Position numbers and translations under genes: made by a program. 37,106 nt of DNA, taken from positions 1 to 37,106 of the forward strand of contig CAIPEB010000266.1 in NCBI GenBank assembly GCA_903863885.1, in the 5' to 3' direction. Source of the DNA: an uncultured Planctomycetaceae bacterium. GTDB taxonomy: Bacteria > Planctomycetota > Planctomycetia > Pirellulales > Pirellulaceae. Below are positions 1 to 37,106 of the stretch, one piece after another. Under the pieces are notes generated by a model. The model did not search any database, had not been told where the DNA came from, and worked only from the letters and a program-made list of their open reading frames with translations. The stretch's first letter is position 1, and each line of letters starts with the position of its first letter.

Positions 1-76
1 CAGGGCCGCCGGCCAACACGGTGCTGTCGCGCCGGCAGATTAACCCGCTCCCGCTGGTCGCTGGACTCTGCTCGAA
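1..76 (+). repeat. Dispersed repeat, copy 1 (partial at window edge)
   Basis: This stretch matches the reverse complement of 30881-30963 over roughly 75 bases. The best block is a nearly identical run of about 30 bases around 41-70 that contains CCCGCTCCCG and GGTCGCTGGACT. Both copies can form the same short hairpin: CGGTGC-4 nt-GCGCCG here, CGGTGC-4 nt-GCACCG in the other copy. It may extend beyond the left edge of the window. It lies downstream of the terminator of the oxidoreductase gene and overlaps no credible gene. Confidence 0.6.
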
Positions 77-90
77 TAACAGCACAGCGC

Positions 91-132
91 AAAAGAAAAA
101 CGGCCGGGCGTGGTGGTTAACGCTCGGCCGTT
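91..132 (-). terminator. Rho-independent terminator of the Gfo/Idh oxidoreductase
   Basis: Read on the minus strand, 132-121 (AACGGCCGAGCG) pairs with 110-99 (CGCCCGGCCGTT) with one mismatch. The 10-nt loop is followed at once by a T-rich run (TTTCTTTT, complement of 91-98). It starts about 40 bases after the stop codon of the minus-strand gene at 171-1490. The stem plus U-tract is a textbook intrinsic terminator. Confidence 0.8.
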
Positions 133-170
133 CGCTGTGGTTATCCGTTATCTCGGCGGACCCGGGGATC

Positions 171-1490
171 TCAGTAGACCTTGGAAATCCCGGGCAGCGC
201 GATGGGATAGTTGCCGTCGGCGTCCGGTTTGACGGGCGCTTCGCCATCCATCGTGAGCTTGTCGAGATTCGGGGCGAGTTCCAAGTTGGATGCCATCGCC
301 TCGTCCCACGTGATCTGCTGTCCCGATTCGGCCGCCATGCGACCGAGGATGCCGGTCATCGCGGCGTAAGCGCATCGCTGCGTTTCGTTGTAGGGCTTGT
401 CCTGCCGAATGGCGTCGAACAGCAGGTCGTGTTCGTACTGGTAGTGGTTGCAGGGCGGGCCATCGTACTTCCAGATCTGGTTTTCGGGCGTCTGCTGGTA
501 GCCCTTGTAAAGTTTCGGATCGGTAATGCCTTCGCCGAGAACGGCCGAGCCCTTGGAGCCGTGGATCACGTCGCCGAAGAACCCCCAGCAGGCGGCGATG
601 TGGCGACCCTGTCCGAACAGGCGCGTGCCGTCAGGGAACGTGTACTCGACCGCATAGTGATCGAACAACTGGTCCTTCTCGGTGCGGACCTGCCGGCCGC
701 CCTGGCCCTGAGCGGAAACCGGCCAGGCATCCTTGACCCAGCAGCAGACGTCGAGGTTGTGGATGAGCCAGTCGAGAATGAAGCTGCCGTTCAGCCACGT
801 GTAGTTCGAGTAGTTGCGGATCTGATGAGCCACTTCGCTCAGACCGGGCGTCTTGTCGGCCATGCCCACGGGGCCGTGTTCGCGATAGGCCCAGCAGGTG
901 ATGACCTGGCCGATCTCGCCGTCGTGGATTTTCTGGACCGCTTCTTCGAGCGGCTTGTAATGCCGGCTCATCAGGCCGCCGGCGATCTTCAGGTTCTTCT
1001 TCGTTCCTTCCTCGCCCGCCTTCAGCACGCGGCGGATGCCCGGCGCGTCCACGGCAAAGGACTTTTCCATGAATACGTTGCAGCCTTTGGCGACGGCGTA
1101 TTCGAGGTGCATGGGCCGGAATGCGGGGGGAGTCGTCAACAGCACCAGGCCTCCGGGGCCCACCGCGTCGATTGCCTTCTTGTAGCCGTCCAGTCCGAGG
1201 AACTGCCGGTCCTTCGGTACGTCAACGTCCTGCGCGAACTGTCCCGACAGGTTTTTCAGGCTCGCATCCAGCCGGTAGTCGAACACGTCGGACATTGCCA
1301 CCAGCTTCTTCGGCCCCTTGGTGGACAGCGCGTTGGCGGCTGCTCCCGTACCGCGTCCGCCGCAACCGACCAATGCGATCTTGATCGTGTTGTCTTCCGC
1401 GGCGTGGACGTGCGGGATTATCGTACTGGCCAAGGCAACACCGGCGACGGCGCTGCCGGATTGTTTCAAGAACTCGCGTCGCGTGGTCAT
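171..1490 (-). CDS. Tat-exported Gfo/Idh/MocA-family oxidoreductase
   Basis: The 439-residue protein has a Tat signal (TTRREFLKQSG, twin Arg at residues 4-5, then a hydrophobic stretch ending near HVHA). A Rossmann NAD(P)-binding motif follows (IKIALVGCGGRGTG, about residues 36-49). The family's EKP motif appears as EKS in MEKSFAVDAPG. Members oxidise or reduce sugars and their derivatives with bound NAD(P). In planctomycetes, Tat-exported members are abundant and usually of unknown substrate. The ATG at 1490 is preceded by AAAGGA at suitable spacing. It appears monocistronic, with an intrinsic terminator just downstream. The specific substrate cannot be read from the sequence. Confidence 0.9.
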   Translation of the reverse strand: MTTRREFLKQSGSAVAGVALASTIIPHVHAAEDNTIKIALVGCGGRGTGAAANALSTKGPKKLVAMSDVFDYRLDASLKNLSGQFAQDVDVPKDRQFLGLDGYKKAIDAVGPGGLVLLTTPPAFRPMHLEYAVAKGCNVFMEKSFAVDAPGIRRVLKAGEEGTKKNLKIAGGLMSRHYKPLEEAVQKIHDGEIGQVITCWAYREHGPVGMADKTPGLSEVAHQIRNYSNYTWLNGSFILDWLIHNLDVCCWVKDAWPVSAQGQGGRQVRTEKDQLFDHYAVEYTFPDGTRLFGQGRHIAACWGFFGDVIHGSKGSAVLGEGITDPKLYKGYQQTPENQIWKYDGPPCNHYQYEHDLLFDAIRQDKPYNETQRCAYAAMTGILGRMAAESGQQITWDEAMASNLELAPNLDKLTMDGEAPVKPDADGNYPIALPGISKVY

Positions 1491-1611
1491 CGGCAGGTCC
1501 TTTCTGGAAGGTGGGAGACGTTTACCCTCGAGACGCTGTGTCGCTCGGGGCGGGAACCACAGTGTAAATAAACTTGCGCGAGGTACGCCAGTTTTTTTGA
1601 CGGAAAAAGCG

Positions 1612-2349
1612 TCATGTCCGCCGCGGCCGTCCGAGGCTTGCGCTGCGGCCGATTTCGTTCAACCGGGCCGGCCCGCTGGCGCAGCGATCCACCAGGACGC
1701 ATCGGTCGCATTCCGGCCGGACCGCGGTGCACACGGTCCGCCCGTGGCGAATCAGCTGAATGTGGAAGTCGAGCACCAGCCGCTCCGGCACCTGCGAGGC
1801 CAGCAACTCGTGCGCTTTGGCCGCATCGACGTTTTCGCCGATCAATCCGAGCCGCTGGCTGACGCGATGCACGTGGGTGTCGACCGGGAGCACCGGCTTG
1901 CGGCAGGCAAACAGCAGCACGCACGCCACGGTCTTTGGACCCACGCCGGGAAACTGGCGCAGATAGTCGATCGCCTCGCGAACCGGAAGGTCGTGCAGGA
2001 ACTCCAGCGACAGTCGGCCATGCTGTTCCAGCACCCGCCGCAGAACGTGCTGGATGCGAGGCGCTTTCTGATCGGCCAGTCCCGCGACTCGAATCGCCTC
2101 GGCCACACGAGCGACCGGCGCTCGCCGCACGGCGTCCCAGTCGGGAAAACGCCGCTTCAACTCTTCGAACGCCGCTCCGCTGTTCCTGTCCGACGTGTTC
2201 TGCGAGAGGATCACCGCGACCAGTTCATCGAGCACGGGCCATTGTTCCGGCGGCTCCACGGGGCCGTAGGTCTTTTCCAGACGCGCACACAGCCTCGCGG
2301 GGGAGAGAGGCCGGGGGAGCGAAGCAGGGGTGCGGCTGTTTGTCTTCAA
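1612..2349 (-). CDS. nth: Endonuclease III-like DNA glycosylase/AP lyase
   Basis: The 245-residue HhH-GPD-family base-excision enzyme would remove oxidised pyrimidines and nick abasic sites. The helix-hairpin-helix is FPGVGPKT (133-140) with the catalytic Lys at 139. The catalytic Asp is at 157 in PVDTHVHR. The [4Fe-4S] loop has the classic C-x6-C-x2-C-x5-C spacing (Cys 207, 214, 217, 223), so both glycosylase and lyase residues are present. The start chosen is a TTG at 2349; no ATG fits, and the purine-rich GGGAGCGAG upstream is only a fair ribosome-binding site, so the N-terminus is uncertain. The gene is divergent from the QueD-like/photolyase block and belongs functionally with it. Confidence 0.88.
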   Translation of the reverse strand: MKTNSRTPASLPRPLSPARLCARLEKTYGPVEPPEQWPVLDELVAVILSQNTSDRNSGAAFEELKRRFPDWDAVRRAPVARVAEAIRVAGLADQKAPRIQHVLRRVLEQHGRLSLEFLHDLPVREAIDYLRQFPGVGPKTVACVLLFACRKPVLPVDTHVHRVSQRLGLIGENVDAAKAHELLASQVPERLVLDFHIQLIRHGRTVCTAVRPECDRCVLVDRCASGPARLNEIGRSASLGRPRRT

Positions 2350-2397
2350 ATTCGGTCACTCGCTCCCAAGGCGGCGGTCCGGCGAAACTGTCGCCGC

Positions 2398-2425
2398 TTG
2401 CCACGCACGGCAAAGGGCCTAAAGT
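2398..2425 (+). promoter_or_regulatory. Candidate sigma-70-type promoter for the repair operon
   Basis: TTGCCA (2398-2403), a 16-base spacer and TAAAGT (2420-2425) match the -35/-10 consensus at 5/6 and 4/6. It lies about 90 bases before the QueD-like ATG, in the divergent region with endonuclease III. This rests on pattern match only. Confidence 0.35.
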
Positions 2426-2515
2426 ATCCAATGCTGCCCGAACCGCTCGGTCGCGGAAAATCACTTCTTGTTGCCGGACGTTGCGGTTGCCACGGCGGGC
2501 ACTCGGAGTTCAGCG

Positions 2516-2980
2516 ATGATCATTCAGAAAGAATACAAGTTCTACGCGGCGCACCGCAATGAGGAACTGCAGGACAAGTGCCGGAACCTGCACGGGCACC
2601 GATACGGGCTGACCTGCCATTTCGAGGTCGAGCGGACGGGACACTACACGACGCTCTTCGCGGAATTCGATGCGAAAATCGAACCGTTTCTGCGCGAACA
2701 GTACGATCACGGCATGCTGATTCACATCCATGACTCGCTCTACGAGTCCCTCGAGGATCACAGGAAACGCACCGGGGAGTGCCTGAAGCTCAAAGTGTTC
2801 AACGCGCCGACAACTGTCGAGAATATCGCCCGGCAGCTCTTCACCGAGATCACGGGCATGGGATTCCGGCTTCACCGGATCGATCTCCGCGAGACGGATT
2901 CTTCGGTGATCATCTACACTCGCGAAGACTGGATTAACGACGAGCGATACTTCAGCCAGCGGCATTCCGCGGTGCGTTGA
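2516..2980 (+). CDS. 6-pyruvoyl-tetrahydropterin synthase / QueD-family protein
   Basis: The 154-residue T-fold enzyme has zinc ligands His13, His26 and His28, with a Cys at 22 giving the C-x3-HGH pattern (CRNLHGH). It also has a DHG motif at 64-66 and the family signature NAPTTVEN. QueD makes 6-carboxy-tetrahydropterin for queuosine/7-deazaguanine; PTPS relatives make other pterins. The C-x3-HGH layout favours the QueD side but does not settle it. The ATG at 2516 is chosen because GGAG at 2505-2508 is ideally placed; an in-frame upstream start at 2468 would add 16 unlikely residues. It is the first gene of a block with two photolyases, so a pterin role linked to them is possible but unproven. 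Confidence 0.85.
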   Translation: MIIQKEYKFYAAHRNEELQDKCRNLHGHRYGLTCHFEVERTGHYTTLFAEFDAKIEPFLREQYDHGMLIHIHDSLYESLEDHRKRTGECLKLKVFNAPTTVENIARQLFTEITGMGFRLHRIDLRETDSSVIIYTREDWINDERYFSQRHSAVR

Positions 2981-3052
2981 GCCGGCGGGCTTCGGGGGCG
3001 TTCAGGGGGCCGGGAATCCAGAGCGGGTTGCAGTTTACGGGAAGACGGCGTG

Positions 3053-4528
3053 ATGAAGGATCTGAAGGTCCCCGGACAGAGAGTCACGGTCGTTCGCGAC
3101 GTGCCTGCCTCGGAGCAGGGCGAATACGTTCTGTATTGGATGACGGCGAATCGGCGCGCCTCGTGGAATTTCGCGTTGCAGCGGGCTGCGGACTGGGCCG
3201 TGCGGCTCCGCAAGCCGCTGCTGGTCTTCGAGCCGCTGAGGTGCGGCTACCGCTGGGCGTGCGACCGCTTCCACCGTTTCGTGATCGACGGGATGGCGGA
3301 CAACGCCCGAAAACTGGATCGCCGCGGTGTACTTTATTATCCGTACCTCGAGCCGGCCGCGGGCCGGGCTCACGGACTGCTTGCGGCGCTGGCCCGCCGG
3401 GCGTGTCTTGTGATCGGCGACGATTACCCCTGCTTCTTCCACCCCCGCATGTTCGCCTCGGCGGCCCGGCAGATCACCGTCCGCTGGGAGCAGTTGGACT
3501 CCAACGGTCTGCTGCCGATGAACGCCGCACCGTCGGCCTTCAAGCGGGCATTCGATTTCCGCCGCTTCCTGCAGAAGTCGCTGCTCGATCACCTCGGAGA
3601 TGCGCCGCTGCCCGATCCGCTGCACGGCCTCTCGCTGCCGGAAGCCGACTTCCCGCTCCAGGAAATCCGCAGTCAATGGCCGTCCGTCGATGTGCAGGGA
3701 CTTTCGCGTCCGGAGTCGATTCTGGCCGGTCTGCCGATTGACCATCAGGTTGCTGCAGTGCCGGTTCGAGGAGGCATGCGGGCCGCGGCCGATGCGCTGC
3801 GGCAATTCCTCTCGAGCAAACTGGCCCGGTACGATACGGACCGCAATCAGCCGGAACAGGAAGTGACCAGCGGGCTGGCGCCGTATCTGCATTTCGGCCA
3901 CATTTCTTCGCATCAGGTTTTCCACGACTTGATGAAGCAGGAGGACTGGTCGCCGGCCCGAGTGGCCGGGAAAGTCACGGGCAGCGCTCAGGGCTGGTGG
4001 GGGATCGGCGCGGGCGCCGAGGGCTTTGTCGATCAGCTGGTGACGTGGCGAGAACTCGGCTTCAATCTCTGCTCCAAGACGACCGACTACGACCAGTACG
4101 ATTCGCTGCCTGACTGGGCACGGCGAACGCTGCAGGTTCATGCCCGGGACCGGCGCGAGTACATCTACGACCTGCCGCAGTTCGATGCGGCCGAAACGCA
4201 CGACCCGCTCTGGAACGCGGCGCAACGGCAACTGGTGACCGAAGGGCGGATGCACAATTATCTTCGGATGCTCTGGGGCAAGAAGATTCTCCAGTGGAGC
4301 GCCGATCCGCGGGGCGCGCTGGAAACGATGATCGAACTGAACAACCGTTATGCGCTGGACGGACGCGATCCCAATTCATACTCGGGCATCTTCTGGTGCC
4401 TGGGACGATACGACAGGCCCTGGGCGCCGGAGCGCCCCGTGTTCGGCCAGATCCGCTACATGAGCAGCGAGAACACGGCCCGCAAAGTGCGCGTCCGGGA
4501 TTACATCCGGCGCTACGGCACGACGTGA
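3053..4528 (+). CDS. Class II CPD photolyase
   Basis: The 491-residue flavoprotein of the photolyase/cryptochrome superfamily would use light to split cyclobutane pyrimidine dimers. The N-terminal Rossmann domain starts with GEYVLYWMTANRRASWN, as in class II enzymes. The FAD-binding helical domain carries WRELGFNLC, the MHNYLRMLWGKKILQW helix, LNNRYALDGRDPNSYSG, and WAPERPVFGQIRYMSSENT near the C-terminus, all class II hallmarks. The start is ATG at 3053; a GTG directly before it at 3050 is equally in frame. A GGGAAG sits just upstream. It follows the QueD-like gene by 72 bases and precedes an Fe-S photolyase, probably in one transcript. The antenna chromophore cannot be told from sequence. 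Confidence 0.93.
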   Translation: MKDLKVPGQRVTVVRDVPASEQGEYVLYWMTANRRASWNFALQRAADWAVRLRKPLLVFEPLRCGYRWACDRFHRFVIDGMADNARKLDRRGVLYYPYLEPAAGRAHGLLAALARRACLVIGDDYPCFFHPRMFASAARQITVRWEQLDSNGLLPMNAAPSAFKRAFDFRRFLQKSLLDHLGDAPLPDPLHGLSLPEADFPLQEIRSQWPSVDVQGLSRPESILAGLPIDHQVAAVPVRGGMRAAADALRQFLSSKLARYDTDRNQPEQEVTSGLAPYLHFGHISSHQVFHDLMKQEDWSPARVAGKVTGSAQGWWGIGAGAEGFVDQLVTWRELGFNLCSKTTDYDQYDSLPDWARRTLQVHARDRREYIYDLPQFDAAETHDPLWNAAQRQLVTEGRMHNYLRMLWGKKILQWSADPRGALETMIELNNRYALDGRDPNSYSGIFWCLGRYDRPWAPERPVFGQIRYMSSENTARKVRVRDYIRRYGTT

Positions 4529-4630
4529 CGCGAACTCGCGGCGAACCTTGCAGGCGGAGTTGGCATGAAGGCGTTTAGCCACGCACGATGAAGACGCGCA
4601 GCCGGTAGTCGGATGGGTGTTTGTCTTTCT

Positions 4631-4651
4631 CCGGACTCCGGACTCCGGACT
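4631..4651 (+). repeat. Short tandem repeat, three copies of CCGGACT
   Basis: Three exact heptamers CCGGACT lie head to tail in the gap between the two photolyase genes, followed by TTTTCG. TCCGGA is itself a palindrome, so short alternative hairpins can form. No function is evident. Confidence 0.7.
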
Positions 4652-4676
4652 TTTTCGTACGAGTTACGGCAGGAAA

Positions 4677-6233
4677 ATGACAAGCAAGCGAACCCGCAGG
4701 TCCGTACGCAACCTCGTGCTGGTGCTCGGCGACCAGCTGGACCGCAAGTCGAGCGCGCTGGAAGGATTCCACCTGCAGCAGGACTTGGTCTGGATGGCCG
4801 AACTGGCGGAAGATGCGGAGCAGATCCGGTCGCACAAAGCCCGCATCGCTTTCTCTCTGAGCACGATGAGGCACTTCCGCGACGATCTTCGCGAGCGCGG
4901 CGTCACCGTCCACTACCGGGCCCTGGATGACCCGGATCACCGGGGGAAGCTTGCGGACGAATTGGATCTGGCGGTCGATCAGTTCAGGCCGGAACGGATC
5001 GTGGTAGTGCAACCCGGCCAGTGGCGCTCGGAGGAACTGCTTCGCACCATTTGCGACCGGCTTGGCGTGGCGCTTGAAGTGCGCGAGGACCAGCATTTTC
5101 TCTGTTCGCGCGACGAGTTCTCCCGCTTCGCCCGCCAGCGCCGCTCGCTGCCGATGGAGCAGTTCTATCGCCACATGCGGCGCAAGACCGAAGCCCTGAT
5201 GGAAGGCAAGACGCCTGTCGGCGGCAAGTGGACCGTCGCCGGCGACAAGCGGCTGCGGCTGCCGCGAAAGGGAACGGCTGACATTCCGCGGCCGATGGCC
5301 TTCAAGCCGGATACCCTGACTCGCGAGGTCCTCGAACTGGTCGGCCGGCGATTCGCGGCCCATCCCGGCAGCCTCGAGCATTTCGACTGGCCGGTGACTG
5401 CCAGGCAGGCGCGGGAAGCGCTGGTCGATTTCGTTCGACACCGGCTCCCCTGGTTTGTCGCGCACCAGGAGACCATGCACTCGTCCCATCCTTTCCTGTA
5501 TCACTCGCGCCTTGCGGCAGCAATGAACGTCAAACTGCTCGATCCGCGCGACGGTATTGCCGCGGCCGAAGCCGCCTATCACTCGCAACGCGCATCGTTG
5601 AGTTGCGTCGAGAGCTTCATTCGCCAGATCCTCGGCTGGCGCGAGTACGTGCGGGGCATCTACTGGCACCTGATGCCGGAATATCGGAGCCGCAATGAAC
5701 TGGCGGCCGACCGGTCGCTGCCCGCCTTCTATTGGACGGGCGAAACGGAAATGCACTGTCTGCGCGAAACGATCGCGCAGGTATTGACGCACGGCTATTC
5801 GCATCACATTCAGCGGTTGATGGTCACGGGACAGTTCGCACTGCTGCTGGGAGTCGCGCCCCTCGAGGTGCTCCAGTGGTTCCTTGCCGTGCACGTGGAT
5901 GCAGCGGAATGGGCAGCCGTCCCGAATGTGCTGGGGCTGTCGCAGTTTGCCGACGGCGGACTCGTCGCAGCCAAGCCGTGCGCGGCCGGGGGCGCGTTCA
6001 TTCACCGCGCGAGCGGCTGCTGCCGCCGTTGCCGCTTCAACCCCGATGTGAAGTCGGGCCAGGATGCTTGCCCGTTCAATATTCTCTACTGGGACTTCCT
6101 GCAGCGCCACCAGTCGACGTTTTCGAGCGTGGTGGCCATGAAAAAGCAGCTTGCCCGGCTGAATGACATGCCGGCTCACGAGATGCGGGAGATCGTGGAG
6201 CAGGCCGATCGCTTGCGCAACTCGATCCCCTGA
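4677..6233 (+). CDS. Fe-S bacterial cryptochrome/photolyase, (6-4)-type
   Basis: This is a 518-residue protein of the deoxyribodipyrimidine photolyase-related (FeS-BCP) family, whose studied member Agrobacterium PhrB repairs (6-4) photoproducts. It opens with LVLVLGDQLDRKSSAL, typical of the family. The four [4Fe-4S] cysteines are present at 361, 449, 452 and 465; their spacing (88, 3, 13) is the same as I recall for PhrB. The FAD domain includes IRQILGWREYVRGIYW and THGYSHHIQRLMV. The ATG at 4677 is preceded by AGGA at close spacing; an upstream in-frame ATG at 4617 would start in tandem-repeat DNA and is rejected. The family's antenna is usually a lumazine (DMRL). It lies 148 bases after the class II photolyase. 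Confidence 0.93.
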   Translation: MTSKRTRRSVRNLVLVLGDQLDRKSSALEGFHLQQDLVWMAELAEDAEQIRSHKARIAFSLSTMRHFRDDLRERGVTVHYRALDDPDHRGKLADELDLAVDQFRPERIVVVQPGQWRSEELLRTICDRLGVALEVREDQHFLCSRDEFSRFARQRRSLPMEQFYRHMRRKTEALMEGKTPVGGKWTVAGDKRLRLPRKGTADIPRPMAFKPDTLTREVLELVGRRFAAHPGSLEHFDWPVTARQAREALVDFVRHRLPWFVAHQETMHSSHPFLYHSRLAAAMNVKLLDPRDGIAAAEAAYHSQRASLSCVESFIRQILGWREYVRGIYWHLMPEYRSRNELAADRSLPAFYWTGETEMHCLRETIAQVLTHGYSHHIQRLMVTGQFALLLGVAPLEVLQWFLAVHVDAAEWAAVPNVLGLSQFADGGLVAAKPCAAGGAFIHRASGCCRRCRFNPDVKSGQDACPFNILYWDFLQRHQSTFSSVVAMKKQLARLNDMPAHEMREIVEQADRLRNSIP

Positions 6234-6270
6234 ACCGGGGCTTGCTGTTTCGGCGCGCAGCTGTGAACAA

Positions 6271-6288
6271 GTGCTAGCATGCTAGCAC
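6271..6288. promoter_or_regulatory. Perfect 18-bp palindrome, possible operator
   Basis: GTGCTAGCATGCTAGCAC reads identically on both strands. It lies between the 6-4-type photolyase stop codon and the leader of the CsrA-fusion gene. A related TTAGCATGCTGCT occurs at 6312-6324. Size and symmetry suit a dimeric DNA-binding regulator, or it could act as a small RNA hairpin after the photolyase gene. Confidence 0.45.
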
Positions 6289-6400
6289 GCAAAGGCTCTG
6301 GCGGGCGGCGATTAGCATGCTGCTGTCGTTAGAAATTAGGCTGTTATTAGAGAATATGAAAAGTCGGTAGTCGCGTTCCTGATTCGCGAAAAAAATCGTC

Positions 6401-6429
6401 TTGTCGCCAATCGCGATTTCCGTTAGAAC
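6401..6429 (+). promoter_or_regulatory. Candidate promoter of the CsrA-fusion gene
   Basis: TTGTCG (6401-6406), 17 bases, then TAGAAC (6424-6429) match the -35/-10 consensus at 4/6 each. The predicted start near 6436 would put the first GGA hairpin close to the 5' end of the transcript. The evidence is weak and based on pattern only. Confidence 0.3.
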
Positions 6430-6447
6430 CAGCGATGCATGTGCTGA

Positions 6448-6463
6448 CTGGAATGGACTCCAG
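6448..6463 (+). promoter_or_regulatory. GGA-loop hairpin 1 (candidate CsrA-binding site)
   Basis: CTGGA (6448-6452) pairs with TCCAG (6459-6463) around the hexaloop ATGGAC. A GGA in a hexaloop on a short stem, in an ANGGA context, is the preferred RNA target of CsrA/RsmE proteins. Confidence 0.5.
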
Positions 6464-6480
6464 CATCCTGACAGGATTGA

Positions 6481-6498
6481 CCGGCATGGATTGGCCGG
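6481..6498 (+). promoter_or_regulatory. GGA-loop hairpin 2 (candidate CsrA-binding site)
   Basis: CCGGC (6481-6485) pairs with GCCGG (6494-6498) around the loop ATGGATTG, which again presents ATGGA in the loop. It follows hairpin 1 by 17 bases. Confidence 0.45.
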
Positions 6499-6672
6499 CG
6501 GCGGACGCTATGGCACGTGGTTTCGTGCCGGGCAGCGACCGAGATCGAAAGTTCGAGATCGCGGCGGGTTCTTGAGTAATGCGGCTCTTCAAAGACAACA
6601 GTCTGCCGCATCCGTCTCGCGGTCGCGAATGGTAATAATAGGATGTGCGAGTTGAAGTTCTGAGTGGCGATC

Positions 6673-6693
6673 GATTCGCGGACGGAACGAATC
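6673..6693 (+). promoter_or_regulatory. GGA-loop hairpin 3 (candidate CsrA-binding site)
   Basis: GATTCG (6673-6678) pairs perfectly with CGAATC (6688-6693) around the 9-nt loop CGGACGGAA, which holds two GGA trinucleotides, one as ACGGA. It lies 57 bases before the start codon. Confidence 0.5.
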
Positions 6694-6727
6694 CGGCAGA
6701 CGAGTTGAACCGCCTCGACAGGCCTCA

Positions 6728-6741
6728 ACGGAAGGAAAGGA
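6728..6741 (+). promoter_or_regulatory. Shine-Dalgarno region with three ANGGA motifs
   Basis: ACGGA (6728-6732), AAGGA (6732-6736) and AAGGA (6737-6741) lie just before the ATG at 6751. The last one is the ribosome-binding site. CsrA binding here would block ribosome access, the classical way CsrA represses translation. Confidence 0.55.
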
Positions 6742-6750
6742 GACCCAGTC

Positions 6751-7530
6751 ATGTTAGTGTTGTCGCGAGGCGTGGACGAGAAGGTTGTGTTCCCTCATCT
6801 GGGGATCACGGTTCAGATTCTGAGGGTTGCCGGGAATAAGGTGCGCATCGGCGTGGACGCGCCGCCCAGCGTCAGGGTCTTGCGCGAAGAGATTGCCGAG
6901 CCGGCGGACATGCAGTGCCTTGAGCAGGTCATGGCCGGTGTGGTCGAACAGGCGACCAAGACGAAGACGTTGTCGCATGAATTGCGAAACCGTCTGAACA
7001 TGGCAAGTCTGGCGCTGCATCTGGCTCAGAAACAGATCGAAGTGGGCATGTCGGACCGTGCCGAGGAGACGATCCAGCGGGCGTTGCAGGAATTTGCCTC
7101 GCTCGAGGAAACCCTGTCGCACGAGATCGCGCCGGTTGATCTGCAGTCCAAGCGACGGGCGCTCCTGGTCGAAGACAACGCCAACGAAAGCGCGTTGCTG
7201 GCCGGGTATCTGCAGATGGCCGGTTTCCACGTCGATACCGTGGGCGACGGCGCCGAGGCATTGAAGTATCTGTCCGAGCACGCCAAGCCGGATGTGATTC
7301 TGCTGGACATGCGGATGCCGAAGCTTGACGGTCCGGGAACCGTCTCGTCGATTCGGTGCAAGCCGGAGCTGCGCGGGCTGAAGCTGTTCGCCGTCAGCGG
7401 CACGGACCGCAGCGAAGTGGATGTCAAGATCGGACCGGGCGGCGTCGATCACTGGTTCTGCAAGCCGATCAACCCGAAGCAGCTGGTTGAAGAGATCGAC
7501 AAGCGGCTGACCAATCCGATTTCGGCCTGA
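6751..7530 (+). CDS. CsrA - DHp-like - receiver (REC) fusion regulator
   Basis: This 259-residue protein appears to have three parts. Residues 1-50 are a full CsrA domain (MLVLSRGVDEK, then NKVRIGVDAP and VRVLREEI), keeping Arg6 and the Arg of LREEI that contact GGA RNA. Residues about 55-126 form a helical hairpin resembling the dimerisation/phosphotransfer domain of histidine kinases, with an H-box-like LSHELRNRLN (His76) but no ATPase domain anywhere. Residues about 135-255 are a receiver with acidic pair Glu141/Asp142, phospho-acceptor Asp186 in LLDMRMP, Ser216 and Lys238 before Pro. CsrA is normally a stand-alone protein of about 60 residues. The inference is RNA binding controlled by phosphorylation. 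The gene is alone, convergent with the PPC gene, and no kinase adjoins it. Confidence 0.9.
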   Translation: MLVLSRGVDEKVVFPHLGITVQILRVAGNKVRIGVDAPPSVRVLREEIAEPADMQCLEQVMAGVVEQATKTKTLSHELRNRLNMASLALHLAQKQIEVGMSDRAEETIQRALQEFASLEETLSHEIAPVDLQSKRRALLVEDNANESALLAGYLQMAGFHVDTVGDGAEALKYLSEHAKPDVILLDMRMPKLDGPGTVSSIRCKPELRGLKLFAVSGTDRSEVDVKIGPGGVDHWFCKPINPKQLVEEIDKRLTNPISA

Positions 7531-7535
7531 GGTTT

Positions 7536-7556
7536 GGAAGCAACGGGTCTGCTTCC
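7536..7556 (+). terminator. Hairpin after the CsrA-fusion gene, possible terminator
   Basis: GGAAGCA (7536-7542) and TGCTTCC (7550-7556) form a perfect 7-bp stem with a 7-nt loop, six bases after the stop codon. There is no T-tract, so termination is uncertain. Confidence 0.35.
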
Positions 7557-7604
7557 AGCCGCGGCACGACGTGTGGGTCCAGCGATTGGCTGACTTCAAC
7601 ACCG

Positions 7605-7632
7605 AAGCTGCAGGGCTCCGGGGCTGCAGCTT
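7605..7632 (-). terminator. Perfect inverted repeat at the end of the PPC gene
   Basis: AAGCTGCAG (7605-7613) and CTGCAGCTT (7624-7632) form a 9-bp stem with a 10-nt loop. It overlaps the stop codon of the minus-strand PPC gene and faces the convergent CsrA-fusion gene. It lacks a T-tract, so it could be a weak bidirectional terminator. Confidence 0.35.
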
Positions 7633-10018
7633 ACGGTTTCGGGGCCGCGACGACCTGGAACGGCACGGCTGGCAGCGTCGCGACGGGAGTCAGCCGGTTC
7701 ATCGGTGCCTTGGCTTTGGCATTTCCGCTGCGCTTCGGAGCGGCCACGACGATCAGGTTTCCCGCCTGTCCCGGCTTCACTTTCGCTGCGTCGGTGTTCA
7801 GGACGAGGCTGACACCGTCCGATGATGCATCGACTTTTTCGAGGGTGATTCCTTCCGGCGGGTCGGCCAATTGCAGTTCGAATTGATTCGCGTTGCGGAT
7901 GAACGGTGCGGCGAACTGCAATGTGGTCTTTGATCCCGCGGTCAGCTTCAAGGGCAGGTCGCTGACGATGCGCATCGCCATGCCGCGCATCGGTCCGCCG
8001 GGCGAGTATGCGACTCGCATCTGCTGCACGGGCACGAGGTGCCGGTACGCGAAGGCCTGCATCATGTCTTCCGCCGGCGTGGCCGTGTGGCTCACTTCCC
8101 GGCCGCCGATATTCGCGCGCCCCTTGATGCGCACGTTGAAGGGCTGGTCCTGCGATTCCAAGAAGGTCAGCGTCATTCGCACTTCATCCTGTCCGGCCGG
8201 GATTCTTCCGCCGCTCAACTTGCACGCCGGGGCGGTATCCTGCAGCGAGATCGTGATATCGTCGGAGAAACCGTCCCTGCGCAACGCGTAGACCGTCACC
8301 GGCAAAGTGGCGCCGGCCCGTGCGTTCAACGTCGAAGGAACCACTCGCAGCTCGAAGTCGGGACGCGGCTGGCTGATCCGCAGGCGGTACGCGAACTCGG
8401 GTCCGCCCTGATGTTCCGCGTCCGTCACTCGCATTCGGTATGCGCCGTCCTTCGGCAGAGTGAAGCTCAGCCAGGAGTCCGCCTGATGAGTCAGCAGTCC
8501 CGCTCCCTTATCCTCGAAGTCATTGTTTGTGGCGAGCCTTTGTCCCGCCGCGTCCTCGATCGTCACGATCGAATCGAGGGGCGACTTCAATCTCCGGGCC
8601 TGGATTTCCGCCACCACGGTCGTGCCGGCTTTACCGTCGAACTCAAACAGGTCCTCGTCGTCGGGTTTGCCGATCCGGCCGTTGACGATCACAGGGAACT
8701 GCACCTGCTGCGGCACGGCCGGCTGTTTGTCGCTTTCCTTTTCCAGACATTCCGGCAGGTCGTCGACAGCAAAGAACAGCGAATTGGCGTAAGCCGTCTC
8801 TTGGCCGGTCGACAACGGGTAAACGCCCGGTCCCCGATCCTGGTTGTCGATCGTCAGGCTGCCGGCGGGCAGGTTCCAGCCCTGCAGTTCCACCGTCGTC
8901 TTTTCGCCGGTTCGGCCGCCCAGCGGAAACATGCTTGAGATGAAGGGCTGCTCGCCGACCGTGATGCGGTAGACGAAATCCTCGCGTCCGCGATAGATCG
9001 CATCCTTGATTTCTATCGAATACTCGCCGTCGGCCGGGATCCGGCAGTGGATCATGGGGTCCGGGTCGAATCGGTAGTCGTCCTCGTAGGCGAGTTCGTT
9101 TCCCTGGGAGTCGAACAGGGCCAGCGTGGCTTGAAACCAGCCGGGCACCGCGTCGGGAATGTACGGAATCAGCTGCCTCGCCTGGGCGACGGCCACGAGT
9201 TCCTGACCTTTGCGCGCCTGGAAGCGGAATCGATCGACGGCCCCGGGCATGATCTGTCCGTTGACGACCGTCGGGAGCGTGACGGTCGCTTCCGGCGGCG
9301 CTGCGCGTTTCCTGGGAGCTGAACTCGTCTTGGCAACGTCGCTCGTCCGTTCCGTGATGACCTTCGAGAGCGGTTTGGTGAACTCCGCCAGTTTTCCGAC
9401 GTGAAAGAAGAGCGGATTGGACAGCGAGTTCTTCGAGGCAATCCGCAGTTCACGCTGGCCAGGTTCTGCATCGGGAGCGATGGTGATTCGAACAACGGCC
9501 AATTCGGAAATCGCCGGGTTGGCGGGACGCCGCACGCTGGAACTCATCTTCTTGCGGACATCCTGCAATTTCCTGTCGTCGTCGTCGGTCCACTTGGCAC
9601 CCGCGTATTTTTTCTTCAGCTGCTCCAGTTCCTGGTCATCCGACTCATTCGCTTTCTTGTCGACGCTCTTGGCGTTCTTGAAACTGCGGAACTGCTCCAA
9701 TGCGCGGAAGTCGCCGCGCACGACGGCCTTTCTTGCGAGCAGTTCGTCGACCTCGATTCGCAGTTCATTGAGTTCCTTGGGGGAGATCGGCCGCACGAGT
9801 TCAGTGACGGTCCCCTGGACGCCGTCGCCCGACACGTCGATGTGCTCTGCGCCGGTGAGACCCTGGCCGGCAACGATTGCCTCGAACGTGGTGCCCTGCT
9901 GGCCGCCGGCCGGATAAACATAGCCGACGTGCGGGTTCTGTGGTTGACCGCAAACGGTCTGCACGAGGAGGAACCAGACCGCCAATCCGGCCGCCTTGTG
10001 CCAACGCCTTGAGCCCAT
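7631..10018 (-). CDS. Secreted PPC-domain planctomycete protein
   Basis: The 795-residue protein has an N-terminal signal peptide (hydrophobic AAGLAVWFLLVQTVCGQ). An IPT/TIG-like start follows (YVYPAGGQQGTTFE), then a charged helical segment at about 85-155 rich in Lys/Glu/Asp. Two bacterial pre-peptidase C-terminal (PPC)-like beta domains come next (FRFQARKGQELVAVAQA and LFEFDGKAGTTVVAEIQA), with Ig-like sheets after. PPC domains are secreted, probably carbohydrate- or protein-binding modules. It is third in the DUF1549/1553 - DUF1501 - PPC cluster and starts 61 bases after DUF1501. AGGAGATCCCC before the ATG at 10018 supports the start. No catalytic motif is visible, so its exact role is unknown. 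Confidence 0.85.
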   Translation of the reverse strand: MGSRRWHKAAGLAVWFLLVQTVCGQPQNPHVGYVYPAGGQQGTTFEAIVAGQGLTGAEHIDVSGDGVQGTVTELVRPISPKELNELRIEVDELLARKAVVRGDFRALEQFRSFKNAKSVDKKANESDDQELEQLKKKYAGAKWTDDDDRKLQDVRKKMSSSVRRPANPAISELAVVRITIAPDAEPGQRELRIASKNSLSNPLFFHVGKLAEFTKPLSKVITERTSDVAKTSSAPRKRAAPPEATVTLPTVVNGQIMPGAVDRFRFQARKGQELVAVAQARQLIPYIPDAVPGWFQATLALFDSQGNELAYEDDYRFDPDPMIHCRIPADGEYSIEIKDAIYRGREDFVYRITVGEQPFISSMFPLGGRTGEKTTVELQGWNLPAGSLTIDNQDRGPGVYPLSTGQETAYANSLFFAVDDLPECLEKESDKQPAVPQQVQFPVIVNGRIGKPDDEDLFEFDGKAGTTVVAEIQARRLKSPLDSIVTIEDAAGQRLATNNDFEDKGAGLLTHQADSWLSFTLPKDGAYRMRVTDAEHQGGPEFAYRLRISQPRPDFELRVVPSTLNARAGATLPVTVYALRRDGFSDDITISLQDTAPACKLSGGRIPAGQDEVRMTLTFLESQDQPFNVRIKGRANIGGREVSHTATPAEDMMQAFAYRHLVPVQQMRVAYSPGGPMRGMAMRIVSDLPLKLTAGSKTTLQFAAPFIRNANQFELQLADPPEGITLEKVDASSDGVSLVLNTDAAKVKPGQAGNLIVVAAPKRSGNAKAKAPMNRLTPVATLPAVPFQVVAAPKP

Positions 10019-10079
10019 GGGGATCTCCTGTCACTTAAACCGCCGCCGAGGAACCTCGACTTGCGCGTGGGTTTCGGTC

Positions 10080-11447
10080 TCAGGTGATTTCTTTCAACTT
10101 CCCGCCGGTCTTTTCCTCCGCACCGGGGCTGGTCAAAACCGTGACCGACTGGCCCTGGGGGTGAGGCAGTTTCGACTGACTGTCTATCCCGAGCAGTTCG
10201 TAGAAAGTGCCGACCAGATCGACGGGATGTACGGGCCGGTCCTGCACTTCTTCTCCGCGCTGCGTCGAGGAGCCGACCACCTGTCCTCCGCGGAAACCTC
10301 CGCCTGCGACCAGCACCGAAAAGACATTGCCGTAGTGGCCGCGTCCGCCGTTCCACGGAGCCTCCCACTGAACGCGGGGCGTCCGGCCGAATTCGCCGCA
10401 GCACCAGATGATGGTGCTTTCGAGCAGTCCTCGTTGCGACAGATCCTCGAGCAGGGTCGCGAGGCCCTTGTCCAGTTCCGGCAGCTTGCGCTGCATCGTC
10501 TGGAAATGTCCCTTGTGTGTATCCCAGCCGCTGTAGTTGATCGTGGTGTAGGGCACGCCTTTTTCGACAAGCCGCCGCGCCAGCAGACAGGACTGGCCGA
10601 AGGTGTTGCGGCCGTACTTCTCGCGCAGGTTGTCCTTTTCCTGATTGAGATCGAATACCTTGCCGGCGTCTCCGAGAATCAGGTCGTAGGCCTGTTTGTT
10701 GCACTGTTCCATCGCGCCCAGTTCCGGGTCGTTCGGCATGGCTTGTTCCAGCGCGTTGAGCGATTCGAGCAGATCGCGCCGGTTCTTCTGCCGTTCCTCC
10801 GAGATGCCCTCGGCGACGACTCCCTCGACGACGAAGCGGCTTTGAGCGGGATCGCCGCCAGTGGCAAACGGCTTGAACTTGAAACCCAGAAAGCCGGCTT
10901 CCGAGAATCTTCCCTGGGGCTTCGTCAGCACGATGTAGGGCGGAATCAGTCCCTCGTAGCCGGCCCCGTAGCCTCTGAACAGGGACACGACGGCGCCGAC
11001 GGAGGGATAGACGCTGCCGTCGCCGGGTTGCCGCGCGGTCTGCACCAGATACGACGCGGTTTCATGGCCGTTGTTTCCGTGCGTCATGCTGCGGATCAAC
11101 GAATACTTGTCGGCGTGTTTGGCCAGTTCAGGCAGGAGTTCGCTGATCTTGACACCGCTCACGTTGGTAGCAATCGGGCTCTTCAGCGGGCCGGTGTAAT
11201 CCTGGCCGGCATCCGGCTTGGGATCGAACGTATCGATGTGGCACGCGCCTCCCCACAGCCAGATCTGAATGACCGACTTGGCCTTGGACGACGGAGGCGC
11301 GGCAGCGGCCTTGCTCTGGCCAAAGACCTGCACGCGGTTGTTCATCAGCAGACCGAGGCCGGTAGCCGCGCCGCCGCAGAGCGCGGTCCGTCTGGACCAT
11401 CGGCCGTCAAGAATATTTCGAGCGCCGGGTTCATTACGAATGGTCAT
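10080..11447 (-). CDS. DUF1501 protein (Tat-exported, sulfatase-like fold)
   Basis: The 455-residue member of the planctomycete-expanded DUF1501 family is distantly related to alkaline phosphatases and sulfatases. A Tat-like leader (WSRRTALCGGAATGLGLLMN, twin Arg) is followed by family blocks: SVIQIWLWGGACHIDTFDPK, GNNGHETASYLVQTARQPG, YTTINYSGWDTHKGHF and IIWCCGEFGRTPRV. The ATG at 11447 has GAGGAA upstream; a longer frame to 11573 would bury the Tat signal and is rejected. In planctomycetes this gene nearly always pairs with a DUF1549/DUF1553 gene, as here, 83 bases upstream in the same direction. The biochemical function of the pair is unestablished; export and polymer breakdown are the usual guesses. 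Confidence 0.9.
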   Translation of the reverse strand: MTIRNEPGARNILDGRWSRRTALCGGAATGLGLLMNNRVQVFGQSKAAAAPPSSKAKSVIQIWLWGGACHIDTFDPKPDAGQDYTGPLKSPIATNVSGVKISELLPELAKHADKYSLIRSMTHGNNGHETASYLVQTARQPGDGSVYPSVGAVVSLFRGYGAGYEGLIPPYIVLTKPQGRFSEAGFLGFKFKPFATGGDPAQSRFVVEGVVAEGISEERQKNRRDLLESLNALEQAMPNDPELGAMEQCNKQAYDLILGDAGKVFDLNQEKDNLREKYGRNTFGQSCLLARRLVEKGVPYTTINYSGWDTHKGHFQTMQRKLPELDKGLATLLEDLSQRGLLESTIIWCCGEFGRTPRVQWEAPWNGGRGHYGNVFSVLVAGGGFRGGQVVGSSTQRGEEVQDRPVHPVDLVGTFYELLGIDSQSKLPHPQGQSVTVLTSPGAEEKTGGKLKEIT

Positions 11448-11530
11448 CTGTCGTTCCTCAGTTTTCGCTCGCGAACTCCGAATCGATGACTGCCGACCAC
11501 CGCAGGCGTCGCGGTGGGCCCGCTCGGAAC

Positions 11531-13198
11531 TTAATGCCGGTACTGGAATTCCGCGCTGTTGACCAGCGCCCACGCCAGATCAACAACTGCCTCGCGTTTT
11601 GAAGGCGCGGCCTTCGAGTACTCCGCCACCTTCTTCAATTCTTCGTCAGTGGGAAACCGCGAAAGAACGGTCAGGTAGAGTTCCTTCACCGCCTCCAGGG
11701 GCCGCTGAGATTCCTGCGCCGTCAACTCGGCACGGGCCTTGGCCCCGCGGGGAGCTTTGTTCTTGGGGAGCTTTCCAAAGGACGGGCCACTCCCGGCGGC
11801 GGGCTGGAAAATGGCCAGCAGCTTCGGGCTGTTCTCGATCTTTCGCTGGATGTGGCTCGAGTTCAACAGGTGCAGACGCTGATCCGCAGTGGGGCGATTG
11901 CTGCGCTCGGAGGCCAGACCTGTGTCGCGGGGCGGCCGGCCGAACATTTCCAGGAACGGACTGGTGATGCTTCCGTCGGGCAGGGAAATCGACCGCATCC
12001 CTTCGGGCACATACGTGAAGGGCTCCGGCACCGAACTCGAATACTGCTCGGTGGTGCCCGTGATCTGGTTTAACGCGTCGATCAGGACTTCGGCCTCGAG
12101 TCGTCGCAGCGGGTATCGGGCAAAGTGCGCCGCCGCCTCGGGCTTGTCGCTTCGGGAGATCGCAGACAGCTGGTACGTCTTCGAGTTCAGGATCAGCCGC
12201 ATGAGGTGCTTGAGATCGTATTTCGCCCCCGACAGTTCCTTCGCGAGATAGTCGAGCAGTTCGGGGTTGGCGGGCGGATTGTCGTCGCGGAAGTCGTCGG
12301 GCTCGTGCACGATCCCCCGGCCCAGCAGCCAGAACCAGACGCGGTTGGCGATGCAGCGGCTGAACCATGGGTTCCGCTCGCTGGTCAACCAATCCGCGAA
12401 AACAATCCGCGGGTCTTCGCCTTGGATGACCTTTGCCGCGGTGCCGTCGGGAAAGGCGGGGGCTGCCTGTGCGTTTTCCGGACCAGCCGCCTTGGCCGGG
12501 CTCGGGTCAAATGAAACGATTTCCTCTTTCCACTCGCCCGTCGATCGAAAGCTGATCTGCGAGAAGAAGGCTGCCATGCCCGCCCAGCGCTCTTTGGGCC
12601 AACCCGCGCCCCGGGTCCCCATGAACGTCAGTGCTACCGACTGCGCGATCCCCTCCGGCGTCTTGTTCTGGGTCGCCCGATAGAAATTCACCTGGCCGAC
12701 TCGGAAGTTGCTGCCGTTGCTCGTGAGCAGCTGCCTCGCAAATCGATCGTACGGAGTGTTTTCCTTGAGGCTCGTTTGAATCCAGCGATAGTACGCCTGG
12801 GCCGCATTGGGCCAGAGGTTGATCGGGAATTCGGCTTTGACCCTCAGCAGGTCGCTCCATTTCATCGCCCAGTAGTCGGCGTATTCCTTTCGTTCGAGCA
12901 GACGGTCGATCAGCACGCTGCGTTTGTTCGCGGCTTTTTCCGAAAGGAACTCGCGAGCTTCCTGGGCGGTCGGCAATGTTCCCAGGACATCCAGATAAAC
13001 GCGGCGCACGAACACCGCGTCTGAGCAGACATTGGCCGGCTGGATATCGAGTCGCTTGAGATCGGCAAAGACCAACTCGTCGATCCGACATGCGGGCGTC
13101 AGGTCCGTGACCCCATCGTATAACTTCGCGGCAGGGTTTTCGCCGGCTGCGGACGTCATCGCCGCAACCCACATCACGAGAAAGGGAATGCTGGACAT
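11531..13198 (-). CDS. DUF1549/DUF1553 secreted protein
   Basis: The 555-residue protein has a short signal peptide (SSIPFLVMWVAAMTSAAGE). A DUF1549 (PSCyt2) region follows (VRRVYLDVLGTLPTAQEARE, then YADYWAMKWSDLLR), then DUF1553 (PSD1) with FADWLTSERNPWFSRCIANR, LGRGIVHEPDDFRDDNPP and RLEAEVLIDALNQITG. Many relatives begin with a cytochrome-c-like PSCyt1 domain bearing CxxCH; that domain is absent here, so this is the short form. The ATG at 13198 is chosen because it starts the signal peptide. It heads the DUF1549/1553 - DUF1501 - PPC unit. The family's activity is unknown; association with secreted carbohydrate-active enzymes is common in this phylum. Confidence 0.9.
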   Translation of the reverse strand: MSSIPFLVMWVAAMTSAAGENPAAKLYDGVTDLTPACRIDELVFADLKRLDIQPANVCSDAVFVRRVYLDVLGTLPTAQEAREFLSEKAANKRSVLIDRLLERKEYADYWAMKWSDLLRVKAEFPINLWPNAAQAYYRWIQTSLKENTPYDRFARQLLTSNGSNFRVGQVNFYRATQNKTPEGIAQSVALTFMGTRGAGWPKERWAGMAAFFSQISFRSTGEWKEEIVSFDPSPAKAAGPENAQAAPAFPDGTAAKVIQGEDPRIVFADWLTSERNPWFSRCIANRVWFWLLGRGIVHEPDDFRDDNPPANPELLDYLAKELSGAKYDLKHLMRLILNSKTYQLSAISRSDKPEAAAHFARYPLRRLEAEVLIDALNQITGTTEQYSSSVPEPFTYVPEGMRSISLPDGSITSPFLEMFGRPPRDTGLASERSNRPTADQRLHLLNSSHIQRKIENSPKLLAIFQPAAGSGPSFGKLPKNKAPRGAKARAELTAQESQRPLEAVKELYLTVLSRFPTDEELKKVAEYSKAAPSKREAVVDLAWALVNSAEFQYRH

Positions 13199-13507
13199 GT
13201 GCGTGTGTTTTCCGACTGGACAGACGAACTGAGGTGCGTGATGTGCCGCCGATTGCATCTCCCGGACGCATCGAACGGTCTGGTGAGTTGCAGGCCCCGG
13301 CAGAAGCGACGAGTCATTTCTTCGCCCAACGGATATGATACACGCCCCGGGCATGTTGCCACAGGTTTGTTGCCGGTTGTTTCCGTATGGCAGGGACCGT
13401 ACCGACAGCCGGGAAGTTTGCCGATCTCACGCAGGTGAGGCACAATCCCCGCTCGTGGCCATCGCCGACGAATCCGTGTCGTGCGAGTCTGACCAAGGAG
13501 CGAGTGA
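13199..13507. other. Gene-free 309-bp spacer upstream of DUF1549/1553
   Basis: No credible coding frame was seen. It should contain the minus-strand promoter of the DUF1549/1553 - DUF1501 - PPC unit. A TATCAT on the minus strand (complement of 13334-13339) could be a -10 box, but no good -35 lies at the right distance. Nothing else was recognised. Confidence 0.4.
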
Positions 13508-15550
13508 TCACCTCGAATCAGCCTGGCCGCTGTAGATCTTCAATCGCTCGATCTGGCCCGCGAACTTCGGCGGCGGCGCTTCCAACAACGGGCTGCCAAG
13601 GTCCGCGCCGATCTGCATCAGGTCGTTGGGATCGGCGGCGATGAAGTCGGCCAGTGCAGCGGCGCCGGCCTGATGGCCATCGACGTAAAGCACAGCCTTT
13701 GGTTCAATCGTGATGATCCCCACAAGGGTGGTCCAGTCCGTGAAGGCTTGCGGGCCGGCGACCGTCGTTGCTTTGCCGTCGGTGACGACGGTGAACATGG
13801 GCTTTCCGTCCTTCAACCAGATCGCATAGCCGTGCGACCTGCCGCCTCGCGCGACAATGACGCCGTCGGGTCGTTCAGGTCTCACCGTGACCTCGATGGT
13901 CCACGGTTTGCCCGCCGGGTTCAACGATGGGGAATTCGGCACTTCCACGTAGCCGGATCCATCCAGTTGGAGTGCGGGCCGGCCTTCGCGTCCCGCGCCG
14001 ATCCTGCCATTGACGATGCGGCCGTCGTTGTGAAACTCGCTGCGGTCCGCGATTCGCGATCCGGCGGGTTGGCTGAAATCGAAGTCCAGCTTCAACGCCG
14101 GCCGTGCATCGGGTTTGGTGTCGGGGCCATCCGGCAGCCCCCACCATGCAGGACGGTCGACATAATCCGGGACCCGGTAGCCCAGTTCCTTCGCAAGCCG
14201 GTCATGCTCTGCTTCCAGGCGGGTCTGCAAGTCGGTCTTGGCTGCGGAACTGTAGAGGTTGCGAGTTTCGAACGGATCGGCTTTCAAATCGAACAACTCA
14301 GTCCACTCGTCGTGACCCGGATAGCGGATCAGCTTCGCATCCTTTGTCCGCACGGCCGTGATGTCGGGTACGCGGGAGTTCACCTGTTTCTCCGCGAAGT
14401 ACTCGTAGAACCAGCTCTCCCGCCAGGCGACATTTTCCCCGGCCAGGAGCGGCCGCCAGCTGCGCCCCTGCATTTCGGCGGGAACGGTCTCGCCCGCCAT
14501 GTCGAGCAGCGACGGGGCGAGGTCGAGGTTCAGCACCATCTCGTCGACAACCTGACCTCTCTTGAACCCCGGCAGATTCGGAAACCGCACGAGAAAAGGC
14601 ACTCGCAGACTCTCGTCGTAGGCGCTGCGTTTATCGCCGAGGCCGTGCTCGCCGAGGTAGTAACCATTGTCGCTCGTGTAGATCACCACGGTGTTGTCGG
14701 CGATCTTCATTTCATCCAGCGCATCGAGGAGCTCTCCCAGGCAATCGTCGGCGGCGCTGATGCAGCGAAAGTAATCCAGGTTCACCGGCACGGTTTCGCC
14801 CGGCACCGCCGGTGCCGGCGGTTTGGCTCGATTGCCCATGTAGGGTGCGCGGGAGTTCAGATTCGGGACGGCGCGGGCCTGTTCACCGGCGAACCGCTGC
14901 TTCGCCCGCAGGGGCGGCTCGCACGGGCCGTGCGGAGATTTGAAGCCCACGACAAGGGACCAGGGTTTGCCCGATCCTTGCTGCTGGCGCATGAAGTCAA
15001 TCGCGTACCGGGTCGAAAGATCATCTACCCAGCCGCTGGACGGCGTGTCTTTGCCCTGGACGACGATGACCGGATCGACGTAGCGGGCGTGACCCAGGAA
15101 ACTGGCGTGGAAGTCAAATCCAGGCCGTTCGCGCTGGCTGTCCATGTGCCATTTGCCGATATAGCCGGTGGCATAACCGGCCCGCCGCAGCAACGTGGCA
15201 TGCGTCACATTGTCGAGAGGAAACGGACGGAAATTGGAAGCGATGCCGTTGAAGTGATTGTATCGACCGGTCAGATTGACGGCCCGGCTCGGAGCGCACA
15301 GCGAATTGACGACAAACGCGTTGCGGAACCGAACGCCCTCGGTGGCCAATCGGTCCATGTTCGGAGTTTGAAACCAGGGAAATCTGCCCTGAGCTCCCTG
15401 CTCTTTCTGGACCACACCCATCGCATCGTAGCGCTGGTCGTCGGTGTAGATGAATAGGAAATTCGGCCGCACGCGGGCATCGGCGGCAGCCAGTGAGATT
15501 GCCTTCCCGGCAACGAAGACGGCGACGGCGAGAATCAGGAGTCTTTTCAT
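13508..15550 (-). CDS. Secreted Cys-type sulfatase with LamG-like C-terminus
   Basis: The 680-residue protein starts with a signal peptide (KRLLILAVAVFVAGKAISLAA). The sulfatase domain follows: metal-binding FLFIYTDDQRYD (Asp37, Asp38) and the signature LCAPSRAVNLTGR with Cys85, the residue converted to formylglycine. Later blocks are VGFKSPHGPCEPP, IYTSDNGYYLGEHGLGDK and the DLKADPFETRNLY end motif. From about residue 515 a concanavalin/LamG-like module follows (LQLDGSGYVEVPNSPSLNP), often used for glycan binding. It likely removes sulfate esters from polysaccharides outside the cytoplasm. Maturation needs an enzyme not seen here. The ATG at 15550 has GGGA upstream. It starts 14 bases after a DUF2177 gene, probably in one transcript. 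Confidence 0.92.
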   Translation of the reverse strand: MKRLLILAVAVFVAGKAISLAAADARVRPNFLFIYTDDQRYDAMGVVQKEQGAQGRFPWFQTPNMDRLATEGVRFRNAFVVNSLCAPSRAVNLTGRYNHFNGIASNFRPFPLDNVTHATLLRRAGYATGYIGKWHMDSQRERPGFDFHASFLGHARYVDPVIVVQGKDTPSSGWVDDLSTRYAIDFMRQQQGSGKPWSLVVGFKSPHGPCEPPLRAKQRFAGEQARAVPNLNSRAPYMGNRAKPPAPAVPGETVPVNLDYFRCISAADDCLGELLDALDEMKIADNTVVIYTSDNGYYLGEHGLGDKRSAYDESLRVPFLVRFPNLPGFKRGQVVDEMVLNLDLAPSLLDMAGETVPAEMQGRSWRPLLAGENVAWRESWFYEYFAEKQVNSRVPDITAVRTKDAKLIRYPGHDEWTELFDLKADPFETRNLYSSAAKTDLQTRLEAEHDRLAKELGYRVPDYVDRPAWWGLPDGPDTKPDARPALKLDFDFSQPAGSRIADRSEFHNDGRIVNGRIGAGREGRPALQLDGSGYVEVPNSPSLNPAGKPWTIEVTVRPERPDGVIVARGGRSHGYAIWLKDGKPMFTVVTDGKATTVAGPQAFTDWTTLVGIITIEPKAVLYVDGHQAGAAALADFIAADPNDLMQIGADLGSPLLEAPPPKFAGQIERLKIYSGQADSR

Positions 15551-15564
15551 TTCGTTTTCCCGGA

Positions 15565-15966
15565 TCATTGCAGCCAGCGTCCCGCGTAGAACCCGCAGAT
15601 GCTCACGGCGGCGGCGAGCGTTGCGCCCCACAGCATGTCAACGATCGTCACCGCGATCGGCCATTTGGCGACCGTCGCCAGATTCGTCAGATCATAGGTG
15701 GCATAGGTGACCAGGCCGAAGAATGCGCCGAGCAGGATCGCTTTTCTCAAGGAACCGGTGCCGATGCTGGGAACGATAACGAACACCAGCAGTCCCGCAA
15801 CGAACAGAAAGTAAAAGGCGAACGCGGCGGTCCAATTCGGACGCTCGGTCAGCAGGAACCCGATTTGCTGGCGATAGAACGTTCGGGCCACGAATCCCAG
15901 CCAAATCATGTCGATCAGAAAAAAGGCGGCAAAAGTCGATGCGTAGAGCTTCAGGTAATAGAGCAT
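15565..15966 (-). CDS. DUF2177-family small membrane protein
   Basis: The 133-residue protein has four predicted membrane helices: LYASTFAAFFLIDMIWLGFV, AFAFYFLFVAGLLVFVIVP, AILLGAFFGLVTYATYDLTN and IVDMLWGATLAAAVSICGF. The IDMIWLG and TYATYDLTNLATVAKWP motifs are characteristic of DUF2177, whose function is unknown. The ATG at 15966 has a strong GAGGAGGAAA ribosome-binding site; the longer frame to 16254 has no family similarity. It sits 14 bases before the sulfatase start, in the same direction, so co-transcription is likely. Confidence 0.85.
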   Translation of the reverse strand: MLYYLKLYASTFAAFFLIDMIWLGFVARTFYRQQIGFLLTERPNWTAAFAFYFLFVAGLLVFVIVPSIGTGSLRKAILLGAFFGLVTYATYDLTNLATVAKWPIAVTIVDMLWGATLAAAVSICGFYAGRWLQ

Positions 15967-16041
15967 TGCCTTTCCTCCTCGCTCGAATCGGTTGTTGGAA
16001 GGTGCTGCAAAACTCACTCTCCCCTTGAGGAGAATCGACCC

Positions 16042-16106
16042 GGCGGGTCCGAAAGCAGACCCGCCCCGGACGCTATCGGGACCCACCCTCGCATCGCGGG
16101 AGGGTG
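16042..16106. repeat. Two neighbouring intergenic hairpins
   Basis: GGCGGGTC (16042-16049) pairs with GACCCGCC (16058-16065), and CACCCTC (16084-16090) with GAGGGTG (16100-16106). They lie between the esterase stop codon (16130) and the DUF2177 start on the minus strand. They could end the esterase transcript or shape the DUF2177 leader. Similar hairpins often recur as intergenic repeats in planctomycetes, but only one copy is in this window. Confidence 0.45.
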
Positions 16107-16129
16107 AATTGGATTTTCCGTACACGTTC

Positions 16130-17887
16130 TCACAGTCGCGGCTTGGGCGGAGTGACCGGTGCCTCGAAGGGCGGCGCCGCCGCAATGCGCACCTGGCGCA
16201 TCCAGACGGCGTCCGCCGTGGCGGCGTAAAGCGTATTGCCGTGCAGCCGCACATAGCATACCCGCCGGCCGAGTCCAGGCCTGGGAACGATCAGGTTCAC
16301 ACGCCCTGCCTGATCGCAGATCTGAATTCCCGATTCCGTCGCACTCAGCAGCCAACCTTCACGGCTTGTACACATTCCATCCGCATGAGCGGCCGTGCCG
16401 TCGGGCGGAAGGTGAAGTTGAAAGTACGGCTGCTTGAAGTTCAGTCGCCCATCCGCGCCGATCTGGTAGCTGTAGATGAAGCGTCCCGTGAAATCGGCCA
16501 CATACAGCAGTGTCTGGTCGGGCGAGACGGTGATGCCGTTGCAGTTCTCAAAAGTGTCGGCCGGTTCGGCTTTGTGCGTGTCGGAGTTGATATGCCAGAC
16601 CTGTTTGCTTTCCGGATCGGTCACGTAAATCGAGCCATTGTTCAGAGCGACCAGGTCGTTGCTGGCAAAGCCTTCGGCAATCACTTCGGAAGCCCGCGTC
16701 TTGAGATCCCAGGCCAGGATCTTCTTCATGCCGCTGCACGCGCCGTAAAGCCGCCCGTCGCGCCCGATGGCCAGGCCATTGGCCATGCCCGTGTTTTCGA
16801 TGATCAGCTCAGGCTGGCCGCCCGGTTTCACTTGGAAGATCTTCGATGCGGGTACGTCGCTGAAATACAGCGTGCCGTCCGACGTGATGGCCAGACCCTC
16901 CGCCCACTCGTAGCCCTTGCCGATCAGCGTCCATTCCTGATTTTCAGTCAGCAGTTCAGTCGCGCGACTGCTGGAACGGTCGAGATGCGTGCGCACGGGC
17001 TGTGGGTAGTCTTTCCAGAGCCAGCGCATGGCCTGGGGAAAGATCGCGGCGCCGTGATTGTGGTTGTGGCCATCCTCGCCCCAGGCGTTTTCGACTTCGT
17101 AGCCGGCCCATTCCAGTGAGCGGCTCAGGGTCTGGTTGGCCATCCACCAGTCGCCGCCGTAGATGTTCAGATCCTGGCGGCCGTCCTGCAGGAAGATCCG
17201 CAGGGGCTTGGGTTCGGTCTTGCGAACGAGGGTCGCCAGTTCGTCTCCGCCCCGCAGGCCGACATACGTGCCGATCATGGAATAGACTCTTCGAAACGCA
17301 TCGGGCCGATTCCAGGCGGCCGCGAAGGCGCAGATCGCGCCGGAGCTTGCACCGCAGATGCCGCGATCGTTGGGATCCGTGCTGATGCGGACGCCGTGTT
17401 TTGATTCGACGAAGGGAATCATCTCTTCCAGCAGAAATCGCACGTAACGGTCGCTGACGTCGTCGTACTCGAGCGAACGGTTGTACCTCGGCAACGCGTC
17501 ATTGCGGGCGGCCGGCACAACTCCCGGATTGACGAACAGCCCAACCAGCGGCGGGATCGCGTTCTCGTGAATGAGATTGTCGAATACGATCGTCGCTCGC
17601 GAGCCGCTCTTTTCGTTGCAGTAGCCCGCGCCGTCCTGGAAGACCATCAGCGGCGCCGGTTTGTTCGCGTCGATTTGAGCCGGGATGTACACCCAGTAGT
17701 CGCGCTCAGTGCCCGGATAGATGCGGCTTTCGCGGAACGCGCCGGCGATCAGTCTGCCCTTCGCGACGCCATCCTTGCGGACGGATTCGGGCGGCGCGGG
17801 GTAGTTGATCTTCTCTTCCGCCCGGGCCATCAGGCAGCAGAGCATTGCGGGAAGAAGAAAGCAGCCCATGTATCTAATCGCCCGCAT
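16130..17887 (-). CDS. Secreted esterase - SMP-30/gluconolactonase-like fusion
   Basis: This is a 585-residue two-domain protein. After a signal peptide (YMGCFLLPAMLCCLMARA), residues about 45-300 form an alpha/beta hydrolase of the enterochelin-esterase-like (Esterase D/Fes) type: RDYWVYIPAQID, nucleophile Ser181 in GICGASSGAICAF, LQDGRQDLN for the acid, and EDGHNHNHGAA for the His. Residues about 315-580 form an SMP-30/gluconolactonase beta-propeller (YEWAEGLAITSDGTLYFSDV, GMANGLAIGRDGRLYG, NCNGITVSPDQTLLYVADF). The ATG at 17887 has GAGGGT upstream. It could hydrolyse a sugar ester and then a lactone, but the substrate is unknown. Confidence 0.88.
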   Translation of the reverse strand: MRAIRYMGCFLLPAMLCCLMARAEEKINYPAPPESVRKDGVAKGRLIAGAFRESRIYPGTERDYWVYIPAQIDANKPAPLMVFQDGAGYCNEKSGSRATIVFDNLIHENAIPPLVGLFVNPGVVPAARNDALPRYNRSLEYDDVSDRYVRFLLEEMIPFVESKHGVRISTDPNDRGICGASSGAICAFAAAWNRPDAFRRVYSMIGTYVGLRGGDELATLVRKTEPKPLRIFLQDGRQDLNIYGGDWWMANQTLSRSLEWAGYEVENAWGEDGHNHNHGAAIFPQAMRWLWKDYPQPVRTHLDRSSSRATELLTENQEWTLIGKGYEWAEGLAITSDGTLYFSDVPASKIFQVKPGGQPELIIENTGMANGLAIGRDGRLYGACSGMKKILAWDLKTRASEVIAEGFASNDLVALNNGSIYVTDPESKQVWHINSDTHKAEPADTFENCNGITVSPDQTLLYVADFTGRFIYSYQIGADGRLNFKQPYFQLHLPPDGTAAHADGMCTSREGWLLSATESGIQICDQAGRVNLIVPRPGLGRRVCYVRLHGNTLYAATADAVWMRQVRIAAAPPFEAPVTPPKPRL

Positions 17888-17955
17888 GGTGACCCTCGAT
17901 TGATGGAGTGCTGCGTCTGCCGGTGGTTCGCGTCGATCCTCGCAGTTTGCAAAGC

Positions 17956-18110
17956 CGGCCGTTGAATTGCCGAGTCGTATCGCGAAATGACAATGGGCGG
18001 CACCCGTGGTCTCGACCACGAGTGCCACCCCGATCGCTCATGCAATTCAATCCCCAGTTGCCGTCCGGTTCCGGCACGGCCGTTCAATTTCCGCGCTATC
18101 GCGAAGTACG
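17956..18110. repeat. Composite intergenic repeat with nested inverted repeats
   Basis: An inner hairpin has 16-bp arms (17995-18010 and 18015-18030), two mismatches and a CTCG loop. It is framed by 9-bp inverted repeats TTGAATTGC (17962-17970) and GCAATTCAA (18042-18050). A degenerate direct repeat of about 32 bp also occurs at 17956-17988 and 18077-18107 (CGGCCGTT, AATT, TATCGCGAA shared). The element fills most of the gap between the ThuA-DUF1080 and esterase genes. Confidence 0.65.
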
Positions 18111-18136
18111 GATCGTATTTCGCGAGTCTCGCAGGT

Positions 18137-19453
18137 TCAGATCTTCCGCAGGTTGATTTCGCGGACGACGATTCGCATCGCCTTGAATTCATCTCCCTGA
18201 TGCACCTGGAAGCCGATCTTGCCCTGGCTCGATGTGTCATCGCAGACGTCGGCAACCTGTTTGCCGTTCAGGATGATGGTCTGACGCTGGCCCACAGAAC
18301 GAATGACCATCGTATTCCAGCCCTCGCGATCTACGATCTTCGGGTCGGTATTGGTGGCGATGAACATCTTGCCGGTGCAGTATAGAGACCCGGTAAGTGC
18401 GTAAGGCTGTTTGTATTCGAGGATGTCGGCCTGGTACGACTTGTCGGCGGACTGATAGCGGTACCAGACGCCGCTGTTGCCCGGCCATTCCATTCGGAAC
18501 GTGACGGTCAGCTCGAAATCATCGTAGGACTTTTCCGTGAGCAGATCGCCCGGCGCGCCATTCTCGCCCTGGCGTCCGACCAGCGTGCCGTTCTCGACTT
18601 CCCAGCGAGCCTTGCCTTCGGCCTTCCAGCCGGTCAGGTCCTTGCCGTTGAAGAGCGGAGTTGCGGCGGCTTCGGGCTCGGTGGGCCGCCCGGCCGTCCA
18701 GCGGATGCCGCGCGCGATCAACTGGCGGTAGGTCGGGTTTTCGTACGCGAAGTGATCGTGTCCCAACTGAAGCAGGAAGACGCGGCTGCGCTCGTACGTC
18801 GTGACCCAGGCCAATTCGGGATCGCTCTTGGGATGTTTGGTCGTCAGCAGCACGTGCACCTGCGGGGAGGTGTCGTAGTTGCTGTAGGTCTCGTCGTGGA
18901 TGGTGAAATCCTTGAGCCCGCGCGTGATGGGGTGATCGGCATCCGCGATCGTGACGTCGATATCCTGGTCGTGATCGTAGCCGGACTTTGCCACGGTCTT
19001 TCCGTCCACCACGGTGTCCTGGACGCGGAATCGGCCGCCGATGATCTTCTCGTATTCGGGCCAGTTCGCGTGCGCACCCATCGTATGATGCAGCGCGACG
19101 ATGCCGATGCCCTGCTTTAGCAGCGCGACGTAGTCCTTCTGCTGTTCGGGCGTGATACCCTGGGCCCACATGTCGTAGAAGACCACCACGTCCGTGTTCT
19201 TGGCCAGCTCGGGCTTCAGCAGTTCAGCCGCCTTGGGGAAGGTCTCGTATCGGACCGTGATGTCCGGAATCGACTTGAACATCGCCTCGAACTGCGGCTC
19301 CTCGTATGCGTGTCCGCCCGTAATGACCAGCACCCGCAGCTTGGCTGCCGCGGGCGATGCGGGCTCTGCGCTCCAATTGACGCGAGCAATCAACAGCGCC
19401 AGACCGGCAACGGTCCAGCCCAACCATCGCCTGCCGATGGACCTATGGAACAT
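18137..19453 (-). CDS. ThuA-like - DUF1080 (3-keto-disaccharide hydrolase) fusion
   Basis: The 438-residue protein has a signal-anchor-like N-terminus (RRWLGWTVAGLALLIARVNW). The ThuA-like domain follows at about 38-265 (RVLVITGGHAYEEPQFE, VVFYDMWAQGITPEQQ, GIVALHHTMGAHANWPEYEK, VTTYERSRVFLLQLGHD). A DUF1080 beta-sandwich then covers about 270-438 (TPLFNGKDLTGWKAEGKARW, DFELTVTFRMEWPGNSGVWY, GKIGFQVHQGDEFKAMRI). DUF1080 (PF06439) members hydrolyse 3-keto-glycosides, and ThuA-like proteins are tied to keto-sugar (trehalose/sucrose) use, so the fusion points to a keto-disaccharide pathway. The ATG at 19453 has AGGAGAG upstream. Confidence 0.92.
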   Translation of the reverse strand: MFHRSIGRRWLGWTVAGLALLIARVNWSAEPASPAAAKLRVLVITGGHAYEEPQFEAMFKSIPDITVRYETFPKAAELLKPELAKNTDVVVFYDMWAQGITPEQQKDYVALLKQGIGIVALHHTMGAHANWPEYEKIIGGRFRVQDTVVDGKTVAKSGYDHDQDIDVTIADADHPITRGLKDFTIHDETYSNYDTSPQVHVLLTTKHPKSDPELAWVTTYERSRVFLLQLGHDHFAYENPTYRQLIARGIRWTAGRPTEPEAAATPLFNGKDLTGWKAEGKARWEVENGTLVGRQGENGAPGDLLTEKSYDDFELTVTFRMEWPGNSGVWYRYQSADKSYQADILEYKQPYALTGSLYCTGKMFIATNTDPKIVDREGWNTMVIRSVGQRQTIILNGKQVADVCDDTSSQGKIGFQVHQGDEFKAMRIVVREINLRKI

Positions 19454-19603
19454 GTCATCTCTCCTGTGGTTGCGGAACTTGGGACGTATTCCCCTGGGAG
19501 TCTTCGGATCATCGACGATCACAGCAAAGCCGAACGGACGCGGCCGCTGCCGTCACTCGTGCGACGCCGCGAGTTCGCTGCCGACTCACTCCTGTCGGCG
19601 GTC

Positions 19604-19632
19604 AGTATATCTCGCCGGCTGGCCCATGTCGG
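19604..19632 (-). promoter_or_regulatory. Candidate promoter of the ThuA-DUF1080 gene
   Basis: On the minus strand CCGACA (19632-19627), 17 bases, then TATACT (19609-19604) match the -35/-10 consensus at 4/6 and 5/6. It lies about 150 bases before the ATG at 19453. Confidence 0.4.
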
Positions 19633-19716
19633 CACTTGCGCCGGTTTGAAAGCCAATTCGGGGGAACTCGCACCGTCGGTACGACCGGATTCCGTCTGCG
19701 AAGATCGTGACTTGGT

Positions 19717-19743
19717 CAGCGCTTCCGGAACAGCGCTTCCGGA
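19717..19743. repeat. Tandem duplication of CAGCGCTTCCGGA
   Basis: Two exact 13-mers at 19717-19729 and 19731-19743, one base apart, abut the stop codon of the UroD-like gene. They probably arose by slippage; no function is evident. Confidence 0.7.
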
Positions 19744-20946
19744 TCAGCGGTAGCGCCCCGCGCTGAGGGCCGTGTCGAACATGGCGACGAGGTTTTCCGG
19801 CGGAACGGCCGCCTGGACGTTGTGCACGGACGCGAAGACATAGCCGCCGCCCGGCGCGAAATGCCGGATGTGCAATTCGACCTCGCGGGCGACCTCCTCC
19901 GGGGAACCGAAGGGGAGGGTCTTCTGGCAATCAAGCGATCCGCCCCAGAAGACCAGCCGGCTGCCGAATTCCTGCTTCAGCTTCGCCATGTCCATGTTCC
20001 GCGCGCTGGTCTGCACCGGGTTCAGGATGTCGACGCCCATTTCGATCAGCGAAGGGATCAGCGGAAAGATGGCGCCGTCGGAGTGGAGGAACACCTTCAT
20101 ATCCGTGTTCTGGTGAACCCAGTCCAGGCCGCGTTTGTAGAACGGCATGACCTGCCGGCGGAACATGTTCACGGAAAGAAACGGAGCGTCCTGAGTCCCG
20201 AAGTCGTCGTTGAACTGCAGGATCTGCACTCGATTGCCGACGGCCTGAACGAATCGCTTCAGGTTCTCGAGCCAGGTGCAGACGAGCTTGTCGAACAGGG
20301 CGGACACGTAGTCCGGCTCGGTGGCGAACGTGACCATCCAGGCGGAAAAATCGCCGGTACCCAGTCCATAGAACAGTTCGTACGGCGGGCCCAGCGGCGC
20401 GATAATCGCGAAATCGGTGTTCTGGTACAGCGATTCGGCCTGCAGCCGGTAGTGTTCGCATTCCTCGTCCGAAAGCAGCGGCAGTTTGAGCGTGTCGATG
20501 TCCGCGTGGGCCGCGCCGGGGTACTTGTCGATCCGATCGAAATAGTGGCCGTCCAGCGGCATGCGCGCCATCGGCTCGCCGTTGCGCAGCAGTACGAGGT
20601 CGCCGCCCGGTTCGCGGACCGGTTCGAAGCCGCCCGGCACTTCGACGGGCGTTCCGTCAAAAAGCCGCCAGGGCTTCCACCGCTCGTTGCGGATGCCGAA
20701 CGCCACGTCGGGGCGGTAGAGTCCGATCACATCCGCGCCGAATCGTTCGAGCACCGGTCGTTCGATCTCGGCCAGCACCTGGTACATGTCGTAGACGCGG
20801 GTCGGAGACTGAATTCCCAGATGCTGCTTCAGCCGGTGGTACGTGGAAGCGGCAATGCCGGATTGCCGCGTGCCGCCGACGTCGATCGGTATGCGGTCCG
20901 GTTCCTGGTGGTTCAGGGCGCAAAGCACGCGCTGGCGTGAGTTCAT
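19744..20946 (-). CDS. Uroporphyrinogen-decarboxylase-like (URO-D family) methyltransferase
   Basis: The 400-residue URO-D-superfamily protein is of the catabolic/methyltransferase branch rather than haem HemE: it begins MNSRQRVLCALNHQEPDRIP, typical of MtaA/MtbA-like proteins. Further blocks are LGPPYELFYGLGTGDFSAWM, ILQFNDDFGTQDAPFLS, KVFLHSDGAIFPLIPSLIEMG and GGGYVFASVHNVQAAVPPEN. HSDG followed by NPVQTSA matches the H-C-G...NPVQ region of the family, but the Cys of a zinc-binding HxCG is Asp-substituted here. The start codon overlaps the stop of the upstream homocysteine-methyltransferase-like gene (ATGA), implying translational coupling. The likely job is methyl transfer or a demethylation pathway; the substrate is unknown. 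Confidence 0.85.
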   Translation of the reverse strand: MNSRQRVLCALNHQEPDRIPIDVGGTRQSGIAASTYHRLKQHLGIQSPTRVYDMYQVLAEIERPVLERFGADVIGLYRPDVAFGIRNERWKPWRLFDGTPVEVPGGFEPVREPGGDLVLLRNGEPMARMPLDGHYFDRIDKYPGAAHADIDTLKLPLLSDEECEHYRLQAESLYQNTDFAIIAPLGPPYELFYGLGTGDFSAWMVTFATEPDYVSALFDKLVCTWLENLKRFVQAVGNRVQILQFNDDFGTQDAPFLSVNMFRRQVMPFYKRGLDWVHQNTDMKVFLHSDGAIFPLIPSLIEMGVDILNPVQTSARNMDMAKLKQEFGSRLVFWGGSLDCQKTLPFGSPEEVAREVELHIRHFAPGGGYVFASVHNVQAAVPPENLVAMFDTALSAGRYR

Positions 20947-21815
20947 CGGCCGACTCGCTTGGCAACGGCGCGAATGAAGTCGGGTCCGGTCCCGCAGCAT
21001 CCGCCGACAAAATTGGCTCCGGCTTCGATCAGCTGTTCGATGGCTTCCGCGAACGCGTCCGCACCGGTGGCGTAGGTGACCACCCCGTCGTGATACTGCG
21101 GCAGGCCGGCGTTCGGTTTCATCCAGATCGGCAGTTGCGTTACCGCGCGCATCCTGCGGCAGATCGCGATGTAGCCTGCCGCGCCTTGTCCGCAGTTGGC
21201 TCCCACGACATCGGCGCCAGCCGCCTCGAGTTCCGCGGCAGCCTTCTCGACGGTCGTGCCCATCATGGTGCGATCGAGGTCCTTGCCGCTGTCGAAAACC
21301 AGACAGACGACGATCGGCAATCCGGTTGGTTTCGCGGCAGCCAGCGCGATCTTCGCCTCGGTCACGTCGGCCATGGTTTCGATCACAATCGCGTCGGCTC
21401 CGGCTTCAGCCAGGCTCCGGGCCTGCTCGCCGAAGACCTGCATCAGTTCGTCCTCGGTCGTCTGGCCCATGAAAATCATCTTTCCGGTCGGGCCCATCGA
21501 GGCAAACACGCGTGCCCGGCCATCGCAGGCGCGCCGCGAGATTTGCACGCCGGCGGCGTTGATTTCCTTCATCTTGCCGTCCAGGCCGTGGCCGGCGAGG
21601 GTCATTCGATTGGCCTGGAACGTGTTCGTCAGGACGATCTGGCTGCCGGCATCGATGTACGCCCGCGGCACCTCCTCCACGCGATCCGGATGAGTGAGGT
21701 TCCAGGCGTCGGGCGAAGCGCCCTGCTCCAGACCGCGCGCCTGCAATTGGGTTCCCCAGGCTCCGTCCGAGAGCACTGGGCCGTTCGAGAGCATTTGGGC
21801 AAGCAATGGATGCAT
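20943..21815 (-). CDS. Homocysteine S-methyltransferase-family protein
   Basis: The 290-residue TIM-barrel protein of the Hcy methyltransferase family (as in BHMT, MmuM and the MetH N-domain) has LSDGAWGTQLQARGLE at the start and the zinc ligands Cys208 (GANCGQG) and Cys273/Cys274 (GGCCGTGP). The family transfers a methyl group to a thiol, usually homocysteine. The ATG at 21815 has GGGGAT upstream at slightly long spacing. Its last four bases overlap the UroD-like gene. No corrinoid-binding protein lies nearby, so the methyl carrier, if any, is encoded elsewhere. Confidence 0.9.
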   Translation of the reverse strand: MHPLLAQMLSNGPVLSDGAWGTQLQARGLEQGASPDAWNLTHPDRVEEVPRAYIDAGSQIVLTNTFQANRMTLAGHGLDGKMKEINAAGVQISRRACDGRARVFASMGPTGKMIFMGQTTEDELMQVFGEQARSLAEAGADAIVIETMADVTEAKIALAAAKPTGLPIVVCLVFDSGKDLDRTMMGTTVEKAAAELEAAGADVVGANCGQGAAGYIAICRRMRAVTQLPIWMKPNAGLPQYHDGVVTYATGADAFAEAIEQLIEAGANFVGGCCGTGPDFIRAVAKRVGR

Positions 21816-21857
21816 GCTCGCAAGATCCCCGAGGTGAATGGTGCATTAAACCCGCCG

Positions 21858-21871
21858 CGCGGCATGCCGCG
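21858..21871. promoter_or_regulatory. 14-bp perfect palindrome upstream of the methyltransferase pair
   Basis: CGCGGCATGCCGCG is fully symmetric and lies 43 bases before the ATG at 21815. It could be an operator, although GC-rich DNA yields such palindromes by chance. Confidence 0.3.
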
Positions 21872-21983
21872 TACGCAATGCGAGAGCCGCAGCGATGAAC
21901 ACCGCGGCGCAGGCTAATGTGACCTACGGCCGAGGGCTTCGCAAGGGCCGATCCGCACGGCGGTTGATCCGCAGAGAACGATT

Positions 21984-22005
21984 CCGTTCCGCCGGTTCCG
22001 AACGG
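21984..22005 (-). terminator. Hairpin just after the NtrC-type regulator gene
   Basis: CCGTTC (21984-21989) pairs with GAACGG (22000-22005) around a 10-nt loop, four bases beyond the stop codon of the minus-strand gene at 22010. No T-tract follows, so termination is uncertain. Confidence 0.3.
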
Positions 22006-22009
22006 GCGA

Positions 22010-23380
22010 TCAAGGCTTGTCGTCGGCGACGCCGTACTGCTTCAATTTTCGATAGAGCGTCTTGCGATCCAATCCGAGGACGCGCGAGGCGACCGACTTG
22101 TTGTCGCCGACGGTCTGAAGCACGTGCAGGATGTACCGGCGCTCGAGATCTTCGAGCGAGACAAGCTCCGTCGGATCATCTCCTCCCACGTACACCTGGG
22201 ACCTGCGGTAGTCTCGGATCTTCTGCGGCAGGTCCTCGACGGCGATCTTGTCGTAACGCGTCAGCGCCACGGCGCGTTCCATGACGTTGCGAAGCTCGCG
22301 GACGTTTCCGGGCCAGGAATAGTCGAGCAGCCGCTCGGCCGTGTTTTCCGATATGCCCACGACGTTCTTGCCGCTCCGCTGGGCCAGTGTCGTCACGAAA
22401 TGCTGCGCCAACAGCAGCACGTCGGTGCCTCGAGCTCGCAGCGGCGGCACCTCGATGGCGATGACGTTGATGCGAAAAAACAGGTCCTCGCGGAACCGTT
22501 TCTCCTCAACGGCGCCTTCCAGATCCCGGTTCGTTGCGGAGAGCAGGCGGACGTCGAAAGCCACCTCGCGGTCGCTGCCCACGGGGCGGAGTCTGCTTTC
22601 TTCGAGGGCCCTGAGCAGCTTGGGCTGCATGAGCAGCGGCATCTCGCCGATTTCGTCGAGAAACAGCGTTCCGCCCGTTGCTTCCAGAAAAAGGCCCTTG
22701 CGATCCGTGCGCGCGTCGGTGAAGGCGCCCCGTGCATGACCGAACAATTCGCTCTCCAATAGCGACTCGGGCACGGCCGAACAGTTGACCGCCACGAACG
22801 GATACTGCGCCCGCCGGCTCCGCTTGTGGATCGAGCGCGCGACGAGTTCCTTGCCGGTTCCGCTTTCGCCCATGATCAGGATCGACGACTCGGAATCCGC
22901 GATCCGCTCGAGCTGATCGTACAGGTCATGCATCGCCGCGCTCTGGCCGATCATCTCGCCGAACCGGCTGCTGCGTCCCACGGCCTCGCGCAGAACCTTG
23001 ACCTGCTCCTGCAGATGGTGCTGCCTGACGGCGCGTTCCAGCGTGAGCGCGAGCATGTCCATTTCGATCGGCTTGGTGATGAAGTCGTAGGCGCCGGCGC
23101 GGATGGATGCTACCGCGGTTTCCAGGCTGCCGAAGGCCGTCATCACTACCACGGGTATGTCCGGCCGATTCACCGCGACCTGCTCGCAAAGCTGCAGCCC
23201 GTTGGTTCCGGGCATGCGGACGTCGGTCAGCACCACGTCGAAAGGCTCTTCCTTGATCGCGCGGAGCGCTTCGGTGGCCGAGGTGAACCAAGACGAGGCG
23301 AACCCCCGGATCCGCAGGTCCGTCTGAATCAACTCGCACATGCTGCGCTCGTCGTCGACAATCAGGACTTTGCCCGGCAT
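22010..23380 (-). CDS. NtrC-family sigma-54-dependent response regulator
   Basis: The 456-residue protein has the full NtrC layout. The receiver (1-120) has phospho-acceptor Asp53 in VVLTDVRMP and Lys103 before Pro. The AAA+ domain has Walker A GESGTGKE (171-178), Walker [11 protein letters not shown] (236-245) and arginine-finger region [11 protein letters not shown]. The C-terminal Fis-type helix-turn-helix is [20 protein letters not shown]. The sigma-54 contact loop reads GAFTDA (218-223) instead of GAFTGA, a variant that should be tested but occurs in active members. The ATG at 23380 lies four bases after the kinase stop codon, so the two form an operon. Targets are unknown; a sigma-54-like promoter lies at 26646-26660. 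Confidence 0.93.
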
Positions 23381-23384
23381 TGAT

Positions 23385-24857
23385 CTAAGGCTCCTGCGGA
23401 AGATAAACGGTGAAGCGGCTTCCCCGCCCGACCCGGCTTTCGACATCGATCCAGCCGCCATGATCATCGACGATTCCGTAGGCGATCGACAGGCCCAGCC
23501 CCGTGCCTTCGCCGACGTCCTTGGTCGTGAAGAACGGTTCGAAGATCTGCTCGAGGTGTTCCGGCGAGATTCCCGCGCCTTCGTCCGCAATTGAGATCGC
23601 GAGATAGTCCCGTTCCGGACCGCTTGCGGAACCGCGGCTGCTCCGGTGCCGCGTCTCGGCCGTAACATCGACACGTCCGCCGAGCGGCATGGATTGAATT
23701 GCGTTGACGAGGATGTTCGTCAGCACCTGCTGGATCTGGGCCTGATCCACGTCGACGAGAAGCGGTTGCGGTCCGGCGGTCCATTCCATCGTCACCTGCT
23801 TCTTCTCCGCCAGGGGACGCAGCAGTTCCAGCGTCCGGGCAATCAGGTCCCGGGCGTCCGTGTTCACCCGCCGCACGCTTCGCTGGCGGGCAAAGTCCAG
23901 CAGTTGCCGGATGATCCCCGTAATCCGGTCGGCTTCGCTCTTGATGGCGTAAGCGCTGGCCTGCAGTTCTTCGGGAGTCAATTTGCCGGAGGCGATCAGC
24001 GCAGCCCGGCCCGACACGACGTTCAAGGGCGTTCCCATCTCGTGCGCGATGCCGGCTGCCAGCCGCCCGACGGTCTTCAGCCGGTCGGCATGCCGCAACT
24101 GTTCCAGCGCGGCAAGACGCTGGGCCGTTTCGGCGCGGATCTGATCCTGCTGGCTTGCGAGCTGGTCGCACATCTGATTCAGCGCGCCGGCCAGTTCACT
24201 CATTTCATCGCGTCCCTTGACTCGCAGCGGTTGCGAGAAGTCGCCTCGGCCTGCCCGCCGTGTCTTGTCGATCAGTCCCTCGAGCGGACGCGCAATCCAG
24301 CGAACGCCCGCGAAGTAGACCATGCCCAGCGCGACAGCCGCCATCATGCCGATCGACGTCAGCGCGGACACGATCGTGTCGCGAGTCTGTTCCTCGAGCG
24401 ATTTGAGCGACCGCGTAAACTCCAGCGCGCCCTGACGCGTCTCGTCGACGAGGACCGGGCAGTAAACATGCAACTGCTGCTCGCCGGACTCGTCACGCGT
24501 CAGGAGCCACTCCGTGCCGCCGCGACTCCCCGATTGCCCGTCTCCCGACTGTCCGCTCGCCGTTTCAAAGCCGTAGCTTCGCTCCTTCGGCAGGGTCGAT
24601 GCCCAAACCCATCGCACTTCCAGCTGACTGTCGTGCGGAGCGAGCCGGTCGATTGCGTCCATCAATCCGTCCAGGCCCTGATCGCGCCACGCGGCAACGA
24701 GCTGCTCATCCATCTTCTGGGTCGTGCGCATGGCCAGCTCACGCTCGCGGCGAGTGAACCGGTCGTAGGCCCTCTGAACTGTGAAGTAACTTGCCACGGC
24801 CGTCATCGACATGACTGCCAGCAGGAACACCAGCATCAACTTGGCGGCGAGTTTCAT
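23385..24857 (-). CDS. NtrB-type membrane sensor histidine kinase
   Basis: The 490-residue kinase has a transmembrane helix at about 7-27 and an extracytoplasmic sensor region at about 28-165 with a low-complexity [14 protein letters not shown] stretch. A second helix lies at about 166-186, followed by HAMP ([20 protein letters not shown]) and a DHp with phospho-His272 in [17 protein letters not shown]. The ATPase domain has an N-box ([10 protein letters not shown], Asn385), G1 DEGAG (425-429) and G2 GTGLGLS (451-457). It would phosphorylate the NtrC-type regulator encoded immediately downstream. The signal sensed is unknown. The ATG at 24857 is the only start that precedes the first helix. 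Confidence 0.93.
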
Positions 24858-25246
24858 TGCTTCAGTACCCCATCGATCCGCGCCGACCGCGACCCGATCC
24901 TACCTGTGGCATTTTGCCACGGCGCGGCGGAACGCCTCGGCCGCTCAGACTGTGAGAACTCGGGCAGGCCCGTGCCGCCCCGCTTGCGGCAGCGGAGCGG
25001 CCTATCTCCTGGACTTACCTGCGAATCTCGTGCCTCGGCACACCTTGTGCTGCCTACTGCAGTATTGTCGGTGCAATTCAGCGTAACAATTCCTCGGACA
25101 TCAAGTCTCGACACGTCCGATCCTCTCAAGCCTGGCTGCTCCTTGCAGCGGCATCCGCTGTCGCGGGTTCGCTGGAAGGGGTCCTCTCGAACGGGGACAC
25201 AAGGGGCGGCCAGCTTCCATATTCGACGGATCACATGGAGGTACCA
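24858..25246. other. Divergent 389-bp regulatory region (histidine kinase / sigma factor)
   Basis: No credible coding frame was seen. It contains an inverted repeat GTGGCA-TTT-TGCCAC (24906-24920), 49 bases before the kinase ATG and a plausible operator. A larger imperfect hairpin lies at 24974-25001 (GCCGC-C-CCGCT against AGCGG-A-GCGGC). No confident sigma-70 promoter was found for either gene. Confidence 0.45.
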
Positions 25247-26632
25247 GTGACCCATTCAGCAAGAGCGGCCCAAACAGAAGCCATGCCCAAAACAGCGGGC
25301 AAGGCGAAGCTCCCGGCGAACTTCTCGGACGGCGAACGGATTCAGGATCCGGTACATGTCTACCTCCGACAGATCGGCCGGAATCAGCTGCTGGGAGTGA
25401 CGGAGGAGCGAGCGCTCGCCGGGCGTGTTGCCCGCGCGCAGGCAGCTTTCCACACGCTGCTCTTGAATCACGATCTGGTTCTGCGCCACGCTCTTGCGCT
25501 GGTTGAAAAAATCGCATCGGGACGCCTGCGACTGGATCGCACGCTGGATGTGGCCACCACGGATCGCGCCGGGCGCCATCGCCTGACCCAGCTGATCTCG
25601 CTGCACCTGCCGACTTTTCGACATCTCATGCAGGCGAATGATCACGCGATCCGCAGCGGCGCTGATCCGCACGAGCGGCAGCTTCGACGCCGCCGGCACA
25701 AATGCGTTCGTCTGGCGATGGAGTTGCGGCTGCGCGCGGAATTGCTCGAAAAAGCCTTCCAACGGCTGCGATCGCTTGCCCGACAAGAAGCGGAACCGGC
25801 ATCGGCATCCGAATTGACACCCGAATCGAATTGCAGGGCGGCGGATCTCGGCGAGTCGGGCGAGGCATATTGCGGCAGTGAGGCGGATCGCCGCAGGTTG
25901 TGCCGGTTCGTGAAGCGACTTGAAAGTCGCCGGTCTGCCGCACGCGACGCCCAGCGGGAACTGGCTGCGGCCAACCTGCGGCTGGTCGTCTCGATTGCGA
26001 AACGGTTCGCACGCCGCGGATTCAGCCTCCAGGATGCGATTCAGGAGGGTAACCGGGGATTGATGCGGGCCGCCGAGAAGTTCGATTACACGCGCGGCCT
26101 CAAGTTCTCGACGTATGCCACCTGGTGGATCCGGCAGGCCATCCTGCGTGCCCTGCCGAACGTGGGGCATGCCGTGGAAATTCCCGAGCATTTCTCGGCG
26201 TCGGCCAATCGCATCCGCCGCACGCAGGAACAACTGTGGCAGCAGAACGAGCGTTCCCCCACGGCGGATGACGTAGCCGGCGCGCTGAGCATACGCCGTG
26301 AAGATGCCCGGCGGATGGTGGCCTTGCTTCAGGAGGCCCGTTCACTCGATCAGCCCGTGGGGACCGACGGTAACCAGACACTGGCCGATGTGCTCCCGGC
26401 GCGCGAATCGCACGATCCGATTCACCGGCTGCACCAGGAGGAACTGAAACGCCGCGTCAGACATATGCTCCGCCGCCTTACGCCCCGCGAAGTCCAACTC
26501 GTGAAGCTGCGTTTTGGTCTGGATGACGGCCGCGCACGGTCCTTGCGCGAACTTGCGGATGAGTTCCAGATCAGCCGCGAACGTGCCCGACAGATCGAGG
26601 CGATCGCACTGCAGAAAATGACCGGACCGTGA
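25247..26632 (+). CDS. Sigma-70-family RNA polymerase sigma factor (RpoD/RpoS-like, divergent region 2.4)
   Basis: This 461-residue factor lacks region 1.1. Region 1.2 is [17 protein letters not shown], about 34-50. A basic, helical non-conserved stretch of about 170 residues follows, then region 2 ([53 protein letters not shown]), region 3, and region 4 ([15 protein letters not shown], then [19 protein letters not shown]). Region 4.2 keeps the usual -35-contact helix. In region 2.4 the usual DQARTIRIP reads NVGHAVEIP, so the Gln and Thr that read the -10 box in E. coli sigma-70 are Val and Ala. GTG at 25247 is chosen because GGAGG (25237-25241) is ideally spaced; an ATG at 25235 overlaps that site. 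Confidence 0.9.
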
Positions 26633-26645
26633 AATCAGAAGTCAA

Positions 26646-26660
26646 TGGCACGCGGCGTGC
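26646..26660 (+). promoter_or_regulatory. Sigma-54-like (-24/-12) promoter upstream of the HtrA gene
   Basis: TGGCACGCGGCGTGC has a perfect -24 element (TGGCACG), the required 10 bases between the GG and GC dinucleotides, and GTGC in place of TTGC at -12. It lies 13 bases after the sigma-factor stop codon. The predicted start is near 26672. Sigma-54 activators are encoded nearby, but a direct link is inferred only. Confidence 0.5.
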
Positions 26661-26775
26661 ATACAGTCAGCACGCGGAACGAGCAGGGGTAGAGTGCAAA
26701 ACAGCCTGAAAATCGAAAGGAAGCATAACAGTGAGCAACGAAATGAAGAGCGAAACGATTTACGGTCCTGACGAG

Positions 26776-26809
26776 GCGCGCGGCACCGTGCAGCGCGCGG
26801 GGCATTTTT
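26776..26809 (+). terminator. Attenuator-like hairpin with T-run in the HtrA leader
   Basis: CGCGCG (26777-26782) pairs with CGCGCG (26794-26799), and TTTTT follows at 26805-26809 after a five-base gap. It lies between the sigma-54-like promoter and the ATG at 26851. The structure could act as an attenuator, but the gap before the T-run is longer than ideal. Confidence 0.25.
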
Positions 26810-26850
26810 CCTCAAATGAAAACGGTCATCCGAATGAAAGGAATGCGAAG

Positions 26851-28440
26851 ATGAAGAATCGAAAATTGTGGTCCGTTCTGGCGACGGGTGTCGCCGTAGC
26901 AGTTGCTGCAGTTGGCGTTGCCGCTGCGTACCCGAGCAATCACACAGACGCGGATTCGTCGGCGGGCAAGTCGCCTGCGGCAGCGAAGCCTTCCATGCCG
27001 CAGATCAGTCCGCAGGAGGCTCAGCGTGCGATTGCGTCCGCCAAGGACCTGTCCACCGCGTTTCGAGTCGCTGCCGATCGCGTGTTGCCTTCGGTGGTTG
27101 CGATCGAGAACAGGCCTGAAGTCACGACCGCGGCCCATCCGCGACGGGGTGGCGGCGAGCGGGACCCGTTCAACGGCCAGAATCCTTTCGAGGGAACGCC
27201 GTTCGGGGATCTGTTCCGCAACATGCCTCGCGGCGGCCAGGGATTCAATTTTGGTGAACCGCCGAGCCCGCACGGAGCGTACGGCATGGGGTCGGGCGTG
27301 ATCATCGACTCCTCGGGTGTGATTCTCACCAACAATCATGTCGTCAAGGGCGGAGGAAAAGTCACCGTGCGGTTGTACGACGGCCGCGAGTTCACCGCGT
27401 CATCCGTTGCCACGGATCCTCGCACCGACATCGCGATCGTAAAGATCGACGGCGCGAAAGACCTTGTGGCGGCGAAGATGGGGGACAGTGAATCGGTCGC
27501 CGTTGGTGATTGGGTACTGGCACTGGGCCAGCCGTTCGGACTCGAGAGCACAGTAACCGCAGGTATCGTCAGCGCGATGCATCGTGGCATCGGCATCACC
27601 GAACGCGAGAACTTCCTGCAGACGGACGCTGCCATCAACCCGGGCAACAGCGGTGGTCCGCTGGTGAATCTGGATGGTGAGGTCATCGGGATCAACACGG
27701 CCATCTCGTCGCGAAGCGGCGGCAACGATGGCGTCGGGTTCGCGGTTCCGATCAGCCTGGCCAAGTGGGTTGCCGGCCAGTTGTCCAAGGGCGGCACGGT
27801 TCAGCGTGCTTATCTCGGAGTGGGCATCCAGCCGATGAACGCGGCGCTGGCTCAGCAGTTCAACCTGAAGCCGCGGGAAGGCGTGGTTGTCACGGAAGTG
27901 TTTCCGGATACCCCGGCCGCGAAGGCCGGCCTGAAGACCGGTGACGTGATCCTCTCCTACGCAGGAGAAAAGGTCGCAAACCCGCAGGAACTGCAACTCG
28001 CCGTGGAACGGTCCGAAATCGGCAAGTCCTATGAAGTGGTCGTAAACCGAGACGGCAAGAACGTCGAACTGTCGTTCCAGCCTGCCAAGCAGCCCGGCAA
28101 TTACGGGATGGCCGGCTCGTCCACTTCGGATCAGGAACAGAACGGGCAGGAGTCGGGCTTCAACGCTCTGGGAATGGAAGTGGGTGACCTGAACGCCAGC
28201 GTGGCGGAGCAACTCGGCCTGAAGGAGACCAAAGGGGTCGTGATTACCAACGTCGAGCCGGACAGTGCGGCCGACCGTGCCGGCCTGGAAAGCGGTATGG
28301 TGATCAGCCAGGTAAACCGCAAGCCGGTGACCTCGGTTGACGAGTTCAAGGCAGCCGTTCAAGGCAAGAAGTCGGGTGAGAGCATTCTCCTCCTGGTCCG
28401 GACTGCACAAGGTTCGCGATTCGTGGTCCTGAATTCCTGA
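26851..28440 (+). CDS. HtrA/DegP-type serine protease with two PDZ domains
   Basis: This 529-residue periplasmic protease/chaperone has a signal sequence (RKLWSVLATGVAVAVAAVGV). The trypsin-like domain carries the triad His163 (ILTNNHVVKG), Asp193 (DPRTDIAIVKID) and Ser267 (AINPGNSGGPLVNL). Two PDZ domains follow (AYLGVGIQPMNAALAQQFNL to about 390, and GMEVGDLNASVAEQLGLKE to the end). It degrades or refolds damaged envelope proteins. ATG at 26851 is preferred because the signal peptide then sits at the N-terminus and AAAGGAA precedes it. A GTG at 26731, also with AAAGGAAG, would add 40 hydrophilic residues. It follows the sigma-factor gene and ends at a strong hairpin. Confidence 0.93.
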   Translation: MKNRKLWSVLATGVAVAVAAVGVAAAYPSNHTDADSSAGKSPAAAKPSMPQISPQEAQRAIASAKDLSTAFRVAADRVLPSVVAIENRPEVTTAAHPRRGGGERDPFNGQNPFEGTPFGDLFRNMPRGGQGFNFGEPPSPHGAYGMGSGVIIDSSGVILTNNHVVKGGGKVTVRLYDGREFTASSVATDPRTDIAIVKIDGAKDLVAAKMGDSESVAVGDWVLALGQPFGLESTVTAGIVSAMHRGIGITERENFLQTDAAINPGNSGGPLVNLDGEVIGINTAISSRSGGNDGVGFAVPISLAKWVAGQLSKGGTVQRAYLGVGIQPMNAALAQQFNLKPREGVVVTEVFPDTPAAKAGLKTGDVILSYAGEKVANPQELQLAVERSEIGKSYEVVVNRDGKNVELSFQPAKQPGNYGMAGSSTSDQEQNGQESGFNALGMEVGDLNASVAEQLGLKETKGVVITNVEPDSAADRAGLESGMVISQVNRKPVTSVDEFKAAVQGKKSGESILLLVRTAQGSRFVVLNS

Positions 28441-28494
28441 TACGCACCTGCAATCCGGATACGGGCACACGGAATTGCGTTTCACAGTCGTTTA

Positions 28495-28523
28495 CAAGGC
28501 CCGCTCAATTTGAGCGGGCCTTG
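28495..28523 (+). terminator. Strong hairpin after the HtrA gene
   Basis: A perfect 13-bp stem, CAAGGCCCGCTCA (28495-28507) with TGAGCGGGCCTTG (28511-28523), and an ATT loop lie 55 bases after the HtrA stop codon. Downstream DNA is only modestly T-rich (CCATTTCTT). It probably terminates the transcript. Confidence 0.65.
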
Positions 28524-28575
28524 GCCATTTCTTGGGGGTGCTCCGCATACGCATGCTGTACACGCTCGGCGCTTG

Positions 28576-28692
28576 CTTCCATTAGTAACCGTTCACGGGG
28601 TGGGCCCACGTAGCCGCGTCTCGGAGAGACGCGGCTACGTGGTTCGCCACTATCGAAAACCGGCCCACCCCGTGAAAGGTTACCTTCCATTA
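28576..28692. mobile_element. MITE: 99-bp element with 22-bp terminal inverted repeats and 9-bp target duplication
   Basis: The element spans 28585-28683. Its ends are 22-bp inverted repeats (28585-28606 and 28662-28683) with one mismatch, beginning GTAACC. Inside is a perfect 17-bp hairpin (28606-28622 with 28626-28642, loop GGA). The 9-mer CTTCCATTA lies directly outside both ends (28576-28584 and 28684-28692), as expected for a target-site duplication. It encodes no protein, so it would depend on a transposase elsewhere. The GTAA tip recalls IS66-family ends, but those usually make 8-bp duplications, so the parent family is open. It inserted between the HtrA terminator and the Rrf2 promoter. 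Confidence 0.85.
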
Positions 28693-28808
28693 CACGCCGG
28701 CGGCCAAATCGGACGCGGAAGTTAAGGTCTAAGTGAGGACTAATTAATGCGGGCCGGAGCGAGTCCGTCCCGGTCGGCGTCCTGCACGACCACCGATCAC
28801 CCGCTTAA
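28693..28808. other. Rest of the spacer between the MITE and the Rrf2 promoter
   Basis: No gene or clear structure was seen. An AT-rich stretch (TCTAAGTGAGGACTAATTAATG, 28728-28749, partly palindromic TTAATTAG/TAATTAA) may hold regulatory contacts. Confidence 0.3.
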
Positions 28809-28837
28809 TTGACGCGAACTGACTACTGGGGTAGACT
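28809..28837 (+). promoter_or_regulatory. Candidate sigma-70 promoter of the Rrf2 gene
   Basis: TTGACG (28809-28814), 17 bases, then TAGACT (28832-28837) match -35/-10 at 5/6 and 4/6. It lies about 50 bases before the ATG at 28886, a good distance for an autoregulated Rrf2 gene. Confidence 0.5.
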
Positions 28838-28885
28838 GCGTCGAGTGGGGCGAATAATCACGACTGTATTTGTGGGGTTACTGCC

Positions 28886-29383
28886 ATGTTGCTCGGACAA
28901 TTGTTTTCGCAACGAGTCGGCTATGCGATTCATGCACTTTGCTACATGGCCCGTACCTCCCCCCGACAGGCGATGATTACCGTGCCCGAATTATCGGAAT
29001 GGATGCGGAGCGCATGGCCCGGATCGTCGGAAACCTACCTTGCCAACGTGATTCGGCGTCTGGTGAGAGGCGGCATTCTGATCAGTCAGCGCGGGATTTC
29101 CGGCGGGTACTGCTTTGCGCGCGCTCCCGAAGAAATCACTCTGCGGGATGTCGTGGCGCTATTGGAGGGAGTCTCGTTCGCGCGATGTGCTTTGACACCT
29201 TCCGGAAAGTGCTCGGTGCAGGAGAAGTGCACCAATTTCGGCCTGCTGTGCGATTTGCAGCAGCGCTACGCGGGGCTGTTGTCGAGCGTGACGATCGCCA
29301 ATCTGGCTCGCGACATGGCCGTTTCGATTCCGGCACAGAATTTCGCCGTGCCGGCTGCCAGTTCGGCCGCCGTATCGTCCTGA
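28886..29383 (+). CDS. Rrf2-family (IscR-like) transcriptional regulator
   Basis: The 165-residue protein has an N-terminal winged helix (RVGYAIHALCYMA, then YLANVIRRLVRGGILISQRG and the wing SGGYCFARAPEEITLRDVV). A cysteine cluster follows in the Fe-S position: Cys101, Cys109, Cys115 and Cys122. IscR and NsrR use three Cys in this loop to hold an [2Fe-2S] or [4Fe-4S] cluster; the spacing here (x7, x5, x6) is close to theirs. It probably senses redox state, nitric oxide or iron-sulfur status. It stands alone, convergent with the enolase-superfamily gene, with its own candidate promoter. GTGGGG upstream is a modest ribosome-binding site. Targets are unknown. Confidence 0.9.
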   Translation: MLLGQLFSQRVGYAIHALCYMARTSPRQAMITVPELSEWMRSAWPGSSETYLANVIRRLVRGGILISQRGISGGYCFARAPEEITLRDVVALLEGVSFARCALTPSGKCSVQEKCTNFGLLCDLQQRYAGLLSSVTIANLARDMAVSIPAQNFAVPAASSAAVSS

Positions 29384-29424
29384 ACTTCCGGCCGGCGAGA
29401 CGATAGCGGTCGGGGACATGATCG

Positions 29425-30543
29425 TCAGGCGGGGACCGCGAGCCGCGCCAGCTTCTGCTCGTCGATGTCGACTCCGATGCCGGGGCCCGCCGGCGGCGTG
29501 GCCACCGCGCGTTCAATATCGAGTCGCCTGGCGAGAATGTCGCCATCCAGAAACTGGGGGCCGTTCAGCGCTGCGGGCTTTGTCAGGCCGAATGCGCTAT
29601 AGAGTCCGAGGGACGCAGCCAGCGCGATATCGGGGTCCGACAGGCCGCTTCCCAGCCACATCAGCCCCCGGTCTTCGATCATTTCGATCTGTTGTCGTGC
29701 CGCGAACAGCCCGCCGGTGCGGGATGGTTTCATCGCGATCCCGTCCAGCATGTCCAATCTGATGAACTCGTCGAGTTCCACCGGAGAGACGATTCCTTCG
29801 TCCATGAGAATTGGCAACGCGCCCAGCTTCTTGAGTCGCTGGTAGCCGTGGAGCCGGTTGGGCCGCAATGGGGACTCCAGCACATCGACGCCGGCGTCCG
29901 CCAATCGGGGCGCCACCTCCAGAGCAACGTCGACATCGTAACCGCAGTTTGCGTCCGCCCAGAGAAAGCCCTCGGGCGCCCGCCGCTTGACCAGGCGGGC
30001 AAGTTCCACATCCAGCGCGGTGTCCGGCGCCACCTTGATGTTGAAGTTGCGGTAGCCTCGCTGCCATCCTGTGTCGATCACGGCCTCGGCGTCTGCGAGC
30101 GATTTTGCGTTGACGGTCCAACTGAGCGCAACGGGCCCGCCCGGTTTTCGGTGGCAGATTTCTGCGATCGACTTGCCGGTCAGCTTGCCGTAGAGATCGT
30201 GCAGTGCGAGGTCCAGCCCGGCGCGTGCGATGGGCATCGCCGTGGAGAAACTGCGCCCCAGGGCGCCGTCAAGGACCGCTTGTGCGCCTTCGAGGTCGAG
30301 CGCATCGGCGCCGCGGAGGACCGGGGCGAGGTAGTGCCGCAGCACGGCCATGGCGGATTCCAGGCTCTCCTCGCTCCAGCGAAACGAGGGGACGCTTTGC
30401 CCCCATCCCACCATGCCGTTCTCCGCCGTGAGTCGGACCACGACGGCCGGGCGACCCAGCCGGCCGCTCGGCCCCTCAAAGAACTTGAAATATCCCAGCG
30501 TCGGGTATTCGATGGGAAAGAGGTCGATCTGTTCGATCTTCAC
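29425..30543 (-). CDS. Enolase-superfamily enzyme (mandelate racemase/muconate lactonizing type)
   Basis: The 372-residue protein has a capping domain (1-130) and a TIM barrel. Metal ligands are Asp197 (LWADANCGY), Glu223 (VLESPLRP) and Asp248 (LMDEGIV). General acid/base lysines are Lys170 (FNIKVAPD) and Lys272 (IAMKPSRTGG), placing it in the MLE subgroup; the first Lys of the usual KxK is Asn168. These enzymes abstract a proton alpha to a carboxylate to racemise, epimerise, dehydrate or lactonise acid substrates; the substrate here is not predictable. GTG at 30543 is chosen because GGAG precedes it and homology begins there. A good minus-strand promoter lies about 42 bases upstream. Confidence 0.9.
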   Translation of the reverse strand: MKIEQIDLFPIEYPTLGYFKFFEGPSGRLGRPAVVVRLTAENGMVGWGQSVPSFRWSEESLESAMAVLRHYLAPVLRGADALDLEGAQAVLDGALGRSFSTAMPIARAGLDLALHDLYGKLTGKSIAEICHRKPGGPVALSWTVNAKSLADAEAVIDTGWQRGYRNFNIKVAPDTALDVELARLVKRRAPEGFLWADANCGYDVDVALEVAPRLADAGVDVLESPLRPNRLHGYQRLKKLGALPILMDEGIVSPVELDEFIRLDMLDGIAMKPSRTGGLFAARQQIEMIEDRGLMWLGSGLSDPDIALAASLGLYSAFGLTKPAALNGPQFLDGDILARRLDIERAVATPPAGPGIGVDIDEQKLARLAVPA

Positions 30544-30584
30544 GCGTCGCTCCGTATTTCGATTTGCGGGCGGGTTTGGTCGTG

Positions 30585-30614
30585 ATCGTAGAATCACGGC
30601 GCGGAAAGTGTCAA
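30585..30614 (-). promoter_or_regulatory. Promoter of the enolase-superfamily gene
   Basis: On the minus strand a perfect -35 TTGACA (30614-30609), 18 bases, then TACGAT (30590-30585, 4/6 to TATAAT). It predicts a leader of about 35 bases before the GTG at 30543. Confidence 0.55.
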
Positions 30615-30880
30615 CGATGTGGACGGGAGCCGGTCCCCGCAAATCGCGATTTCTTCACGCCAGCGGGCTCAGTTCAATAGCCATCGTGCCGGCCCCATGG
30701 GGCGAAATAGGCAGCGGTCGGGCGACACAGTGTGCAAGAAACGCATGTCACGCATGGGGCATGTGTCGTTGCCAATGATTAGAATGAGCCGGCGGCTCGC
30801 GGGATGCTGAGGAACGCAAAATCGCATGACCGCGGGTATCGGCGGCGCTTTGTGGCACTAACCGTCAGAACGATGGTTTT

Positions 30881-30963
30881 TCGCACAAAGTCCAGCGACC
30901 AACGGGAGCGGGTTATTCGCCCGGTGCGGCAGCACCGCTTTGGCTGGCGGTCGTGCCGCCCTG
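30881..30963 (-). repeat. Dispersed repeat, copy 2
   Basis: The reverse complement resembles positions 1-76 along its length, with the closest match in the block ACCCGCTCCCG-TGGTCGCTGGACT. The internal hairpin CGGTGC-4 nt-GCACCG is perfect here and kept by a G-U pair in copy 1. It ends 28 bases before the DUF2339 start codon. Confidence 0.6.
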
Positions 30964-30990
30964 TGTAATCCGCCAGGCAGGAGAACTGCA

Positions 30991-32865
30991 TTGGACGGGA
31001 CGTTCATACTGATCGTGGCCTTCGTCGCGATACTCGTCGCGCTGCTGCCAATCTGCGCGATCGTCCTGTCGATCGTAGCTCTGTCGCGATCGTCCCGTGT
31101 CGCCATGCTGGAGAGGCGGATTGCGGAATTGGAATCTCGGGGTTCGGAACCTCCGGCCGATACGGTTCCGCCGGTTGTTGTGGAACCCGGGGAGATTTGT
31201 GTCGCGGAAGTGATCGAGGCGGTACCCGTTATTCAACCTGCGGCAGCGGAACGAGAGCCGATCCAGTGGGAGATGTTCATCGGCCAGAAAGCCCTCGGTT
31301 GGATTGCCGTCGTACTGGGGATTTTCACGGCATCGTTCTTTCTTCGGTACGCTTACGAGAACAACTGGATCGGCCCGCAGGGACGCGTCGCGATCGGGGA
31401 GCTGATCGGGCTCGTTCTGGCCTGTGCGGGGTTGAATTATCATCGCCGAGGCTGGCGGCTGTTTGCCCGGATGCTGACCGCATGCGGCATCGTTGTTCTT
31501 TACCTGTCCACTTACAGCGATTTCGGCTTTTATCACCTGTTGCCCCAGACACAGGCGGGCGGGTTCATGGCGGCGATCGTGGCGCTCTCGCTGATCGCCG
31601 CGGTGCTTTATGATTCGGCCGCGATCGCTTTTGTGAGCATTGTGGGCGGTTTTCTTTCGCCGGTGCTCCTGTCCACGGACCACGACTCTTACCAGGCGTT
31701 TTTCACTTACCTGGCGACCTTGAATCTGGGCGTGGCTCTGGTGGTTCTTGCGCGTGGCTGGCCCGGGTTCGGGAGCATGTCGCTCGCCTTCACGCAGATC
31801 CTCTTCTGGTCCTGGTATGCGGGGAACTATCACCCGGAGAAGCGCGCGTGGGCCATCGGCTTTCAAACCGTGGTCTACCTGTTGTACTTGAGCCAGGATC
31901 TGGGCGTGCAACTGCGGCGCGCATCGGGCGTGCGCTGGGAAAGCGCTGCCCGCATGATTGCGGCGGCCATCTGCTGGTTCGCGGCTTTCTTCATCATCCT
32001 GAAGCCCGAATATCGGCCCTGGATGGGTTCGTCGGCGCTGGTGATGGCCGCCGTGTACGCGTTGATCGCCGGCCGGCTGCTGCGTTTCCGCGGCATCTAC
32101 ACGGTGGAGCTGCTGACCGCCGTATCGCTCTCTGTCGGCTTCACCGCTCTGGCGATTCCGCTGGAGGCCGGGTCGCGCTGGATCGCGCTGGGTTGGGGCG
32201 CATGCGCGGCTTGCCTCGGCTGGCTGTCCGTCCGGGTTGCGGCGATGCCGCTGCGCGTGATTGCATCCGTGTTGGCCGCAATGAGCCTCGGCCGTCTGTT
32301 GTTCATCGATCTCGGCTCGTATCCCTCGGACGAGGTCATGCCGATCTTGAATTCGGTGGCCCTCCCGTCGCTCGGCGCTGCGTCGTGTCTGCTTGTGGCG
32401 ATCGCCGCATCCATGCCGCTGCGCAAGAAACAGGACACTTTGCAGAGTGCTCTGATCGGGACGGAAGCGATCGTTGCGATTTGTACGTTGTGCGTGGTGC
32501 TGTCGGTCGATATCTACCACTACTTCGATATGCTCGCGGACCTGGCCGTCGACAGTTCCGTGGATTGGGAACGGATCGGCCGGATGTCGGTTTCGGTGTT
32601 GTGGACTCTGTATGCATCGACGCTGTTGACGATCGGCTTCAAATGGCGACTGCCGGGCCTGCGGTGGCTGGCGATCGGGTTCTTCGGGCTGACCATTTTC
32701 AAAGTGTTCGTGTTCGACATGGCCGGCTTGAATCAGCTGTACCGGATCGTCGCGTTCCTGGTGCTGGCCGTGTTTCTGGGATTGGCAGCGCGTGTCTATC
32801 AGCGGCTGGGCAGGCAGGCAGGTCGCGCGGGGAACGGGGAGGCGAGTAGCGATGCCGGACCTTAA
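30991..32865 (+). CDS. DUF2339 polytopic membrane protein
   Basis: The 624-residue protein is predicted to have many membrane helices. It starts with TFILIVAFVAILVALLPICA, then a soluble linker with a short coiled coil (RVAMLERRIAELESR), then the DUF2339 core (EMFIGQKALGWIAVVLGIFT, ENNWIGPQGRVAIGELIGLV, VSIVGGFLSPVLLSTDHDSY). Function is unknown. A TTG at 30991 is taken as the start because AGGAG (30979-30983) is perfectly placed and the hydrophobic segment begins at once; the longer frame to 30940 adds repeat-derived sequence. Its end overlaps the DUF3999 gene by 14 bases. DUF2339 and DUF3999 are neighbours in other bacteria, so they likely form one membrane system. Confidence 0.88.
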   Translation: MDGTFILIVAFVAILVALLPICAIVLSIVALSRSSRVAMLERRIAELESRGSEPPADTVPPVVVEPGEICVAEVIEAVPVIQPAAAEREPIQWEMFIGQKALGWIAVVLGIFTASFFLRYAYENNWIGPQGRVAIGELIGLVLACAGLNYHRRGWRLFARMLTACGIVVLYLSTYSDFGFYHLLPQTQAGGFMAAIVALSLIAAVLYDSAAIAFVSIVGGFLSPVLLSTDHDSYQAFFTYLATLNLGVALVVLARGWPGFGSMSLAFTQILFWSWYAGNYHPEKRAWAIGFQTVVYLLYLSQDLGVQLRRASGVRWESAARMIAAAICWFAAFFIILKPEYRPWMGSSALVMAAVYALIAGRLLRFRGIYTVELLTAVSLSVGFTALAIPLEAGSRWIALGWGACAACLGWLSVRVAAMPLRVIASVLAAMSLGRLLFIDLGSYPSDEVMPILNSVALPSLGAASCLLVAIAASMPLRKKQDTLQSALIGTEAIVAICTLCVVLSVDIYHYFDMLADLAVDSSVDWERIGRMSVSVLWTLYASTLLTIGFKWRLPGLRWLAIGFFGLTIFKVFVFDMAGLNQLYRIVAFLVLAVFLGLAARVYQRLGRQAGRAGNGEASSDAGP

Positions 32866-34183
32866 ACGTATTTTCATCCTGATCGGACTGTTGGTCGTGT
32901 CGAATGTCGCCCCGGGGGGCGAGGTTCCGGCCGCCGGAACGGCGGAGCGGGAATCGGTCGCCAACTGGCCCTGCTATGTCGAACTGACTCCGCCTGCGAA
33001 GGCCACCGGGCCACTCGTCGATTTTGTGCTTCCTCCAGCCGTGTTCGACAGGGCGAGGATGGACCTCCAAGACTTGAGACTGTATCTCGCCGACGGGCGC
33101 GAATCACCGTATGCCCTGCGGGTGCGCGTGGAAAAGGACGCGAGAGAGCCATTTCCGGCAAAGCAATACAACGTCACCGAGGGGCGTGACGGGTCGAGCG
33201 AAGTGACGTTGGATCTGGAACGATCGGACGTAGAACACAATGAAGTGGACGTTCATGTTTCCGGCGGCGAATATCGGCGGCTGGCGGAACTTGAAGGCAG
33301 CGACGATGGGAAAACATGGCAGCCGGTGCAGAAACAGACGCTGGTCTGCTTTGAGCGGGGCAAGCAGAAGCTGCGCGACGACTCGATCTCCTACCCGCCG
33401 AGCCGCTATCGATACCTGCGGCTGCGCGTGTTTCGCGATCCGCTGGCGGACAAGGCCAGCGTAACGATCGAAAGCGTTTCGGTGCTGCGCCGCGTGGAGT
33501 TGCCGGGTGAGCGGGTGCGGTTGTCGGCAAAGCTCGAGGAGCGTAAAGCTGTTCGAACGAGAACCGGGCCGGGATCTGCGTGGATTCTGGACCTGGGCGG
33601 GGACCAGACTCCCGTGGATCAGTTGGAGATCGACGTCGCTGATCCGGATTTTGTGCGCGACTACACGGTCGAAGCCGGCGGGCTTCCCGATTCGAGACAG
33701 CGTTTTTCGGCGATTGCCAGCGGTGTGCTGCGCCGCAGGGCCGGCGAGCAGATTGCGCCGCTGAAGATCGAGTTCAACGAGACTCGCGCGGCGCGGTTGC
33801 GGCTGCTGGTCACCGACAACCGCAACGCTGAACTTACGATCCGTGGAGTCACTTTCCTGGCGCCCGTTCGCCAGGTGGTCTGTGCGAAGCCCGCTTCGTC
33901 CCAGCCGCTGCGGCTGTATTTCGGCAACCCGAAGGCCGGCCCGACCGCCTATGATTTCGCGCGCAATCTGCCTGAGCGGCTGAACCCCGAGCCTGCGCGG
34001 GGGCAGGTCGGTCCGCGGCTGGATAATCCTGATTTCGTTCCCGAACCGCTCCCGTTCAGCGAACGGTGGCCGGCACTCATTTACGCGGTGCTTGCCGCAG
34101 TCATCCTCGTGCTGGGTATCATACTGATCCGTCTGTCGCGGGCTGCGATCAACACGCACGACCGAATGGCGGCCGAAGCGTAG
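32852..34183 (+). CDS. DUF3999 secreted, C-terminally anchored protein
   Basis: The 443-residue protein has a signal peptide (KRIFILIGLLVVSNVAPGGE). A large beta-rich extracytoplasmic region carries two discoidin/F5-8-like stretches (EYRRLAELEGSDDGKTWQPV, SRYRYLRLRVFRDP). Near the C-terminus is one transmembrane helix (LIYAVLAAVILVLGIILIRL) and a short cytoplasmic tail. This is the DUF3999 arrangement, with LRLYFGNPKAGPTAYDFARN near the end as in that family. The ATG at 32852 lies inside the end of the DUF2339 gene with GGGGAGG upstream, implying coupled translation. Function is unknown; it may be the periplasmic partner of the DUF2339 protein. Confidence 0.85.
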   Translation: MPDLKRIFILIGLLVVSNVAPGGEVPAAGTAERESVANWPCYVELTPPAKATGPLVDFVLPPAVFDRARMDLQDLRLYLADGRESPYALRVRVEKDAREPFPAKQYNVTEGRDGSSEVTLDLERSDVEHNEVDVHVSGGEYRRLAELEGSDDGKTWQPVQKQTLVCFERGKQKLRDDSISYPPSRYRYLRLRVFRDPLADKASVTIESVSVLRRVELPGERVRLSAKLEERKAVRTRTGPGSAWILDLGGDQTPVDQLEIDVADPDFVRDYTVEAGGLPDSRQRFSAIASGVLRRRAGEQIAPLKIEFNETRAARLRLLVTDNRNAELTIRGVTFLAPVRQVVCAKPASSQPLRLYFGNPKAGPTAYDFARNLPERLNPEPARGQVGPRLDNPDFVPEPLPFSERWPALIYAVLAAVILVLGIILIRLSRAAINTHDRMAAEA

Positions 34184-34253
34184 CTGGATCAGGTTGTTCC
34201 CGCGCGAAACGAAAAATCCAGTTGCACACAGCCGAATCGGGTATTAGCTGAAA

Positions 34254-35588
34254 ATGGATCGGGATCTCATCCAGGACGCCCTTGGGCCGCTGCGGATGTC
34301 GGCTCCGGAACTGGAGTCTTTTGCTTCGTCGCTGACGGCATTGCCTCGACCGGCGATTCGGCTTCGTCCCGGCTTGGAACCGGACAGCCTGCCCTTTCCC
34401 GCGCAGCGTGTGGAGTGGCATGAACGCGGGTGTTTTGTTTCCGAACAGGTCCGTCCGGCCGCGTTCGTTCACTACGGAGCCGGCGACTATTTCATTCAGG
34501 ATGCAAGTTCGCTGCTGGCGATTGCCGCCCTCGACGCGCGGGGCGGTGAGTCCATCTGCGATCTTTGCGCCGCGCCGGGCGGCAAATCCACCGCGATACT
34601 CGACGCGCTGGAGGCGGGAGGATGGCTGCTGGCCAACGAGGCCGTTCATTCACGGGTCGCTCTGCTCCGATATCAGCTTGCCCGATACGGCGTGCCTCGC
34701 TTCGGGCTGTCCAATCGGGATCCCGATACTCTTGCGGATCGATGTGAAGAAGCGTTCGATGCCGTTCTGGTGGATGCTCCGTGCAGCGGCCAGTCGCTGC
34801 TGGGACGCGGCAAGCAGACGGAATCGTCGTTCCTTCCCGCGACGATCTCGCACTGCGCCGCCAGGCAGTCGCGGATTCTGGAGGCAGCCGGCCGACTCGT
34901 GCGACCCGGCGGCCGAATGGTCTACTCAACCTGCACGTTTGCTTATCTGGAAAACGAGTCGCGAGTGGAGGAGTTCCTTTCGCTGCACAGCGACTGGGAA
35001 ATCGCGCCGCAACCGCGACTGGAAGCCTGGACGTCGTCGAGTCTAAACGGCTGTTACCGTCTGTGGCCCCATCGTGATGGATGCGGCGGCGCGTTCGCCG
35101 CAGTCCTGCGGAAGCGGGCGCCCGCCGGCGCGGATGAGGTGCTCCGCGCTGCGGATGCTTCTCATGCAAAGCCGTTGGCCGGCATGCCTCCCTGGTTGTC
35201 GTCGGCACTGGCGGAATGGGGCGAACTGGGTGCGTGTGCGGTTCGCTGCGAGCGCGACCGATGTTTCGCCTGGCCGGAAGTTCCGCCGGCTGAATTCGGC
35301 GAATCAGTCGAGGGGCCGGAGATTGCGTTCTTGAAGGGAAGCACGTGGTTTCCTGCCCATTCGCTGGCCGTGCGCCGCGACTCGCGCTGGTCCGCCGCTG
35401 GGACTGCGGTTCTCGACGACGTTCAGGCCGCTGCATACCTGCGAGGAGAGGTCGTGCCGCTGGCGTCGCGTGGCTGGGCTGTTGCCGTTTGGCGGGGACG
35501 GCCGCTGGGCTGGCTCAAGGCGGACGGTCGTCAGGGAAAGAACCACCTGCCCAAGCCGGCTCGGCTCGTCGGTCGCCTCACGGTTTAG
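34254..35588 (+). CDS. RsmF/RsmB-like rRNA (cytosine-C5) methyltransferase
   Basis: The 444-residue NOL1/NOP2/Sun-family RNA methyltransferase has a SAM site DLCAAPGGKSTA (103-114), motif IV VDAPCSGQ (Cys177) and motif VI YSTCTF (Cys227, the catalytic nucleophile). The C-terminal third, ending in GWLKADGRQGKNHLPKPARL, resembles the PUA-like tail of RsmF (YebU), which methylates C1407 of 16S rRNA, rather than the N-terminal NusB-like domain of RsmB, which is absent. Function as an RsmF-like enzyme is likely, but the target base could differ. The ATG at 34254 follows DUF3999 by 70 bases with weak Shine-Dalgarno support. The last 11 bases overlap the convergent esterase gene. Confidence 0.88.
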   Translation: MDRDLIQDALGPLRMSAPELESFASSLTALPRPAIRLRPGLEPDSLPFPAQRVEWHERGCFVSEQVRPAAFVHYGAGDYFIQDASSLLAIAALDARGGESICDLCAAPGGKSTAILDALEAGGWLLANEAVHSRVALLRYQLARYGVPRFGLSNRDPDTLADRCEEAFDAVLVDAPCSGQSLLGRGKQTESSFLPATISHCAARQSRILEAAGRLVRPGGRMVYSTCTFAYLENESRVEEFLSLHSDWEIAPQPRLEAWTSSSLNGCYRLWPHRDGCGGAFAAVLRKRAPAGADEVLRAADASHAKPLAGMPPWLSSALAEWGELGACAVRCERDRCFAWPEVPPAEFGESVEGPEIAFLKGSTWFPAHSLAVRRDSRWSAAGTAVLDDVQAAAYLRGEVVPLASRGWAVAVWRGRPLGWLKADGRQGKNHLPKPARLVGRLTV

Positions 35589-36798
35589 TGTCAGGCGATA
35601 CGAAATCCAAAGTCATCTCGTTGGTGCCGGCTTTGATATCGAATTGGATCTTCCCGCCGTCAATGCGTTTTGCCTGGTCGATCGTGGGACGCGGCTCGAC
35701 GGAGCCGAGATCCCAGACTTCGACGCGATTCACGCCGAGGGCCGCGCCGCGTGCGGCGGGAATATCGAATTGGCCGTTGGAGATCATGGCAAACGCAACC
35801 GGCGCGGAGCCGGAGGTGTCGGCGGCGAAATTGATCATTCCCCACCGCAGCGGTTTGTTATTCAAGCGCACGGAGCCTTTGACCGCGGCCCGCGGCCTTG
35901 CGGAAAGGAAGCCGGAAGCCTGCAGCCAGTCTCGCAGCCGCTCTTTCCATGTTCCGGTGATCGGATCGCCGGGCGAGAGGCCGATGCCGTGGGGGCCGAT
36001 CTGGTAAACATGCAATTCCGCGGGAACGTGGAACTTGCGGCATGCCTCGTAGAAAGCCAGGCTGTTTTCCACGGGAACGCCCGCATCCTCGGTCGTGTGA
36101 AACAGAAATACGGGGGGCGTCTTTTCCGTGACCTGCGTTTCGTTGGACAGCGATGCGACCAGATTCGGGTCGGGGTTGTCGCCGAGGAGATTGCGCCGCG
36201 AGCCGCCGTGGGAATAGGATGCCTGGAGACTGATAACCGGGTAGCAGAGAACGGCAAAGTCCGGCCGCGAACCGGCGCGGCTGACCGGATCGGCGCTGTT
36301 GGGGTCTCCGTCGTCGAAGTGCGTGGCGGCTGTCGAGGCGAGGTGACCACCGGCCGAGAATCCCAGAATGCCGATTCGATTCGCGGCGACGCCGAGCTTC
36401 TCGGCATTGGCTCGGACGTAGCGAATCGCCCGCTGGGCATCCTCCAGGGGGGCCGGATGGTGGTATCGGGGGCCGAGGCGGTACTTGAGGACGAATCCGG
36501 CGACTCCGACGCTGTTCAGCCAGGTCGCGACCTGCTGGCCTTCGTGGTCCGTGGCAAGTGCTCCGTAGCCGCCGCCGGGACAAACCACGATGCCGGCCCC
36601 TGTCGCCCGTTCCGGCGAGGGAAGGTAGAGCCTCAGCTCGGGACGATCCGGGTCCTCCTTGCCCACCGCTCCGGGGGCTCCGTCGGGCCACAGGACAACC
36701 GTTGCCGGCTCAGCCGCTGAAATCGATGCAGTCACTGCCATGGCGATCCCCCACGGGAGCAGCGTGACGGCAGACAGCAGTGTGAAGCGAGTCCTCAT
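35578..36798 (-). CDS. Secreted alpha/beta-hydrolase esterase with transthyretin-like tail
   Basis: This is a 406-residue protein. After a signal peptide (LLSAVTLLPWGIAMAVTASI), residues about 55-300 form an acetylxylan-esterase/BD-FAE-like alpha/beta hydrolase: oxyanion VVCPGGGYG, nucleophile Ser148 in GFSAGGH, Asp238 (TTEDAGVPV) and His270 (GPHGIGLS). Residues about 305-403 resemble the transthyretin/carboxypeptidase-regulatory-like beta domains common in planctomycete secreted proteins (VKGSVRLNNKPLRWGMINFA, then GVNRVEVWDLG). It probably deacetylates plant or algal polysaccharides. The ATG at 36798 begins the signal peptide. The stop codon lies inside the end of the rRNA methyltransferase gene on the opposite strand. 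Confidence 0.9.
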   Translation of the reverse strand: MRTRFTLLSAVTLLPWGIAMAVTASISAAEPATVVLWPDGAPGAVGKEDPDRPELRLYLPSPERATGAGIVVCPGGGYGALATDHEGQQVATWLNSVGVAGFVLKYRLGPRYHHPAPLEDAQRAIRYVRANAEKLGVAANRIGILGFSAGGHLASTAATHFDDGDPNSADPVSRAGSRPDFAVLCYPVISLQASYSHGGSRRNLLGDNPDPNLVASLSNETQVTEKTPPVFLFHTTEDAGVPVENSLAFYEACRKFHVPAELHVYQIGPHGIGLSPGDPITGTWKERLRDWLQASGFLSARPRAAVKGSVRLNNKPLRWGMINFAADTSGSAPVAFAMISNGQFDIPAARGAALGVNRVEVWDLGSVEPRPTIDQAKRIDGGKIQFDIKAGTNEMTLDFVSPDTKP

Positions 36799-37106
36799 GG
36801 CGTCTGCTTCCTGAGAATTCTGTGGAGAGCCGTCAATAGTCGGTTCGGCGCGACAGCGATTGTACTCACCGTCAGGGTCTGACGCGACAGTTTTCGGGCT
36901 GGGTAATTTTCAGGCTGGTCAGTCAACAGGCCGGGCAGAAAAGTGCTGTAAAGGGCGGTGATTGCGAGCCGATTGCGTTGTAGACGGACAGTAGTGGCCC
37001 GGAGGGGGGCAAGTGGGCGGGCGGTTGTGGTCCTCGGAGGCGACGAAGCGGCGGTTTGGGTGAGAATATCTGGTATCGCGGAGGCAAGCGACTGGCTCGG
37101 CGGCAA
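36799..37106. other. 308-bp region upstream of the esterase gene
   Basis: No convincing gene was seen; a 103-codon minus-strand frame running off the edge has no recognisable family and starved hydrophobic patterning, so it is not called. On the minus strand TACAAT (36864-36859) is a good -10 box with no convincing -35. The region probably holds the esterase promoter. Confidence 0.35.

Follow-up and report, generated by a model that had tools for sequence, protein, structure and literature searches.

A gene in the window, as we call the whole 37,106-nucleotide stretch of DNA that was analysed, encodes a 259-residue protein that we judge, with rather better than even confidence, to be a response regulator carrying both a CsrA RNA-binding output and a His phosphotransfer module of its own, standing at the end of a His-Asp-His-Asp relay that would gate RNA binding. 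The fusion of CsrA, hairpin and receiver is real and, within the sampled genomes, confined to one class, as the spread of matches across genome draws and a scan of named genomes establishes. The relay itself, from kinase His to kinase Asp to His76 to Asp186, is proposed because a hybrid relay needs a second His, the family supplies one, and the members that lie beside receiver-less kinases have mostly lost it.

Results

The reading frame opens with ATG and has no internal stops, and its three parts follow one another as listed in Table 1. The original prediction had described a complete N-terminal CsrA sequence, a central two-helix segment bearing His76, a C-terminal receiver with Asp186 and no HATPase domain, and all four points were borne out: the receiver matches PF00072 (Response_reg) at residues 138–249 with 63.1 bits against a cut-off of 30.2, and no Pfam match to HATPase was obtained for the window protein at E up to 10. 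An AlphaFold2 model built from 16 sequences (mean pLDDT 84.7, pTM 0.51) shows CsrA strands, the two central helices and a receiver fold, and the rows shown by a Foldseek search with the whole model were receivers. The window protein carries a CsrA domain but is no canonical CsrA protein; with TIGR00202, the NCBIfam equivalog for the canonical small CsrA, it reached 48 bits, below the cut-off of 70.1.

Table 1. Features of the CsrA fusion gene and its leader in the window
Feature	Position	Strand	Basis
CDS, 259 aa, CsrA, DHp-like hairpin, receiver	6751..7530	+	ORF reading, Pfam, relatives
Purine-rich leader GGAAGGAAAGGAGA, ribosome-binding-site-like	6730..6743	+	Sequence reading
CsrA domain, residues 1–50	6751..6900	+	PF02599, 55.7 bits (cut-off 27)
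Two-helix DHp-like hairpin, residues 51–125	6901..7125	+	AlphaFold2 helices 51–97 and 101–125; profile match to kinase HisKA
His76 codon, proposed phosphotransfer His, motif HELRNRLN	6976..6978	+	Aligned with kinase phospho-His
Receiver domain, residues 135–254; Asp142, Asp186, Ser216, Lys238	7153..7512	+	PF00072; solved receivers matched by sequence and fold
Asp186 codon, proposed phospho-acceptor	7306..7308	+	Sequence reading, alignments

Residues of both terminal domains are strongly kept. The RNA contacts of E. coli CsrA are Leu4, Arg6 and Arg44, the last of these corresponding to Arg45 of the present family; over 190 aligned members Leu4 is found in 172, Arg6 in 190 and Arg45 in 189, and the window copy has all three. 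Among the first 46 distinct aligned sequences (window included), Arg6, Arg45, Asp186 and Lys238 are each present in 46/46 and His76 in 37, and over the 190 members Asp186 is present in 184 and His76 in 152. The window copy retains the four receiver site residues and His76 intact. An intact receiver accompanies His76 in 151 of the 190 members and occurs without it in 22, while 16 members have neither and one combines His76 with a degenerate receiver; degenerate receivers are found in 17 members, 16 of which also lack His76. Eight CsrA fusions with key receiver residues lost (L252, L253, L255, L256, L261, L265, L291 and L293) are without His76, and no kinase was found within 1 kb of them in the stretches read.

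The leader contains GGA triplets, of the type bound by CsrA, and self-control of the window gene is a possible consequence of this sequence. Upstream lie two photolyase-like genes, at 3050–4528 (+) and 4617–6233 (+), the matches there being a weak one to FAD_binding_7, below its cut-off, and one to DPRP (237 bits); a PPC-domain gene lies downstream.

The resemblance of the hairpin to the DHp of a histidine kinase, also part of the original prediction, holds for profiles and is weak for the single sequence, in which PF00512 (HisKA) matches residues 72–119 with 16.0 bits, below the cut-off of 26.9. When a profile of the family hairpin, made from the 152 His76-bearing members, was compared by hhalign with 99 HisKA segments of kinases in the stretches read, the match had a probability of 96.3 and a score of 43.3, with His76 falling on the phospho-His. 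Controls scored at most 12.5 for 30 column shuffles (probability at most 1.8), with 12.0 when the alignment was reversed and 8.8 when a coiled-coil was used. Modelled alone, the hairpin again forms two helices, and VIA-align placed DHp chains of the kinase DesK in its top rows (Z 9.1) and HK853 at 7.9, a Z of about 9 being modest for a helical hairpin; judged from the range starts, and provided that the alignments are ungapped, His76 would lie at HK853 260 and no more than one residue from DesK 188. Foldseek with the hairpin alone returned nothing significant, and no kinase was among the matches of the hairpin profile to solved chains. Fourteen hairpins scanned singly with Pfam at E up to 0.1 matched HisKA (5), ARM_TT21 (5), TPR_19 (3) and SPOB_a (2). 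These comparisons suggest a DHp-like hairpin, a likeness that is weak in a single sequence and holds at profile level.

Assembly error as the source of the CsrA join, the doubt that had accompanied the original prediction, is ruled out, as many genomes contain full-length relatives. A 34-row profile (E up to 1e-30) found matches in 102 of the 241 genomes drawn from the window's family, 15 of 43 from the family of G258, 39 of 170 from that of G546, 39 of 196 from the order and 16 of 392 in a phylum sample, the last 16 all belonging to the window's class. The genome draws behind these counts overlap, some matches are partial and, in most draws, only some candidates per genome were scored. In the scan of named genomes, 15 of the best 80 of 403 loci have matches that begin at residue 1 (E no higher than 5e-48); 14 of them have planctomycete names, one being Bythopirellula polymerisocia, and one is named only "bacterium" (L066). 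The other 65 of the best 80 match from residue 31 or later, mainly over the receiver or the hairpin plus receiver, and many belong to Flavobacterium. Many Flavobacterium and Dyadobacter kinase loci (within L080–L144) align to the window protein from about residue 75, that is over hairpin plus receiver, without CsrA. Hairpin-less CsrA-receiver proteins of 190–194 aa also exist; at three of them (L046:14351-14932, L047:5740-6309 and L378:10357-10926), opposite-strand CheB-CheR kinases without a receiver lie within 1 kb.

Histidine kinases are frequent neighbours of the family. The survey covered 134 stretches with 138 ORFs that match the family from its first positions, of which 130 are distinct in the sense that identical sequences were merged and near-copies remain. 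An ORF matching CheB as well as the kinase core lies within 7 kb of 48/130 members, and a complete kinase ORF within 1 kb of 74/130, 39 of these 74 being CheB-CheR hybrids. The chance expectation for a kinase within 1 kb is about 3%, estimated from the 52 matches to the kinase core (E up to 1e-40) in 11 Mb, and perhaps a few times higher because 52 is a lower bound. The window copy is one of those members, 56 of the 130 in this first set and 35 of the 60 in a second, within 1 kb of which no complete kinase was found. In Bythopirellula polymerisocia (NZ_SJPS01000001.1, locus L070), by contrast, the regulator is closely linked to an HK-receiver ORF of 543 aa that lies 60 bp downstream. Five CheB-type neighbours examined with Pfam read CheB-CheR-PAS-HisKA-HATPase-receiver, with lengths of 1349–1434 aa. 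The phospho-His is present in 74/74 partner kinases of the first set and Asp/Asp/Lys in 61/61 of their hybrid receivers. Distances among kinases correlate with those among regulators (rho 0.55 over 39 pairs), the maximum of 999 permutations being 0.26.

His76 follows the make-up of the neighbouring kinase. For each member we considered the closest kinase ORF, up to 1 kb away, that was uncut by the end of the stretch, and recorded whether a receiver follows the kinase core. Truncated kinases were passed over, with the exception of L046, which was resolved with L308; at L374 the truncated nearest kinase was replaced by the one following it in distance. His76 and a kinase receiver occur together in 60 of the 74 scored members of the first set and are both absent in 12, with one member having His76 only and one the receiver only. 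The rule was then fixed before a second set was scored, consisting of 60 further distinct members in 63 stretches, 25 of them with a complete kinase, and here the corresponding counts were 20, 3, 2 and 0. Pooled over 99 members, His76 stands with a hybrid kinase in 80, neither is present in 15, His76 alone in 3 and the receiver alone in 1 (Fisher p 5.9e-14, a value that is only descriptive because related rows are not independent); beside receiver-less kinases, His76 is lost in 15/18. Kinase ORFs cut by the edge of a stretch but with a visible receiver add 15 more members, all with His76, those without a visible receiver being left uncounted. A Pfam receiver was absent from 9/9 receiver-less neighbour kinases scanned, that of L210 included. 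Ten clusters contain one scored member of each kind, and in all of them each member fits its nearest kinase (L043, L046, L047, L054, L055, L280, L283, L370, L372 and L378); at L054 the partner of the member without His76 is a CheB-CheR kinase that has no receiver.

Most of the scored rows without His76 sit in one part of the tree. Trees built from CsrA and receiver columns imply 5–7 changes, with 2–3 independent pairs on starred branches, and a sign test on these was not significant in two attempts. As read from the sequences, then, the hairpin His76 is kept almost only where the neighbouring kinase has its own receiver, through few independent evolutionary switches, a pattern that suggests a relay. 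Together with the HisKA profile match, it lends support to the phosphotransfer through His76 that had been raised as a possibility in the original prediction.

Four members depart from the rule. L238 has His76, its nearest kinase is a 407-aa PAS-HK, and the contig extends only about 420 bp before it. L365 also has His76; its nearest kinase is a 494-aa PAS-PAS-HK overlapped by a separate single-receiver ORF, and the contig ends about 640 bp downstream. At L391, again with His76, the nearest kinase is a CheB-CheR ORF (L391:2946-6257) without a receiver and with Lys at the place of the phospho-His; another kinase ORF, which does bear a receiver, ends 3.7 kb upstream. L259 has Phe76 beside other hybrid kinases. 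A receiver acting in trans fails to rescue the rule uniformly, given that at L372 the member without His76 adjoins a kinase that is followed by a separate receiver ORF. Left unscored were L284 (where the HK-receiver ORF is separate from a CheB-CheR-PAS ORF), L048 (where neither member was found to have a kinase nearby) and L051 (no kinase in the stretch). The row of L210 is doubtful, with a receiver-like tail that has no site residues and, beside the kinase, an ORF that bears a receiver; it counts among the 99 tabulated rows, and the second tree was built without it.

The genome of the window (G000) comprises 11.0 Mb in 789 contigs and holds 14 CsrA domains, in proteins from about 64 aa up to fusions, among them the window gene, a second full-length fusion on contig C68 and a 194-aa CsrA protein, L060. 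This last is the third CsrA fusion of the genome (C569:12699-12845 region; the same place as L210). Its receiver-like tail, in which the site residues are missing, follows directly on CsrA, and its neighbours are a kinase and a further ORF with a receiver. No kinase was found beside the window gene, which makes the window copy an orphan, or in the 14 kb read for the C68 copy. Contig C246 carries an unpaired CheB-CheR-PAS-HK-receiver ORF of 1281 aa, which we infer to be the partner of the window protein; no receiver ORF was found near it in the 18.4 kb read, and it is therefore only a candidate. Among paired kinases, those of L242 and L066 lie nearest to it; among the paired regulators, that of L066 ranks second in closeness to the window protein. 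The genome has two more CheB-CheR ORFs, on C190 and C702, that are also possible partners.

Discussion

Control of CsrA usually lies with sponge RNAs or FliW. For the present family we infer a flow of phosphate that would begin with a hybrid kinase, most often of the CheB-CheR-PAS-HisKA-HATPase-receiver type, phosphorylating its own His and passing the group to the Asp of its own receiver. From there the phosphate would move to His76 in the CsrA protein's DHp-like hairpin and on to Asp186, in cis or across the dimer. Phosphorylated Asp186 would reposition the hairpin and the CsrA dimer on top of it, such that GGA-type mRNA sites would be bound or released, depending on the presumed sense of the switch. 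Sister proteins that face receiver-less kinases, mostly without His76 or the whole hairpin, would receive phosphate directly onto Asp186. We give about even chances to the full scheme of a two-protein relay, often with a CheB-CheR hybrid on top, in which the last protein is phosphotransferase, receiver and RNA-binding regulator at once, CsrA is switched without a sponge RNA, and the His is kept or lost according to the partner's receiver.

The distribution of His76 bears on a simpler possibility, namely that the protein is a plain two-component regulator whose kinase phosphorylates Asp186 directly, with the hairpin a DHp remnant serving dimerization or coupling and His76 a structural leftover. 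DHp domains are dimerizers and CsrA is a dimer, which suits a coupling element, the hairpin-less proteins show that CsrA and receiver can occur without it, and H+1 has no conserved acid (Ala 37, Glu 35 and Asp 25 among the 152 members with His76). Such variability is also what might be expected of a hairpin that has ceased to autophosphorylate. A mere leftover, however, fits poorly with a His retained in 152/190 members and lost mainly beside a receiver-less kinase or where the protein's own receiver is degenerate, and we consider this reading unlikely, if still a serious contender. More doubtful is the idea that the hairpin works in reverse and drains phosphate from Asp186, as a phosphatase or by back-transfer to the receiver of the hybrid kinase, setting the lifetime of the signal. 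Asn at H+4 (139/152) and Arg at H+3 (134/152) recall the E/DxxT/N phosphatase motif of HisKA kinases, and the tie between His76 and a receiver-bearing partner suits reverse flow as well as forward; the acid of that motif, at H+1, is nevertheless unconserved, and the sequence data give no direction. Very improbable is a decaying or signal-independent CsrA paralogue with an unphosphorylated receiver in the orphan window copy, for although no kinase lies beside the gene and a class with degenerate receivers exists (17/190), its four receiver site residues and His76 are intact and the genome holds an unpaired CheB-CheR hybrid kinase.

The relay preferred here has partial likenesses among known systems. 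CsrA has already been listed as an RNA-binding output of response regulators, in a paper citing a 2006 census (PMC2222644). The original prediction knew of no characterization of this architecture, and no description of the function of any CsrA-receiver protein was found in the open-licence PMC papers searched. The CsrA-type regulators of that census (Galperin 2006, as cited in PMC2222644) share CsrA and receiver and are probably of the same architecture class; the citing passages give no hairpin, partner kinase or mechanism. As far as the literature searched tells, the DHp-like phosphotransfer module, the link to CheB-CheR kinases and the His76 rule are new. E. coli CsrA itself appears as an orphan response regulator in PMC12471899, an entry that we do not take to denote a fusion.

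Response regulators of the ANTAR type (EutV, PdtaR) likewise place a receiver on an RNA-binding output and bring RNA under two-component control, according to PMC3369931 and PMC12471899, whereas the window protein has an N-terminal CsrA output, a His-bearing DHp-like hairpin between the two parts and no Pfam match to ANTAR at E up to 10; the ANTAR and sponge-RNA readings were both dropped. In the Csr/Rsm systems a two-component system, BarA-UvrY or GacS-GacA, also controls CsrA, but there the regulator turns on sponge RNAs, whereas here receiver and CsrA share one polypeptide. A further likeness is to the dimeric DHp-type His phosphotransferases Spo0B, ChpT and PhyT, in which a DHp stands between a receiver donor and a receiver acceptor, ChpT and Spo0B supplying the second His between receiver Asp and final Asp (PMC9981736 and PMC5898713). 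The window protein differs in having no CA-like domain (HATPase, E up to 10), in that the receiver follows the hairpin directly, and in the fusion of the hairpin to both acceptor receiver and output. By analogy it may work like these proteins, yet we do not class it as one of them.

If the relay is correct, CsrA at its end would couple sensing to the control of mRNA in a single step, and an output would be suggested for the planctomycete CheB-CheR-kinase fusions. The family would also offer a natural series of His-bearing, His-less, hairpin-less and receiver-degenerate members in which the retention or loss of a phosphotransfer module could be followed alongside its partner. In each of four clusters (L043, L054, L055 and L283), three CheB-CheR kinases accompany a pair of CsrA regulators, of which one has His76 and the other does not; a single RNA-level output may there be fed by several sensors.
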